64,000 nucleotides of DNA from an uncultured Lachnospiraceae bacterium (GTDB lineage Bacteria > Bacillota > Clostridia > Lachnospirales > Lachnospiraceae): positions 1 to 64,000 of the forward strand of contig CAMPAR010000005.1 of assembly GCA_946632055.1 (NCBI GenBank), written 5' to 3'. Position 1 is the first letter of the stretch; each line of letters begins with the position of its first letter. Position numbers and translations under genes: made by a program. Below, one piece after another: positions 1 through 64,000 of this stretch. The notes beneath the pieces were generated by a model that ran no database searches, was not told where the DNA came from, and saw only the letters and a list, made by a program, of their open reading frames with translations.

Positions 1-143
1 GCGATTTCGGCCTGATACGCCTCCGGATAAAGATCCGCATATCCGCCGCGGTTCCTCATGATATAGGCGAGCCACTTTTCGTTCCGTGTAAAACGCAGCA
101 GCTTCAGGCCGGAGGTGTCGAGCTCATAGGCGTTGACGATCAT
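1..143 (-). CDS. hypothetical protein, N-terminal part only (runs off the window start)
   Basis: Open minus-strand frame from ATG at 143: MIVNAYELDTSGLKLLRFTRNEKWLAYIMRNRGGYADLYPEAYQAEI... Confidence 0.45.
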   Translation of the reverse strand, partial: MIVNAYELDTSGLKLLRFTRNEKWLAYIMRNRGGYADLYPEAYQAEI

Positions 144-409
144 CTCCGTATCCTTTCGTTCCCGCGCCCATTTGCCGGCAAAGCGGTCGGAGGATCTTCT
201 GATCTTCGCTGTTTTTCATGAAAGGTCTCTCCCTGTTAATCAGAATCCGCGTCTCCCTGTGCGAAACAGGACGCCAACGAAGCAATTGCCAGTGGTTTCA
301 CATATATTTATATAACAATTCCCTCTGAAAAGCAACCGAAAAGCTTCTGTTGCTTTTCCCTCCGCCGTGCCGTATACTACGGATAAGAGTTCATCCGGAG
401 GTAACGATC

Positions 410-886
410 ATGACACACCCCTTCCCGCCCTTATACGGCCCGGACTCGCGGATCCTCATCCTCGGGTCCTTTCCCTCGGTGAAATCGCGCGAGCAGCAGT
501 TTTTCTACGGCCATCCGCAGAACCGCTTCTGGAAGCTCATCGCGGCGCTCCTGGGCGCGCCCGTCCCCGAGACCATCGAAGAAAAGAGGGCCCTGATCCT
601 CGGGAATCATCTGGCCCTCTATGACACCATATTTTCCTGTGAAATCACCGGTTCCTCGGACGCCTCCATTAAAAACGCCGTCCCGACAGACTTAAGCCCG
701 ATCCTGCAGACAGCCCGGATCGTAAAAATCTGCTGCAACGGGACGAAATCCTGGGAGCTTTATCAAAAGTATCAGCTGCCCCTGACCGGAATTCCGGCAG
801 AGAAGCTGCCCTCGACAAGCCCCGCGAACGCCGCCTGGTCCCTGGAAAAACTGACCGCCGCCTGGCGCGAAGTTCTTTTTTCGTAA
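410..886 (+). CDS. DNA-deoxyinosine glycosylase / uracil-DNA glycosylase superfamily protein
   Basis: MTHPFPPLYGPDSRILILGSFPSVKSREQQFFYGHPQNRFWKLIAALLG: GSFPS and YGHPQNRFW motifs of the hypoxanthine-DNA glycosylase branch; RBS ggagg before ATG 410. Confidence 0.85.
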   Translation: MTHPFPPLYGPDSRILILGSFPSVKSREQQFFYGHPQNRFWKLIAALLGAPVPETIEEKRALILGNHLALYDTIFSCEITGSSDASIKNAVPTDLSPILQTARIVKICCNGTKSWELYQKYQLPLTGIPAEKLPSTSPANAAWSLEKLTAAWREVLFS

Positions 887-962
887 AATAGATTTTCCTT
901 TCAGTTTCGTTTCAGTAATTCCTGTTATACTTGCGCCATCAAAACCAAGGAGGAACCTGAGT

Positions 963-2564
963 ATGAAACTGAACCGAACCCTTCCCACAGCGCTGGCGGC
1001 ACTTTTAATCTTATCCGCCGCGGCCTGCAATATCAATACGACAGAAACTGAAACCACTTCCGCCGCTTCAGCTGCAGAAGTATCGGAAACCGGGACGACC
1101 GCGGAAGAACCTGCGGAAGCCGAAGATACCGAAACGAACACCGGCGATTCTTCGCAGGATGCAGATCAGGATGATTCCGACCGTCCCGATGCTCCCCCCG
1201 ACGGTGAAGGCGGTGAAAAACCCGAAGGTACGCCCCCGGACGGCGAGGGCGGCGACAGGCCCGAAGGCACGCCCCCGGACGGCAAAGGCGGCGACAGGCC
1301 CGAAGGCACGCCCCCGGACGGCGAAGGCGGCGGCTTCGGCGGCGGATCCTCTTCTTCCGATATCGATTATACCGCAGCCGTTACGATCGATTCTGCCGTT
1401 ACGCAGTCCGGAGAATCCTATGTCAGCACAACGGCCGATGAGTCCGCGCTTCTTGTCAGTACCTCGGATTCCGTCACGATTGAAAACGCAGCAGTGGAAA
1501 AGACCGGCGATTCCGACGGAGGCGACAACTGCAATTTCTACGGTCTGAATGCGGCCGTCCTCGCAAAGGACGGGGCGAACGTCACCATCACCGGCGGCAC
1601 GATTACGAGTGACGCGGACGGTGCGAACGGCGTCTTCTCCTACGGCGGAAACGGCGGACAGAACGGCGCCGAGGGCGACGGAACGACGGTCACGATCCGG
1701 GATACGGTCATTACAACGACCGGCGACGGCTCGGGCGGCATCATGACCACCGGCGGCGGCATCACCTACGCCTATGACCTCACCGTCACGACCTCCGGCC
1801 AGTCCTCTGCGGCCATCCGCACCGACCGCGGCGGCGGAACCGTTGTCGTGGACGGCGGCAGCTATACGACGAACGGACTCGGCTCCCCGGCAATCTATTC
1901 GACCGCGGATATTACCGTTTCGAACGCAGAGCTCGTGTCCAACCTTTCCGAAGGCGTCTGCATCGAGGGCAAGAACTCGATCACGCTGGAGAACTGCGAG
2001 CTCACGGCGAACAACACCAAATGCAACGGCAACGCGACCTTCTATGACAGCATCATGATTTACCAGTCGATGTCCGGCGACGCAGACAGCGGCACCTCGT
2101 CCTTCACCATGACGGACGGCACGCTCACCAGCAAAAACGGCCACATTTTCCATGTGACCAATACGAATGCGGTGATTACGCTTGAAAATGTTCAGCTGGT
2201 CAATGAGGACAGCGCGGGCGTCCTGCTCTCGGTCTGTGACGACGGCTGGTCCGGCGCCGAGAACATCGCAACGCTGAACGCCGTGAATCAGGTTCTCGAA
2301 GGAACCATCCTCGTCGGCGACAACTCCACGCTGACGCTGAACCTCACGGAAGGCTCTTCCTTCACCGGTTCGATCAGCGGCGAGATTACAAACGCTTCCG
2401 GCGAAACCGTCTCGACCGAGATCGGCACGGTATCCGTCACGCTCGACGGAACCAGCACCTGGACCCTGACGGCGGACACCTGGATCACCGAGTTCAACGG
2501 CAGCACGGACAATATCATTTCGAACGGCTATACACTGTATGTAAACGGAACGGCCGTGAACTGA
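963..2564 (+). CDS. secreted lipoprotein with Pro/Gly/Glu repeat linker and right-handed beta-helix-like / carbohydrate-binding region
   Basis: Signal peptide with lipobox (LSAAAC), GEGGDRPEGTPPD repeats, then repetitive Thr/Ile/Val-rich T-x-T-x-G rungs. Confidence 0.75.
   Translation: MKLNRTLPTALAALLILSAAACNINTTETETTSAASAAEVSETGTTAEEPAEAEDTETNTGDSSQDADQDDSDRPDAPPDGEGGEKPEGTPPDGEGGDRPEGTPPDGKGGDRPEGTPPDGEGGGFGGGSSSSDIDYTAAVTIDSAVTQSGESYVSTTADESALLVSTSDSVTIENAAVEKTGDSDGGDNCNFYGLNAAVLAKDGANVTITGGTITSDADGANGVFSYGGNGGQNGAEGDGTTVTIRDTVITTTGDGSGGIMTTGGGITYAYDLTVTTSGQSSAAIRTDRGGGTVVVDGGSYTTNGLGSPAIYSTADITVSNAELVSNLSEGVCIEGKNSITLENCELTANNTKCNGNATFYDSIMIYQSMSGDADSGTSSFTMTDGTLTSKNGHIFHVTNTNAVITLENVQLVNEDSAGVLLSVCDDGWSGAENIATLNAVNQVLEGTILVGDNSTLTLNLTEGSSFTGSISGEITNASGETVSTEIGTVSVTLDGTSTWTLTADTWITEFNGSTDNIISNGYTLYVNGTAVN
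1200..1331 (+). repeat. about 3.4 copies of a 39-bp in-frame tandem repeat (13-aa unit DGEGGDRPEGTPP)
   Basis: Direct reading: units at 1200-1238, 1239-1277, 1278-1316 and partial 1317-1331. Confidence 0.85.
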
Positions 2565-2575
2565 GCGCCAAAAAT

Positions 2576-2636
2576 GAGACAGGGGGAGACAGGGGGAGAC
2601 AGGGGGAGACAGGGGGAGACAGGGGGAGACAGGGGG
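2576..2636. repeat. 10-bp G-rich tandem repeat (agggggagac)n, about 6 units
   Basis: Five consecutive identical 10-mers 2581-2630 plus flanking partial copies. Confidence 0.95.
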
Positions 2637-2687
2637 ACGGTTCTTTCGTCTTGGTTCGCCAAGACGAAAGAACCGTCCCCCTGTCTC
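2626..2687. terminator. perfect 29-bp inverted repeat with TTCG loop between convergent genes (terminator / REP-like element)
   Basis: gagacagggggacggttctttcgtcttgg-ttcg-ccaagacgaaagaaccgtccccctgtctc. Confidence 0.8.
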
Positions 2688-2702
2688 TGATCACTGTCTC
2701 TG

Positions 2703-4400
2703 TTATTCTCCGTCAAACTGCACTTCCCGGTTGACATATTCGAGGAAAGCCCGGATGCTGAAGGGGCACTCGAGCGATGCGCGCCCGTCAGCCTGCAGCA
2801 GAAGCTCTTCCCCGGAAGCGTATTCTGCCGAAAGGAACCAGCCGTCGAAGTCCTCATTGTTTTCCATATGGTAACCGTTGTGCTCCGGAAGCTTCTCCGA
2901 TTTGATCAGTTCCGCGAGGCCCTTCATGAATTTCCCGGAGACTTTCCCGCTGTACTGGCAGATCACATAGCTGTCGCCCATCGCATTGAAGTCGAGCTGA
3001 CCGCTGCCGTCCTCCTTCGAGATGTCGATGCTGAAGTGCCCTGCTGTCCAGGGATCTCCCTGCGGCACGTCATATAAGGTGTCGTCTAAGCTGAAGCTCA
3101 GGTGAAACTCCGTAAGCTCCGTCGATTCGATCTCTTTCGGAAGGTCTTCCGAAAGGTCCCGGATTTCCTTCTCCGCCGCCAGTTCGTCTTCCCGGACAAA
3201 GCGGAAGGAGTGTCCGTCTGCATCCAGGATCATTTCATCGGCCTGCAGCGACCCGTCCGCCTGAAGGTGCATCTGAGAAACGATATCGAAGGAATCCTCC
3301 CGGCCGTTCGTCCAGTTCACGAGCTGCTTGTATTCTTCGCCGATCACCCGAACCGTATAGACCTCCGTCATTCCGCCGTAAAGCACCATCGTCAGCTGAT
3401 CCCCCTCGATGTCCAGGGTCGTATCGCTGTTCACATCCACCCAGTGTCCCTGAAGATATTCCAGGACCTCCGCGTTCTCGGACTCTTCAGGGGTCGTTTC
3501 GTTTGAAGCTCCGTTTTCGTCCGATCCGCTGCTTTCCTCTCTCGGCAGAACTTCCGCCCGCTCATCCGCATAGTCCAGAAATGCCTTGATGCTGAAGGGG
3601 CATTCAAGCGCCGGACGGCCGTCACGGTAAAGCTCGAGTTTTTCTCCGGACGCATATTCCGCTGTGAGGCTCCAGCTCTTGAAGTTCTCGTTATTGGTGA
3701 GGTACATGCCGTTGTGCTCCGCGATCTTCTGCTCCCCGATCAGCTTCGCGAGCCCCCGCATATAGTCCTCCGTCACCTGCCCGGAAAAATCGCAGAAGAT
3801 GTAGGAGGAACCCATCCCGTCAAAATTCATGGAATAATTTCCATCGTCCTGCCGCGTGATTTCAAAGTGATATCGCCCGCGTTCCCAGGAACCGTCCGCC
3901 GGCACATCATACCAGGAGTCTTCCAGACTGAAGCTCAGGCTGAATTCCACGAGTTCCTGTGATTCAATCGTTTTCGGAAGATCTCTGGATTTGTCAATGA
4001 CTTCCTTTTCCTTCTCCAGATCCTCCTCGCGGACGAAGCGGTACTTGTGCCCCTCGGCGTCCATAATCTGCTCATAGGCCGAGAGCACGCCGTCCCGGAT
4101 CTCAATCGTCCCGAGCATGCCAAAGCCCTTGTCATAGGAATCGCTCTTCGCGTTCTCGATATATTTCACATCTTCTCCGCGAACCCGGACCGTGTAGGTT
4201 TCTTTGATATAAGCGTCCTTCACCGTCATCCGGCGTCCTTTGAATTCCAGCGTCGTATCTCCGTTGACATCATACCAGCGGCCCTGCAGCGCCTTCAGAT
4301 TGCTGTCGAGCCCGATGCCGAACATCCCGCAGCCGGTAAATAATACAGGAAGCACCAGAACGCCTGCCGCCAGAATCACGGGGATCATAATCTTCTTCAT
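2703..4400 (-). CDS. lipoprotein with two tandemly duplicated ~230-aa domains
   Basis: Lipobox LFTGC; residues ~35-265 and ~320-560 align by eye (LQGRWYDVNGDTTL / LQGHWVDVNSDTTL; AEYASGEKLELYRDGRPALECPFSIKAFLDY / AEYASGEELLLQADGRASLECPFSIRAFLEY). Confidence 0.8.
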   Translation of the reverse strand: MKKIMIPVILAAGVLVLPVLFTGCGMFGIGLDSNLKALQGRWYDVNGDTTLEFKGRRMTVKDAYIKETYTVRVRGEDVKYIENAKSDSYDKGFGMLGTIEIRDGVLSAYEQIMDAEGHKYRFVREEDLEKEKEVIDKSRDLPKTIESQELVEFSLSFSLEDSWYDVPADGSWERGRYHFEITRQDDGNYSMNFDGMGSSYIFCDFSGQVTEDYMRGLAKLIGEQKIAEHNGMYLTNNENFKSWSLTAEYASGEKLELYRDGRPALECPFSIKAFLDYADERAEVLPREESSGSDENGASNETTPEESENAEVLEYLQGHWVDVNSDTTLDIEGDQLTMVLYGGMTEVYTVRVIGEEYKQLVNWTNGREDSFDIVSQMHLQADGSLQADEMILDADGHSFRFVREDELAAEKEIRDLSEDLPKEIESTELTEFHLSFSLDDTLYDVPQGDPWTAGHFSIDISKEDGSGQLDFNAMGDSYVICQYSGKVSGKFMKGLAELIKSEKLPEHNGYHMENNEDFDGWFLSAEYASGEELLLQADGRASLECPFSIRAFLEYVNREVQFDGE

Positions 4401-4483
4401 TTGCTGACCTCCTCATCCGTCATCACTGCAAAAATAACACTTCAGCCACTGAGGCCTGTCCTTCTATTCCTGTCTTGTCTTTC

Positions 4484-5707
4484 TTACCAGCGCACCTGCC
4501 AGCGCTTCATCAGGGCGTCCAGATCCTCGGGGGATGCGGCTTTTGCCTTCTGTTCGCCCGAATCCTTCCAGGATGCTTCTGTTTCCTTCTTCAGCGCCTT
4601 CTCCGCCTGCCGGTGCTCCTCCAGAAGCGCCTCAAAGCGCGCCTCCTGCGTGCCCGGCGCGACCGCTTCTCCGGTCCAGGCCGAGAGATAAGCCGCGTTC
4701 GAAATCGACAGGGCCTTAATTCCCTCATAACCCGGCACCTGCGGCTCGCGATCCTCGAGGACGGCGCGCGCAAAATCCTCCAGAAGGATCGGATGTCCGT
4801 CCGGCTCTTCGGCAGAGAATTCCTCGTATTCCGTCTCGCCGGCATAGAAGCCTTCCTTCGCCGTGAAACAAACCTCGCGCTCCGGTTTTTTAAGCTTCCA
4901 CCACTTCAACAGACCGTTTTCCAGCACGATTTTTCCGCGGTCGCCGGAGATCTCCAGCCGGTTCGTGCCGGGGCATTCGCCGGTCGTCGTGATGAAGGTC
5001 GCCACCGCGCCGTTTTCATATTCGCCGATAATCGTCGCGTCGTCGTCCACATTGATATGGTGGTACTTTCCGAAGCCGACGACGGCCTGTACCCGGTCCG
5101 GCACACCGAACATCCACTGCCAGAGGTCGAGATTATGCGGCGCCTGATTGAGGAGCACGCCGCCGCCTTCGCCCGTCCAGGTCGCCCGCCAGGAGCCGGA
5201 ATCGTAATAGGCCTGCGTGCGGTACCAGTTCGTCACGATCCACACGAAGCGCTTCAGTTCCCCGAGTTCTCCCGCCTGAATGATGTCGTGGGCGCGGATG
5301 AATAAGGGGTTCGTCCGCTGGTTGAACATGATCGCGAACTTCTTCCCGGAGGCCTTCGCCGCCTCGTTCATCTCCCGCACGGCCGCGGTCGTCACGCCGG
5401 CCGGCTTTTCCGTGAGTACGTGCAGGCCGCGCTGAAAGGCTTCCTTCGCATATACGGGGTGGAGGTAGTGCGGCGCCGCGATGAGCACGGCATCCGCAAG
5501 TCCGCTGTCCATGAGCTCGATCGTGTCCGTAAACTGCGCCGCCTGGGGGTGCAGTTTTTCCGCAATTTCAAAGCGTTCCGGGCGGATATCGCAGACCGCC
5601 GTGATTTCCACCGACGGGCACCGTCCGTCCGCCACATTTTTCAGATGTCCGGAACCCATGTTTCCGATGCCGATCACGCCGAGGCGGAGCCTGTCTTCCG
5701 AAGTCAT
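4484..5707 (-). CDS. Gfo/Idh/MocA family oxidoreductase
   Basis: GVIGIGNMGSGHL Rossmann motif, LTEKPAGVT (EKP), GGGVLLNQAPHNLDLW. Confidence 0.92.
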   Translation of the reverse strand: MTSEDRLRLGVIGIGNMGSGHLKNVADGRCPSVEITAVCDIRPERFEIAEKLHPQAAQFTDTIELMDSGLADAVLIAAPHYLHPVYAKEAFQRGLHVLTEKPAGVTTAAVREMNEAAKASGKKFAIMFNQRTNPLFIRAHDIIQAGELGELKRFVWIVTNWYRTQAYYDSGSWRATWTGEGGGVLLNQAPHNLDLWQWMFGVPDRVQAVVGFGKYHHINVDDDATIIGEYENGAVATFITTTGECPGTNRLEISGDRGKIVLENGLLKWWKLKKPEREVCFTAKEGFYAGETEYEEFSAEEPDGHPILLEDFARAVLEDREPQVPGYEGIKALSISNAAYLSAWTGEAVAPGTQEARFEALLEEHRQAEKALKKETEASWKDSGEQKAKAASPEDLDALMKRWQVRW

Positions 5708-5722
5708 CCCTTTTCCTCCTCC

Positions 5723-6508
5723 TTATCCGAGTTTTTTCTTCTGCTGCTTTCCCGCGATACGGACAGAGAGAGACGGCGGAGCCAGCTTTGAGAGCACAAC
5801 TCCGGCCCGCATCGTAAAGGAGGGCACGATAATCATTTTGCCTTTAAAAAGCTTCTTCACGGCATAGCGCACGCATTCCTCGGCACTGATGCCTTTTAAC
5901 GAGAATTTCACGCGCGCAACGTCGTTGAATTCCGTATCGACAGGACCAGGGCAGAGCGCGCTGACCGTCACGCGGCTCTTCCGGTCGCGGCATTCGGACC
6001 GGACCGCGCGGGTCAGGCTGACCATATAGGCCTTCGTGGCGTAATAGGCGGCCATGTAGGGGCCGCCGGGCAGGAGGCCCGCCGAAGACGCCACATTCAG
6101 AATGTATCCCTGAATGCCCTTTTCTTCAAAGAACTGCAGCATTTTCTTCAGCAGGATATGCTGAGCCGTCACATTGACGTCGATGAGCTGCATCTCCTTC
6201 GAGAGCTCCGTCTCCGTAAATCCGCCGAAATCCCCGAGGCCGGCGTTATTGATCACGACGCGCACCGGCAGCTTCGCCGCTTCCCGCGCGACGAGCCCGC
6301 ACTCCGCGCGGAAGGACAGATCCGCCGGAAGGATCCGGATATCCACCGGATAGTCTTTTTTCAGTTCATCCTTCAGTTTCTGCAGGCGCTCCGCCCGCCG
6401 CGCGACGAGCAGCAGGCTGTAGCCCTTTGCCGCCAGCTGCCGCGCAAACTCACGGCCGATTCCGGAGGAAGCTCCGGTAATCAGCGCATACTCTTTTACT
6501 CTTTCCAT
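5723..6508 (-). CDS. SDR family NAD(P)-dependent oxidoreductase
   Basis: ALITGASSGIGREFARQLA, NNAGLG, YYATKAYM (YxxxK). Confidence 0.93.
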   Translation of the reverse strand: MERVKEYALITGASSGIGREFARQLAAKGYSLLLVARRAERLQKLKDELKKDYPVDIRILPADLSFRAECGLVAREAAKLPVRVVINNAGLGDFGGFTETELSKEMQLIDVNVTAQHILLKKMLQFFEEKGIQGYILNVASSAGLLPGGPYMAAYYATKAYMVSLTRAVRSECRDRKSRVTVSALCPGPVDTEFNDVARVKFSLKGISAEECVRYAVKKLFKGKMIIVPSFTMRAGVVLSKLAPPSLSVRIAGKQQKKKLG

Positions 6509-6511
6509 ACC

Positions 6512-7372
6512 TTAGTCCTGCCCGGTTTGATCCTCGTCCTTCGAAATGTGACCGCTGTTGATGCCAAGCCCCGACTTTTCTACCGGAAGCCACTCATAAA
6601 TCGCGTATTTGATCCAGGTGTCCCAGAAGTCCCATTCGTGGGCTCCGGGGCCGATTTTGAAGGTATACGGTACGCCTTCCGAATCGAGGAATTTCGCGAA
6701 CTTCTCGTTGTTCGGAAGGAGTCCGTCCGATTCGCCGCAGGCCAGGAAAATCTGCGGAATTTCTTTTCTCTCCGCCTTCAGCTTCCGGATGAGGACCTCC
6801 GGGTTGCAGTCATTCGTAAGCGCCGCCTCAAGATCCCCGAAGCAGGCCTCCGAATAATCGCGCCGCTGCAGGAACATAAAGGTATCGTTCGTCTTCGTCA
6901 GGTTGTCCTCGAGAATCAGTGCGGAGGAAAGCGCCACGATGGACCCGAAGGTATCGCTGTACTTCAGGCCGTTCCGGAGTGCGCCGTAGCCGCCCATCGA
7001 AAGTCCGCCGATGAAGGTGTCCTCGCGCTTTCTGGAGAGCGGGAACATTTTCCGGGTCTGCTCGACGAGCTCCCGTCCGATGAATTCGCCGTAGTTATTC
7101 ATGCTTTCCGGATGATCCAGATAGAAGCTGTTGTCGCCCGAGGGCATCACGACCGCGAGGTCATTCTCCTCCGCGAAGCGCTGGATGCGGGTTCCCGTCA
7201 CCCAGTCGACGCAGCTTCCGAGAATTCCGTGCAGAAGGTACAGGGTTTTGTAGGGTTTTTCCTCCCGGACCGGCATGCCGGGAAAGGTCATTTTGTCCGT
7301 CGGAAGGATCACATAGACGGGCACCGTGCGGCCGAGGGTTCCGGCCATCATGCTGACCTGAATAAAAGCCAT
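6512..7372 (-). CDS. alpha/beta hydrolase, tributyrin esterase/EstA-like family
   Basis: YLLHGILGSCVDWV, GGLSMGGYGAL (GxSxG), GAHEWDFWDTWI. Confidence 0.85.
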   Translation of the reverse strand: MAFIQVSMMAGTLGRTVPVYVILPTDKMTFPGMPVREEKPYKTLYLLHGILGSCVDWVTGTRIQRFAEENDLAVVMPSGDNSFYLDHPESMNNYGEFIGRELVEQTRKMFPLSRKREDTFIGGLSMGGYGALRNGLKYSDTFGSIVALSSALILEDNLTKTNDTFMFLQRRDYSEACFGDLEAALTNDCNPEVLIRKLKAERKEIPQIFLACGESDGLLPNNEKFAKFLDSEGVPYTFKIGPGAHEWDFWDTWIKYAIYEWLPVEKSGLGINSGHISKDEDQTGQD

Positions 7373-7480
7373 GGATTATACCTCTCTTTTTATCGTTTTG
7401 ATGACGCATTCTTTTGGTTCTTCTGCGTCAAGAATACACGATTCAGAGGAAATAATCAAGCACCTGACGATAAAAAGCCT

Positions 7481-8566
7481 TTATACCTTTCCGTCAATCC
7501 GCACTGCCTGCTCCTCGGCCTTCAGGCAGAGCTCGGCGGCCTTGAAGGCGTGCGCCTGCGTCATCGCGTTTTCCGTCCGGTTCAGGCAGTCGAGAATCAG
7601 TCCGCCGAAGAACGGGAAGCCGACGGTTCCCTTGGCGTCGAAATACTGCTCGCCCTTTCCGTTCACGAGGTAGACGTGGTCTCCGTCCTCTTTTCCCGTG
7701 GCAATGTCCACATATTTGCGGATCTCGATATAGCCCTCCGTGCCGAGAATGAAGGTCCGCCCGTCTCCCCAGGTCCGAAGGCCGTCCGGCGTGAACCAGT
7801 CGACGCGGAAGTAGTTCGTCGTTCCATTCGCGCCGACAATCGAGCAGTCGCCGAAGTCCTCAAGCTCCGGATACTCCGGATGCGCATAGTTTGCGATCCT
7901 GGAAAGCTGCACCGTGGCATCCTCCTCGTCCGCATAATACAGATACTGCTCGATCTGGTGGCTTCCGATGTCACAGAGGATTCCGCCGTATTTTTCCCGC
8001 TCGAAGAACCAGGCGGGCCGGGTCGGCGCGCTGAGCCGGTGCGGGCCGAAGCCGGTCACGGAGATCACCTTGCCGATTTCTCCGTTCTTAATCAGCTCTC
8101 CCGCAAGAACCGCGCCTTCCACATGGAGCCGCTCGGAATAGTAGACCATATATTTCCGGCCGGTTTCGGCGGTCAGCCGCTTCGCCTCGTTCAGCTGCTC
8201 CGTCGTCGTAAAGGGCGCCTTGTCCGTAAAATAATCCTTTCCCGCCCGGATTGCCCTGAAACCGAGGGCCGCCCGCTCGCTCGTAACGGCCGCGCCGGCG
8301 ATCAGCTGCGTATCGGGATCGGACAGGGCTTCCTCCTCGCTCTTTGCCGCGCGCGCCTCCGGATAGGTCCGAAGAAAGGCCGCGAGCTTCGCGGGGTCCG
8401 GGTCCCAGGCGTACTTCAGGGTTCCGCCGGCTTCCCGGAGTCCGTTCGTCATTCCGTAAATATGTCCGTGATCCAGCCGGACCGCCGAAAATACAAATTC
8501 TCCCGGCCGGACGACCGCTTTTTTCGCGCCGCTCGGCGCATAGTTCATTCCGTCTTTTCTGTCCAT
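7481..8566 (-). CDS. Gfo/Idh/MocA family oxidoreductase
   Basis: Oxidoreductase fold with DKAPFTTTEQLNEAK and GGILCDIGSHQIEQYLYY; start chosen at MDRKDGMNY. Confidence 0.82.
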   Translation of the reverse strand: MDRKDGMNYAPSGAKKAVVRPGEFVFSAVRLDHGHIYGMTNGLREAGGTLKYAWDPDPAKLAAFLRTYPEARAAKSEEEALSDPDTQLIAGAAVTSERAALGFRAIRAGKDYFTDKAPFTTTEQLNEAKRLTAETGRKYMVYYSERLHVEGAVLAGELIKNGEIGKVISVTGFGPHRLSAPTRPAWFFEREKYGGILCDIGSHQIEQYLYYADEEDATVQLSRIANYAHPEYPELEDFGDCSIVGANGTTNYFRVDWFTPDGLRTWGDGRTFILGTEGYIEIRKYVDIATGKEDGDHVYLVNGKGEQYFDAKGTVGFPFFGGLILDCLNRTENAMTQAHAFKAAELCLKAEEQAVRIDGKV

Positions 8567-8596
8567 GGTTTTCCTCCCTGAAATTCGCATCACCGC

Positions 8597-9745
8597 TCAG
8601 CGGTAGTCCGAGCCCACGGTGATTTCGCCCGAAAGCTCTGTCTTCGACACGGTTTTTTCGTAGAAATGCGGCACGCGCTGCATGATCCCCTCCACCGTAT
8701 AGAACGGATCGTCCTTCTGAAGGGGAAGCTGCACCTTCTCCTGAAGCGCGCCGGACTTGTAGATCGCCGTGATCAGTTCGATCGTGCGGCGGCCGTCCTC
8801 CGCGCTGATTGCCGGAGCGCGCCCCTCTTCAATCACCGTGATCACATCATACAGCTCGCCGGTATGCCCTTCGTAGGGAAGCTCGGGAAGCGAATCCCGG
8901 AAAGCCCTGATTTCGGCTTCCAGAGCCGGGTTTTCCTCCGGGAAGCCGTTCGGCATCGACAGCGACGCATAGGTATCGAAGGGCGCCGAGATTTTCGCCT
9001 TCTCGCACTGGAAGACCAGCCCCTGCTCCTCCCCGTGGTGCACGACGGAAGCCGTGAGCGTCGCGAGCGCGCCGGGGTATTCCAGAATCGACACGGACAG
9101 GTCCTCCACCTCCGCGTTATCATGGGCGGTATTCGCGAGAACCGAGGTGACGCTCTTCGGGCTGCCCATCATCCAGAGCAGCATATCGATATGGTGCACG
9201 GCGTGATTCAGGGTGCAGCCGCCGCCCTCCTTCTCCCATGTGCCGCGCCACCAGAGGTCGTAATAGCAGTGGCCTCTCCACCAGAAGGAATTCACGGCCG
9301 CGTGGCGCACGGGTCCGGCGACTTTCTCGTCCAGCATCGCCTTCAGATCCCGGATCGCCCGTTTGAAGCGGTTCTGCGCGATGATGGCGAGCAGCTTCCC
9401 GCTTTCGTCCCGCGCCCGGATCATGGCGTCGCATTCCTCAAGAGAGGCCGCCATCGGCTTTTCGCAGACGACGTTCTTTCCGGCCTTCAGAAAATCGATG
9501 GAGATCGAAGCGTGGACATAGGGCGGCGTGCAGACGTCCGCAAGATCGATGTCCTCCCGTCCGAGAATCTCCTCGTGGTGTTCAAAGCTTTCCGCGTCGA
9601 GACCGAATTCCTCCGCGAAAGCCGCCGCCTTCCCGGGGATGATGTCGACAAGCGCCGTGATCGTGACAAGTTCCGACAGCTTCTGATATGCGCGCATATG
9701 TTCATGCGCAATGTTTCCAGTCCCGATAATTGCAATGCGGATCAT
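8597..9745 (-). CDS. Gfo/Idh/MocA family oxidoreductase
   Basis: IAIIGTGNIAHEHM, VCEKPMAASLEEC, GGGCTLNHAVHHIDML. Confidence 0.93.
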   Translation of the reverse strand: MIRIAIIGTGNIAHEHMRAYQKLSELVTITALVDIIPGKAAAFAEEFGLDAESFEHHEEILGREDIDLADVCTPPYVHASISIDFLKAGKNVVCEKPMAASLEECDAMIRARDESGKLLAIIAQNRFKRAIRDLKAMLDEKVAGPVRHAAVNSFWWRGHCYYDLWWRGTWEKEGGGCTLNHAVHHIDMLLWMMGSPKSVTSVLANTAHDNAEVEDLSVSILEYPGALATLTASVVHHGEEQGLVFQCEKAKISAPFDTYASLSMPNGFPEENPALEAEIRAFRDSLPELPYEGHTGELYDVITVIEEGRAPAISAEDGRRTIELITAIYKSGALQEKVQLPLQKDDPFYTVEGIMQRVPHFYEKTVSKTELSGEITVGSDYR

Positions 9746-9828
9746 GTGGAGCCCTCCTTATGGCAAATGGTGTTTGATGGTTGAAAAAGCAGGGTTACGC
9801 AGCCCTCTGGAGCTGCTCTCTTCCGCTC

Positions 9829-9857
9829 ATTATAATCGAACTCGCAGGGATATTCAA
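9829..9857 (-). promoter_or_regulatory. candidate sigma-A promoter TTGAAT-N17-TATAAT for the 8597-9745 oxidoreductase
   Basis: -35 complement at 9852-9857, -10 complement at 9829-9834, 17-bp spacer. Confidence 0.6.
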
Positions 9858-9886
9858 TTGTATCGTGCCCTGAAAGCAGCCCGTTC

Positions 9887-9915
9887 TTGAAAGAAGTCGG
9901 AAAATGTGATATGAT
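9887..9915 (+). promoter_or_regulatory. candidate sigma-A promoter TTGAAA-N17-TATGAT for the 9963 gene
   Basis: -35 at 9887-9892, -10 at 9910-9915, 17-bp spacer. Confidence 0.6.
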
Positions 9916-9962
9916 TACGGTGAAAATACCGGATGCCGGTCTGAATCTGCAAGGAGGTCCAT

Positions 9963-10736
9963 ATGATTAAACTCGGGATCTGCACATCCATTGATAATGC
10001 ACAGCTGATGAAGGAAATCGGATATGATTATGTAGAGCTCGGTCTTTCCTCGATCGCGCTGATGGAGGAAAATGAATATCAGGAGCTTCTTCAGAAAGTT
10101 AAGGCTTCTCCGCTGCCCGTCGAATCCGCGAACAGCATGCTGCCCGGCGACTTCGTGCTCTGCTCGGAGGAAGGCACCGGCGAGCGGGTGCGGGCCTATC
10201 TCGAGAAGGCCTTTACCCGCGCGGAAGAGCTCGGCATCGAGATGGTGGTCTTCGGCTCCGGCGCCGCGAGACGCTTACCCGACGACATGTCCGAGAGCGA
10301 AGGCTACAAGCTGCTCTCGCAGTTTCTGAGGATGGCGGCCAGCATCGCCGAGCGGCACCTCATCACCATCGCCATCGAGCCGCTGCGTGCCGAAGAATGC
10401 AATATCATCAACTTCGTATCCGACGCCCAGCGTCTGGCCGCGATGACGATGCGCGTCAACGTCGGCGCGCTTGCGGACCTCTATCACATGATGTCCGGCG
10501 GCGATTACTATGACGAGCTGGAAAACGGCATCGGTATTATCCACGCCCACATCGCGGAGGAGCGCTACCGTTCCTTCCCGAAGAAGGAAGACCCCTGCTA
10601 TCCGGAATACGAAGAGTTCTTCATCTCCCTGAAGCGGGCCGGCTACGAAGGCCGCGTCTCGATCGAAGGCCACGCGAACGACTTCGTGATCGATGCGAAG
10701 GAAGCCTACGAAGCCCTCGATCCGCTGAGAAGATAA
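9963..10736 (+). CDS. sugar phosphate isomerase/epimerase (xylose isomerase-like TIM barrel)
   Basis: MIKLGICTSIDNAQLMKEIGYDYVELGLSS..., IAIEPLRAEECN, VSIEGHANDF. Confidence 0.87.
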   Translation: MIKLGICTSIDNAQLMKEIGYDYVELGLSSIALMEENEYQELLQKVKASPLPVESANSMLPGDFVLCSEEGTGERVRAYLEKAFTRAEELGIEMVVFGSGAARRLPDDMSESEGYKLLSQFLRMAASIAERHLITIAIEPLRAEECNIINFVSDAQRLAAMTMRVNVGALADLYHMMSGGDYYDELENGIGIIHAHIAEERYRSFPKKEDPCYPEYEEFFISLKRAGYEGRVSIEGHANDFVIDAKEAYEALDPLRR

Positions 10737-10750
10737 GAGGATAGAAAAAA

Positions 10751-10785
10751 AGCGGGATCCCTCATTCGCTTCGAGGGATCCCGCT
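10751..10785. terminator. rho-independent terminator-like hairpin between convergent genes
   Basis: agcgggatccctc-attcgcttc-gagggatcccgct, preceded by an A-run on the + strand. Confidence 0.75.
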
Positions 10786-10794
10786 CTCTTATGA

Positions 10795-11487
10795 TCATTT
10801 TTCGGCTTCGTACGCCCTGACCGCCTCTTCAAAATCCGCATGCAGTCTTTCGCAGGACTCCTTCAGCGTCATGCCCTTGCGGTAAAGACCGGAAGTTCCC
10901 ATGACATACGCGTCCGCGCCGGCCGCGTGCAGCGCGCCGTAGGTCTTCGGGCCGACCGCGCCGTCGATCTGGATCAGATAGTCCAGCCCTCTCTCCTCGC
11001 GCAGCTTTTTCGCCTGCGCGATTTTTTTCAGCATGGCCGGAATGAAGGGCTGGCCCGCGTATCCGACGTCGACCGTCATGATCGTCAGAAGATCCACTTC
11101 CTCGATGTACTCTTCCACATAGGAAAGGGGCGTGGCGGGGTTGAGCACAAGGCCGGTTTTGCAGCCGAGCTCGCGGATGGCGCGCATCGTCCGGAAGGCC
11201 TTGACATTGATCGTCTCCGCGTGGACGGAAATATAATCCGTGCCTGCTGCGGCGAGCGCCTCGAAGTACTGCTCCGGGTCCGTCACCATGAGGTGCGCGT
11301 CCATCGGAAGCTTCATCGCCGGGCGAAGGGACTTAATGATCGACGGAGAAAGCGTAATGTTCCTGCAGAAATGACCGTCCATAATATCCACATGATACAG
11401 ATCGCATCCCGCGTTCAGGATCTCGATCTCTTCCGCCGCGTGCAGGAAATCCATGCACATCAGCGAGGGGCAGAATAATGCTTTCAT
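10795..11487 (-). CDS. alsE: D-allulose-6-phosphate 3-epimerase-like (ribulose-phosphate 3-epimerase family)
   Basis: PSLMCMDFL, YHVDIMDGHFCRNITLSP, GLVLNPATP, MTVDVGYAGQPFIPAML, GTSGLY: closer to AlsE than Rpe from recalled motifs; start at ATG 11487 with upstream RBS. Confidence 0.75.
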   Translation of the reverse strand: MKALFCPSLMCMDFLHAAEEIEILNAGCDLYHVDIMDGHFCRNITLSPSIIKSLRPAMKLPMDAHLMVTDPEQYFEALAAAGTDYISVHAETINVKAFRTMRAIRELGCKTGLVLNPATPLSYVEEYIEEVDLLTIMTVDVGYAGQPFIPAMLKKIAQAKKLREERGLDYLIQIDGAVGPKTYGALHAAGADAYVMGTSGLYRKGMTLKESCERLHADFEEAVRAYEAEK

Positions 11488-11694
11488 TAAATTCACCTTT
11501 CTTTGCTGCTGAAAAATACACTCCATTCCGACGGGGACTTTCCCGGGAAATCGTCACAGAGACAGAGGGTCCGCCCGCTCTGCCTGCCCGGCTTCAGCCT
11601 CAGGATCCGCGGCAAAGGCCCGTGATTTTATCCCCTCTCATTCTACCATCCGGCGGCTGTAAAGGAAAGACCTTTTTTGCAAAATACATTACTA

Positions 11695-11723
11695 TTGACA
11701 ATTCGATTTCCTTCAGATATAAC
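11695..11723 (+). promoter_or_regulatory. sigma-A promoter TTGACA-N17-TATAAC
   Basis: TTGACA 11695-11700, TATAAC 11718-11723, 17-bp spacer. Confidence 0.75.
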
Positions 11724-11737
11724 GAATTCGTAACATT

Positions 11738-11753
11738 TTAAAAACGTTTTTAA
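11738..11753. promoter_or_regulatory. LacI-family operator-like perfect 16-bp palindrome TTAAAAACGTTTTTAA
   Basis: Perfect dyad with central CG just downstream of the promoter and upstream of a lacI-like gene remnant. Confidence 0.65.
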
Positions 11754-11777
11754 TTTTTGAACGAGACCGCAGTTCCT

Positions 11778-12136
11778 ATGAAAGCAACCATCAAAGACGT
11801 GGCAAGAGAAGCCGGCGTATCCGTCAGCACAGTTTCCTACGCGCTGAGCCGGAAGGGCCCGGCCGCGAGCAGGCCTACACGGATATGCTCCGCTGGATTG
11901 ACAGCAGTGAGCCTCTCCCAAGCGCGATTCTCACGGGCAGCGACCTTGCGGCAATTTCCGTGCTGGACGCCCTGAAGTCCCGCGGCCTTCAGGTTCCCGC
12001 GGACATTTCCGGAACGGTACAGACGCTTGTCCGGACGCTCCTTGCCCTTCGGGACGGCGAAGTTCCGGCGGAAAAAGAGCGGATTGTGAACACGGCGCTT
12101 GTGATCCGAAAAAGCACCGGAAAAGCGCCGAACTAA
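11778..12136 (+). pseudogene. LacI family transcriptional regulator remnant with internal deletions and a frame change
   Basis: N-terminal HTH MKATIKDVAREAGVSVSTVSYALSRKG, then in another frame EQAYTDMLRWIDSSEPLPSAILTGSDLAAISVLDALKSRGLQVPADIS fused to a TVQ..LLALRDGEVPAEKERIVNTALVIRKSTGKAPN tail; ~120 codons against ~330 for the family. Confidence 0.85.
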
Positions 12137-12193
12137 GAAAAACACAGGGAAATCCCCCCATCAGAATACCACCACTTAAAGGAGATCATCACC

Positions 12194-15100
12194 ATGACAA
12201 CCACCAGGAAAGAACCCGCTCTCGGAAGACTCCGGATCGACCACATGGAGTCTCCTCTGGCGCTTGACAACCCCCGTCCCGTCTTCAGCTGGCAGATGCA
12301 GTCCGAAAGAACCGGGGCGAAGCAGTGTGCCTACCGGATCGTGATCCGCAGCGCGGAAGGAACAGTCTGGGACAGCGAAAAAACCGAGTCCTCCGAATCC
12401 GTCGGCATCTCTTACCCGGAGAGCGCCGCGGCGCTGAAGCCCGAGACGGACTACCGTTTCGAGCTCTGCGTCTGGGACGATCTCGGAACCGAACTGCGGG
12501 CCGGCGCGGACTTTTCCACAGGCCTGATGTCGGATACGGTTGCCGACTGGCACGGCGCGAAATGGATCGGCCCGGACGAAATCACGATCGCGGCCGAAAC
12601 CATTCCGGTCTTTAGGATGCGCTATACCATGCGGATTGAGGAAGGCGGAACAGAAGCCGGGATCCTCTTCGGCGCCTCCGATCCGCGGCTGAATACGCCG
12701 ACCAGGAATAATTACCTGATCGGCGGCGAGAACTACATCGCCTGCTGTCTCGACGTCTCCTCGCTTCCCGCGAAGCTGAAGGTTTACCGGAAGGGCTACT
12801 GTCCCGCGGACAATCCCGAGGTGCCGATCGAGATCATGACGGTGCCGGAATCCGTCATCCGTAGCGAAAACCGCTTTCAGGATCATGCCTTCGAGATCGT
12901 GATCTCCGGAAACCAGATGGAATATATGACGGTTGACGGCGTGAAGCTCGAGACGAGCCCGGAAAATGTGAAGCTTCTCACCAATTTCCGCCGCCCGCAC
13001 GTCGATCCGACCCACCTCATCCTGAACCCCTTAAAGGACGTCCTCGATGTGCCGATCTACCCGCGGCTCTGCAGCGTCGGCTTTGTGACAGACGGCTCCA
13101 CAAAGGCGGTCTATACCGATTTCGCCGTGCACCATTTCGGCGGCGAACAGGCGCGGATTTTCGGACCCGATACCGGCGCGAAATATGATATTTTCGCCGG
13201 GAAACCGGGGCTCGACATTCAGGGCGACAGGATCACGGCTTCCGCCGGAACGCTGGCCTATGCCGATCCCTCCTGGGCCGCAGTGCCGATGTTCCGGAAG
13301 GAATTTACGGCAAAGAAGCCGGTTTCCTCCGCAAAGGTCTATGCCGCTTCCTGGGGAATTTACGAGCTTCTCCTGAACGGCAGGAAGGTCGGGGACGAGT
13401 ATCTCGCGTCCGGCGACATGGACTTCTCCCGCCGCATTTACTACACGGCCTACGACGTGACTTCGCTCCTGCAGGAGGGCGCGAACGCGATCGGCGCGAC
13501 GGTCGCCTCCGGGTGGTTCGGCGATGAAATCTGCTACGACATCGACAAATACAATTTCTACGGCGACCGGCAGGCCTTCCTCGGACTTGTCGCTGTTACC
13601 TATACGGACGGCACGAAGGAATATTTCCCGACGGACGAAGGCTGGCAGTACTATGGCGAAGGCCCGGTGCGCTACGCCGGCAATTTCAACGGTGAAATCT
13701 ACGACGCGCGGCGGGAAGCGGCAATCGAAGGCTGGGACAGACCCGGCTTCTCAGGTGATGGCTGGAAAACGCCTGCCCTCATGGGGAACACCGTGCTTTC
13801 CCGCGAGCCGAAGGTGAATGCCCGCCCGGATCCCGGCATCAGGAAATACGGCGAACTCACGGCGGTTTACGAGGCCTCGGAAGAACGCGGCGGCGACACG
13901 GTCTACATTTACGACATGGGCATCAACATGGTCGGCGTTCCGGAAATCACCTTCCCCGAGGGCGTGAAGGGACGGCAGATCACGATCCGCTACGCGGAGA
14001 TCCGTTATCCGCGCCTTTCGGAGGACAATCCGTATTACTACGGCGAGCTCGGCGGCATGATTTTAACGGAAAACCTGCGCGGCGCGCTTGTGACGGACCG
14101 CTATACGATGAAGGGCGAAAAGAACGAGGTCTTCCGGCCGCTTTTCACCTTCCACGGCTACCGCTATGTCGAAATTTCCGGCATCGACGCCCCGATTCCC
14201 GGCGAGTGCATCAAAGGCATTCTCTTAAGCTCCGTGGAGCCCTCGGCGCGTTACGAATCCTCGAACGCGCTCACAAATCAGCTCTTCAAAAACATCGTCA
14301 ACTCCACGCTCGGCAACTTCCTGTCGATCCCGACGGACTGCCCGCAGCGTGACGAGCGGCTCGGCTGGGCCGGCGACGCGCAGGTCTACAGCGAAACCGC
14401 GACCTATATCGCGGACGTCGAGGCCTTCTACAGAAATTACAATCTCCTGCAGCGCGATGCTCAGGGGGCGGATGGCACCTTCCATCTTTTCGCACCCTCC
14501 TACTCGGAGCCCGGCGTCGCATTCGCGCTCGGCTACACCTGGAACGCGGCCGGCATCGTGATCCCCTGGCAGACCTATCTGCAGTACGGCGACCGGCAGA
14601 CGCTCGAGGAGAACTATCCGAATTTCCGGCTTCACGTCGAAGGGATGCGCAAAATGACCGCCGACGGATATCGGTATCTCTCGAATCACATCGGCTTCCT
14701 CGGAGACCACCTCTCGGTTGTCCCGAGCGATCCCTTCCTGATGGACAACGCCCAGTATTACCGGAGCGTACGGATCACGCAGGAAGCCGCGGAAATCCTC
14801 GGACTCCGGGAAGACGCGAAAGCCTTCAAGACACTCGCCGAGGGCATCCGGGAAGAGTGGAACCGCGCCTTCGTCAGCGCCGACCACCGCACGCAGAAAG
14901 CGGACGGCACGCCGGAGGATACGCAGGCTTCCTATGCCCTTCCGATCGCCTGCGGCGTTTTCAGCGAAGAGAACCTGCCCTACGCCTATGAATATCTCGA
15001 TGAAGCCTGCAAAAAGACCGGCCATACGATGACGACCGGCTTCATGGGAACCGGCCCGCTGCTCCCCGCGCTGACAGAGGGCGGACACGCGGACGAGGCC

Positions 15101-15622
15101 TACACGATGTTTGAGCACACCGGGTATCCTTCCTGGCTCTACCCGGTGGTGAACGGCGCAACCTCCGTCTGGGAGCGCTGGAATTCCTACACGATCGAGA
15201 ACGGCTTCTCCGGCCAGAACCACATGAATTCCTTCAACCACTACTCGCTCGGCGCGGTCGGAACCTGGATGATGGAATATCAGGCCGGTATCCAGCGGGA
15301 CAAGGCCTCCGGCTTCCGGCACTTCATCCTGCAGCCCGTGCCCGGCGGAACCTTTACGCACCTGAACGCCGCCTACGACTCAATCTATGGCGCCATCGAG
15401 TCCGAATGGACGGCAGAAGACGGCAGGCTCAGCTCCTACCGCGCCGTCGTTCCGGCAAACACGACCGCCACGCTTTACCTGCCGCTTCCCGAGGAAAAAG
15501 CGGCCGCCTTCGCGTCGCTTCCGGGCGCTTCTTTCTCCGGCATGGAAATGCACCTCGGCCGGGAATGCGCGAAATTCGAGCTCCAGTCCGGGTCCTATCG
15601 CATGGCGGCAACAGAAAAATGA
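12194..15622 (+). CDS. alpha-L-rhamnosidase, glycoside hydrolase family 78
   Basis: RIDHMESPLALDNPRPVFSWQMQS N-terminus, STLGNFLSIPTDCPQRDERLGWAGDAQVYSETATY catalytic region. Confidence 0.94.
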   Translation: MTTTRKEPALGRLRIDHMESPLALDNPRPVFSWQMQSERTGAKQCAYRIVIRSAEGTVWDSEKTESSESVGISYPESAAALKPETDYRFELCVWDDLGTELRAGADFSTGLMSDTVADWHGAKWIGPDEITIAAETIPVFRMRYTMRIEEGGTEAGILFGASDPRLNTPTRNNYLIGGENYIACCLDVSSLPAKLKVYRKGYCPADNPEVPIEIMTVPESVIRSENRFQDHAFEIVISGNQMEYMTVDGVKLETSPENVKLLTNFRRPHVDPTHLILNPLKDVLDVPIYPRLCSVGFVTDGSTKAVYTDFAVHHFGGEQARIFGPDTGAKYDIFAGKPGLDIQGDRITASAGTLAYADPSWAAVPMFRKEFTAKKPVSSAKVYAASWGIYELLLNGRKVGDEYLASGDMDFSRRIYYTAYDVTSLLQEGANAIGATVASGWFGDEICYDIDKYNFYGDRQAFLGLVAVTYTDGTKEYFPTDEGWQYYGEGPVRYAGNFNGEIYDARREAAIEGWDRPGFSGDGWKTPALMGNTVLSREPKVNARPDPGIRKYGELTAVYEASEERGGDTVYIYDMGINMVGVPEITFPEGVKGRQITIRYAEIRYPRLSEDNPYYYGELGGMILTENLRGALVTDRYTMKGEKNEVFRPLFTFHGYRYVEISGIDAPIPGECIKGILLSSVEPSARYESSNALTNQLFKNIVNSTLGNFLSIPTDCPQRDERLGWAGDAQVYSETATYIADVEAFYRNYNLLQRDAQGADGTFHLFAPSYSEPGVAFALGYTWNAAGIVIPWQTYLQYGDRQTLEENYPNFRLHVEGMRKMTADGYRYLSNHIGFLGDHLSVVPSDPFLMDNAQYYRSVRITQEAAEILGLREDAKAFKTLAEGIREEWNRAFVSADHRTQKADGTPEDTQASYALPIACGVFSEENLPYAYEYLDEACKKTGHTMTTGFMGTGPLLPALTEGGHADEAYTMFEHTGYPSWLYPVVNGATSVWERWNSYTIENGFSGQNHMNSFNHYSLGAVGTWMMEYQAGIQRDKASGFRHFILQPVPGGTFTHLNAAYDSIYGAIESEWTAEDGRLSSYRAVVPANTTATLYLPLPEEKAAAFASLPGASFSGMEMHLGRECAKFELQSGSYRMAATEK

Positions 15623-15643
15623 TCAAATTTTCCGAAAAAACAC

Positions 15644-15674
15644 TTGACTGTGAAGGGGGTTTATAGTTTATAAC
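15644..15674 (+). promoter_or_regulatory. candidate MerR-type promoter with elongated 19-bp spacer (TTGACT-N19-TATAAC)
   Basis: TTGACT 15644-15649, TATAAC 15669-15674, directly upstream of a MerR-domain gene. Confidence 0.55.
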
Positions 15675-15719
15675 GATATCATAGAGCTGTAGGTTTCCTG
15701 AAAAATCGGGAGGTGGCAT

Positions 15720-17279
15720 ATGGATATCAGGGATGTGGAACAGAAAACCGGTCTGAGTCGGGCCAATATCCGTTTTTATGAAAAGGAAGGGCTGCTCTCT
15801 CCGGCGCGCCGTGAAAACGGCTACCGGGACTATTCCGAAGAAAACGCGGAATTCCTTTTGAAGATAAAGCTCCTTCGGCAGCTTGGCGTCGCCGTGGAGG
15901 ACATCCGGAAGCTTTCGGACGATGAACTTAAGCTGGAATCCGTTATCCGGACGCGTCTTTCCGGGATTCGGAAGGAGTCGCGTGAACTTGAGATCAGCGA
16001 AAGCATCTGCCGGAAAATACTCGACGACGGCGCAGAGTTCCGTCAAATGAACGCGGCGGAATACCTGAATTACGCGGAAAGCCTGCGAAGAACCTCCGCA
16101 GGATCAACTTTCCCGAAGGCGGCGGAAGCCGCCGTCCAGAAGGATGTGGAAAAGACGGTTTCGCACCCGTGGCGGCGCTTTCTTGCTTATGAATTCGATT
16201 CGGCGCTGTACGCATTCCTTCTGACTCTTGTCATTTTCGGATTGCTGCCTTTGAAATGGCCGCTGCAGACCGGGCCGCTGATTCTTACGGATATTTTTTT
16301 CCTCTTCGCCGGAATGGGCCTGATGCTCCTCTTCGAGCCGCTTCTTTTGAGCCGCTTCGGCACGACGCCCGGAAAGGCGCTGATGGGGTACCGGGTGCTG
16401 CATGAGTCCGGACGGCGAATGAGTGTGCCGGAAGCGCGGGAGCGCACAATCGAAAAGCTGCATTACGGACTCGGCTTCCATCTTCCCATCTATTCCATCA
16501 TTCGTTTCATAAAAAGCGCGAAAGACTACGGACTCGACGATCAGGAACTCTTCTGGGACCGGGCCTGCGAACCGGAATTTAAAGAGGCAAAGCTTCTGCG
16601 GAATCTCCTGTTCGCGGCAGCATTGATTCTGGTCACGGCGATCGCCGGATTCATCCGGGTGGATTCCATGACGCCGAAGCACCGGGGAGCGCTGACCACA
16701 GAAGCCTTTATCGAGAACTATAATGATATGAGCCGTTATCTCGGCGGTCAGGACAATTTTACGCTGAACCCGGACGGCGTGCTGGAGTATTCCGAACAGG
16801 ACGGCCTGGCGGTATATGTCGGCCCGGAGGTCCCGGCGTACATGCTGCTTCCTGAGTTCGATTTTGAGACGGAGAACGGGTTCGTCACGGCTGTTACCCT
16901 GCGATATGAACTGGACGCCGCCGGAAAGACCGAATATCCCGGATGGGTAAAAACGGTTCCGGACGAAGTGCGCTATGCGATGTCGGCGCTTCTTTTATCG
17001 GACAGGACTTCCGCCTTCAGAGGCGCCGCGGCCTGGACCGACCGGATTTATCAGAAACTTTTTACAGATATGGACATGAAAAGAAGCGAGGATGCTCCGG
17101 ACGAAGTGCAGTTTCTGAAAGATTATTCGGAAAAGCACGCGCATGTCAGCTATCTCGCCGAACTGAAAAACATGGGAAAATCCGGCAGCCTTTACGAAGG
17201 CGTTTCCGGAGATTATTATTCCCCGCTGAAAGATCAACCGGATCCTTCTCTTAGGATCACAGTGCGGATCGAAAAGTGA
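15720..17279 (+). CDS. MerR-type HTH protein fused to RDD-like membrane domain and C-terminal soluble domain
   Basis: N-term MDIRDVEQKTGLSRANIRFYEKEGLLSPARRENGYRDYSEENAEFLLKIKLLRQLGV (MerR); then hydrophobic segments and FGTTPGKALMGYRVLHESG (RDD family). Confidence 0.82.
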   Translation: MDIRDVEQKTGLSRANIRFYEKEGLLSPARRENGYRDYSEENAEFLLKIKLLRQLGVAVEDIRKLSDDELKLESVIRTRLSGIRKESRELEISESICRKILDDGAEFRQMNAAEYLNYAESLRRTSAGSTFPKAAEAAVQKDVEKTVSHPWRRFLAYEFDSALYAFLLTLVIFGLLPLKWPLQTGPLILTDIFFLFAGMGLMLLFEPLLLSRFGTTPGKALMGYRVLHESGRRMSVPEARERTIEKLHYGLGFHLPIYSIIRFIKSAKDYGLDDQELFWDRACEPEFKEAKLLRNLLFAAALILVTAIAGFIRVDSMTPKHRGALTTEAFIENYNDMSRYLGGQDNFTLNPDGVLEYSEQDGLAVYVGPEVPAYMLLPEFDFETENGFVTAVTLRYELDAAGKTEYPGWVKTVPDEVRYAMSALLLSDRTSAFRGAAAWTDRIYQKLFTDMDMKRSEDAPDEVQFLKDYSEKHAHVSYLAELKNMGKSGSLYEGVSGDYYSPLKDQPDPSLRITVRIEK

Positions 17280-17281
17280 CC

Positions 17282-17327
17282 GCGCATCTTTGGCCCATCC
17301 GTTCGTCGACGAGGGTCAAAGATGCGC
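17282..17327. terminator. 15-bp stem hairpin between convergent genes, likely terminator
   Basis: gcgcatctttggccc ... gggtcaaagatgcgc (one G.T). Confidence 0.6.
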
Positions 17328-17334
17328 TGTCTCA

Positions 17335-18195
17335 TCAGTTGATCTCACGAAGGATCCGGATGACGTCAGCGATTGCGGCCCCCTCGCAGCGAACGGTCCG
17401 AATCGCGTTGTCCGGAACCAGCCCGTCGGAATCGAGAAGCGACTCCCGCGGTACAAAGCAGAGATCCGCAGCCTTCAGCATCGCCAGATCGTTCTGCGCA
17501 TCGCCGACGGATACCAGCACCTTTCTCCCCAGAATCTCCAGAAGCCTCCTGGCGCTGGTTCCCTTGTCTACACCTTCAGGCGGAACCTCGTACATGAATG
17601 GAAGCGACCGGATGCCCTGAAGGCCGAGCTCTCCCGCGCGCTTTTCCACTTCGTCCATCGCCGAAGTATCGAGCATACTGATGTCAAACTGCTTTCCTTC
17701 TGCCGCCAGTTTTCTGAAATCAGGCATGGGCGTCATAAAGCTGATCTTATTCCAGCCTTCCGGAATTTCATCGATCGGCGGATGAAGGATCGGCTGCCCG
17801 GGAAAGCCGTGAAAGGAGCTGGTTTCCCAGATTTCATCGGGGATATAGCTCACTTCCCCCACCTCGATCAGTCCGCCGGCGCCCCGCGGAAGCGACAGGA
17901 AAAGTTCCTTCACGAGCTTCCGCTGTTCATCGGAAAGCACGCCCTGATACAGCAGTTTGTCCTGTTCCGTGTCATAAATAAAGGCTCCGTTCGAAAGGAC
18001 GAGCGGCGCGTTGAACGGCACATGATGGAAGCTCTCGTACCACTCTCTTTTCCCGCGTCCCGAGCCGATCGTAAAGGCGCCGCCCCCGGCGGTAAATTCG
18101 CGGATCGCGTCCAGGTTTTCCTGCGGCACGAGATGGTTCTCGCCCGTCAGCGTATTGTCATAATCCGAGACAATCAGTATATCCTTAAAATCCAT
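17335..18195 (-). CDS. HAD-IIB (Cof-like) family hydrolase
   Basis: ILIVSDYDNTLTGENHLVP, GSGRGKREW, VSVGDAQNDLAMLKAAD. Confidence 0.88.
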   Translation of the reverse strand: MDFKDILIVSDYDNTLTGENHLVPQENLDAIREFTAGGGAFTIGSGRGKREWYESFHHVPFNAPLVLSNGAFIYDTEQDKLLYQGVLSDEQRKLVKELFLSLPRGAGGLIEVGEVSYIPDEIWETSSFHGFPGQPILHPPIDEIPEGWNKISFMTPMPDFRKLAAEGKQFDISMLDTSAMDEVEKRAGELGLQGIRSLPFMYEVPPEGVDKGTSARRLLEILGRKVLVSVGDAQNDLAMLKAADLCFVPRESLLDSDGLVPDNAIRTVRCEGAAIADVIRILREIN

Positions 18196-19015
18196 CTTTT
18201 TCCTCTTCAGTTCTCATCATCAGGCGGTGCCGGTCCGTCAGCTTCAGTTCAAGATCCGCCGCCGCTCTGTTTGTCCGGGCTTTCCGGATATTCGGCCCGT
18301 CGGTCGAGTCATACCAGGCTTCCGCCTCCGCCCGTGTCCGGCCTCCACGCATCTTCCGCGCGATCAGGTCCTCCCGCAGCAGCTCTTCCTCCGCATCGAG
18401 GAAGATCGTGAGATCCGCGTATTTCCGGAGTTTTTCCCAGCCGCAGCCCTGATAGAGCAGCCAGTTTCCCTCCAGAAGGATCACCGGAGCCGTCACTTTC
18501 TCCGCGTCCGGCACCGGATCGTGGAGATTGCGGTCGTACACCGGGAAGAGGACCGGACTTCCGCCCGATGTATTTTCCCGGAGTTCGCGAAGCTTCTTTT
18601 CCAGTTTCCCGAGGTCGTAGGTCTCCGGCGCGCCTTTAATGTCCCTTCCCCGGACCGCGCCTTCCGGCCGGTCGATCACCAGCTTTTCAAGCTCCGCGTT
18701 CGTCCGGTGAAAGCCGTCGATCGAGAGGCACTGAAGCTGTTCCCCGGAAAGCGCCTCCAGCACTTTTCCGAGCGTGCTTTTCCCCGCCCCGGGAGGCGCG
18801 GCAAGAAAGATCACCCTCCGCCCGACAGCGCTGTTTGCAGCTGCCGGGTCGGCGTTTTCCTCGAAGGCCCCACTGTTCCGCTCCTGTCTTCCCGCGTTTC
18901 CCGCCGCGAGAAACCGGCAAAGGAGCGGCTTCAGCACGCCTTCGACACAGTCCTCCGTATATTCGGCCCGGACAGGAAAGCCATTCACTGTCAGGTCAAA
19001 GCGAATCAGTTTCAT
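18185..19015 (-). CDS. nucleoside/nucleotide kinase family protein (uridine kinase/phosphoribulokinase-like P-loop)
   Basis: FLAAPPGAGKSTLGKVLEAL Walker A, SIDGFHRTNAEL, VILLEGNWLLYQ. Confidence 0.8.
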   Translation of the reverse strand: MKLIRFDLTVNGFPVRAEYTEDCVEGVLKPLLCRFLAAGNAGRQERNSGAFEENADPAAANSAVGRRVIFLAAPPGAGKSTLGKVLEALSGEQLQCLSIDGFHRTNAELEKLVIDRPEGAVRGRDIKGAPETYDLGKLEKKLRELRENTSGGSPVLFPVYDRNLHDPVPDAEKVTAPVILLEGNWLLYQGCGWEKLRKYADLTIFLDAEEELLREDLIARKMRGGRTRAEAEAWYDSTDGPNIRKARTNRAAADLELKLTDRHRLMMRTEEEKDGF

Positions 19016-19050
19016 TTTGGCGGAATCACTCCTTTAGTTTCAGGCCTCAC

Positions 19051-19869
19051 TTATTTCATATAAATCAGGCGCTCGCCGGGCTGGAAGATCTTGTAGGGCA
19101 TGCCCGGCGCGTACTGCCGGACGGCTTCCGGGATGTAGCCCGCCGGGATGGAATTCGACGGGAACAGATCGAAGTGCATCGGGATGAAAAGCTGCGCCTC
19201 GGCGTCTTTCGCAAAAGTCACCGCCTCCTCAAGCGTCATATTTCCGATCACATTCTGGTGCAGGCGGTAGTAGCTGCGGCCGTTCACGGGAAGCATGGCG
19301 ATATCGACCGCCCCGACCGCCTCCGCCAGGCCTTCATAAACGCAGCAATCGCCGGAGTGATACACGAGAATGTCGCCGAATTCAAACACGAAGCCCATCT
19401 CGAGATAGTCGCCGTTCTCATCCACATGCAGCTCCTCATGCGCGGAGGGCACGGGAAGCGCGAAGAAGGCCTCAAAATCCAGCTTTTCGCCCTCATGCGC
19501 GGGGATGATGCGCTCCTTCGGAACGCCGTATTTCACCACATTTTCAGCAAAGGCGGCAGGGATGATGAACTTAGCGTGATCATTGACGGCGACCATTCCG
19601 GCAAGCGTCCTCGGGTCCGCGTGGTCCATATGGTCATGCGAGCAAAAGACGTAATCAATGAAGTCCATCTCGGACGGCTCGAACGGCGAAAGGTAATTTC
19701 TGCCCCAGCCCTTTTCCGGGTCGTAGAGCGGCCCCGTGAGATATCCGTCCACGAGGATATACTTCCCACGGAATTTAAAGACAAAACCCTCCTGCCCCAT
19801 GTAGAACAGCGCGAGCTGGCTGTCTGTGATTTCCGTCGCAAGAATTCTCTCTTTCAGTGTCGTATTCAT
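19051..19869 (-). CDS. MBL-fold metallo-hydrolase, UlaG (L-ascorbate-6-phosphate lactonase)-like
   Basis: YVFCSHDHMDHADPRTLAG, VYHSGDCCVYEGL, LPVNGRSYYR, PMHFDLFPSN. Confidence 0.82.
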   Translation of the reverse strand: MNTTLKERILATEITDSQLALFYMGQEGFVFKFRGKYILVDGYLTGPLYDPEKGWGRNYLSPFEPSEMDFIDYVFCSHDHMDHADPRTLAGMVAVNDHAKFIIPAAFAENVVKYGVPKERIIPAHEGEKLDFEAFFALPVPSAHEELHVDENGDYLEMGFVFEFGDILVYHSGDCCVYEGLAEAVGAVDIAMLPVNGRSYYRLHQNVIGNMTLEEAVTFAKDAEAQLFIPMHFDLFPSNSIPAGYIPEAVRQYAPGMPYKIFQPGERLIYMK

Positions 19870-19882
19870 GTTTACCTCCCGA

Positions 19883-20659
19883 TCATCTGTTTTTCATCAG
19901 CTCCTGAAGCGTTTCGCGGTTCAGCCAGTGCGTCAGGTCTTCCGGCTGATCAATCGTTGTATTTCCAATGAGCTTTTTCGCAAGATTCGTGTACTGCTCC
20001 CGTTCATCGTAGGTCTCAAATACCGCGCTTCGCTCAATCGGCCTGATGTCCATCCGCGGCCAGAGCTTTTTCGCGGTTTCCGCGAAATACATCAGCGCGC
20101 CGTCGTACAGCTTCTGCAGGGCAAGATCTTCCGTGGCCACGCCCGCGCTTTCCCGCTCCTCCAGAATCGACGACAGTCTGTCCCGGAGCTCTTTATCCTT
20201 TTTCATCGTGATTCCGATGAGTGCGTTTTCCGGCGTCCCGAGCTCGATGCTTTCCTTCTCCCCGTCCTCTTCCGAGATGAACTCGCAGACGGCGTCCCGG
20301 AAAAACCAGGCGATCAGCATGCGCGGCTCGTCTCCCCACTTTTCGCGAAGAGACGCGTTCCCCTGCATACACTTTTCGATGATGCTCTCCTCTTCTGTAA
20401 AGACCGCCTCGCCCTTCATCCGAAACAGCGTTCCGGTCCGGCTGTCGAGGACGCAGAGGACCGCCAGAGGATCCATGCTCAGTTCTCCGTAAAACATCCC
20501 GCTTTTCGGAACCGCGAAATAGAACGCCTCCTCTTCCTCAAAGCAGAACTCCGCCGGATGGACATCCGGCCGCTTGTCAAATCCCGTCACGGCCGCGTAG
20601 AGGACCGGATGATCCTGCAGAAACTGCTTAACTTTCTCAAATCCTTCTTCCCTTTTCAT
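19883..20659 (-). CDS. pyridoxamine 5'-phosphate oxidase family (PPOX split-barrel) protein
   Basis: FLQDHPVLYAAVTGFDKRPDVHPAEFCFEEEEAFYFAVPKSGMFYGELSMDPLAVLCV. Confidence 0.65.
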   Translation of the reverse strand: MKREEGFEKVKQFLQDHPVLYAAVTGFDKRPDVHPAEFCFEEEEAFYFAVPKSGMFYGELSMDPLAVLCVLDSRTGTLFRMKGEAVFTEEESIIEKCMQGNASLREKWGDEPRMLIAWFFRDAVCEFISEEDGEKESIELGTPENALIGITMKKDKELRDRLSSILEERESAGVATEDLALQKLYDGALMYFAETAKKLWPRMDIRPIERSAVFETYDEREQYTNLAKKLIGNTTIDQPEDLTHWLNRETLQELMKNR

Positions 20660-20914
20660 ATCCTGTCCGCTCCTTTTTCGTCACTTTTTCAGGGAAAAGC
20701 CTGAATCGCAGCCGCCGGCTGAAAATCACTCCCGGGTTCCATCATACCCGTGAAACGCTTTTCTGTCAATGATTCCGAAAAGATTCCTCCTCAAATCCTC
20801 TCCGGAACCTTTCTCCCGGAACAGGATATTTTTATATGGATTTTTCCGCTCCCCTGCTTTATAATATCTGTATCTGATCTGTTTCACTTTACTAAAGAAA
20901 AGGAGTGTGTTTTT

Positions 20915-22399
20915 ATGGCATATGATACAAAAGCCTGGCTCGAGAAAATCGACCGCGTGATCGCTGCAGGTCCCTACGAAGCCACCTGGGAAAGCCTGGA
21001 GAAGCATGAGACGCCGAAGTGGTTCCGGGACGCAAAGCTCGGCATTTTTATTCACTGGGGAATCTACAGCGTCCCCGCCTTTGCCAATGAATGGTACTCC
21101 CGGAACATGTATCTGCAGGGTACGCCGGAGTTCGAGCACCATGTGAAGACCTATGGCCCGCATAAGGATTTCGGCTACAAGGACTTCATCCCGATGTTCA
21201 AGGCGGAGAAATTCGACGCCAAGGAATGGATCTCCCTCTTCAAAAAGGCCGGCGCCAAATATGTGATTCCGGTGGCGGAGCATCACGACGGCTTCCAGAT
21301 GTACCGCTCGGAGCTTTCGCACTGGAACGCGGCCGAAATGGGCCCGAAGCAGGACGTCCTCGGCGAGCTGACGGAGGAAATGAAGAAGCAGGGACTCGTA
21401 AACGGCGCTTCCACGCACCGCATCGAGCACTGGTTCTTCATGGGCGGCGGCCGTTCCTTCGAGTCGGACATCAAAGACGATGAAAAGCTCGGCGATTTCT
21501 ACTGGCCGGCGATCAAGGAGCAGCCCGAAAACATGGACGACTCCTTCTTTGAGCCCGCCCCGACCGAGGAATTCCTGAACGACTGGATGATCCGTACCTG
21601 CGAGCTCATTGACAACTACCGCATTCACGAGCTCTACTTCGACTGGTGGATTCATCACGCGGCGGCCCGTCCCTATCTGAAGAAAATCGCGGCCTATTAC
21701 TACAACCGCGCGGCGGAGTGGGGCGAAGAGGTGCTGATCGCCTACAAGCACGATTCCTTCGCCTTCGGCACGGCGCTCGTCGATATCGAGCGCGGCCAGT
21801 TCTCCGACGTTCAGTCCTTCCCCTGGCAGACCGACACCGCGATCGCCAAGAATTCCTGGTGCTATACGGAAGGAAACGACTTCAAGAAGCCCTGGAGCAT
21901 CCTCTGCGATCTCGTCGACGTCGTATCGAAAAACGGCACGATGCTCCTGAATGTCGGCCCGAAGGCGGACGGCACCATCTCGGAGGACGACACCCGGATC
22001 CTCGAAGCGATCGGCGCCTGGCTTTCCGTCAACGGGGAAGCGATCTACGGCTCGCGTCCCTGGAGATACGCGCAGGAAGGCCCGACAAAGGAGGTGCAGG
22101 GGCAGTTCACCGACGGCATCGACAAGATCTATACCGCCGAGGACTTCCGCTTCACGGAAAACCACGGAAAGCTCTACGCGGCCTGCATGCGTTATCCGGA
22201 GAGCGGCAGGATCCTGATCAAGACCCTGGGACGCAAGGCCCATACCGCCGATTCGAAGTTCTTCGGCATCATTGACGACGTCGATGTGCTCGGCTTTAAC
22301 GAAAAACCCGTCTGGAAGCAGACCGAAGACGGCCTTGAGATCGAGACGAAAACCGTCGCGTCCGACAGCCCGGTCTTCTTCCGGATTACCGTGAGATAA
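20915..22399 (+). CDS. alpha-L-fucosidase, glycoside hydrolase family 29
   Basis: KWFRDAKLGIFIHWGIYSVPAFANEWYSRNMY, YVIPVAEHHDGFQMY, ELYFDWWIH, MLLNVGPKADGTI; start at MAYDTKAW with aaggag RBS. Confidence 0.94.
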   Translation: MAYDTKAWLEKIDRVIAAGPYEATWESLEKHETPKWFRDAKLGIFIHWGIYSVPAFANEWYSRNMYLQGTPEFEHHVKTYGPHKDFGYKDFIPMFKAEKFDAKEWISLFKKAGAKYVIPVAEHHDGFQMYRSELSHWNAAEMGPKQDVLGELTEEMKKQGLVNGASTHRIEHWFFMGGGRSFESDIKDDEKLGDFYWPAIKEQPENMDDSFFEPAPTEEFLNDWMIRTCELIDNYRIHELYFDWWIHHAAARPYLKKIAAYYYNRAAEWGEEVLIAYKHDSFAFGTALVDIERGQFSDVQSFPWQTDTAIAKNSWCYTEGNDFKKPWSILCDLVDVVSKNGTMLLNVGPKADGTISEDDTRILEAIGAWLSVNGEAIYGSRPWRYAQEGPTKEVQGQFTDGIDKIYTAEDFRFTENHGKLYAACMRYPESGRILIKTLGRKAHTADSKFFGIIDDVDVLGFNEKPVWKQTEDGLEIETKTVASDSPVFFRITVR

Positions 22400-22403
22400 G
22401 CTT

Positions 22404-23702
22404 ATGATCATTCGAAACGCCGCCATTTTCACCTCAGAGAATCACTTTGTCACGGGAGACCTCGTGATCCGGGACGGAAGAATTCTCCGGAACACCGCGG
22501 AAGAACAGCTTCTCGGGGAAACGGGCCCTGCCGCCCCCGAGCCCTTCGGCGGCGAGGAAGTCCTTGACGCCTCGGGGCTTTATGCCCTCCCGGGGCTTGT
22601 CGATCTGCACTTTCACGGCGCCGCCGGGCACGATTTCTCGGACGGCGACTATGAAGGACTGAAGGAAATTGCGGCCTTTGAGGCCTCGCAGGGCGTTCTT
22701 GCCATCTGCCCTGCCACGATGACGCTTCCGGAAGAGAGGCTCTACGCCGTCATGGATAACGCTGCTTCCTTCCGCTATTCCCAGGAGAACGCCTTATCCG
22801 GGAGCTTCGCCCAGGACGGCTTGTCACACCTCATCCGTCAGCCCGCGGCTGACACCTTCCCCTCAAGGGGAAGCCAGAAGAAAACCGCCCTTGCCGATCT
22901 TGTCGGCATTCATCTGGAGGGGCCCTTCATCAGCAGGGAAAAAGCCGGCGCGCAGGACCCGATGTTTATCATTCCCGCGGACGAAGCGCTTTTTCGGCGG
23001 CTGCAGGCCCGCTGCGGGAATCTGATCCGGCTGGTGGATCTCGCGCCGGAAATCCCGGAAAACATGGCGTTCATCCGCACGGTTCTGTATGCCCCCGAGC
23101 TTTACGGGCCGGTACGGATCAGTCTTGCCCATACTGCCTGTGATTATGATACCGCACGAGCCGCTTTCGCCGCCGGCGCCTGCCATATGACGCACATTTT
23201 CAACGCAATGCCCGGCATTTCGCACCGCGCTCCCGGCCCCGTCATCGCAGCGCTTGAAGCCGGCGCCGATGCAGAACTCATTGCGGACGGGGTTCACATT
23301 CATCCCGCGATGGTGCGCTTCACCTTCAGCACTTTCGGCGCGGAGCACGTGATCCTGATCTCCGACAGCATGGAGGCGACCGGCCTTCCGGACGGAAGCT
23401 ACACGCTCGGCGGCCAGCAGGTGACGGTTGAGGGAAAAAAGGCCGTCCTTCAGGATCATCCTGATACGATCGCAGGCTCCGTCACGAACCTCTACGACTG
23501 CATGAAAACCGCCGTTCTCGAGATGGGCGTTCCGCTCCCGGACGCTGTCCGCGCTGCGACGAGAAACCCGGCGGAAGCGCTTGGAATCGATCAGGATTAC
23601 GGCTCGCTTTCCGCCGGGCGTTATGGAAATGTGATCCTCGCGGACCGGGAATTAAACCGGCGCCGCATCATTCAAAGGGGCCGCGTCATTTCGCAGTCCT
23701 GA
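22404..23702 (+). CDS. nagA: N-acetylglucosamine-6-phosphate deacetylase
   Basis: ALPGLVDLHFHGAAGHDFSDG, GIHLEGPFIS, THIFNAMPGISHRAPG, LIADGVHIHPAMVR, LISDSMEATG. Confidence 0.95.
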   Translation: MIIRNAAIFTSENHFVTGDLVIRDGRILRNTAEEQLLGETGPAAPEPFGGEEVLDASGLYALPGLVDLHFHGAAGHDFSDGDYEGLKEIAAFEASQGVLAICPATMTLPEERLYAVMDNAASFRYSQENALSGSFAQDGLSHLIRQPAADTFPSRGSQKKTALADLVGIHLEGPFISREKAGAQDPMFIIPADEALFRRLQARCGNLIRLVDLAPEIPENMAFIRTVLYAPELYGPVRISLAHTACDYDTARAAFAAGACHMTHIFNAMPGISHRAPGPVIAALEAGADAELIADGVHIHPAMVRFTFSTFGAEHVILISDSMEATGLPDGSYTLGGQQVTVEGKKAVLQDHPDTIAGSVTNLYDCMKTAVLEMGVPLPDAVRAATRNPAEALGIDQDYGSLSAGRYGNVILADRELNRRRIIQRGRVISQS

Positions 23703-23717
23703 AAGAGGCTCCGCGAT

Positions 23718-25346
23718 TTACGGCAGCAGACCGCTTTTCTTCGCGTACGCCTCCGCCATTTCATCCAGCCGGTCTTTTCCTTCGTGAACCACGATCTCGT
23801 CCCCGAAGTCGATCCAGGCCATCGACTCGTCTGCCTGCGGCCAGAAGGGCAGAGCTTCGCCGTTCGGATCGCCGGACTTCATGAAATTCGCCCAGTAATC
23901 ACACATCATTCGCGCAAGCTCAAAGTCCCAAGGCTCCCAGGGGCGCGCCGGCGGAACGTCCGGACGAAGGGACGCGAAAGCGTACCAGAGCTCCGCGGAG
24001 TGCCAGGAAAGGAGATACTCCTTCTGGCGTCTCGTGCCGGGCTGTTCGTCCTCCGGGCGTGTCGGCGGAATGCGGGAGAAGAGGTAGGCATAGGTCCTTC
24101 CGGTCTGCCCCTCCGCCTTTCTGTAAGCGCCGAAATACCGGGACTTGAAGCCGCTCGTGAAGCCGCCGGTCAGGCCCCTTGCCGCAAGATACCGCGACAC
24201 CCGGTTCGCTGTCTCATCGGTCGCCGGGCAGAGATTCTCGAAATCATACTTTTCGTACAGTTCTTCCCCGAGGAGCTCCTTCGCCATCGCATAGTACGTT
24301 TCGGCGCTCATTTCTTCCCCGCCGCCAAGATACATGCCGGCCGTCATCCGGCCTTCGCCGTTATTGACGCCGGAGAGCACATCGACCGCCGAGGCATACT
24401 GCCTGTAGCTGACGATCTGCTCGCGGTTCGGAACATAGTCCCCGTCATATACCATGCTCCCGGGCATTCTCGGCGCCAGACGGTCCGCGCGGTCCGCCGG
24501 CGGAATCGGCCGATGGAAGACCGCAGGATCGAGCTTCCGAAGCTCTTCAAGCGGCAGATCGGGATCGATGCCGATCGCTTTAAAATAGCGCACCGCGGCT
24601 TCCTCCGCGTCCTGTACCGTGTCGTATACCGTATTCCAGTTTAATGAGCTTTCATTGATGACGCGCTTTACGCGGCCCTTCTGATAGGGCGAGCAGGCTA
24701 GTGCGCCGGTCTTCGAAGTGCCGCCCGATTGTCCGCCGATCGTGATATTCTCCGGATCGCCGCCGAAGGCCGCAATGTTATCATAGACCCAGTCAAGCGC
24801 CTTCACTTCGTCCATCAGGCCGTAATTGCCGGACACGCCGCCCTGCTCTTCGGAGAGCTGCCTGCACGAAAGATAGCCGAAGACATTCAGCCGCTGACCG
24901 ACCGTGACGACAACGATTCCGCGCTTTGCAAGCTCCGAGCCATCAAATTCAATCTCATAGGAATAGCCGGTCGAGAGTCCGCCGCCGTGGAACCACATAT
25001 AGACCGGCCGCTTTTCGCCGGGCTCTGATGCCCCCGTCACGATGTTCAGATACAGGCAGTCCTCGGAAGCCTTCGGATGCCCCATATAATAGAAATCCGT
25101 CCCCCAGGGCTCGAAGCCGATGCCGGAGCCCATGATCTGATAGGCCATCGGCGCGTAGGTATCGCAGGCCTTCACGCCCTCCCAGGGTTCCGGGTCAACG
25201 GGCGGCTTCCAGCGAAGAGGCCCGACAGGCGGCGCCGCATAGGGAATTCCCTTGAAAACCGTGATTCCCTCATACTCGGGGCGTTCTGCAGGAACTCCCG
25301 ACACCTTCCCGAATGCTGTTTCCACAACTCCGATCGTTTTTTTCAT
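23718..25346 (-). CDS. carboxylesterase/lipase family (type B) protein
   Basis: FKGIPYAAPPVGPLRWKPP, EDCLYLNIVTG, NITIGGQSGGTSKTGALACSP; start at MKKTIGVVETAFGKV. Confidence 0.92.
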   Translation of the reverse strand: MKKTIGVVETAFGKVSGVPAERPEYEGITVFKGIPYAAPPVGPLRWKPPVDPEPWEGVKACDTYAPMAYQIMGSGIGFEPWGTDFYYMGHPKASEDCLYLNIVTGASEPGEKRPVYMWFHGGGLSTGYSYEIEFDGSELAKRGIVVVTVGQRLNVFGYLSCRQLSEEQGGVSGNYGLMDEVKALDWVYDNIAAFGGDPENITIGGQSGGTSKTGALACSPYQKGRVKRVINESSLNWNTVYDTVQDAEEAAVRYFKAIGIDPDLPLEELRKLDPAVFHRPIPPADRADRLAPRMPGSMVYDGDYVPNREQIVSYRQYASAVDVLSGVNNGEGRMTAGMYLGGGEEMSAETYYAMAKELLGEELYEKYDFENLCPATDETANRVSRYLAARGLTGGFTSGFKSRYFGAYRKAEGQTGRTYAYLFSRIPPTRPEDEQPGTRRQKEYLLSWHSAELWYAFASLRPDVPPARPWEPWDFELARMMCDYWANFMKSGDPNGEALPFWPQADESMAWIDFGDEIVVHEGKDRLDEMAEAYAKKSGLLP

Positions 25347-25468
25347 CGCACACCTCCCTGAAGTCTCCTTATGATGTCTGCGTTTACAGCCCCTACACGG
25401 GTTCATCCTCTCCGACGGGTCTGTTTTTCCAGATTTCCGTCTTTTCTTTATCGGCAGCCCTGCTGTTG

Positions 25469-27805
25469 TTATCCCAGACGGATCCGGGCGGCGTTCTCCG
25501 TTTCCGAATCTTCGCCGATATAGATCACAAATTCTCCCGGCTCCAGAACCTTTGTCCCTTCCGCTCCATAGAACGACAGCATATCCGGCGTGATATCAAA
25601 GCGCACTTCCGCTTCCTCGCCCGGCTGGAGCAGAATCCGCCGGAAGCCCCGAAGCTCCTTCATGGGCCGCACAAGGGAGGAAGTAACATCGCCGATATAG
25701 AGCTCCGGGATGACCGTTCCCGGAACAGAACCGGTATTCTTCAGTACACAGGAAGCCGTGAAGAGGACGGTTTCCCGGTCCTCCGGGTCGAGCCTGGCAG
25801 CCGGAACGCCCGCGCCTTCTGCCGCGCGGATTTCCGGCTTTCCGTATTCGAATTCCGTATAGGAAAGCCCGTAGCCGAAGGGATACAGCGGCCGGTTCGG
25901 AATGTCCGAGTAGCAGGAGGTGAACATTCCCGGATCGTCCAGCCCCTTCGGGCGGCCAACGCGGTACTCATTGTAGGAAATCGGGCACTGAGAGACCGAA
26001 TACGGCATCGACATCGGCAGGCGGCCAAATTCATTCACGCGCCCCGTGAGCGCGTCCATGATGCCGGGGCCGCCCATCGTGCCCGGAAGCCAGGCATAGA
26101 CGATGGCTTTCGAAAGGCCGCAGACTTCCCTGAGGTCAAGCGGACGGCCGGCGAAGATCACGCATACGACATTCGGATTCACCTCGTAAACCGCCCGAAG
26201 GAGCCGCAGCTGGTTCTCCGGGAGCGTAATTTCCCCGCGGGAATGCGCTTCTCCGCTTAAGGAGTAGTGCTCTCCGAGGAAGAGCACCGCCGTATCGGCG
26301 GACGCCGCCGCAAGAACCGCCGTCTTCAGTATTTTCGCGTCGGAAATGACGGCGCTTCCGGCTTCTTCGATGTTCTCCTGGCCGTATCCGGCTTCCGGAA
26401 CCGCCCGAAGTCCGTTCTTACGGATCGCCTCGATCGAGCGCTCCGAGCGGCTCCGGCTGTAATCCTCACGCGTGAGAAGCCGCGCGCCTTCGGCAAAGAC
26501 AAAGTCGTAGTCCGCCGCAAATTCCGCGCAGGCCTTCTCCACCGATACGCAGTCGTCCTGATTGCCGGTCGGCGCCCAGTGGCTGTTCAGCTCATGCCCC
26601 GAGGTGTAGGGCCCGATCATCGCGATCTTCGTCTTTTTACGAAGCGGCAGGAGACAGGTCTTATCGGACTCCTCGGGCTCGTTCTTCAGAAGCACGAGGC
26701 TCTTCGCGACAGCTTTTCTGGCTTCTTTCAGGCTGTCCTTCTGCAGCATCACTTTCGCCTCCCGGAGCGCATCCGCGTCCTTGTAGGGGTTTTCAAAGAG
26801 CCCGAGCCGGTTCTTCAGGCGCAGGATCCTAAGCACCGCCTCGTCGATCAGCTTCTCCGGAACTCTTCCCTCCTCCACAAGCCGGATCAGGTTCTCCGGA
26901 TAGGTGAGCGAGCTCATCTCGATATCGACGCCGGCCTCGACGCCTTTTTTCGCCGCATCCGCGTCCGACGAGGCGAAGCCGTCGATCACCATCTCCTTCA
27001 CGGCGTTCCAGTCGGAAATGACGGTTCCGTCAAAGCCCCATTCGTCGCGCAGGATTTCCCTGAGGATGTGCTGATTGCCGCTCGAGGGCTTTCCGTCTAG
27101 TGTATTGAAGGACGTCATGACCATCTCGATCCCGGCACGCACCGCCTCATGATAGGCCGGAAGATAATACTCCCGCAGGCTGTGCTCCGCAATCTCCGCG
27201 GCCGTATAGTCGCGCCCCGCCGTCGAGGCGCCGTAGCCCGCGAAATGCTTGAGGCAGGAGGCCACATGGTCTTTGTAATGAGTCTTCTCTCCCTCGCCCT
27301 GGAAGCCCTCGACAATCGCCTTTCCGACGAGACCGTTCAGATATGGGTCCTCGCCCGGCGACTCCATCACGCGGCCCCAGCGGGCGTCGCGCACGAGATC
27401 GAGCATCGGGGAAAAGGCGACGTGGATTCCGGCCGCCGAAGCCTCCTTCGCCGCGATTTCAGCGCCTTTTTTCGCCGTTTCCGGGTCGAACATCGCCCCT
27501 TCGGCGAGCGGGATCGGGAAAATGGTCCGGTAGCCGTGGATCACATCCATCATGAAAAGCATCGGGATATGATGCGGCTGCAGTTCGAGCGCCTTTTTCT
27601 GGATCGCATTGATCTTTTCCGCGCCGAAAATATTCAGCGTACTGCCCATGAGGTACAGCTCCCTCTCCGGCACTTCCCGTTCAAGCGTCGTGCCGCTGTC
27701 CTCGGTGCCTTCGATGTAGAAGGCGCCCGGAATCTGCACCATCTGATATACCTTTTCCTCCAGGCTCATGTCCTCAAGGAGCTCCTGAAGCTCTTTCTCT
27801 TTCAT
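25469..27805 (-). CDS. glycoside hydrolase family 3 protein (beta-glucosidase/xylosidase type)
   Basis: MDVIHGYRTIFPIPLAEGAMFDPE, SCLKHFAGYGASTAGRDY, GTVISDWNAVKEM, C-terminal fibronectin III-like domain. Confidence 0.95.
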   Translation of the reverse strand: MKEKELQELLEDMSLEEKVYQMVQIPGAFYIEGTEDSGTTLEREVPERELYLMGSTLNIFGAEKINAIQKKALELQPHHIPMLFMMDVIHGYRTIFPIPLAEGAMFDPETAKKGAEIAAKEASAAGIHVAFSPMLDLVRDARWGRVMESPGEDPYLNGLVGKAIVEGFQGEGEKTHYKDHVASCLKHFAGYGASTAGRDYTAAEIAEHSLREYYLPAYHEAVRAGIEMVMTSFNTLDGKPSSGNQHILREILRDEWGFDGTVISDWNAVKEMVIDGFASSDADAAKKGVEAGVDIEMSSLTYPENLIRLVEEGRVPEKLIDEAVLRILRLKNRLGLFENPYKDADALREAKVMLQKDSLKEARKAVAKSLVLLKNEPEESDKTCLLPLRKKTKIAMIGPYTSGHELNSHWAPTGNQDDCVSVEKACAEFAADYDFVFAEGARLLTREDYSRSRSERSIEAIRKNGLRAVPEAGYGQENIEEAGSAVISDAKILKTAVLAAASADTAVLFLGEHYSLSGEAHSRGEITLPENQLRLLRAVYEVNPNVVCVIFAGRPLDLREVCGLSKAIVYAWLPGTMGGPGIMDALTGRVNEFGRLPMSMPYSVSQCPISYNEYRVGRPKGLDDPGMFTSCYSDIPNRPLYPFGYGLSYTEFEYGKPEIRAAEGAGVPAARLDPEDRETVLFTASCVLKNTGSVPGTVIPELYIGDVTSSLVRPMKELRGFRRILLQPGEEAEVRFDITPDMLSFYGAEGTKVLEPGEFVIYIGEDSETENAARIRLG

Positions 27806-27824
27806 CGCACTCTTCCTCCAAAAT

Positions 27825-28307
27825 TCACAGCCGGAACATCTCCGGCCCGAGATGGCAGTAGCCGCCGGGGTTCTTCACCAGATATTTCTGATGGTACTCC
27901 TCCGCGCCGCAGAAGTTCTCCAGCGCCTTCACTTCAACCGCAAGCTCGGCCTGCAGCTCCTTGGAAACCGCCCGGCACTTTGCCTCGATCACGGGCAGGT
28001 CCTCCGACTCCGTATAGTAGATTCCCGTCCGGTACTGAATCCCCTCATCGTGTCCCTGCTTATTCACGGACAGCGGATCGATTGCCATAAAATAATAGTC
28101 GAGAAGCTTCGAAAGCGATATGACGCTTTCATCGTACACAACCTTTACCGTTTCCGCGTGTCCGCTGTCATTGCAGACCTCCTGATAAGACGGATTTTCC
28201 GTCGGTCCGTTCGCGTAGCCGGTCTCCGTCTCCTTCACACCCGGAAACTGGTCGAAAAAGCGCTGGACACCCCAGAAGCATCCTCCCGCAAGATATATTT
28301 CCTTCAT
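27825..28307 (-). CDS. msrA: peptide-methionine (S)-S-oxide reductase MsrA
   Basis: IYLAGGCFWGVQRFFDQFPGVKETETGYANG, YQEVCNDSGHAETV. Confidence 0.96.
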   Translation of the reverse strand: MKEIYLAGGCFWGVQRFFDQFPGVKETETGYANGPTENPSYQEVCNDSGHAETVKVVYDESVISLSKLLDYYFMAIDPLSVNKQGHDEGIQYRTGIYYTESEDLPVIEAKCRAVSKELQAELAVEVKALENFCGAEEYHQKYLVKNPGGYCHLGPEMFRL

Positions 28308-28346
28308 TCTTCCTCCTTCTTGACCTGATGGCTCTGTCCCTGCAGG

Positions 28347-30257
28347 TCAGCTCCCGTTGTATTTCAGGCAGAGCATGGTGAGGTCGTCGAACTGCTCAGC
28401 GTCCCCGGCGAAGCGTTCCGCCGCCTGGCTCATCGCTTTCAGGCGCTCCTCGGGGGAGGCCTCCGTGTCCGCGTTCAGCACCTGAAGAATCCGCTGCAGT
28501 CCGAACTGCTCATTCTCCGCGTTCGAGGCCTCGGCGAGTCCGTCCGTATAGACGAAAACCTCCGCGCCCGGAGTAAGCTCCAGCGTATACTCCTTGTAGG
28601 CCATCCCCGCGAATCCGCCCGCGACAAAGCCGTGCGGGTCCTTGAAGACCTCGAAAGCACCGCCCGCGTTCCGGACAATCGGGTACTCGTGTCCGGCGTT
28701 CACGGCGCTCAGCCTTCCCGAGGAAATTTCCAGAATTCCGAGCCAAACCGTCACGAACATATCCTCCGGATTATGGGCGCAGATCGCGTCGTTGGCGCGC
28801 TTCATGATCTCGGCCGCCGAAAGCCCCGCTTCCGCCTGATTCTCAAGAATAATCTTAGAGGACATCATGAATAGCGCCGCCGGCACACCTTTCCCGGACA
28901 CATCCGCGATTGTGAGGCAGAGGTGGTCGTCATCAATCAGGAAGAAATTGTAGAAGTCTCCGCCAACCTCCCGCGCCGCCTTCATGCTGGCATAAATCTC
29001 GAACTCCTTTCTCTCCGGAAAAGGCGGAAATACGCCCGGCAGCACGGAGCTCTGGATATTCTTCGCCATATCGAGTTCGGTTTTCACGCGCTCCTGATCC
29101 GCGGCGAGCCGGGTCACTTCCTCGGAATACTGCCGCGCTTCCCGCGTCAGGGAAGAAAATTCTCCGGAAAACAGACCGATCTCATTCCTAGTGCTGTCCC
29201 GGATGGCATCCAGGTTTTCCGCAAGTTTCCCAGAATCCCGGTCGCCCCGGAAGGAGACGATGGTCTTTCGCAGCCGGCCGATCGGGCGGATAACGACGAA
29301 ATACAGCGCAAGCTCGATCAGAATTCCGATGAGTCCGAGAAGCATAATAATATCCGCGCGGTAAGTCTCGGTATAATCCAGCGTGGACTGAAGCTCCCTC
29401 GCGCTGATCCTGCCGCAGACCCACAGCTCGAGATCCTGCTCCGGGTCAAGGTAATGCAGACTGAGCCCGTACCCTTCCGAGGCATCGTGCTTCTTCCAGA
29501 CCCAGCCGAAGAAGGTCCTGTCGGAAAGCGCGTACAGATTATTCCAGAGTTTCTCACTCTCCCGGAAATCCGCCTTCTCTCCGAGCCGCACCCGGCCCTC
29601 CCCGTCACGGTCATCGCTGAAAACCAGGCGGATTTCTCCTGCCTCGTCCGCCATGATCAGATAGACATCGCTCAGGTGATAAATGATATTCTCTTCATAT
29701 CCGCTGCCGGCTTCCCGATAGCACTGGGCGGCAAACAGGAGCTTTTCTTCTTCCGGCATCGCCTCCGCTTCGGAAAAGCCGATATCCTTCAGATCGTCCT
29801 CGGGGGTCCCGGTCTTTTCCGTAAATCCGGCATAGACCGGCTTTTCCTCTTCCACATAGGGATTGTCATAAAGCGGACTGTCCCCGATCACTTCCCGCAC
29901 TTCTTCCGCGTGCTCCAGCCAGTAATTCAGGAGCCAGGGATGCGACTGATATTCCGTCAGATTTCCCTCAAGGTTCACAAGCCCCCAGGAGGTGTCGTCC
30001 GCTACCGCGAAAAGGTAGGAATGAAAGGCGGACGAAGTGACCGCGTTCCCGACGATATATCCGGTCAGAAGAAACAGCACGAGCATGGCCGCGCCGATCT
30101 GCATATAAATCCGGTCGGTAAAGACAATCGATACGCCCTTTTTCTTCCTGATGATCCAGGCCGTCACAAAGAGGACGACAAAAAGAAGGACGGCCGCAAT
30201 GGCGATCACCGCCACGATGCTGATATTTTTTTCTGAGATCTGTTCCGCTGCATTCAT
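28347..30257 (-). CDS. membrane-bound SpoIIE/RsbU-type PP2C phosphatase with N-terminal sensor and HAMP-like linker
   Basis: Two TM segments, ELDMAKNIQSSVLPGVFPPFPERKEFEIYASMKAAREVGGDFYNFF, IADVSGKGVPAALFM, VYTDGLAEASNAENEQFG; ORF upstream of 30257 reads into REP sequence. Confidence 0.88.
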   Translation of the reverse strand: MNAAEQISEKNISIVAVIAIAAVLLFVVLFVTAWIIRKKKGVSIVFTDRIYMQIGAAMLVLFLLTGYIVGNAVTSSAFHSYLFAVADDTSWGLVNLEGNLTEYQSHPWLLNYWLEHAEEVREVIGDSPLYDNPYVEEEKPVYAGFTEKTGTPEDDLKDIGFSEAEAMPEEEKLLFAAQCYREAGSGYEENIIYHLSDVYLIMADEAGEIRLVFSDDRDGEGRVRLGEKADFRESEKLWNNLYALSDRTFFGWVWKKHDASEGYGLSLHYLDPEQDLELWVCGRISARELQSTLDYTETYRADIIMLLGLIGILIELALYFVVIRPIGRLRKTIVSFRGDRDSGKLAENLDAIRDSTRNEIGLFSGEFSSLTREARQYSEEVTRLAADQERVKTELDMAKNIQSSVLPGVFPPFPERKEFEIYASMKAAREVGGDFYNFFLIDDDHLCLTIADVSGKGVPAALFMMSSKIILENQAEAGLSAAEIMKRANDAICAHNPEDMFVTVWLGILEISSGRLSAVNAGHEYPIVRNAGGAFEVFKDPHGFVAGGFAGMAYKEYTLELTPGAEVFVYTDGLAEASNAENEQFGLQRILQVLNADTEASPEERLKAMSQAAERFAGDAEQFDDLTMLCLKYNGS

Positions 30258-30324
30258 TGATTCAACATTTTCACTCCGGTACATTCCAAAAAGACCGCTC
30301 TTACAGGGTCCGCTTCCGCCATTT

Positions 30325-30454
30325 GGGGACAGGTTCCGATTGACTAGTTTAGTCATACAGGGACAGACCCCGGTGTGTCCCCGGGTGACTATTTTCGTCA
30401 TTCGGGACCTGTCCCCGGGTGACTGATTTCGTCATTTGGAACCTGTCCCCGGGG
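30325..30454. repeat. REP-like cluster: two direct 34-bp units GGGTGACTNNTTTCGTCATTNGGNACCTGTCCCC plus one inverted relative
   Basis: gggtgactattttcgtcattcgggacctgtcccc / gggtgactgatttcgtcatttggaacctgtcccc, and inverted ggggacaggttccgattgactagtttagtca. Confidence 0.85.
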
Positions 30455-30469
30455 GCGCGGGTAGCGGGC

Positions 30470-31204
30470 TCAGAGGCCGAGGTAGGGCTTCAGATTTTCG
30501 AAAACGACCCGGTAGCCTTCAGTGTACATATGCACGCCGTCAATCGCAAACTCCGCCTTCTGCTCGCCGTTTTCATCGTACAGGCCGTCGTTCACGTCGA
30601 TATAGTGATATCCGTATTTCTTCGCGAGCGCCTCCACGCGCGCATCGCAGGCCGCAATATTCTCCGGCGTGCGGTCCTTCAGCATCGCCGCCTGCCATTC
30701 GTTCTGCCCCGGCAGATGACGGTTCGTCGGATAATAGGCCATGCAGTATATTTCAGCCTCCGGAATCTTTTCCTTTGCCGTCTTCAGAATGGCCTCGTAG
30801 TTTTCCTCCAGATGATCCATCCATTTGTCCCCGTACACCCGGTCCGTCATATCGTTCGTACCGATATTGATGAAGACCTTCGAAGGCTTGAGATCCAGGA
30901 GGACCGTGTCGATTTCCCGCAGGAAGTCGTCGGTCGTCGTGCCGCCGATGCCGCGGTTGTACACGCGCCCTTTGACGCCGGCGGATACCGCCATCTCTGC
31001 GATCGGAAACTGCTCCATCAGCGAGGAGCCGGTAAAGAGGATTCCGCCGGGCTCGGCGCAGGCATTGAGCGTCCGGTAGTTTCGGACCTTCATCGCCTGC
31101 TCGTCTTTCATTCGCTTCTGCATCTGCTCCATGGTCTCGCGCATCATTTCCGTTCGGATTTCCCGATATAATTCACTGTTTCTTACTTCTTCCGTAATCG
31201 CCAT
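30470..31204 (-). CDS. SGNH/GDSL hydrolase family protein
   Basis: ILFTGSSLMEQFP, RGIGGTTTDDFL, INIGTNDMTDRVYGDKW, DGVHMYTEGYRVV. Confidence 0.9.
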   Translation of the reverse strand: MAITEEVRNSELYREIRTEMMRETMEQMQKRMKDEQAMKVRNYRTLNACAEPGGILFTGSSLMEQFPIAEMAVSAGVKGRVYNRGIGGTTTDDFLREIDTVLLDLKPSKVFINIGTNDMTDRVYGDKWMDHLEENYEAILKTAKEKIPEAEIYCMAYYPTNRHLPGQNEWQAAMLKDRTPENIAACDARVEALAKKYGYHYIDVNDGLYDENGEQKAEFAIDGVHMYTEGYRVVFENLKPYLGL

Positions 31205-31325
31205 TTTTCATACTCCTTTCCGAATCACGGGGCTTCAGGGGCAGTAAACCAAACCCGTGATCTGATTGTACCACAGCCGGCAGCTCCTTTTCAATCGGCA
31301 GTTTCAGGAACGGTTGATTTTTCTG

Positions 31326-31600
31326 TTGAACTACCCCCACCTACGCTGCGCTTAGAGGAGGGGGATTCCGTTCTCGGTCCGGCTCCGTAAGCTGATAATA
31401 CTCGCAGCATATGCGGGATGTTTCGCGCTTCACCGGACGGGTTCCGCCCTCCACGCGCATGATTTCGGGTCGTCCCGACCCTACTATGGCTTGGTTTATG
31501 CTGAGGCGTATATTCTCAGCGCTTCATCACGAATATTGAGACTGGCATTCTCGTCCCGTTGATGGACTTTGCCGCACTTTGGACAGGTCCAGATTTTAAG
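31326..31600 (-). ncRNA. candidate TnpB omega-RNA (reRNA) overlapping the tnpB 3' end and the right end of the element
   Basis: Position and structure rich in inverted repeats (e.g. gggtcgggacgaccc, end hairpin); inferred from known TnpB systems. Confidence 0.5.
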
Positions 31601-32614
31601 CCGTTTTTCCTTAACATCCGGATGCTGATATCCGCAGTCATGACAGATCTGGCTCGAAGGATAGTATCTTCCGACTTTGATATGACGGCGGCCGTACCAC
31701 TCCGCCTTATACGAAAGCATGGAAACAAAACTTCTCCAGCCGGAATCGGCGATCCGTCTTGCGTCATCGCTCCGATTATCCGCAAGCAGCTGTTTGACAT
31801 TCAGATCTTCCGTCCCGATCAGACTGTACTGTTTCACCAATTCGGTTGACAGCTTCTGATGATGGTCGTTCCGGAAGTCGCGGATCCGTTCGTGAAGCCT
31901 TGAAACTTTCCTGCGCTGAATCTCATAGCGATGACTGCCCTTTGTTTTTCGGGACAGAAGACGCTGTTCGTGCTTCAGGCGCTTCAGAAGTCCTGCAAGC
32001 GGTTCCGGATTCGGGATGTGCATGAGATGATCAGACAGCACCGCGAAGTCTGACAGTCCAAGATCCATTCCCACGGCTTCTCCGCCTGACAGCTTCTCCG
32101 GCGCATTACACTCGCATAGGACCGAGAAATAATACTTCCCTGAAGGTGTATGCTCCACTGAGGCACTGATGATCCTCCCCTCAATGGAGCGTGAGACTTT
32201 CGATCTTATAAGTCCGAGCTTCGGGAGCTTAACTGCTTTGTCTGTTACCTCTATTGAATTGTTATTGTTCTTACTGGTATAGGAATCGTGATGATCCTTT
32301 TTGGTTTTGTATTTCGGGTATCCGCTGCGCCCCGCAAACATGTTTCTGAAGGCATCGTCCAGGTCCCGGAGCGCGGATTGCAGCGCAGTGGCGTCCGCTT
32401 CCTGAAGCCATTGATACTCCGGATCACGTTTCAATGCGGTCAGTTCCTCAGAACAGCGCGAATAGGAGACATTTGCGTAATTCAGCTGATACTCCTGCTT
32501 CCGCATGGTGAGGAAGAAGTTATAGACAAACCTGACACAGCCGAAGATCCCGGCAAGGATTTTCTGCTGCATCTGGTTTGGATATATACGGTATCGGAAT
32601 GCTTTATGGATCAT
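31496..32614 (-). CDS. tnpB: RNA-guided endonuclease TnpB (IS605 OrfB family)
   Basis: RuvC motifs GMDLGLSDFAVLSD, GTEDLNVKQLL, and zinc finger CHDCGYQHPDVKEKRLKIWTCPKCGKVHQRDENASLNI; acidic residues present. Confidence 0.95.
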   Translation of the reverse strand: MIHKAFRYRIYPNQMQQKILAGIFGCVRFVYNFFLTMRKQEYQLNYANVSYSRCSEELTALKRDPEYQWLQEADATALQSALRDLDDAFRNMFAGRSGYPKYKTKKDHHDSYTSKNNNNSIEVTDKAVKLPKLGLIRSKVSRSIEGRIISASVEHTPSGKYYFSVLCECNAPEKLSGGEAVGMDLGLSDFAVLSDHLMHIPNPEPLAGLLKRLKHEQRLLSRKTKGSHRYEIQRRKVSRLHERIRDFRNDHHQKLSTELVKQYSLIGTEDLNVKQLLADNRSDDARRIADSGWRSFVSMLSYKAEWYGRRHIKVGRYYPSSQICHDCGYQHPDVKEKRLKIWTCPKCGKVHQRDENASLNIRDEALRIYASA

Positions 32615-33021
32615 CTGGATTTTTCTCCCTGGGACTCAATATACTGGCGGATGACATCAGCAGTGACTCCGCCGGTTGTCAGGAGGCAGAAGGACTGCGA
32701 CCAGAACATTTCCTTCCACAGGGAGGATCTGATCTGAGGGAATTCTTTCTTGATCAGGCGGGAACTCGCGGACTTATAGGCATTTATGAACTTTGAAAGT
32801 CCGGAATTCGGCTGCCCCCGGAACAGTACATGCACATGGTCGATGTCATGATTCCAGGCATCGAGCGTTATGTTGTAGTCCGAAGCGATGCGTTCAAAAA
32901 TTACCCGAAGTCGCAGGGAGATTGCATCATCGATGACCTTGCGGCGATATTTAACCACCATAATCAGATGATAGTGCAAAGCGAACACTGAATGATTATT
33001 ATTTTCGAGTTTAAGCGACAT
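32611..33021 (-). CDS. tnpA: IS200/IS605-family transposase TnpA (Y1 HUH)
   Basis: HDIDHVHVLFRGQP (HxH), RQYIES (candidate catalytic Tyr), 136 aa. Confidence 0.95.
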   Translation of the reverse strand: MSLKLENNNHSVFALHYHLIMVVKYRRKVIDDAISLRLRVIFERIASDYNITLDAWNHDIDHVHVLFRGQPNSGLSKFINAYKSASSRLIKKEFPQIRSSLWKEMFWSQSFCLLTTGGVTADVIRQYIESQGEKSR

Positions 33022-33347
33022 GTGCTGTGATTACCTTTCTACGACTGAATATATTATATCACAGATCACGCCGAAAAGCAAGCACATACGTTCGATTACG
33101 AACGCTTTCGGATACCTAAAAAGCGGGATTCATCCCCTCCCTACGCTTTGCTCAGAGGAAGGGGTTTTCTCCCGAGTTTTTGATAAAAATGCCTCCATTT
33201 TCACTAACACCCGCGGGAAAACTATAGTATAATAGTCATTGTTCAGCTTCCGAGTGATCAATTCGAACGGAGGGCTGAACCGACACGAATCCGAAACATC
33301 ACTTCTCACCTGTCCGCACACGGACAGGCGCTTGGAAAGGAGCTTTT

Positions 33348-34214
33348 ATGGAACTTCAGCTGACCCCCTACGAGTATCCTGATCTGATCCCTGCCGGAAC
33401 AATCCGGACCTTTGAACTTGAGATGGTTCCCTATCCGGACCACAGAAGGCGCAGAATCCTGGTATGGCTCCCGGACGACTATGACGGCCTGAAACAGTTC
33501 CCGGTCATTTATCTGCATGACGGCCAGGGCGTCTTCGAATGCCGCGACGGCCGCAACAAGCTGCAGGCGGACCGCGCGGTCACTGCCTTGAAGCCGGAAG
33601 GATTTTCAGCCATCATCGTTGCGATTGACACCTCAAGCGACCGGGGTGCGGAGCTGACGCCGCCCTATCCCCGCAATGAAGCCGGCATCCGCGTCAACGG
33701 GCATCCGATTCCGCTGATTCCGGAGCCAAGCTCTACCGACACTTATGCAGAATTTGTCGTGAGCACCTTGAAGCCCCTGATTGACGAAAACTTCCGTACG
33801 CTCCCGGATCCGGAGCACACCTGTATCGGGGGGATTTCCGCGGGAGGAAGCGCCTCGTTCTTCATGTTCCTTCGAAACCCCGAAGTCTTCGGCCGTGCGA
33901 TCGTCTGCTCTCCGGGCTTCCCGATGTTCGACTTTGACAAACTTCTGGACATTGTAGACCGGTACGACTTCGAGCGCCTGAAAGACCACCGGATCGTTTT
34001 CTTCAACGGCGACCAGAGTATTGACGTCACAAGCGTTGACTATGTGCTTGCCGTCTACCGGAAATTCAAAGAAAAAGGCATGGACCGCCGTCACGCGGCC
34101 TTCCTTTTCGACAGCCGGCAGACGCACAATGAAGCTGCCTGGGCCAAATACCTGCCGGAACTGCTGCACTACCTTTTCGCGCCGGACAACAGCGAAAAAG
34201 GAAATATCGACTGA
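33348..34214 (+). CDS. alpha/beta hydrolase, enterochelin esterase/EstA-like
   Basis: RRILVWLPDDYDGLKQFPVIYLHDGQGVFE, CIGGISAGGSASFFMFLRNPEVFG (GxSxG). Confidence 0.85.
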   Translation: MELQLTPYEYPDLIPAGTIRTFELEMVPYPDHRRRRILVWLPDDYDGLKQFPVIYLHDGQGVFECRDGRNKLQADRAVTALKPEGFSAIIVAIDTSSDRGAELTPPYPRNEAGIRVNGHPIPLIPEPSSTDTYAEFVVSTLKPLIDENFRTLPDPEHTCIGGISAGGSASFFMFLRNPEVFGRAIVCSPGFPMFDFDKLLDIVDRYDFERLKDHRIVFFNGDQSIDVTSVDYVLAVYRKFKEKGMDRRHAAFLFDSRQTHNEAAWAKYLPELLHYLFAPDNSEKGNID

Positions 34215-34373
34215 GTGAAGACAGAGCGGAGCCTTGAAAAAGCTTCGCTCTTTTCTGTTTTCCCGCTTATTTTCCGGAATTCCTGTAGTATTAGTTTTCT
34301 GAATATGCTATACTGGGAGCAGATGACAGCTCGTTCAGCCTAAAACCCTGTATTTCGGGAAGGAACTATTCTG

Positions 34374-35636
34374 ATGAAAAGAAATCGGTTTGACAAAAAC
34401 CTTATCGGCACTGTGCTCGTCATAGTTCTGCTCGCGTTTTGCCTTGCGGGATGCGGCGTCCGGACCTCCGTCGTGGACGAAGAAGCCCGCGCTTCCCTGA
34501 TTGCCGCGGAAACGGAAGACCCGGAAGAGGCCATCAAAGCCATCTACGAAAAGAATTCCTCCAGAGAAACCTCACTTTCAGAATCGCCCGCGTCTCCGGA
34601 TCAAACTCCGGAGACTTCTTCGCATGTCGACGCCTCAGATGAAACCGACGCAAAAACGCCCTCCCGGGAGGAGGAAGACACTTCGAAAAGCAGTCTGAAG
34701 GACCGGAAAAAAGCGGAAATCCTCGCCTCCGAGGAAGAACAGGCTTCCGAGCGGGAAGAAGCAAAAGAAATCATCGCCTCGATTGAGGAAAGCGAGAAAG
34801 AAGCGGAGGAATCCGCGCGCAGTGCGTCGGAAGAGGAATCCCGCGCGGCCGCTTCATCGGAGGAAGCCGCCCGGCAGTCCGAAGAAGAAGCCTCCCGAAA
34901 CGAGGCTGAAAGCACCGCAGCAAGCGAGACGCCCGCGCCGGAGGAGTCCGCCGCGCCTTCGGAATCCCCTGTGGAAGAAACTTCCACAACCGTCGCCGAA
35001 GCGCCGACGGAAACGACCCCTACTGAAACCGCGGCTCCGGAAACCGAGCCCTCGACAGAAGCCGCTCCGTCCGAGACGCCTCCGCCGGAAACCGCTCCGC
35101 CCGCGCCGCAGGCCTACGGCAAGACCGTTCTTGTCGGTGATTCGCGCACGGCGGAGTTTGTGAATACCGGCCTTCTCCCCGCAAGCCAGTGCTTTTTCTA
35201 TCCCGGCGCGGTGTTTGCCCTCCGGGATCCCAGCTTCGGCCAGCAGGCCGTAAACGCCGCGAATACGCACCCCGCCAAGGCCGTTTTCATGAACGGAATG
35301 AACGACCTCGGAGTCTATCACGGAGACGCGGGCATTTTCATCGCGGAGTATCAGGCGACCATCGACACCTTCCTGTCGATTTCGCCGGGAACGCAGATCT
35401 ACTGCAACGCCATCATCCCCGCCACACCGGACGCGACCGCCCAGTACCCCGGTCGGGAAAATGTCGGCGGCTTCAACGCCGCGATTCAGGGCATGTGCGC
35501 TTCCCGCGGCTGGACCTATATCGACGCGAACGGCGGCTTCCAGGACGCCTGGTATCTCGCGGACGGCGTGCACTTTGACTGGGCCTGGTATCCGGTGTGG
35601 CTCGGAAATTTCCAGGCCATCGTCGGCGGCTTCTGA
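34374..35636 (+). CDS. lipoprotein with Glu/Ala/Ser/Pro-rich low-complexity stalk and C-terminal SGNH-like hydrolase domain
   Basis: Lipobox AFCLAGC; repetitive EEASR/SEEE and ETPTETAAPET tract; C-term GKTVLVGDSRTAEF, FMNGMNDLG, LADGVHFD. Confidence 0.82.
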   Translation: MKRNRFDKNLIGTVLVIVLLAFCLAGCGVRTSVVDEEARASLIAAETEDPEEAIKAIYEKNSSRETSLSESPASPDQTPETSSHVDASDETDAKTPSREEEDTSKSSLKDRKKAEILASEEEQASEREEAKEIIASIEESEKEAEESARSASEEESRAAASSEEAARQSEEEASRNEAESTAASETPAPEESAAPSESPVEETSTTVAEAPTETTPTETAAPETEPSTEAAPSETPPPETAPPAPQAYGKTVLVGDSRTAEFVNTGLLPASQCFFYPGAVFALRDPSFGQQAVNAANTHPAKAVFMNGMNDLGVYHGDAGIFIAEYQATIDTFLSISPGTQIYCNAIIPATPDATAQYPGRENVGGFNAAIQGMCASRGWTYIDANGGFQDAWYLADGVHFDWAWYPVWLGNFQAIVGGF

Positions 35637-35662
35637 GCCAGAGAAGATTTGTGGAGACGGAA

Positions 35663-36142
35663 ATGAAACGGATTCTGATCGAGGCCGGTTCCCTCGCGGT
35701 GCTCGGCCTGTTCATATTTTTCATGCTGCGCGAGCCTTCGATGAGCGCAGCCCCCTTTGACGAGCTTCGGACGCGCCTCGTTCAGGCCTCGGTCCTGCCG
35801 GAGGACGCCGCGTCCGGCAATTCAAGCCTTTCGCTTCGCCGGAATTACGGCCTCGACGCCGAGACGCTCGGCGACGTCCTTTACTGCCCGCCGAAGGATT
35901 TCATGGATGTCGATGAAATCCTGATCGCGCGGACGCCGGATGCTTCGCTCCGTAAAAAACTGCGTGCGGCGGCCGAAGAGCGCCTCGAGTCGCAGAAAAA
36001 CACCTTTGAAAACTACGGGACCTTTCAGTATCAGCGGCTCTCGGACGCCGTTCTTTACGAAAGGGGCGATTACTTTGTCCTGATCGTGGCCGAGCACCCC
36101 GACGCGGTGCTTCGTGACGTCAGAAAGGAGATTGAAAACTAA
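35663..36142 (+). CDS. DUF4358-like protein
   Basis: Short TM-anchored protein with KDFMDVDEILIARTPDASLRKKLRAAAEERLESQ, between the SGNH lipoprotein and MBOAT genes. Confidence 0.65.
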   Translation: MKRILIEAGSLAVLGLFIFFMLREPSMSAAPFDELRTRLVQASVLPEDAASGNSSLSLRRNYGLDAETLGDVLYCPPKDFMDVDEILIARTPDASLRKKLRAAAEERLESQKNTFENYGTFQYQRLSDAVLYERGDYFVLIVAEHPDAVLRDVRKEIEN

Positions 36143-37518
36143 TGGTATTCAGCAGTCTCATCTTTCTGTACGCGTTCCTGCCGCTTTCGATGCTTCTGTA
36201 CTTTGTCGTCCCCGAAATCCGCGTGAAAAACCTTGTGCTTCTCATGTTCTCCCTCCTGTTCTACGCCTGGGGGGAGCCGGTCTATATTTTCCTGATGCTC
36301 TTTTCCATCCTGGTCAATTACCTTCTCGGGCGGCTGATGGAGGACGAGCCCGCGAAAAAGAAACACACCCTGGTCTTCGCAGTCTTTATCAATCTCCTCA
36401 CGCTCGGCTTCTTCAAGTATTACGGCTTTGCCGTTTCCGGCATCAACGCCCTCTTCCGTCTTCAGCTTCCGGTGCGTGAGCTGCCGCTGCCGATCGGCAT
36501 TTCCTTCTACACCTTCCAGGCGCTCTCCTACCTCATTGATCTTTATCGCGGAAAATACAGGGCGCAGAAAAACCTCCTCTCCTTCGCGCTCTACATCTCC
36601 ATGTATTTCCAGCTGATCGCCGGTCCGATCGTGCGCTACAAAGAGGTGGAGCGGCAGCTCACCGAGCGCCGCCTCAGCGCGGAAAACCTCGGGAAGGGAC
36701 TGGCGCGCTTCGTGCTCGGCCTCGGAAAAAAGGTGCTGATCGCGAATGTTCTCGGGGCGCTTTTTGACCGGGTAAGCGGAATGGGCGGCACGCTCACCAC
36801 CGCCTCCGCGTGGCTTGGCATCGCGGCCTACACCCTGCAGATCTATTTTGATTTTTCCGCCTATTCCGATATGGCGATCGGCCTCGGAAAGGCCTGCGGC
36901 TTTGATTTTCCGGAGAATTTCAATCAGCCTTATCTCTCGAAATCCGTCACGGAATTCTGGCGCCGCTGGCATATTTCGCTCGGCAGCTGGTTCCGCGAAT
37001 ATGTCTATATTCCTCTGGGCGGCAACCGGGTGAAGCCCTGGCGCCACGTCCTTAACATCCTGATCGTGTGGGCGCTCACCGGGCTCTGGCACGGTGCCGA
37101 TATCAGCTTCGTCCTGTGGGGGCTGTACTACGCGCTCCTTCTGATTTTCGAAAAGTATGTCCTGAAGAAGCCGCTTCCGGGGCCGTTAAAGTATATTTAC
37201 ACCCTGCTTGCCGTCATGCTCGGATGGGCGCTGTTTTCGGCAGGGAATCTCACGGAGGGGCTTCGCATGCTCTCTTCGATGTGCGGCTTCGCGCCGGGCG
37301 GTCTTGCCGATACGGAGGCGCTGTACCTCCTCCGATCCTACGGCGCGTGGCTCCTTGCGGGAACCGTCCTCGTCCTGCCGCTCGGAATGAAGCTCCGGGA
37401 CCGGCTGCTTTCGAAGAGCCGCTTCGCCCTCGCGGCCGCAAGCCTCGTGATCCTCCTTCTCTCCACCGCCTTCCTCGTGACGGAGAACTACAATCCGTTC
37501 CTGTATTTCAGGTTTTAA
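36142..37518 (+). CDS. MBOAT family O-acyltransferase (AlgI/DltB-like)
   Basis: PIGISFYTFQALSYLIDLYRGKY, PYLSKSVTEFWRRWHISLGSWFREYVYIPLGGNRV, LTGLWHGADISFVLWG. Confidence 0.95.
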   Translation: MVFSSLIFLYAFLPLSMLLYFVVPEIRVKNLVLLMFSLLFYAWGEPVYIFLMLFSILVNYLLGRLMEDEPAKKKHTLVFAVFINLLTLGFFKYYGFAVSGINALFRLQLPVRELPLPIGISFYTFQALSYLIDLYRGKYRAQKNLLSFALYISMYFQLIAGPIVRYKEVERQLTERRLSAENLGKGLARFVLGLGKKVLIANVLGALFDRVSGMGGTLTTASAWLGIAAYTLQIYFDFSAYSDMAIGLGKACGFDFPENFNQPYLSKSVTEFWRRWHISLGSWFREYVYIPLGGNRVKPWRHVLNILIVWALTGLWHGADISFVLWGLYYALLLIFEKYVLKKPLPGPLKYIYTLLAVMLGWALFSAGNLTEGLRMLSSMCGFAPGGLADTEALYLLRSYGAWLLAGTVLVLPLGMKLRDRLLSKSRFALAAASLVILLLSTAFLVTENYNPFLYFRF

Positions 37519-37530
37519 GGAAAAAGAACG

Positions 37531-38727
37531 ATGTCCAGCAAATTAGTCCGAAAAAGCGTCGAATCAAGAAAGCGAAAGAATCTCGCCCGGCCCGGGAAAA
37601 AGCCAGGCTTCCATGCCGTCTACGGCGTTCTCTTCCTGCTCGTCCTCTTTGCGGTATTCTTCCTTCATATCGGAAGTCCCGACCGCGATTATTCCGTAAC
37701 GGAAAAGCGCGCCCTCGAAGCGCTTCCCACCCTCAGCTTTAACAGTCTCCGGGACGGCTCCTTCATGGAGGACGCCGAAGAATACAGCGCCGAGCAGTTT
37801 CCGGGGCGGGACCTTCTGATGCGCCTTCGCACCGGCTTTTCCTACGTGCTCGGCATGCGGGAGTCGAACGGCGTCTATCGCGGCCGGTCCGGGCAGCTCG
37901 CGGAGCGCTTTGACGAGCCGGATCCCGAGCTCTTCGAAAAGACCGCCGCCGCGGTGAAGAATTTTGCCGCGCGTCATCCGTCTTCCCAAACGAGCTTCCT
38001 CCTTGCGCCGACCGTCGGGGCTGTCGCTCCGGAGCTTCTGCCAAAGGACGCCGTGAACGCGGACGAAAACGCCTATATCGATCATTTCTTCGACAGCATC
38101 CGCGGCGCTGCAGCGCCCATCGACGTGCGAAGTGCCTTCCTTAAGGCAAAGGCCTCCGGCACCGCGCTTTACTACCGCACGGATCACCACTGGACCACGG
38201 ACGGCGCCTATGCGGCTTACCTCGAGGCCTCCTCCGTGATGAATTTCCCCGCCCGCAGCTTTTCCCGCGCCGTCGTCTCAGATGATTTCCGGGGCTCGCT
38301 TGCGGCAAAGAGCGGCTTCTATGCCGGTGCGGCGGACAGCATCGCCGTCTATACCGATACCGACGAGAGCCTGAAGCTTCTCCTCAAAAACGAAGAGACC
38401 GGCGAAACCCGCGCCTCCCTCTACTATGGAAGCGCGCTCGATTCCGCCGATCCCTATGAACTTTTCTTTGGCGGCAATTACCCGATGCTCACGATCGAGT
38501 CGACCGCCGATTCGGACCGCACGCTGCTGGTCATCAAGGATTCCTACGCCAATTCCTTCCTGCCCTTCCTCGCGGGAAGCTACCGGAAGATCACCGTCAT
38601 CGACCCGCGCTACTACAGCCGCACGGTCGATAACCTCTTCGTTCTTGAAAACTACGACGACATCCTCTTCCTGTATAACGCCGGAACGCTGGCAAAAGAC
38701 AGCAGCCTTTACAAGGTGCTGGAGTGA
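37531..38727 (+). CDS. DHHW family protein (AlgJ/AlgX-like acetylation partner)
   Basis: YYRTDHHWTTDGAY (DHHW motif), LLVIKDSYANSFLPFL. Confidence 0.85.
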   Translation: MSSKLVRKSVESRKRKNLARPGKKPGFHAVYGVLFLLVLFAVFFLHIGSPDRDYSVTEKRALEALPTLSFNSLRDGSFMEDAEEYSAEQFPGRDLLMRLRTGFSYVLGMRESNGVYRGRSGQLAERFDEPDPELFEKTAAAVKNFAARHPSSQTSFLLAPTVGAVAPELLPKDAVNADENAYIDHFFDSIRGAAAPIDVRSAFLKAKASGTALYYRTDHHWTTDGAYAAYLEASSVMNFPARSFSRAVVSDDFRGSLAAKSGFYAGAADSIAVYTDTDESLKLLLKNEETGETRASLYYGSALDSADPYELFFGGNYPMLTIESTADSDRTLLVIKDSYANSFLPFLAGSYRKITVIDPRYYSRTVDNLFVLENYDDILFLYNAGTLAKDSSLYKVLE

Positions 38728-40148
38728 AGAACAACCTCCACTTCCCGGATTCCGTACCGCCGGAACCACTCGAGCGCGTCTTCCGTAATTCTTTCGCCGC
38801 TCACGACAATCGGAACGGCCGGCGGGCAGGAAACGGTCGGCGCGCCTGCAATGCGCCCGGCAGCGTCCTCCACCGGGATGACTTCGTGCGGGGAGAGCAC
38901 GGCTTCGCGGATCGAAAGCACCCGCTCCGGCCGGTTCATCTTCAAAGTCCGGGCCTTCTCCCGGGGCTTCTCTTCTTCGCCGGGGGCACTCCCGTAAATC
39001 TCCGTCAGCGCCTCTGAAAGGATCCTTAGCTCCTCCTCCGTATTCTCCGGCGTCAGCATCAGGACGAGCGCGTCCTCATCGGCAAATTCGCACTCAATTC
39101 CGTACATTCTCAGGGCTTCCGCGATCTTCCGCCCGTCCCGGGCCTTTCCTGCCGCAAGGCTGAGCTTCAGGGGGTCCGTCTTCATCACCGGAATTCCCGC
39201 CTCAAGAAGTTCCTTCTTCAGTGCGTCCAGCTTCCCCACAAACCGCTCCAGCTTTTCCCGGTATCCGTCCGCAAGGTACGCATTGCAGGCGTCGAGGGAC
39301 TGCAGGATCAGGTACGAGGGGCTTGTGGAGCCGAAAAGCGCCAGCGCGCCGCGCGCGTTCTCACGGAAGAAACGAAGCATCTCCTGCCGCTTCAGGCCGC
39401 TTTCTTCCGTGCCCTTTGCCACCTGAAGATACGCGCCGCCCGTCAGCACGGGGAGCGTTTTATGCGCGGAATCGCAGCAAAGATCCGCCCCGAGATCGAG
39501 AGGATGCGCCTCCTCCGGCAGAAAATGCAGATACGCGCCGTGGGCGTTATCGACAAGAAGCGGCAGGCCGTACGCATGGCAGAGACCCGCGAGCGCGCGA
39601 ATATCGGCCGTTTTCCCGAGATAATCGGGCGAAGTAATAAAGACAGCGTCCGGAAGCCTTCCGCGCGTTTTAAGAGCCTTTTTGAGCGTATTTTCAAGTT
39701 CTCTTTCCGTCACTTCGCAGCTGATGAGGCTGCTTCCGTCCCCGTACAGCCACTCCACATCGTAATCGAGAAGCGCCGCCGCGTAGATAAAGGCCTTGTG
39801 CACGTTCCGCGCCGCAAGGATCGTGACTCTTTCGCCGTTTCTTTTCGCCCTAAGACCTGCCAGATACAGCATGGCCCGGATCACCTGGCTCGAGCCCTCC
39901 GTACTGTACAGGGTCGCCCCGGTGCCGAACAGCGCCGCCGCGTTTTCTTCGCTCTCCCGGATGATTCCGGAAGCCTCATAGAGAGCGTCCGCGCCCAGGA
40001 TCTCCGTAATGTCCAGGGCTTCCGAAAGACGGCCCGTGCCCCTTCCCTTATGCCCCGGCATGTGCATGCGGATTCTGCCCGGGGCATTATAATCCCGGAC
40101 AAAATCGCAGATGGGCGTATTCATTTTTCCGGAATGATCCCTGTCCAT
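38709..40148 (-). CDS. aminotransferase class I/II-fold PLP-dependent enzyme (Orn/Lys/Arg decarboxylase family)
   Basis: RIRMHMPGHKGRGTG, STEGSSQVIRAML, LLVDNAHGAYLHF, CCDSAHKTLPVLTGGAYL (PLP Lys). Confidence 0.9.
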   Translation of the reverse strand: MDRDHSGKMNTPICDFVRDYNAPGRIRMHMPGHKGRGTGRLSEALDITEILGADALYEASGIIRESEENAAALFGTGATLYSTEGSSQVIRAMLYLAGLRAKRNGERVTILAARNVHKAFIYAAALLDYDVEWLYGDGSSLISCEVTERELENTLKKALKTRGRLPDAVFITSPDYLGKTADIRALAGLCHAYGLPLLVDNAHGAYLHFLPEEAHPLDLGADLCCDSAHKTLPVLTGGAYLQVAKGTEESGLKRQEMLRFFRENARGALALFGSTSPSYLILQSLDACNAYLADGYREKLERFVGKLDALKKELLEAGIPVMKTDPLKLSLAAGKARDGRKIAEALRMYGIECEFADEDALVLMLTPENTEEELRILSEALTEIYGSAPGEEEKPREKARTLKMNRPERVLSIREAVLSPHEVIPVEDAAGRIAGAPTVSCPPAVPIVVSGERITEDALEWFRRYGIREVEVVLHSSTL

Positions 40149-42127
40149 CAATACGCGATCACCTTTGCCTGCGGCACCCTGATATCTTCCGGCAGCCGGT
40201 TTCCGGCCGCGATTTCATAAATCTGCTGCGCGCTTTCCTGAATTTCCCCGATCAGGTCTTCGTAGGGCTGCAGACAGATGTCGAAAAGTCCGATATTGTA
40301 ATTCTCGCCGTCGAAGCGGCCGAGCGCGAACTGATCCGAATACTGGAAGTAGTGGCAGCCCACGCCGTAAGGATGCTCGGCAGCCTTTTCGATATAGGCG
40401 CGGATTGCCTTTCCGCGGTCCTTCTGCGTCGGAACGGCCTTGAGGCCCGTCGCGAGCGGTCCCGCGTCCTGCGCGCCGAAGTGATATTCTCCGATCACGA
40501 TCGGCAGATCCACGCCGAGGCTGACGATATTGTCGAGCGCGGCCGTCGGATCGAAGGCGTAGCAGTTGATCGAGAAGACGTCGAAGTTCTCCCAGCCCGA
40601 CACCAGCGCGGGATCCGAAATCCAGGCCCAGCGCATGCCGAGAATCATGTGATTCGGGTCGGCCGCCCGGCAGGCCTTCGCCGGGATCTCCACATAGGCG
40701 CGGATCAGGCGGCAGGAAAATTCGTGCAGGAAGGCGGCGGCTTCCGCGCTCCCGCGCGACACGTGCTCCCGGCTCTCGTACAGCTCGTCGAAGGAGGAAA
40801 GCTGCAGGTTCCAGGCCGCGTTCAGCCGCTCGACCGTCTCATATTCCTCACGGATTTCGTCGATCAGGACCTCCTTCGTGACGGTCTTTTCGCTGCTGTA
40901 CAGCACCTCATCCGCCACGACCAGTCCGTCGACGAAGGCCCAGGCGGGCTCGTTCCGGAGGAAATAGCCGATCATCCACGGATCGTCCTTCCGCGGAAGG
41001 AGCGCCTTCGCGCATTCCTCCGCGTCCTTTGCGTATTCGTCCGACAGGACGTCCGGGAAATCCCGGAAGATGGTCTTTTTCGTCCCGGGGAAGCGCTGAA
41101 GCGAGGTGACATAGGGAATTCCGACGGTTCCGAAGAGGCCCGGATCCGACCAGTTGCCGATCGTATTGATGCCGCACTTTTTCAGCTGCACGCCGATCAT
41201 CTTCTTCCAGGAGTCGTACCACGCATCGCCGAAGGCCCGCATCAGATTCGCCCGCTCAAAGGAGAACAGCGTGCAGTCGCGCTTCCGGATTCCGCCGGAC
41301 GACCTCCGGTCCTCATGCAGGAAGAGCTCCTGATACTTCGGGTCGTCCTCCTCCGGGAGCCATGTGAGCCAGTCCTTCAGGCCGTCCACCCGGCAGTCCG
41401 AACGAATTACCGTGCAGTCCAGGCCGTTGCTGAAGAAAGCATAGCCCTCGGGATCGACGAGCGTCCAGCGGCCGTTTTTCTTCTTCTTCGAGAAAAATCC
41501 GCTGCCCTCCGAGAGCTTCATCCGGCGGTATCCGCCGTACTTTGTCCAGTCCGGATTCGGATAGGCGCCTTCTTCCTCTGCCTCTTTGCGGAGCTTTTCC
41601 GCCATCTCCTCCGTATTGGAAAGCTTTCCCTTCCAGGTGTTCTTCGTATACTGGCCCATTTCGTCGATCAGCTTTTCCGAAAAATCCAGCTTGATTTCCG
41701 GGAATTCGTCGGAAAGCATGAGGTCCGAGACGGTGATTTCGGTCTCCTCGTCTCGCTCCATCATTACGATCTGCATGCAGCTGATTTCTTCCCGCGTGAC
41801 GCGGCGTCCGTGGCAGGTGATTTTCTGCTGCCCCGGCATGTGCTCCGGGAACAGCGTCTCTCCGGAAAGCCAGTGAAGATCGATCACGATCGTCGCCGTG
41901 ATCTCCGGCAGCACGCCCGTCTGCATGTCGAAAACGCGCTCTCCCGGCTCGTCCTTACTGAAAACGTCCAGTCGAAGCGACAGTCCGCGCTTCGTATGCG
42001 CCGTGAGTTTAAAATAAGCGTAACGGGTCTTCACATCCCGAAGCTCCGTCACATCAAAGGCCAGTCCTTCCGGCGGAAAACGGTAGTCACCCGCCTTCAT
42101 CCCCTGAATCATCATTTTTTCTGCCAT
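40148..42127 (-). CDS. glycoside hydrolase, beta-agarase/GH50-like (clan A TIM barrel)
   Basis: GRWTLVDPEGYAFFSNGLDC, MIGYFLRNEPAWAF (putative acid/base NE), VIGEYHFGAQDAG (putative nucleophile E). Confidence 0.65.
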   Translation of the reverse strand: MAEKMMIQGMKAGDYRFPPEGLAFDVTELRDVKTRYAYFKLTAHTKRGLSLRLDVFSKDEPGERVFDMQTGVLPEITATIVIDLHWLSGETLFPEHMPGQQKITCHGRRVTREEISCMQIVMMERDEETEITVSDLMLSDEFPEIKLDFSEKLIDEMGQYTKNTWKGKLSNTEEMAEKLRKEAEEEGAYPNPDWTKYGGYRRMKLSEGSGFFSKKKKNGRWTLVDPEGYAFFSNGLDCTVIRSDCRVDGLKDWLTWLPEEDDPKYQELFLHEDRRSSGGIRKRDCTLFSFERANLMRAFGDAWYDSWKKMIGVQLKKCGINTIGNWSDPGLFGTVGIPYVTSLQRFPGTKKTIFRDFPDVLSDEYAKDAEECAKALLPRKDDPWMIGYFLRNEPAWAFVDGLVVADEVLYSSEKTVTKEVLIDEIREEYETVERLNAAWNLQLSSFDELYESREHVSRGSAEAAAFLHEFSCRLIRAYVEIPAKACRAADPNHMILGMRWAWISDPALVSGWENFDVFSINCYAFDPTAALDNIVSLGVDLPIVIGEYHFGAQDAGPLATGLKAVPTQKDRGKAIRAYIEKAAEHPYGVGCHYFQYSDQFALGRFDGENYNIGLFDICLQPYEDLIGEIQESAQQIYEIAAGNRLPEDIRVPQAKVIAY

Positions 42128-42149
42128 GGCGATATTCTCCTCTTTCGTG

Positions 42150-42716
42150 TTACCGATCCCTTAAAACCGCGATCACCGTCGCCGCCTTCCGGAATCCTTC
42201 TTCCACGGCGGCCGCCTTTACGGCGCCGGCGATTTCCTGTATCCGATCCGTCTCCTGCACAATTTGGAGAAGCCTGTCTTCGGGAAGCGCTTCCTGAAGG
42301 CCCCGGTTCACGAGAAGGTACAGATCGCCCGGAAGCGTGTCCCCTTCCGCCGTTCTTTCGCAGTCCAGGCTGTCGATCCTGCCCGAGCGGATCCGGTAAA
42401 TCCGGCCTCCGCGGGAGGCATACGCGAGAAGGCTGTTTTTCCAGAGCGCAAGCACCGCAAGCGCCGCGTCTTCGGGAAGCGCCGCGGAAAACTCCGCATT
42501 CTCCCGGAACAGCGACGGCGCGTCGATTTTCGCGAGCGCTTCTCTCGCGCCTTCGCCCTCCGTCACGGCGTACAGCTGCATTTCCCGGATGGAGATCGAA
42601 GAATACGAGAGATTCTCTTCTTCCTCCGGGCGGAACGCGCCGTTGATATAGTAATTTTCCGGATTCTTCGCGTCATCCGCGCCTTTTTCGTTTACAAGCG
42701 AATAGTATGTTTTCAC
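42150..42716 (-). CDS. putative degenerate PP2C-like (PPM) domain protein
   Basis: VKTYYSLVNEKGADDAKNPENYYINGAFR resembles a PP2C N-terminus; no canonical DG/GD metal motifs seen; GTG start with agaagagg upstream. Confidence 0.45.
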   Translation of the reverse strand: MKTYYSLVNEKGADDAKNPENYYINGAFRPEEEENLSYSSISIREMQLYAVTEGEGAREALAKIDAPSLFRENAEFSAALPEDAALAVLALWKNSLLAYASRGGRIYRIRSGRIDSLDCERTAEGDTLPGDLYLLVNRGLQEALPEDRLLQIVQETDRIQEIAGAVKAAAVEEGFRKAATVIAVLRDR

Positions 42717-42841
42717 TTTGAGCCTCTTCTTTCGTACATTCCTGAGTGGCCTTCTGGCCCTGTATATCATTATACACACGCGCATCAAAAAATCAATTGA
42801 AACACCGCGCTTTCTGTGCTACTCTGACTGCAGAATAAACC

Positions 42842-42870
42842 TGTAACCTTTTTCATCAAAACGGCGATAC
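42842..42870 (+). promoter_or_regulatory. candidate ECF-type promoter TGTAAC-N17-CGATAC upstream of the sigma factor gene
   Basis: TGTAAC 42842-42847, CGATAC 42865-42870. Confidence 0.5.
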
Positions 42871-42909
42871 ATAGAATGAAGGGCATAGAAACGGAAGGAG
42901 GAACCACTG

Positions 42910-43473
42910 ATGGATGACAGCAAAATCATCGGCCTGTACCTGGAGCGCAATGAGCAGGCGCTTCAGGAGACTTCTGACAAATACGGCGCCTATATCCGTA
43001 AAATCGCCGCGAATATTCTCGGAAATCACGAAGACACCGAAGAATGCGTCAATGACAGTCTGCTGAAGGCCTGGAACAGTATACCGCCGAATCACCCGAA
43101 ATCCCTTTCCGTGTATCTCGCGATGCTGACAAGAGAAGTCTCGATCGACGCCTATCGTAAAATCCGCCGGAAGAAGCGCTCGGGCTCGGAGTATCCGCTG
43201 TCCTATGAAGAGCTTTCCGAGGTCCTGCCGGATGAAAGCGACAATCCGGAGCGCGTCATCGACCGGCTCACCTTCGCCGGACTTCTGAACCGCTTCCTGT
43301 CAGAGCGCACGAAAGACGCGCGGACCATACTGGTCATGCGGTATTTCTATATGGATTCCATCCGGGATATCGCAGAAAGGATCGCTTCTTCCGAGGCCCG
43401 CGTGAAGACATTGCTTCACCGCGAGCGGAAGGCGCTGAAAAAATTCCTTGAAGAGGAGGGTTACAGACCATGA
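42910..43473 (+). CDS. RNA polymerase sigma-70 family (ECF-like) sigma factor
   Basis: YGAYIRKIAANILGNHEDTEECVNDSLLKAWNSIPP (region 2), DIAERIASSEARVKTLLHRERKALKKFLEEEG (region 4). Confidence 0.93.
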   Translation: MDDSKIIGLYLERNEQALQETSDKYGAYIRKIAANILGNHEDTEECVNDSLLKAWNSIPPNHPKSLSVYLAMLTREVSIDAYRKIRRKKRSGSEYPLSYEELSEVLPDESDNPERVIDRLTFAGLLNRFLSERTKDARTILVMRYFYMDSIRDIAERIASSEARVKTLLHRERKALKKFLEEEGYRP

Positions 43474-45305
43474 AAAACGATGAACTGATGGATGCCTGGA
43501 ATGATATCAATACGGAGTTTATCGAGGAGGCGGATCACCTCCGCCGGAACGGAAAAAGGAGCGCCGGAAGGAAGCGCCTTGTCACGCTCCTCGCGGCCGC
43601 TGCGGTACTGACTCTGGCGATCGGAACCGCGGCAGTCATGATTATCCGGAGTTCCACAAGAAGCGGAAATCCCGCCGCCGATTCCGGAAGTGCCGTAAGT
43701 TCCGGCGAAACCAGAGAGACAGTGACAGCAATCTCTGAAGAACCTTCTGAAGACCTGTCTACCGACACGGCAGCCGCCGTTTCCGACACGACAGAAGCGG
43801 AAGAGGGCTGGTGGGAGGCTGAAGGCGTCTATATAAAGTGTTACAGAAATGAGCTGGTTGAGATTGATAATCAGGGTCCCACCGTTATGCTTTCGCTGTC
43901 GGATGAAAGCCTCGGCGTTCTGTCCGGACTCACGACAGGCGACCGCATCCTTGTCAGGATCAGCGGCGAAATTCTGGAATCCTGGCCCGGCTCCTGCGGC
44001 CCCTGTGAAGTCGAAGCGCTCTCACAGGGCAGCTATAATGACATTCTGCCCACCATCGAACAGCTGAATGAAGCAGGCTGGAAAGTCATTTATGACGGAG
44101 ATCTGAATGAAGCCGTGACTGTACAGGAACGCGTGGAGCAGCTTCTCGACGAGCTGAACGCCAAATATGCGGATGAAGGCTTCAGCATTAATCTCGATGA
44201 CCGTCCTGTCGGCGATGACTGGTGGGAAGAACTCAGCATGATGTCTGTTGACGCTCTGAGAGAGTATCTTGAGAAGTTCTACACGGATGAGCAGTACAGG
44301 GTGCAGCAGCTGTCTCAGATTGCAGAGGAGTCCGGCGATACGACGGAGCTTCCCCTCTACCGCTATACCGGAGATGATCCGCTCCTTGGCGCGGTCACTG
44401 AATATTTTATCGACGAGTACAGAACAGAGCTCGAGACTCAGGCTGCAGAAGACCTGAAGGGCATAAATTATGTTGCGCTTCCCGCCTATATGATATTCAA
44501 GACAAAGGATCTTGACGACGGCCGCATCGCTGTCTACGGAAGCTTCTGGAATTTTGTCTACCGTCTCGAAATGACAACTCTGGTTCCCTGCAATCTGGCG
44601 CCCTGCGGAGAATTTCCCGGCGCCTGTGTCGTCACGCTGCGATCGGACCACGCAGAAGGAGGCGGCTGGGTCGTTGACGAAGTGGACCGCAACGACGGTA
44701 TGGGCAGCGATTACGCCACGGATATCTACAGATTCGCCGAGGGAGACGACGAGCTTCTGAACATGTACTTCTCAATCCTGAGTGCGGATGAGAACGGTCT
44801 TTCTCAGGTGCAGCTTGCGCTCGAGCAGGCGATTCGGGAATATGTCATCGTAAACAACCTGCCCATCGATTCCTACCAGTGGCGTGCCGGCATGAATGAG
44901 CCCCCAATCATGCTCTACGGCGCAGGAACCGACGAGCTTGAGGAAGCCGCGAAGGCCGCGGAAGAAGCCCGGGCTGCGGCAGAGCTTGAAGCCTCACAAA
45001 ACGAAGCGGAGCAGGAAGCGAGCAGGAATGAAGAAGAGTCCGACTCCGTTCCTCCCATCACGGAGATCGCAAGCCATACGATGAGTTCTCTCGCTGCCCG
45101 GCTGAAAGGCTGTACGCGCGAAGAGCTCCGCGCGGCCTGGGGCGAACCGCTCGAGTCCCTGGAATGGAATCCGGATTATCCGGTGGATATCTGGCGGATC
45201 GGCGAAGGCGCGGATCAGCTCTCCGTCGACGTCCAGTACGACAAAGACGGCAACGTGATTAACGGATATACTTACCTCGCTGCCGACCAGCCGACGATCT
45301 GGTAA
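43470..45305 (+). CDS. transmembrane anti-sigma-like protein with large extracytoplasmic region
   Basis: ATGA overlap with the sigma gene; short N-terminal cytoplasmic part, single TM (RLVTLLAAAAVLTLAIGTAAVMII), ~540 aa outside. Confidence 0.72.
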   Translation: MKNDELMDAWNDINTEFIEEADHLRRNGKRSAGRKRLVTLLAAAAVLTLAIGTAAVMIIRSSTRSGNPAADSGSAVSSGETRETVTAISEEPSEDLSTDTAAAVSDTTEAEEGWWEAEGVYIKCYRNELVEIDNQGPTVMLSLSDESLGVLSGLTTGDRILVRISGEILESWPGSCGPCEVEALSQGSYNDILPTIEQLNEAGWKVIYDGDLNEAVTVQERVEQLLDELNAKYADEGFSINLDDRPVGDDWWEELSMMSVDALREYLEKFYTDEQYRVQQLSQIAEESGDTTELPLYRYTGDDPLLGAVTEYFIDEYRTELETQAAEDLKGINYVALPAYMIFKTKDLDDGRIAVYGSFWNFVYRLEMTTLVPCNLAPCGEFPGACVVTLRSDHAEGGGWVVDEVDRNDGMGSDYATDIYRFAEGDDELLNMYFSILSADENGLSQVQLALEQAIREYVIVNNLPIDSYQWRAGMNEPPIMLYGAGTDELEEAAKAAEEARAAAELEASQNEAEQEASRNEEESDSVPPITEIASHTMSSLAARLKGCTREELRAAWGEPLESLEWNPDYPVDIWRIGEGADQLSVDVQYDKDGNVINGYTYLAADQPTIW

Positions 45306-45320
45306 GAGGACGACAGCCCT

Positions 45321-46415
45321 TCACTTCAGCGGTCTTCGAACCAATACATACTTCTCCGCACCGATCGTCAGGTCCTTCACATAGTTCTGAGTGACCTTGT
45401 GCTCATGAATCAGCGCACCGATCGAGAGCGCCCGGTTTTTCCGAAGCTCCTCCACGACCGCGTCCGCAAGCGCCGAGCCAAGACCCGGGTACTTCGCGTC
45501 CGCGCCGAGATAAAGAAGCACGTAGCGCTTTGCGTGCTTCTTTGTCCACAGGAGGCTGTGGATAAGCCGGAAAGAAAGCCCGCTGTAGAGCGCATTTCCG
45601 TAATCCGGCACGCAGATGAAGAAGCCGGCCATTTGGTTTTCCACATAGGCAAGCTTTACCATCTCAGGATTGACGATCAGCCGGTACGAAGCGAAAAGCT
45701 CCATGAACTTTTCTTCCGAAATCATCCGGAAGGCAGGAAAATCCGAATATAATTCGATCAGGAGACGATACACCCCGCGCATCGTCTCCTCATATTTTTT
45801 CAGGTCGAGATTCCGGATGACAAAGCCTTTTTCCGCAAACTGCCGGCGGCGCTTCTCCAGCTTTTTATTGTAGTAATCGGAGGGCACCGGGCTGAAATGA
45901 TTGGAGACATAGCGCTCCGAAACGCTGAAGCCGCAGCCCTCAAGAAGCAGGGCGTAATAGTTTAAATTGTACGGCTCCCCGGTGTAGGGCGGGACAATGA
46001 CCGCTCTCTTCCGAATGTCTGTCCGGTATATTTTCAGCCGGTAGCCGATCCAGAAAGAGGCATTCACGGGGCCGGTGAGCCCAGTAAGTCCCAGCGCCTC
46101 CGCCTTCTTTTCCACGGAAGAGAACAGCGCCTTTACGGCCTCAGGATCGTATTCGGACTCAAAGAACCCGAAATACCCTTCCTTGTCCTCCGTGTAAACC
46201 GTCAGGATGCACCGGGAAACCGGAACCCCGTCCCGCAGGACGACAAAGGGATATACGGTAAAATCACTGCTTAAAAGATGGCTTCCTTCGAGGATCTGCT
46301 CTTCGCACTTTCGGTCCTGCGGGCAGCTTTTTCGCGTATAAAGACGCTTCGGAAGCGCGAGAAAAGCCTTCCGAAGCGCCGGATTGTTTTCTGAAATCGT
46401 CCGATAATCTGACAT
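45321..46415 (-). CDS. GNAT-fold N-acyltransferase-like protein (YghO-like)
   Basis: GLTGPVNASFWIGYRLKI, PPYTGEPYNLNYYALLLEGCGFSVSERYVSNHF, YLGADAKYPGLGSALADAVVEEL. Confidence 0.7.
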   Translation of the reverse strand: MSDYRTISENNPALRKAFLALPKRLYTRKSCPQDRKCEEQILEGSHLLSSDFTVYPFVVLRDGVPVSRCILTVYTEDKEGYFGFFESEYDPEAVKALFSSVEKKAEALGLTGLTGPVNASFWIGYRLKIYRTDIRKRAVIVPPYTGEPYNLNYYALLLEGCGFSVSERYVSNHFSPVPSDYYNKKLEKRRRQFAEKGFVIRNLDLKKYEETMRGVYRLLIELYSDFPAFRMISEEKFMELFASYRLIVNPEMVKLAYVENQMAGFFICVPDYGNALYSGLSFRLIHSLLWTKKHAKRYVLLYLGADAKYPGLGSALADAVVEELRKNRALSIGALIHEHKVTQNYVKDLTIGAEKYVLVRRPLK

Positions 46416-46441
46416 ATCCGCTCTGCCTGTTTTTCTGTGTC

Positions 46442-48709
46442 TCATTCCTTGGCGCCGGAAGACTCCAGCACCTCGATCCGTCCGCTCTTCGTATCCAGCC
46501 GCACAAGATCGCCGTCGTGCAGCCGCTCGGTCGCCCCGCTCACATTGACGATCGAGGGCTTCTGAAGCTCGCGCGCGATGATCGCCGTGTGGCTCAGGAT
46601 CGAGCCGCGTTCCGCGATGATGCCGGCTGCGTCCCGTAAAAGATGCACCCAGCCGGGGTCCGTGGAGACCGTCACCAGGATTTTTCCCTTCGTGTCGTAC
46701 GCCTCCTTCGGATCACGGATGACGAGGACTTCCCCCTCCGCGCTTCCGTAGGATACCGGAATCCCCGAAAGCTCGCCGCTCTCCTGCGGCTTCCTGCTGC
46801 CAAGCCCGGGCTCCCTGTGCTCACAGATCCGTTCGGCAAAGACCAGCCGCTCGAAGGCCGGAAGATTCTTCTGGAACTCCGCCTCCTGCTTTCTTTCCGC
46901 GACAAGCGCCTTCAGCGCTTTCCCGTCCGGAAGGGCTTCCGCGAAGATCTCGTCAAGCCGCAGGAACATCACGTCCCGGGCCTCCTCAAGCCGCCCTTCT
47001 TCCGCGAGAATCCTTCCGCTCTTCAGGATGATTTCCCGCATCACGCCGAAGAGCCTCGAGCGGTTCATTCGTGACATTTCCCGGTTCGCGATTCCGGTCT
47101 TCGCGCGCCTTAGCGCGAAGCCGTTCCCTTTTTTCTGTGGCTTCTTTTCTTCCGGCGCGGGCGGCTCTGTCTTGTCCTTTCTCGACTCATCCGGCCTTTC
47201 TGCGTTTGGATCATGCATCTCGATTTCGGTCAGGATCCAGCGCAGGTTCTCCGGATTCGTCCGCCAGGTCCGGGTCTCCAGCTTGAGATCCTCGACACAG
47301 CGGTCGCCCCAGCGCTCGATGTAGTCCGTAAAGGCCCGCTCGAAGGCCTCGCCCTCTCCTTTTTCCTTCCACAGCGCCTGAAGCGCCGAAAGCTCCTTTG
47401 AAGGCTTCATGCTCTCGAGATTCCCGACGTCCGCCAGGCTTTCCCGGTTCTTTTTCCCCGCGATCGCCGTCCACAGGAAGGTGTAGACGTCGTTCACGAG
47501 CGTAATGTCCCACTTTTCCGTGATTTCCAGAAGAAGCTTTTCATACAGCGCACGGAGCGCCTCCCGGCTGTCCGCGGCCGCAAGCTCCGCCCTCAGCGGC
47601 CTGATGCGCTCATCGAAATACCGGTTCAGCGCCGCCATGTCCTTCGGGCAGGAGAAGAGATAGTGGAAAAAGGACCTCGTGATCCGAAGCTTGGTCCGCG
47701 CCCCGGCCTTCACCCGGTCGGAAGTCACGAGCCGGTTCTTCACCCCGAGCGAATTCTGCCAGATTTCGATGATTTTTTTCGAGAAGGGCAGGAGCTCCAG
47801 AATGTCATACCAGCTGCTGATCCGGTAATAAATCCGCCCGTTTGCCGTGTCCACCATATGCCGCAGATTGTCGTCCATTTCCGACACGAGCGCTATGTCC
47901 TTCGAGAGCCGCAGGAGGCAGTTCCGGAAGACGTGATAGTAAATATCCTTCGCGAAGTCCTGCGTCACGGGGAGCGATACGCCGGGATAGCTCTCAACGA
48001 TATTGCTGGAGTCCAGCACGATCCGCTTTCCTTCGAAGGGAAGCGTCGTGATCGGGCGCGCCTGCAGGATGTAGAGACGATCGTCCGAGACCGCGAATTC
48101 AATATCCGCCGGGCAGCCGAGCAGGCCTTCGATCTTCTCTCCCGCGGCCATGAGCGCCTGAAATCCGCTCTCATGGATCTCCGGCGAATCCCCGCTCTTC
48201 ACGAACATCGACCGGTGGTCGTCGCGGTTGTAATAATAGGTCGTGACCGGCACCTCGTCCCGCACGACGCCCTCTCCGAGGCCTCTTCCGACGACAATCA
48301 CGCTTTCATTCAGGATGCCGGCCGGGTTGGCCGTAAAAAGCACGCCGGAGAGCCGGGGCTTCAGCATTTCCTGAATGACGACGCGCATACGCTTCGGCGC
48401 GTTTCCGCCTTCCGCCTCCTGGGCTCCCTTTTCCGCCGCTTCCCGGTACAGTCCGACATTTTCGGCTTCCGCACTTTTTAGGACCTTCCGGACCGCCTCT
48501 TTAACTTCCTCCCGGGGAACGTTCAGCACCGTATCGAACTGTCCGGCGTAGGACTCATGCGCCCCGTCTTCGGAGGCCGCGGAGGAGCGCACGGCAAAAA
48601 GCGCGGAGTCTGAGAAGGAGAGATCGATCTCCTCCTCAGACTCCACGACGATAAACGGCGGCACCGGAATGCCGTTCTCCTGCAATAATGTCAGATTCTT
48701 CGCTTTCAT
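46442..48709 (-). CDS. PEP/pyruvate-binding and PEP-utilising domain protein (PEP synthase / rifampin phosphotransferase-like architecture)
   Basis: FAVRSSAASEDGAHESYAGQFDTVLNV, VQEMLKPRLSGVLFTANP, DIEFAVSDDRLYILQARPIT, C-term ERGSILSHTAIIARELQKPSIVNV (swivelling His). Confidence 0.92.
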   Translation of the reverse strand: MKAKNLTLLQENGIPVPPFIVVESEEEIDLSFSDSALFAVRSSAASEDGAHESYAGQFDTVLNVPREEVKEAVRKVLKSAEAENVGLYREAAEKGAQEAEGGNAPKRMRVVIQEMLKPRLSGVLFTANPAGILNESVIVVGRGLGEGVVRDEVPVTTYYYNRDDHRSMFVKSGDSPEIHESGFQALMAAGEKIEGLLGCPADIEFAVSDDRLYILQARPITTLPFEGKRIVLDSSNIVESYPGVSLPVTQDFAKDIYYHVFRNCLLRLSKDIALVSEMDDNLRHMVDTANGRIYYRISSWYDILELLPFSKKIIEIWQNSLGVKNRLVTSDRVKAGARTKLRITRSFFHYLFSCPKDMAALNRYFDERIRPLRAELAAADSREALRALYEKLLLEITEKWDITLVNDVYTFLWTAIAGKKNRESLADVGNLESMKPSKELSALQALWKEKGEGEAFERAFTDYIERWGDRCVEDLKLETRTWRTNPENLRWILTEIEMHDPNAERPDESRKDKTEPPAPEEKKPQKKGNGFALRRAKTGIANREMSRMNRSRLFGVMREIILKSGRILAEEGRLEEARDVMFLRLDEIFAEALPDGKALKALVAERKQEAEFQKNLPAFERLVFAERICEHREPGLGSRKPQESGELSGIPVSYGSAEGEVLVIRDPKEAYDTKGKILVTVSTDPGWVHLLRDAAGIIAERGSILSHTAIIARELQKPSIVNVSGATERLHDGDLVRLDTKSGRIEVLESSGAKE

Positions 48710-48710
48710 A

Positions 48711-49622
48711 TTACCCGATCTTCCCGAAAATCAGAAAGGCTATAATCGTCAGTACCATCGTTGATTCCTGCAGATAGGTATAAAGCTCCACCTTTTTTAC
48801 CAGCTTGAAGCGCTCCGGATTCTGCATGAACTGAATGAATTTCCAGGTCATCCAGGACACGAGAAGAAGCAGCACGCCGACCGAAATCTTATTCAGGTTC
48901 CAGACCAGGATGAAATTGGTGATAATGTCCACGATCGTGACGATCGTGACGAAAAGCGTGCTCTTCTTATAGCCGAACAGCTTCGAATAGGTCACATACT
49001 CCGTCTCGTCCTTCGGCGCGCGGATCTTCCGGGAAACCTCCCAGATCAGCGCCGGGAAATAGAGCGTGAAGCAGGCCAGCACATTGATCAGATCGAAGGG
49101 CCGGATATTGTACTTGATCACCGTGAAGGAGATCACATAGATATTGATCAGAAGCTGCACCGGATTGTGCGTGACGAGCGCGAGCGGCAGGGACTTCGCG
49201 ATCTTGTGCTTCTGGAAGAACCAGACCGCCATGAGAGACCCGTAGGTGTACAGGATGATGCAGAAGATAAAATTATTCATGAAGATCCCGTTCAGCACCA
49301 GCGTCACGGCGATCAGAATGCTCACGAAGATCGCCAGATCCTTCTTGTGCACGCGGCCCGAGGGAAGCGGGCGCTCCGCAAAGAGCCGGCAGTCCAGCTC
49401 GTAATCCTTGAAATCATCCGCGATCCGGAGCCAGAAAAGGAAGCTGAAGACCGTAAAGCCGCAGATCACTTCCTGAATGCCGAGATGAAAATCCGTCACC
49501 CCGTGATTCAGCAGGACGATAAAATGAATCTCCGCAAAGACAAGAAAGCCGACAAAAAGCCTCGGAATGATCGGAAACATTTCCTTCTGGTAAATGTACA
49601 GTCGTTTCAGTGCCGCACCCAT
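48711..49622 (-). CDS. UbiA family prenyltransferase-like membrane protein
   Basis: Multi-TM, LRIADDFKDYELDCRLFAERPLPSGRV first Asp-rich motif, SRKIRAPKDETEYVTY second; start at MGAALKRLY with aggagg RBS. Confidence 0.85.
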   Translation of the reverse strand: MGAALKRLYIYQKEMFPIIPRLFVGFLVFAEIHFIVLLNHGVTDFHLGIQEVICGFTVFSFLFWLRIADDFKDYELDCRLFAERPLPSGRVHKKDLAIFVSILIAVTLVLNGIFMNNFIFCIILYTYGSLMAVWFFQKHKIAKSLPLALVTHNPVQLLINIYVISFTVIKYNIRPFDLINVLACFTLYFPALIWEVSRKIRAPKDETEYVTYSKLFGYKKSTLFVTIVTIVDIITNFILVWNLNKISVGVLLLLVSWMTWKFIQFMQNPERFKLVKKVELYTYLQESTMVLTIIAFLIFGKIG

Positions 49623-49633
49623 TGTTTTTCCTC

Positions 49634-50215
49634 CTATAAGCTTTTCCTTGCGTGCAGTGCCACGAGAAGCAGATTGACCGCAATGTGCACCGCCGCCCCG
49701 AGAATCACATACTGAACGAGCGCCGGGAACCGGGCATCCGAAAAGATACCGATGACAATCGCGCACCCGATCAGCGAATCGATCTGGTCCAGAATAAAAA
49801 AGAACGCCCCCCTGAGGCCGCCAGCATGAGCGCTCGGCGGAATATGCATCCGGCGTTTGAGAAAGGAATTCGGCAGTTCAAAGAGCGCGTAGGAAAGACC
49901 GAAAAGAGCGCCGATCATCAGATTGTAGGGGATGGTGTTCTGATGCAGGGAATACATCTGGTTGTAGGCTTCCAGCCCAAGCGCCCGCGAAAACAGTCCC
50001 ACAAGGAGCTGCGCCGCCGTGCAGAAAACAAGATAGGCCAGCATCCCGATCCAGGTTTTATGGTCTCCGAAAATCCGCTCGCCGCCGAGCATTTTCCCGC
50101 CGTCCACGGGGCTTCTGTGCGCCCTGAAAAAAGCGGTTTTCGTAAACAGCACCACGGACGCCGCGCCAAGGACCACGGGGAGCATCGTGAACAGCATGAT
50201 GAGGATCCGCATCAT
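49634..50215 (-). CDS. CDP-archaeol synthase-like (CarS/DUF46) membrane protein
   Basis: SPVDGGKMLGGERIFGDHKTWIGML, ALFELPNSFLKRRMHIPPSA, FFILDQIDSLIGC. Confidence 0.85.
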   Translation of the reverse strand: MMRILIMLFTMLPVVLGAASVVLFTKTAFFRAHRSPVDGGKMLGGERIFGDHKTWIGMLAYLVFCTAAQLLVGLFSRALGLEAYNQMYSLHQNTIPYNLMIGALFGLSYALFELPNSFLKRRMHIPPSAHAGGLRGAFFFILDQIDSLIGCAIVIGIFSDARFPALVQYVILGAAVHIAVNLLLVALHARKSL

Positions 50216-50613
50216 CCGGCGCCTCCCGACGCCAGCTTTATGATCTGGAGTACAATAAAAATGATTTCGCTGATAAAGAACGACAGAGAACTCATGAGAA
50301 CCGCCCCGGCCGCGAGATCCTTGATCACCCGGATATCCGGGCGGAGCTCGGTGGAAAAGCTGTCGCAGATATGCTCGATCGCGGTGTTCACGACTTCAAA
50401 GGCAAAGGTGACTGAGATCGTGATGATCGCCGTGATATGCACATACAGCGGCACCCGAAGCACCAGATTGATCACGAGAAAAATCATCGCGATCACAAAA
50501 TATCTTCTGAAATTTTTCTCTGTCCGGAGGGCGTAGCCCGCACCGCGGAAGGCGCAGCGCACCGCTTCCAGAAAATTTTTGTTCTTCAATCCTCTTACCT
50601 CTGTTCCAGACAC
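50212..50613 (-). CDS. diacylglycerol kinase / undecaprenol kinase (DgkA-like) family protein
   Basis: FLEAVRCAFRGAGYALRTEKNFRRYF, FEVVNTAIEHICD, IKDLAAGAVLMSS; true start may be TTG at 50589. Confidence 0.92.
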   Translation of the reverse strand: MSGTEVRGLKNKNFLEAVRCAFRGAGYALRTEKNFRRYFVIAMIFLVINLVLRVPLYVHITAIITISVTFAFEVVNTAIEHICDSFSTELRPDIRVIKDLAAGAVLMSSLSFFISEIIFIVLQIIKLASGGAG

Positions 50614-50858
50614 CCCGTGCAGAAAAAGTGCCGGCCCTCTTCGGCCGCGTCCCTGAACACCGCGAGAAAGCCCGCTTCAAAGGGCTTGCCGCTCCGAACG
50701 GCCGTCACGCAGCTGTCCTCGGAAAGCTCTGTCAGAACCTCATAGAGCGCGTCCAGATTCTTTCCGTAATAATCCGGAAAATCCAGATGATCCGCCAGAT
50801 ATTCATGAACCTCGCTTGCGCTTTCAAAATCGTGGAAATCCACCATGACTGCTTTCAT
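50595..50858 (-). CDS. barstar family ribonuclease inhibitor
   Basis: VDFHDFESASEVHEYLADHLDFPDYYGKNLDALYEVLTE, barstar signature; adjacent to a barnase gene. Confidence 0.93.
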   Translation of the reverse strand: MKAVMVDFHDFESASEVHEYLADHLDFPDYYGKNLDALYEVLTELSEDSCVTAVRSGKPFEAGFLAVFRDAAEEGRHFFCTGCLEQR

Positions 50859-50924
50859 TATAGCCCTTTCCTCTTTCTCTGTCAAATACGGCTCTTATCG
50901 CCGGCCGGCCGGTCTTTTTTGGGG

Positions 50925-51629
50925 TCAGTACAGCTGCTCAAAGCTTTCGTAATGATCGTCGGTGTAGAAAATCAGCCCGTCATTCGAGTAGACAATCCGC
51001 TTGGCGTTCCGCTTCTTTCCGCCGTAGTCGATGTCGCATTCAAAGTACTTCCGGCCCTTGGCGGTCGGAAGCAGGTTTTCGTAATTGCCGAAGCGGCTGC
51101 CGCCGATGGACATTCCCGGCGCAACCTCCCAGAGATTGCCCCAGCTCGACACCCAGCCGAGGTCTTCCGCGTCGTTCTTCGTGATGTAGTTCGACGGAAG
51201 ATGCCCGTAGGCGTGAATATACAGGGCTACGTGATCCTTATCGGTATACTCGCCGTCCTCCGTGACGGTAATCCCGTTCTCGGTGACGGAGCCGTCGTCT
51301 TCCGGAGGCGCCTGTGTGGAATCCTCCGCAAGTTCCGTCTCGGCGTCTTCCTCATCCCCGGCGTCTTCGGTTTCCTGTTCCTCCAACGTGCTGCTTTCTT
51401 CCGAAGCCGTCTCTTCCTCCCGCGCAGAAGTTTCCGCCGCATCCGTCACGGCCTCGGTCTCCGTACCGGAAGAATTCCGGGTCTCCGCCGCCGCCGTCGT
51501 GAAGGCCAGCGTCCCGCTGTCCGCTCCCGCGTTCTCTCCTCTCCCGCGCACAAGGAACCAGATCCCCGCGATCGCAAGAACCGCCGCAATTAAAATCAGT
51601 AATACCCGCTGCTGCTTCTTGTTTTTCAT
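50925..51629 (-). CDS. barnase-family ribonuclease with N-terminal membrane anchor/signal and Ser/Thr/Glu linker
   Basis: C-term LPSNYITKNDAEDLGWVSSWGNLWEVAPGMSIGGSRFGNYENLLP...FECDIDYGGKKRNAKRIVYSNDGLIFYTDDHYESFEQLY; Lys, Glu, Arg, His catalytic equivalents of barnase retained. Confidence 0.94.
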   Translation of the reverse strand: MKNKKQQRVLLILIAAVLAIAGIWFLVRGRGENAGADSGTLAFTTAAAETRNSSGTETEAVTDAAETSAREEETASEESSTLEEQETEDAGDEEDAETELAEDSTQAPPEDDGSVTENGITVTEDGEYTDKDHVALYIHAYGHLPSNYITKNDAEDLGWVSSWGNLWEVAPGMSIGGSRFGNYENLLPTAKGRKYFECDIDYGGKKRNAKRIVYSNDGLIFYTDDHYESFEQLY

Positions 51630-51647
51630 CCTTCTCCTCTGAATCGC

Positions 51648-52742
51648 TTATCCGAAATAGTCCTTGATTTCCTGCATCCGCGCGCTCTGTTCGACGCCGA
51701 AGGGGCATCTGAAGTCGCAGTGTCCGCAGCCGATGCAGTCCGACGCGTTCACCGAAAGCGTCCGGTAATGCTCCGCCGCCAGCCGGTCGCCGGCCTTCGC
51801 AAGATCATAATACTTGTTCACGAGTCCGATGTCAATTCCCATCGGGCAGGGAGCGCAGTGGTTGCAGTACACGCAGCGCCCCGAAGCTTCCGGCGGTGCG
51901 AAGGTGCCGATCACGGAATAATCAAGCGCTTCGTCCGTCTGGTCATAATACTTCAGGAGCTCCGAGACTTCCTCGGCGTTTTTCACGCCCGGAAGCAGCG
52001 TCAGGACGCCTGGCTTATCGAGCGCGTATTTCATGCACTGGTAGAGCGTCAGCGCGTGACGGAAAGGAGACTGCGCGTCCGAAAGGAGCTGACCGCCCGC
52101 GAAGGGCTTCATCACGGAGATCCCGACGCCGTCCTTTTCGCAGCGCCGGTACAGCTCTTCCCGCTCCGAAACGCCGCCGTGCGCGTATTCGCCGGTTCCG
52201 TAGTCATACCCCGGATTGATGGAGAACATCAGCATGTCCACGGGAACTTCATCGAGAATCGCGTGGATCACCGAAGGCGTGTGCGAGGAAAGCCCGATAT
52301 GCTTTACGACGCCCTCCTCCTGAAGCTTCCGGATGTACTCGTAGATTCCGCCCTTTTTATAGGTTTCCCAGTCGCTCATTTCATCCTGGCAGTGGATAAA
52401 CCCGTAGTCGATATAGTCGGTGTCCAGGGTTTTCAGCTGCCAGTCGACCGACCGTTTGATTTTCTCCGGGTCGAGCGACCAGGCGTAGGTTCCGTTGTTG
52501 GTATAATCAGCGCCGAAGTGGATCTGATACAGGACCTTGTCCCGGACGTCCGAAAGCCCCTCCTTCCAGATCGGGAAGCTCTTCCCGTCTCCGGCCGCAA
52601 GATCATAATAATTGATGCCGCCCTCGTAGGCCCGGCGGAGCGCCTTCACGCCCTCTTCCATGCCGGACTCGAAAAGATACGCGGAACCGAAGCCGATTTC
52701 GCTGATTTTGTCATGGGTTTTTCTGTTTTCTCTGTACTTCAT
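51648..52742 (-). CDS. aldo/keto reductase with C-terminal 4Fe-4S ferredoxin-like motif
   Basis: ISEIGFGSAYL, GGINYYDLAAG, HIGLSSHT, CVYCNHCAPCPMGID and CIGCGHCDFRCPF; start at MKYRENRKT. Confidence 0.92.
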   Translation of the reverse strand: MKYRENRKTHDKISEIGFGSAYLFESGMEEGVKALRRAYEGGINYYDLAAGDGKSFPIWKEGLSDVRDKVLYQIHFGADYTNNGTYAWSLDPEKIKRSVDWQLKTLDTDYIDYGFIHCQDEMSDWETYKKGGIYEYIRKLQEEGVVKHIGLSSHTPSVIHAILDEVPVDMLMFSINPGYDYGTGEYAHGGVSEREELYRRCEKDGVGISVMKPFAGGQLLSDAQSPFRHALTLYQCMKYALDKPGVLTLLPGVKNAEEVSELLKYYDQTDEALDYSVIGTFAPPEASGRCVYCNHCAPCPMGIDIGLVNKYYDLAKAGDRLAAEHYRTLSVNASDCIGCGHCDFRCPFGVEQSARMQEIKDYFG

Positions 52743-52765
52743 CGATACCGTTCCTTTCTTTTTGC

Positions 52766-53311
52766 TTAAGCTTCTCGTTTTTCTTTTCGCGCCCTTCGGA
52801 TCCCGGCAAAAAACTCGCTCATCATCCGGCTGCACGGTTCCCTGAGGACCCCCTCCGTAATCTCCGCCTGATGGTTGAAGCGCGGCTCCTGAAGGAGGTT
52901 CAGGATGCTTCCCGCCGATCCCGCCTTCGCGTTCATCGCGCCGATGACGACCCGGTCCATCCGCGCCTGCACGATCGCGCCGGCGCACATCGGGCAGGGT
53001 TCGAGCGTCACATAGAGCGTGCAGCCCTCGAGCCGCCAGTCCCCGAGCACTTTCGCGGCCTTTCGGATCGCCGTGATTTCCGCGTGTGCGAGCGGATTTT
53101 TCTCGGTATTCCGGCGGTTATAGCCCCGCGCAATGATCCTCGGTTCAATTTCTTCCCCGTCGTAGGTTCTCGTCTGCACAATCACGCAGCCGATCGGCGT
53201 TTCCCCGAGCGCCAGGGCTTTCTTCGCCTGCCGGATCGCTTCCAGCATGAAGCGCTCGTCCGGGGTGCGGGGCTTCGCGGCGATTTTCGGCTGTTTCTTT
53301 CCTGAAATCAT
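52766..53311 (-). CDS. tadA: tRNA adenosine(34) deaminase
   Basis: FMLEAIRQAKKALALGETPIGCVIV, HAEITAI, LEPCPMCAGAIVQAR, GSAGSILNLLQEPRFNH. Confidence 0.94.
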   Translation of the reverse strand: MISGKKQPKIAAKPRTPDERFMLEAIRQAKKALALGETPIGCVIVQTRTYDGEEIEPRIIARGYNRRNTEKNPLAHAEITAIRKAAKVLGDWRLEGCTLYVTLEPCPMCAGAIVQARMDRVVIGAMNAKAGSAGSILNLLQEPRFNHQAEITEGVLREPCSRMMSEFFAGIRRARKEKREA

Positions 53312-54180
53312 GCTTCTTCCCGTTCTCTTCCAAGTGCGTCCGAAAGCGCGGCAAACTGCTGCAGGGTCAGGGCTTCTCCTCTCACGGCGGCCGGGAAGCC
53401 GCAGCGCTGAAGGGCCGACTCGATCTCTTCCTTCGTAAAGTCCAGCTCCGACGAATTCCTAAGCCCGTTCGCGAGCGTCTTCCTTCTCTGAGAAAAGCCC
53501 GCGCGGATCAGTTTGAAAAGAAGCTCGGGGTCCCGCACCCGGACGGCCGGCTCGGGACGGACCTTCAGCCGGATCACCGCCGAATCCACATTCGGCCGCG
53601 GCATGAAGCAGTTCATCGGAACATTGGCCGCGAGGTACGGCTCGGCGTAATACTGCACCGCGAGAGACAGCGCGCCGTAGTCCTTCGTGCCGGGGCCGGC
53701 CTGCATGCGGTACGCGACCTCCTTCTGCACCATGACCGTGATCGACTCCACCGGCAGATGCTCCTCGAGAAGCCGCATGATGATCGGCGTCGTCACATAA
53801 TACGGGAGATTCGCCACGACTTTAAGCTTCTTCCCGGGGCAGGCCTTCTCCGCAAGCGCGGCGATATCCAGCTTCAGCACGTCCTGATGGATCACCGTCA
53901 CATTATCGCAGCCCGAGAGCGTATCCTGAAGGATCGGGATCAGCTTTTCGTCAATCTCGACGGCAAACACTTCCCCTGCGGCCTCGGACAGCGCCTGCGT
54001 CATCGTACCGATGCCGGGTCCGATTTCAAGCACGGTATCGTCCTTCGTGAGCTCCGCCGCTTTCAGGATCTTCTGCAGCACATGGTCGTCGATCAGGAAA
54101 TTCTGGCCGTAATGCTTGCTGAAGACAAAGTCATATTTTTTCAGAACCGCAATGGTTTCTTTCGGATCAATTAATGGCAT
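53308..54180 (-). CDS. rsmA: 16S rRNA (adenine(1518)-N(6)/adenine(1519)-N(6))-dimethyltransferase
   Basis: KHYGQNFLIDDHVLQKIL, VLEIGPGIGTMTQAL, VVANLPYYVTTPIIM. Confidence 0.96.
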   Translation of the reverse strand: MPLIDPKETIAVLKKYDFVFSKHYGQNFLIDDHVLQKILKAAELTKDDTVLEIGPGIGTMTQALSEAAGEVFAVEIDEKLIPILQDTLSGCDNVTVIHQDVLKLDIAALAEKACPGKKLKVVANLPYYVTTPIIMRLLEEHLPVESITVMVQKEVAYRMQAGPGTKDYGALSLAVQYYAEPYLAANVPMNCFMPRPNVDSAVIRLKVRPEPAVRVRDPELLFKLIRAGFSQRRKTLANGLRNSSELDFTKEEIESALQRCGFPAAVRGEALTLQQFAALSDALGREREEA

Positions 54181-55003
54181 AAATCCTCCGCGCGTTTTCT
54201 TCCGTCACCGCGATGAGCTCCTCTTCGGAAATGCCCTTGATCGCGGCGATCTCCCGGACGACCAGCGGCAGGAATCCGGAGAAATTCCGCTCGCCGCGGT
54301 GCGGATGCGGCGCCATGTAGGGGCAGTCGGTTTCAAGTACGAGCCGGTCCAGCGGCACGAAGGAAGCGACCTCCTTCGCCACCCGGCCGTTTTTGAAGGT
54401 CACGACGCCGCCGAGCCCGATCATGTAGCCGAGGTCGAGGAACTGCCGGGCCATCTCCTTACTGTAGCCGAAGCAGTGCATGATGCCCGCATTCTCGCCG
54501 GTCCTGTACTCCTTCAGGATGTCATAGCTGTCCTTCGCCGCGTCCCGCGAATGAATCACTACCGGAAGCGCGAGCTCCTCTGAAAGCTCCAGCTGGCGGA
54601 TGAACCACTTCTTCTGCAGCTCGTGCGGCACCTCCTGCCAGTAATAATCGAGGCCGATCTCTCCGATCGCCACGATCTTTTTCTCCGGGATCTTAAGGAC
54701 CTCGACGCCGGCCGCGATATTCTCTTTCGCCTTTCCGATCTCCAGCCGCTCCCGAAGGACCATCTGCCGAAGCTCCTCCAGGTCCTCCTCTGTCATATCC
54801 GCGACGGACTCCGGATGCACGCCGACTGCGGCATACATAAAGCGGTGCTTCCCCGCAAGCTCGACGGAATTCCGGGAGCTTTCCATATCCGACCCGATAT
54901 TGCAGACCGCGCCGACCCCGTACTGCGAAAGCGAGGCCAGCACCTCCTCCCGGTCCTCGTCGAAGCGCCCGTCGTCGTAATGTGCGTGTGTATCAAAAAT
55001 CAT
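54167..55003 (-). CDS. TatD family hydrolase
   Basis: MIFDTHAHYDDGRF, GEIGLDYYW, VIHSRDA, IMHCFGYS, ETDCPYMAPHPHRG. Confidence 0.95.
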   Translation of the reverse strand: MIFDTHAHYDDGRFDEDREEVLASLSQYGVGAVCNIGSDMESSRNSVELAGKHRFMYAAVGVHPESVADMTEEDLEELRQMVLRERLEIGKAKENIAAGVEVLKIPEKKIVAIGEIGLDYYWQEVPHELQKKWFIRQLELSEELALPVVIHSRDAAKDSYDILKEYRTGENAGIMHCFGYSKEMARQFLDLGYMIGLGGVVTFKNGRVAKEVASFVPLDRLVLETDCPYMAPHPHRGERNFSGFLPLVVREIAAIKGISEEELIAVTEENARRIYAIN

Positions 55004-55029
55004 AATTGTCCTCTGCGCTGCGTAAAAGC

Positions 55030-55070
55030 GGGACAGAACCGGATTTGACATTCAAATCCTGTCCTGTCCC
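55030..55070. terminator. hairpin gggacag..ggatttga-cat-tcaaatcc..ctgtccc between pgi and the TatD gene; possible terminator or REP relative
   Basis: Perfect 8-bp inner stem and 7-bp outer stem (gggacag/ctgtccc). Confidence 0.55.
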
Positions 55071-55105
55071 GGTCAAGTATCGGAAAATCCCTTCAGGAAT
55101 CTCCT

Positions 55106-56455
55106 TTAAATCCTTGCGAGCAGCTCGGCGCGGAGCTCTTCGTAGCCCGGCTTTCCGAGAAGCGCGAACATGTTCTTCTTGTAGCTTTCCACGCCCGGCT
55201 GGTTGAAGGGGTTGACCCCGAGGATGTAGCCCGATACGCCGCAGGCGAACTCATAGAAATAGAAGAGCTGTCCCAGGGTGTAGGCGGTCTGATCCTTCAC
55301 GTGGATGAGAAGGTTCGGAACCTCGCCGTCGGTATGCGCGAGAAGCGTTCCCTTCATCGCCGCCTGGTTGACGAAGTCCATATCCTTTCCGGCCAGATAA
55401 TTCAGGCCGTCCAGATCGGCTTCCTCCTTCCCGAGCGTGATCGTCTCCTTGCTTCCTTCGATATCGACCACCGTCTCGAACATCAGGCGCACGCCGTCCT
55501 GGACGTACTGGCCCATGGAATGCAGATCGGTCGTGAAGTCCACGGATGCCGGGAACAGACCCTTTCTGTCCTTTCCTTCGGATTCGCCGAAGAGCTGTTT
55601 CCACCACTCCGCTACATAGTGGAAGCAGGGCTCGTAGTTCGAGGTCAGCTCGACCGTCTTGCCGCTTTCTCTTAAGACGTTCCGGATGACCGCGTACATG
55701 ACGGCGTCATTCTCGTCCGTCGGCGCGTTCAGCGCGTATTCGCGCATGTCGGCAGCGCCCTGCATGAGCGCCCTGATGTCCACGCCGGATGCGGCGATCG
55801 GCAGGAGGCCGACAGCCGTCAGCACCGAGAAGCGTCCGCCGACGTTATCCGGGACGACAAAGCTTTCATAGCCTTCCGCGTCCGCGAGATTCTTCAACGC
55901 GCCCTTCGCGCGGTCGGTCGTGGCGTAAATGCGCTTCGCGGCCTCTTCCTTGCCGTACTTCTTCTCAGCAAGCTCCTTGAATACACGGAACGCGATCGCG
56001 GGCTCCGTGGTCGTGCCGGACTTCGAGATCACGTTGACCGAGAAATCACGGTCGCCGACGATATCCAGAAGGTGCGCGAGATAGGTTCCGCTGATGGAAT
56101 TGCCGGCGTAGTAGATTTCCGGCGCCTTTCTTTCCTCCTTCGGGAGGTTGTTGTAGAAGCTGTGGTTCAGGAATTCATTTGCCGCGCGGGCGCCGAGGTA
56201 CGAGCCCCCGATGCCGATCACGATCAGCACCTCGGAATCCTCACGGATCTTCGCGGCCGCCTTTTCGATGCGCTCAAACTCTTCCTTGTCGTAGTCGACC
56301 GGAAGATTGATCCAGCCGAGGAAATCATTTCCCGCGCCGGTGCCCTGAAGGAGAACTTCCTTCGCTTCCTCCGCGCGCTTTTTCATATCGGCAACCGCTG
56401 CCTCCGGGAGGAAAGCCGCTGCCTTGGAGCAGTCAAAACAGATATTTTTTGCCAT
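55106..56455 (-). CDS. pgi: glucose-6-phosphate isomerase
   Basis: [66 protein letters not shown]. Confidence 0.97.
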
Positions 56456-56566
56456 TTGTTTTTCCCTTCTCTAATCGGATGATCACTGCGTTGTTAAAAA
56501 CCTTTTTACAGTTCATCCCACAGTATACACTGATTTTACGGTCTCTGCAAGAACAATCCGCATTTT

Positions 56567-58714
56567 TTACAGCTGAAGATCGAAGCGGCGGCCTTTCAGC
56601 ATGCACTTCTCTTCATCGATGCACAGAAGATGCACATTGATATCGCCGTGCCCCGTGCGGCGCACATAAACGACCATGTTGCCGTCCTGCGTCTTCCGGT
56701 AATTCTCGGAGAAAGGCGTCAGATCCGACACGCATCCCGAGTCGATCGCGAGAAGCTCGCCGGTGCCCTCCACCTGTACGCGGAAGGTGCGGTCGTCCGT
56801 CGTCCGGTTGCCCTCCTGGTCCTTCAGCTCCACCAGAATCTGGAAAATGTAGCCGATATCGTCGGAGGCGTCCTCGAAGCGGCGGTTCGAGAGCCGGTCC
56901 GCTTCTTTCCACAGCGTCACCTCCGCGCCGACCGCCTCGGTATCGGAGAACGGCGGCTTCACCGCGTCTCCGCCCCAGAGCTTCGCGCGTTCATAATACA
57001 CGTCCTTCGGGAAGGCGTCCGTCGTCAGAAGTCCGGCCTGCGAGCAGTAAACCGGCCAGCCATGCGCTTCGCCGAGGAAATCGATGCCGACCCAGAGGAA
57101 CTGTCCCATACAAAAGTCGTTGTCCGTCACGACCTTCCAGGCTTCTTCCGACTTCCCGTTTTCCGAGCCGAGGATCGGCTTATCCGGGAAGCGCTTGTGG
57201 TCCTCCTCGTAATACTGTTCCTTGTAGTTGTAGCCGATGACGTCCAGAGCGTCCAGGAATCCGAGATGCGAGGAAAGCTCCGGGAAGGCGGAAGCGAGCG
57301 TCACGGGGCGCGTCGTATCCTCTTCCTTCACGATGGAAACGAGCTCCTTCGCAAGTCCCGCGAGCCGCTCCATATTCGGCTTGTCGGGGTTGTAGATCCG
57401 CTCCGCCGCAGGCTTGTTCGCGTCGTTATTGCCGGTCATCGTCTCAAAGCTCGGATGGCAGTAGGGGTCGTTCGGATAGTCGATTTCATTGCCGATCGAC
57501 CACATGACGACCGAAGGATGGTTCCGGTCGCGGCGCACCATCGCCTTTAAGTCTCTTTCGTGCCACTCCGGGAAATCCTCGTAGTAGCCCTGATGCTTCG
57601 GCGGATAAACATTGTGGCCCTGCCACCATTTATTCTTCGGCGCCTCCCACTCGTCAAAGGCTTCATCCATCATCAGGAAGCCCATCGAGTCGCAGAGATC
57701 ATAAAGCTCGGGCATGTGCGGATTGTGACTGCAGCGGATCGCGTTGCAGCCCATGTGCTTCAGGACCTCCAGCCGCCGCTGCCAGACCTCCTGCTTCACC
57801 GCGGCGCCCAAGGGACCGGCGTCGTGATGCAGGCAGACGCCCTTGAATTTCATCGATACATCATTCAGGAAGAAGCCCTTGTCCGGATCGAACACGATCT
57901 TACGGATGCCGACCTTCTCCGCGCCGACTTCCGACCACTCGCCGTCCGCCTCGTACCAGGAGCGCAGCGTATACAGCGTGGGCTCCTCCACGGACCATAG
58001 ATTCGGCTTTTCCACCGCGCCGGAAAGGACCGCCTTTTCGCAGGAGCCGGCCCTGACCTGCACCTCGCCCTCCAGGACGGATGCCGCTTTCTTCGTCACG
58101 CGGTCGATGAGCTCGGTGTGGATCCGCACCTTTTTATCTTCCGGACTGTCGTTTACCACTTCATGGCAGACCCGAAGGTCCGCATGCTCCTGACTGATAT
58201 TCTCCGCAGAAAACACGATGCCGTGAAGCGCGGGATGCACGGGATTCTCCACCAGAATCCGCACCTTCCTGTAAATGCCCGAGCCCGTAAACCAGCGGGA
58301 ATCCGCAAGATCCGGATGACTCACCTTCACCGCGATCAGGTTCTCCTTCTGGCCGAAACGGACCGCGTGGGTAATGTCATAGGAAAACTCGGTATAGCCG
58401 TTCGGGCGCCGTCCGAGATAATAGCTGTTGCACCAGACCTGGCTGTTCTTATACACGCCGTCAAAGACAACTTTTACACGCTGTCCCATGCATTCGTAGG
58501 GCAGTTTGAAGCGCACGCGGTACCAGGAAATTCCGCCGTCGAGATACCCGGTTCCGGAGGAATTATTGCGCGAGAACGGCGCCTCCACCGACCAGTCATG
58601 CGGCACCAGCACCTTCCGCCAGCCGCTGTCGTCAAAGCCCTTATACCAGGCATCGTCGCAGTCCCCTTTATGAAAACGCCAACCCTCTGTCAGCACGAGT
58701 TCCAGTTTGTCCAT
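56567..58714 (-). CDS. glycoside hydrolase family 2 (beta-galactosidase-like)
   Basis: VPHDWSVEAPF, GGISWYRVRFKLP, NAIRCSHNPHMPELYDLCDSMGFLMMDEAFDEW, NHPSVVMWSIGNEIDYP, GSENGKSEEAW. Confidence 0.94.
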   Translation of the reverse strand: MDKLELVLTEGWRFHKGDCDDAWYKGFDDSGWRKVLVPHDWSVEAPFSRNNSSGTGYLDGGISWYRVRFKLPYECMGQRVKVVFDGVYKNSQVWCNSYYLGRRPNGYTEFSYDITHAVRFGQKENLIAVKVSHPDLADSRWFTGSGIYRKVRILVENPVHPALHGIVFSAENISQEHADLRVCHEVVNDSPEDKKVRIHTELIDRVTKKAASVLEGEVQVRAGSCEKAVLSGAVEKPNLWSVEEPTLYTLRSWYEADGEWSEVGAEKVGIRKIVFDPDKGFFLNDVSMKFKGVCLHHDAGPLGAAVKQEVWQRRLEVLKHMGCNAIRCSHNPHMPELYDLCDSMGFLMMDEAFDEWEAPKNKWWQGHNVYPPKHQGYYEDFPEWHERDLKAMVRRDRNHPSVVMWSIGNEIDYPNDPYCHPSFETMTGNNDANKPAAERIYNPDKPNMERLAGLAKELVSIVKEEDTTRPVTLASAFPELSSHLGFLDALDVIGYNYKEQYYEEDHKRFPDKPILGSENGKSEEAWKVVTDNDFCMGQFLWVGIDFLGEAHGWPVYCSQAGLLTTDAFPKDVYYERAKLWGGDAVKPPFSDTEAVGAEVTLWKEADRLSNRRFEDASDDIGYIFQILVELKDQEGNRTTDDRTFRVQVEGTGELLAIDSGCVSDLTPFSENYRKTQDGNMVVYVRRTGHGDINVHLLCIDEEKCMLKGRRFDLQL

Positions 58715-58755
58715 CCGTACGTCTCCTTTGTCTTGTAACCCTTTCGAAACCGCCT

Positions 58756-58769
58756 TGAAATCGATTTCA
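58756..58769. promoter_or_regulatory. LacI-family operator-like perfect palindrome TGAAATCGATTTCA (plus TTTCGAAA at 58742-58749)
   Basis: Perfect 14-bp dyad with central CG between promoter and start codon of the GH2 gene. Confidence 0.5.
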
Positions 58770-58774
58770 CGGTT

Positions 58775-58803
58775 ATCTTACCATGTAAAAGACACGCCGT
58801 CAA
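58775..58803 (-). promoter_or_regulatory. candidate sigma-A promoter TTGACG-N17-TAAGAT for the GH2 gene
   Basis: -35 complement at 58798-58803, -10 complement at 58775-58780, 17-bp spacer. Confidence 0.6.
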
Positions 58804-58911
58804 GAACAAGCTTCGTTTTCCTGCTTGCTTTTTTTTAAGATATCAAATATAATGAAGATGACAATAGACTGCGGAGGTCCTTAAGATCCCGCGGGTAAGG
58901 AGGACAGTGCC

Positions 58912-59346
58912 ATGATTCAATTAGTTGTTGGAGCCAAGGGCAAAGGAAAAACAAAATATCTTCTCGACAAGGCCAATGCCGCCATCAAGGAAGCGGACGG
59001 TCGCATCGTTTACATCGACAAAAGTCTCAATCACATGTATGAGCTGAATAATAAAATCCGTCTCGTGGATGCTTCCCGTTATCCTTTACGGAGCGGCGAT
59101 GAGTTTATGGGTTTCATTCTCGGAATCGTTTCTTCCAATTATGACATTCAGCAGGTATATCTGGACAGCTTCTTAAAGCTTGCGAAGCTGGAGGAAGTCG
59201 AGGACGACAAGGCCATTATCAAGGACTACGTCACGCAGCTGAACTATGTCAGCGGCATGCATAATGTGGACTTCATCGTCAGCATGAGCAAGGAAATCGA
59301 TGAGCTTGACGAGGACATTCGTGAATTCGCGGTTACGGAATTCTGA
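58912..59346 (+). CDS. conserved small P-loop protein, function unknown
   Basis: MIQLVVGAKGKGKTKYLLDKANAAIKEADGRIVYIDKS (Walker A GAKGKGKT); strong RBS. Confidence 0.8.
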   Translation: MIQLVVGAKGKGKTKYLLDKANAAIKEADGRIVYIDKSLNHMYELNNKIRLVDASRYPLRSGDEFMGFILGIVSSNYDIQQVYLDSFLKLAKLEEVEDDKAIIKDYVTQLNYVSGMHNVDFIVSMSKEIDELDEDIREFAVTEF

Positions 59347-59402
59347 GCCTGTACGAGACAGCATGAGAGAAGGGAAGGATCTTCCTTCGGAATTAATCAA
59401 TT

Positions 59403-59430
59403 GGCCCCGGTGACAGTTGTCACCGGGGCC
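59403..59430. terminator. strong hairpin ggccccggtgaca-gt-tgtcaccggggcc between convergent genes (bidirectional terminator)
   Basis: Perfect 13-bp inverted repeat. Confidence 0.8.
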
Positions 59431-59435
59431 TGCTG

Positions 59436-60476
59436 TTACAGTACTTTCTTCAGAACCGCGGCGATTTCGGCCGCTGCGAGGGCGTGGGATGCTCTCCCGG
59501 GATGGGAGCGCGAACCGAGCCATTCGTCCGGGCAGGGCGTAAGCGAAAGGTAGGAAACGCGCGTGTCGCCGCTCTCCTTTTGGTACGCTTCAAGACCGGA
59601 AAGGATATACGCCTCCATCGGGGTTCCGCACATGCCGTAGGCCCAGAGAAGGTACGCGTCCGGGTTGCAGCGCCGGAGCACGGAGAGGAAGTTTTTCACC
59701 GTCTCTGTGAAGGCTGCCTTCCCTTCCGCGGTGATTTCGGGCGCGTGAAGTCCCGAACCGTCATTGGTGCCGAGGTTGATGACGACGGCGTCCGTCTTCC
59801 AGGAGGAGAAATCGTAATCTTCCTTTGCACCGAGCGCTTCATTGTCCGCGCCGGAAAGAGGCCCCGCGACTTTCCCGTAAACCGGCGGGATCGCACAGTC
59901 CGTCTTTCCATCCCAGCTGATATAGGCGCCCCAGCCGCCCTGCGAAATGTGCCGCACCTCAGCGTTCAGCGCTTTTCCAAGCGCCTCGACGTAATGTCCC
60001 TCCGTGGAGTGGACGAGCGAGCCCCAGTCCATGAGGTGCTTCGCGCCCTGGAGCCCTTCGCCGGAGGTCAGGCTGTCACCGATCACCTCGATGTGATACG
60101 GGTAAGGCTGAACAGGAGAAATCTCCCCGTCGCTCTCCAGTCCGTGAACCAGGAGCTTTGCCTTGTCATCCTGCGAGAGCGCCTGCATTTCCTTTAAAAT
60201 CTTCACATGGCGCTTCTCCTGCGGGTTCAGCCCGCGGTACAGTGTCACTTTCTTCCTGCCCTTTTCAAGCGGCATCCGAAGGACCGAGGCGCCGTCGATT
60301 TCCACACGGATCCACTGCTCGAAGACTTCGTAGTCCGTCTCGAATTCCACGGAAAGCTCCGCGCCGCTCGTGATAAACTCGAGCCCGCTGCCGGTCCAGA
60401 AAAGCGGCAGGGGGTTCTGTTTTTTCGTGCGTCCGAGGATCAGGATGCTCTCATCTGTCGGGTCGTAATGCTTCAT
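59436..60476 (-). CDS. SGNH/GDSL hydrolase with N-terminal beta-sandwich (CE2-like esterase architecture)
   Basis: FWTGSGLEFITSGAELSVEFETDYEVFEQWIRVEIDG, IEVIGDSLTSGEGLQG, VINLGTNDGSGLH, SHPGRASHALAA. Confidence 0.85.
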   Translation of the reverse strand: MKHYDPTDESILILGRTKKQNPLPLFWTGSGLEFITSGAELSVEFETDYEVFEQWIRVEIDGASVLRMPLEKGRKKVTLYRGLNPQEKRHVKILKEMQALSQDDKAKLLVHGLESDGEISPVQPYPYHIEVIGDSLTSGEGLQGAKHLMDWGSLVHSTEGHYVEALGKALNAEVRHISQGGWGAYISWDGKTDCAIPPVYGKVAGPLSGADNEALGAKEDYDFSSWKTDAVVINLGTNDGSGLHAPEITAEGKAAFTETVKNFLSVLRRCNPDAYLLWAYGMCGTPMEAYILSGLEAYQKESGDTRVSYLSLTPCPDEWLGSRSHPGRASHALAAAEIAAVLKKVL

Positions 60477-60489
60477 GGCCTTACTCCTT

Positions 60490-62751
60490 TTACATATTCC
60501 TGTTATTATAATTAATCAGGCAGCCCTTCGCGATGATCTCGCGCTCCTCGGGCGTCAGCGCCGCCCAGTGAAGGGTGAAGGGTTTTACGGCGCCGCCGTC
60601 CGCCGGGATCACATAGGCCTTCGCTTCCAGCTCGCCCCCTGTCACCTTTCCGAGGATGCCCGGCACATAGATGCAGTCGAGGTTCTTAAAGGGAAGCTCG
60701 CCCTCGACGGTGAAGGGAATCATGCCCCAGTTGATGAGGTTCGAGCGGTAGCGCTTCGTCGCGTACTCGCGCGCAATGTTCGCCGCACCGCCGAGAACGC
60801 GCTGGCAGGACGCCGCCTGCTCGCGCGCCGAGCCGTCGCCGGGCTTTGTAGCGTAAATCGTGCTGCCGACGGATGTGTTTTCAGCGGAAAGCGCGCTTTT
60901 TACGGCTTCTCCTTCGAGAACGCCCTGCAGTGCCTCTTTTGCCGTAAGAAGCATTTCTGCCTGCTTTTCGGGGCTCTGAACGGCCTTTGCGCGCCCAACA
61001 TACTCCGGATCCTTGCGGGAAAGCGTGAATTCCGCGAGTCCCAAGGGGTTCGAGCGGTAGGAAGAGGTCTCGCCGGAAGGAATCAGCTCGTCCGTCGTCG
61101 TCACGGGATCATGGATCTCCGAGACCACCTGCAGCAGGAGATTCTCCTTTAAAGCCTCCATCTTCGGCCAGTCGACGATGTTCGGGCCGCGCTTGATTTC
61201 GGTCTGCGGCTCGGCTTTCTTGTAACCGTTGTAGACGCGCTTCTCATAAATGCTGCCGTCGAAGAAATACTTCGGCTTCGTATAGTTCACGTCGAGCTCC
61301 GTCGCCGGGGTCAGCACGCCCTGGCGAAGCGCCGTCGCCGCGATCGAGCGCGCGTCCATTAAGGCCACGGAGGCAATCTGCCCGTTTCCGGGCTTCGAGC
61401 CCTCGCGGTTCGGGAAGTTCCGCGTGGAGTGCCGGATCGAAAGGCCCTTATTCGCCGGCACGTCGCCCGCGCCGAAGCAGGGGCCGCAGAAGGCGGTGCG
61501 GATCGTGGCGCCGGCCTCGGCGAGATCCGTGATGCTGCCGTTCTTCAGAAGCTCCAGATAGACGGGCTGCGAGGCCGGATAGATGCTGAGTCCGAATTCG
61601 CCGTTTCCGATGTCTCCGCCCCGGAGGATATCCGCGGCGTCCGTCAGGTTCTCGAATCCGCCGCCCGCGCAGCCGGCGATGACGCCCTGCTCCACATACA
61701 GTTTTCCGTCGTGAACCTTGTCCCGGAGCGTAAACTGCACCTTGTCGCCGAAGGAAACTTTCGCCTTCTCCTCGGTTTCATGAAGGATATCGTCGAGATT
61801 TTCATAAAGCTCACGGATCGTGTAGGCGTTCGAGGGATGGAAGGGAAGCGCGATCATCGGCTCGATTTCGGAGAGATCGATCACGACGGCGCTGTCATAG
61901 TAAGCGCCCTCCGCCGGATGCAGCTCCTTAAAGGCCTCCGGGCGGCGATGGATTTCATAGAACTCCCGCACCTTTTCATCGGTCTCCCAGATCGAGGAAA
62001 GGCAGGTCGTTTCCGTCGTCATGACGTCGATGCCGATGCGCATGTCGACAGACAGCGCTTCGATGCCGGGGCCGACAAACTCCAGCACTTTATTCTTCAC
62101 AAAACCGTCCGGGAATGTCGCGCCGACAAGCGCGATCGCCACGTCCTGCGGACCGACGCCGGGCTGCAGCTTTCCCGTGAGATACACGGCGACCACCTCC
62201 GGCCGGTCGATATCATAGGTCTGAAGGAGGAGCTGCTTCACGAGCTCCGGACCGCCCTCGCCGACGGCCATGGTACCGAGAGCCCCGTAGCGCGTATGCG
62301 AGTCGGAGCCGAGCACCATCCGTCCGCCGCCCGAGAGCATTTCACGCGCATACTGATGAATGACCGCGAGATGCGGCGGAACATAAATGCCGCCGTACTT
62401 TTTCGCGCAGGAAAGCCCGAAGACGTGGTCGTCCTCATTGATCGTGCCGCCGACCGCGCAGAGCGAATTGTGGCAGTTCGTCAGCACATAGGGCATCGGG
62501 AATTCCGTCAGCCCCGAGGCGCGCGCCGTCTGGATAATACCGACATAGGTAATGTCGTGGGAGGCCATCGCGTCGAAGCGGATCTGGAGCTTGTCCATAT
62601 TTCCCGACCGGTTGTGCGCCTTCAGGATATTGTAGGCCATGGTTTTTTCCGCCGCGGCTTTTGCATCCGCCGTTTTTTCTGCGGCCGGCACCAGCGCTCC
62701 GTTTTCATAATACACTCCCGAAGGGATTTTCTTCAACATGCTGTCTTTCAT
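60490..62751 (-). CDS. hydratase, aconitase superfamily (YbhJ-like)
   Basis: [77 protein letters not shown]. Confidence 0.88.
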
Positions 62752-62771
62752 TGTGTTTTTCGTGCTCCTCT

Positions 62772-64000
62772 TTATTTATTCAAAAGTTTAATCCATTTCT
62801 TTGACAGGAATCTCCACAGGAAGGCCACGCCCCGCACGAGCCAGTCCACATACATGGCGATCCACACGCCCATCAGTCCCCAGCCGAAGACCTTGACGAA
62901 AAGGTACGAGCAGGCGATCCGGAAGAGCCACATCGAAGCCATCGAAACGATCATGATAAAGGTCGCGTCGCCGCCCGCGCGAAGCGCGTTCGGAAGCGCG
63001 AAAGATTCCGGCCAGTCGATAGCCGCCACCACGCAGTAGGTAATGATGATGAGCTGCGCCAGACGGAAGGTCTCATCGCTCAGGCTGTAAAAGCGGAGGA
63101 AGAGCGGCGAGCCGAGGCCGACCAGGGCGCTCATCGCGAAGGCGGCGAGGTGGATCCACTTCATGACCTTCTTCGTATAGGCAATCGCTTCGTCCGTCTT
63201 TCCGGCGCCGATGCACTGCCCGACAATCGTGATGAGCGAGAGGCCCATCGCCGAGCCCGGGATCACCACGATGCCCGCAAGCGTATTGGAGACCGCGTTC
63301 GCGGCGATCGATACCGTGCCGAGGGTGGAGATCAGGCTGCCGACGAGCAGCTTTCCGACCTGGAAAACCGAGCCGTCGAGCCCCGTCGGGATCCCGATTT
63401 TAAGGATCTTTTTAATCAGCGGCCAGTTGAAGCGGTAGTGCAGCTTCTCGTGGAAGTGAATCGGGTGGTCCTGCTTCTTCAGGATCACCAGCATCGCAGC
63501 CGCGCCGAACGCGCGGGATACGAGCGTCGGAATCGCCACGCCAGCCGTCCCCATGTGGAACACCAGGATCAGCAGCGCATTGCCCATGACGTTGATAATA
63601 TTGACAATCACGGAAACCTTCATCGTGATCTTTGAATTCCCCTCCGCCCGGCAGAGCGCCGCGCCGGCCGAGTAGATCGCGAGGAAGGGGTAGGAAATGC
63701 AGGTGATCAGGAAATAAGTCATCGCGCTTTCCCGCACATCCGCGTCGATCGAGCCGTAAATCCAGTCGATCATGAAGCCCCGGCCGAACAGGCAGAGAAC
63801 CGTCAGGAAGGCGCCGATCACGCCGGTCGAGACAATCAGCTGTCCCGCCGCGTCCGACGCCTCTTCCGTCCGTCTTTTTCCGATATAATTCGCCGCGATC
63901 ACCGAGCCTCCCGTTGCAAGCGCGGAAAAAGCCTGCACGAGGAGGTTCGTGATCGTATCGACGAGCGACACGCCGGAGGTAGCAAACTCTCCGACCTGCG
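62772..64000 (-). CDS. MATE family efflux transporter (5' end beyond the window)
   Basis: Multi-[58 protein letters not shown]; frame stays open to the window edge. Confidence 0.93.

Follow-up and report, generated by a model that had tools for sequence, protein, structure and literature searches.

What would be made by five closely packed genes that set a UbiA-like protein beside a DgkA-type lipid kinase, a CarS-like cytidylyltransferase, a dikinase and a GNAT acyltransferase in a member of the Lachnospiraceae? The genes lie on the minus strand of the window (the whole stretch of DNA analysed, 64,000 nucleotides), and an initial annotation had read them as a complete pathway for an unusual membrane lipid or prenyl-linked head group. 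The module is real, conserved and coherent. We consider the chances close to even that it is a dedicated membrane-lipid operon, in which a core would build a two-chain lipid alcohol other than diacylglycerol (DAG) and further modules would add a head group, with substrates and an order of core steps that we infer. The locus comprises the following features:

50857..50885, minus strand: promoter-like site TTGACA-17-TATAAT upstream of the DgkA gene, a 12/12 match to the sigma-70 consensus alone.
50212..50613, minus strand: DgkA-family lipid kinase (Pfam PF01219, DAGK_prokar, 5.6e-24).
49634..50215, minus strand: predicted CarS-like CTP:lipid-phosphate cytidylyltransferase (Pfam PF01864, 3.1e-11; PRK04032, 1e-18).
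48711..49622, minus strand: UbiA-superfamily membrane protein, 303 aa (PRK13592 group, 3.4e-122).
46442..48709, minus strand: Rph/PEP-synthase-type dikinase (PPDK_N, 1.9e-35; PEP-utilizers, 2.7e-22).
45321..46445, minus strand: predicted YghO-family tandem-GNAT acyltransferase (BLASTP to E. coli YghO, 9e-14).

The overlaps and near-zero gaps claimed for the five genes were confirmed together with their coordinates, the spacing being -4 bp between DgkA and CarS, +11 bp between CarS and UbiA, +1 bp between UbiA and the dikinase, and -4 bp between the dikinase and the GNAT gene. The UbiA gene starts at the ATG at 49622, which has a strong AGGAGG ahead of it; the longer ORF reaching to 49766 is an open frame only. 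Judged by its match to the consensus, the promoter-like site may drive the operon. It overlies the first codons of the barstar ORF as listed, whose TTG start coincides with the -35 box itself, so that the listed start is probably wrong. Directly upstream of DgkA, a gene for a barnase-type ribonuclease (PF00545, 2.4e-18) and then the barstar gene (PF01337) occupy 50595-51629 on the minus strand, with a 19-bp overlap between barstar and DgkA in the listed frames; both were rejected as module members, since L002 and L003, the nearest relatives, are the only ones to share them. At the other end, the plus strand at 42910-45305 carries an ECF-type sigma factor gene followed by a gene for a large predicted membrane protein with no Pfam match, which sits in an anti-sigma-like position and converges on the GNAT gene, whose end lies 15 bp away.

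A scan of GTDB genomes with the UbiA-like protein returned 214 loci; 80 of these were retained for examination. UbiA and the dikinase occurred together in every one of them (within 150 bp of each other in 74) and all module genes lay on one strand, indicating that the linkage is not due to chance and bearing out the proposal that a lipid pathway module recurs across Clostridia. Gut and rumen carriers include Roseburia, Oribacterium, Butyrivibrio, Ruminococcus and Acetatifactor, and Pseudobacteroides cellulosolvens is a further carrier. The GNAT was found in 71 of the 80 loci, several of the nine exceptions being short contigs, and CarS in 67; an AMP-dependent acyl ligase was present in 32, and some loci have UbiA, dikinase, acyl ligase and GNAT with no CarS nearby. 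Most relatives carry a CDP-alcohol phosphatidyltransferase of the PssA type (Pss) and a phosphatidylserine decarboxylase (Psd) between CarS and UbiA. One or both of these genes belong to the operon in 49 of the 80 loci, and 19 of the 67 loci with CarS have neither in the stretch examined, some of them being truncated. The window operon contains no Pss, Psd or acyl ligase, so the set seen there falls short of the complete pathway that had been claimed for it. For the distribution of the module, a phylum-wide search (1/299) was too thin within the class and was replaced by samples of the family (13/249) and of the class (10/388). No description of the gene set was found in the open-access literature searched, and it is apparently undescribed.

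The UbiA-like protein scores slightly below the Pfam cut-off for its family (32.9 against 34.2 bits, 5.2e-8), and its AlphaFold model (pLDDT 84.7) has the multi-helix UbiA fold. The closest solved structure is an archaeal DGGGP synthase (6m31; probability 1.00, TM 0.64/0.69, E 1.3e-3), which is also the nearest enzyme by sequence profile. The invariant D69-x3-D73-x3-D77 fits the first Asp-rich motif, (N/D)DxxDxxxD; the Asp positions of this DDFKDYELD segment are conserved in 80 of 80 sequences. On comparison with the DGGGP synthase text REIVKDFEDMEGD, the second Asp-rich motif, DxxxD, is absent, and its site holds an invariant E195-x2-R198-K199-I200-x-A202-P203-x2-E206 instead, which takes the family form WE-x2-RKI(R/K)AP-x-(D/E)E(T/N)(E/D)Y-x-TYS. 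These residues are counted from the ATG at 49622, and an alternative numbering is 6 higher; in the latter, the acidic residues D/E211, E212 and E/D214 could stand in for motif II. The invariance of the replacement speaks for an altered substrate or metal site rather than for decay, and the departure from the canonical DxxxD makes the use of a prenyl diphosphate uncertain. Of the two refuting conditions named in the initial annotation, lack of recurrence is strongly contradicted by the loci above, and degeneration of active sites was seen in none of DgkA, CarS and the dikinase, which keep their signature residues, whereas UbiA has exchanged motif II for an invariant signature of its own. One UbiA homolog (G402:C70:733-1629) has a single in-frame TAA in the assembly.

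The dikinase combines an ATP-grasp domain with a phospho-histidine swivelling domain. Only PPDK_N and the mobile domain were matched; the protein ends after the His domain, with no C-terminal PEP/pyruvate barrel, and it scores under every PEP-synthase cut-off. The catalytic H707 lies in an SHTAI motif, and K2, R41, E204, Q216 and R218 are conserved as well. Its closest solved structures, 5fbs and 5hv2 (about 3e-74), were deposited as PEP synthase and represent the rifampin phosphotransferase Rph. The window dikinase shares the domain make-up and the ATP-grasp and phospho-His residues of these proteins but has a central domain of its own and is tied to UbiA; no link to rifamycin resistance was seen.

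Since the GNAT gene product has no Pfam match, its identity rests on similarity to YghO and on the AlphaFold model. The BLASTP alignment to E. coli YghO extends over 375 columns, giving full-length similarity, hhalign returned 98.6%, and the model (pLDDT 89.3) matches tandem-GNAT structures with E 1.7e-12. Proteins of the YghO/CC_1154 group are proposed (dihydro)ceramide N-acyltransferases (PMC9386255, PMC11324152). In the family sample (n = 249), high-scoring orthologs (E < 1e-100) were confined to the UbiA carriers, exactly 13 genomes. A second, more distant family of YghO-like GNATs occurs in the window genome and in Lachnospiraceae without UbiA (L089 2883-4034; L091 5545-6669). These paralogs in other Lachnospiraceae were rejected as instances of the module, as they lie beside PlsX or PlsX-like genes (in one case directly) or housekeeping genes, without UbiA.

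A search of the assembly found no DAGK_prokar gene other than that of DgkA. The catalytic-site positions E73, N76, E80, K98 and D99 can be aligned with E. coli DgkA and are kept in at least 97% of 51 sequences. In Gram-positive bacteria, members of the DgkA family often phosphorylate undecaprenol rather than DAG. CarS scores 44 bits against a PF01864 cut-off of 22 and retains its signature residues. A lipid kinase accompanies CarS in 66 of 67 loci, the exception being a 2.4-kb contig. In these 66 loci the single kinase is either DgkA (52) or a second dikinase, PEPD2 (14); the two never occurred together, and among the 80 loci each was found only where CarS was present. This pattern suggests that whatever fills the slot is a lipid-alcohol kinase; the DgkA/PEPD2 swap maps to one event on the UbiA tree, so the mutual exclusion carries little independent replication. 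The window genome has a separate, normal CdsA on contig C44, and archaeal CarS is reported to favour lipid phosphates of isoprenoid type to phosphatidic acid (PMC9385802). A cell with CdsA needs no second pair of kinase and CTP-dependent enzyme for phosphatidic acid, which, taken with the archaeal preference, favours the reading that the core makes a non-standard lipid alcohol.

The head-group enzymes point in a similar direction. All 13 UbiA-carrying genomes of the family sample have Psd, compared with 91 of 249 overall (p = 1.2e-6, a value that ignores the shared ancestry of these related carriers). Nine of them have Psd next to UbiA, and four, the window genome included, have a Psd of the housekeeping clade alone. 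A branch with 99% support splits operonic from housekeeping Psds, and one of the nine genomes, G414, contains both kinds, as if the operonic Psd had its own substrate. The window genome carries a housekeeping-type Pss-Psd pair at C14:5816-7281; that this is the operon pair relocated was rejected, because the Psd groups with the housekeeping ones.

A second class of operon exchanges the head-group enzymes. UbiA, dikinase, BtaA, a kinase-like protein, GNAT and acyl ligase are found in varying order in L098, L113, L114 and L115. On a plasmid of Roseinatronobacter, a distant UbiA is followed by the dikinase, BtaA (DUF3419), a membrane protein, GNAT and acyl ligase; this alphaproteobacterial relative shows that the core is portable. 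L113/L114 and L115, from two further clostridial families, have the same set. The UbiA proteins of both classes share D69, D73, D77, E195, R198, K199 and E206, and the motif I Asp positions are common to the BtaA-class proteins; the dikinases have their catalytic residues in common, and the GNATs share W132, Y135, R136, E157 and N160. The membrane protein of the BtaA class contains the motifs RK..H....G and ADS.AALIG..YG....KS.EG, which recall phytol/dolichol kinases where Pfam is silent, a lead only. The BtaA-family protein recalls betaine-lipid synthesis, from which this class differs in that the loci read showed no BtaB methylase and that UbiA, the dikinase, the kinase-like membrane protein, GNAT and acyl ligase are linked to it. 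BtaA has DAG as its known substrate, and its presence in place of the other head-group enzymes fits a core that makes a non-standard lipid alcohol. Probably, the conserved core makes or modifies a DAG-like lipid to which interchangeable modules add the head group.

In the pathway we propose, the core would consist of the UbiA-like enzyme, the Rph-type dikinase, the YghO-type acyltransferase and, in many relatives, the AMP-dependent acyl ligase. The dikinase would phosphorylate or pyrophosphorylate a small acceptor or a prenol, UbiA would attach a prenyl-like chain to that acceptor, and the GNAT would supply the fatty acyl chain, probably in amide linkage. DgkA, or PEPD2 in some lineages, would then phosphorylate the free hydroxyl of the lipid alcohol and CarS would activate the lipid phosphate with CTP. 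Pss would add serine to the CDP-lipid and Psd would decarboxylate the serine head to phosphoethanolamine, steps for which the housekeeping pair on C14 would serve in the window genome; the end product is likely a phosphoethanolamine-headed lipid, an outcome that the initial annotation did not foresee. In the second class, the BtaA-family enzyme would take the place of the phosphoethanolamine branch and give an amino-acid head group. The bolder claim, that this is a new class of bacterial membrane lipid whose backbone is made by UbiA, an Rph-type dikinase and a YghO-type acyltransferase without the usual PlsX/Y/C route, with one chain prenyl-like and the other an acyl chain in amide linkage, and completed by a kinase, CarS and either Pss and Psd or BtaA, is in our estimate tentative and somewhat unlikely. 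Should the core make a backbone other than DAG, common gut bacteria would contain a lipid class still without a name, and this would bear on membrane chemistry, the lipid divide and host-lipid signalling. In either case, the module gives a pathway context to four unassigned enzyme groups: UbiA with a changed second motif, the non-PEP dikinase, the second dikinase that replaces DgkA, and a GNAT of the YghO type found apart from sphingolipid synthesis.

The main rival places the action of the core on the head group. The operon would make ordinary phosphatidylethanolamine (PE), replaced by a homoserine lipid where the operon is of the BtaA class; the GNAT and acyl ligase would N-acylate the free amine to a lipid of the N-acyl-PE type, and UbiA and the dikinase would add a further group. 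Both modules end in a lipid with a free primary amine, and the BtaA-class loci read showed no BtaB; YghO-family GNATs are proposed N-acyltransferases, and UbiA is restricted to Psd-positive genomes in the family sample. The GNAT could act on the head-group amine rather than on the backbone. What this account leaves unexplained is a dedicated lipid kinase together with CarS in a genome that has a normal CdsA, and the separate clade of operonic Psds, and we regard it as unlikely, if less so than the alternatives that follow.

Ordinary PE synthesis would have DgkA recycle DAG, CarS replace CdsA, and Pss and Psd make PE, while UbiA, the dikinase and the GNAT produced a separate small prenylated metabolite. 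The head-group enzymes all belong to standard families, the Pss and Psd steps are those of the bacterial CdsA-PssA-Psd pathway, as in the housekeeping pair of the window genome, and the loci that lack a nearby CarS would suit such a division. However, UbiA, the dikinase and the GNAT are linked one-to-one with Psd in 13 of 13 genomes, and the BtaA class pairs the same core with a different lipid head-group enzyme. The operon also departs from the PE pathway in having CarS instead of CdsA, its own lipid kinase, a separate Psd clade and the linked core. We hold this explanation to be distinctly improbable.

The likeness to archaeal ether-lipid synthesis noted in the initial annotation finds some support in UbiA and CarS. 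The archaeal phospholipid pathway (GGGPS, DGGGPS, CarS, archaetidylserine synthase, Asd) occurs in FCB-group bacteria (PMC7852524). The operon group resembles it in a UbiA nearest to DGGGPS in profile and fold, a CarS-like enzyme, a CDP-alcohol transferase and a Psd-type decarboxylase; these four steps match in kind a route in which UbiA acts as DGGGP synthase, CarS forms CDP-archaeol, and Pss and Psd yield archaetidylethanolamine. Yet the lack of a GGGP synthase, already remarked for the window, extends to the whole genome: PF01884 had no match in this assembly (90% complete), whereas the same search was positive in 7 archaeal and Bacillus controls. Motif II of UbiA is unlike that of DGGGP synthase, the lipid kinase would be superfluous, and neither the YghO-type acyltransferase nor the acyl ligase has a place in that pathway; the dikinase is a further difference from it. 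The diether pathway was rejected for want of GGGPS, and we rate it as very unlikely.

A sphingolipid-like phosphoethanolamine ceramide, with the GNAT as ceramide synthase, DgkA as ceramide kinase and CarS as CDP-ceramide synthase, is slightly less probable still: the GNAT and acyl ligase recall the Caulobacter/E. coli ceramide set (spt, cerR/epi, aca/yghO/CC_1154, aasR; CC_1160 kinase, CC_1161), and the proposed Caulobacter pathway likewise has a lipid kinase and then a CTP-transferase-like protein (PMC11324152), but the reading was rejected because no SPT-type enzyme was found in the genome (serine palmitoyltransferase; best score with the alpha-oxoamine synthase model TIGR01825, 17.8 bits against a cut-off of 535), and the operon group lacks a ketosphinganine reductase and has UbiA, a dikinase, Pss and Psd, the first two of which would be left unused.

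Dikinase genes also showed variation among the loci retrieved. Those of L018 (9468-10571, Roseburia inulinivorans) and L127 (7147-9540) are in pieces, through frameshift, decay or sequencing error. Related dikinases on Streptomyces and Rubrobacter plasmids were rejected as members of the module, their contexts being AfsA-type or arsenic genes. In the Streptomyces plasmid clusters (L100 5409-9806, L101 4669-9423), the dikinase lies with AfsA-type proteins and with an isoprenylcysteine-methyltransferase-like protein. This is a hint that dikinases of the group also serve butenolide-type signalling pathways.
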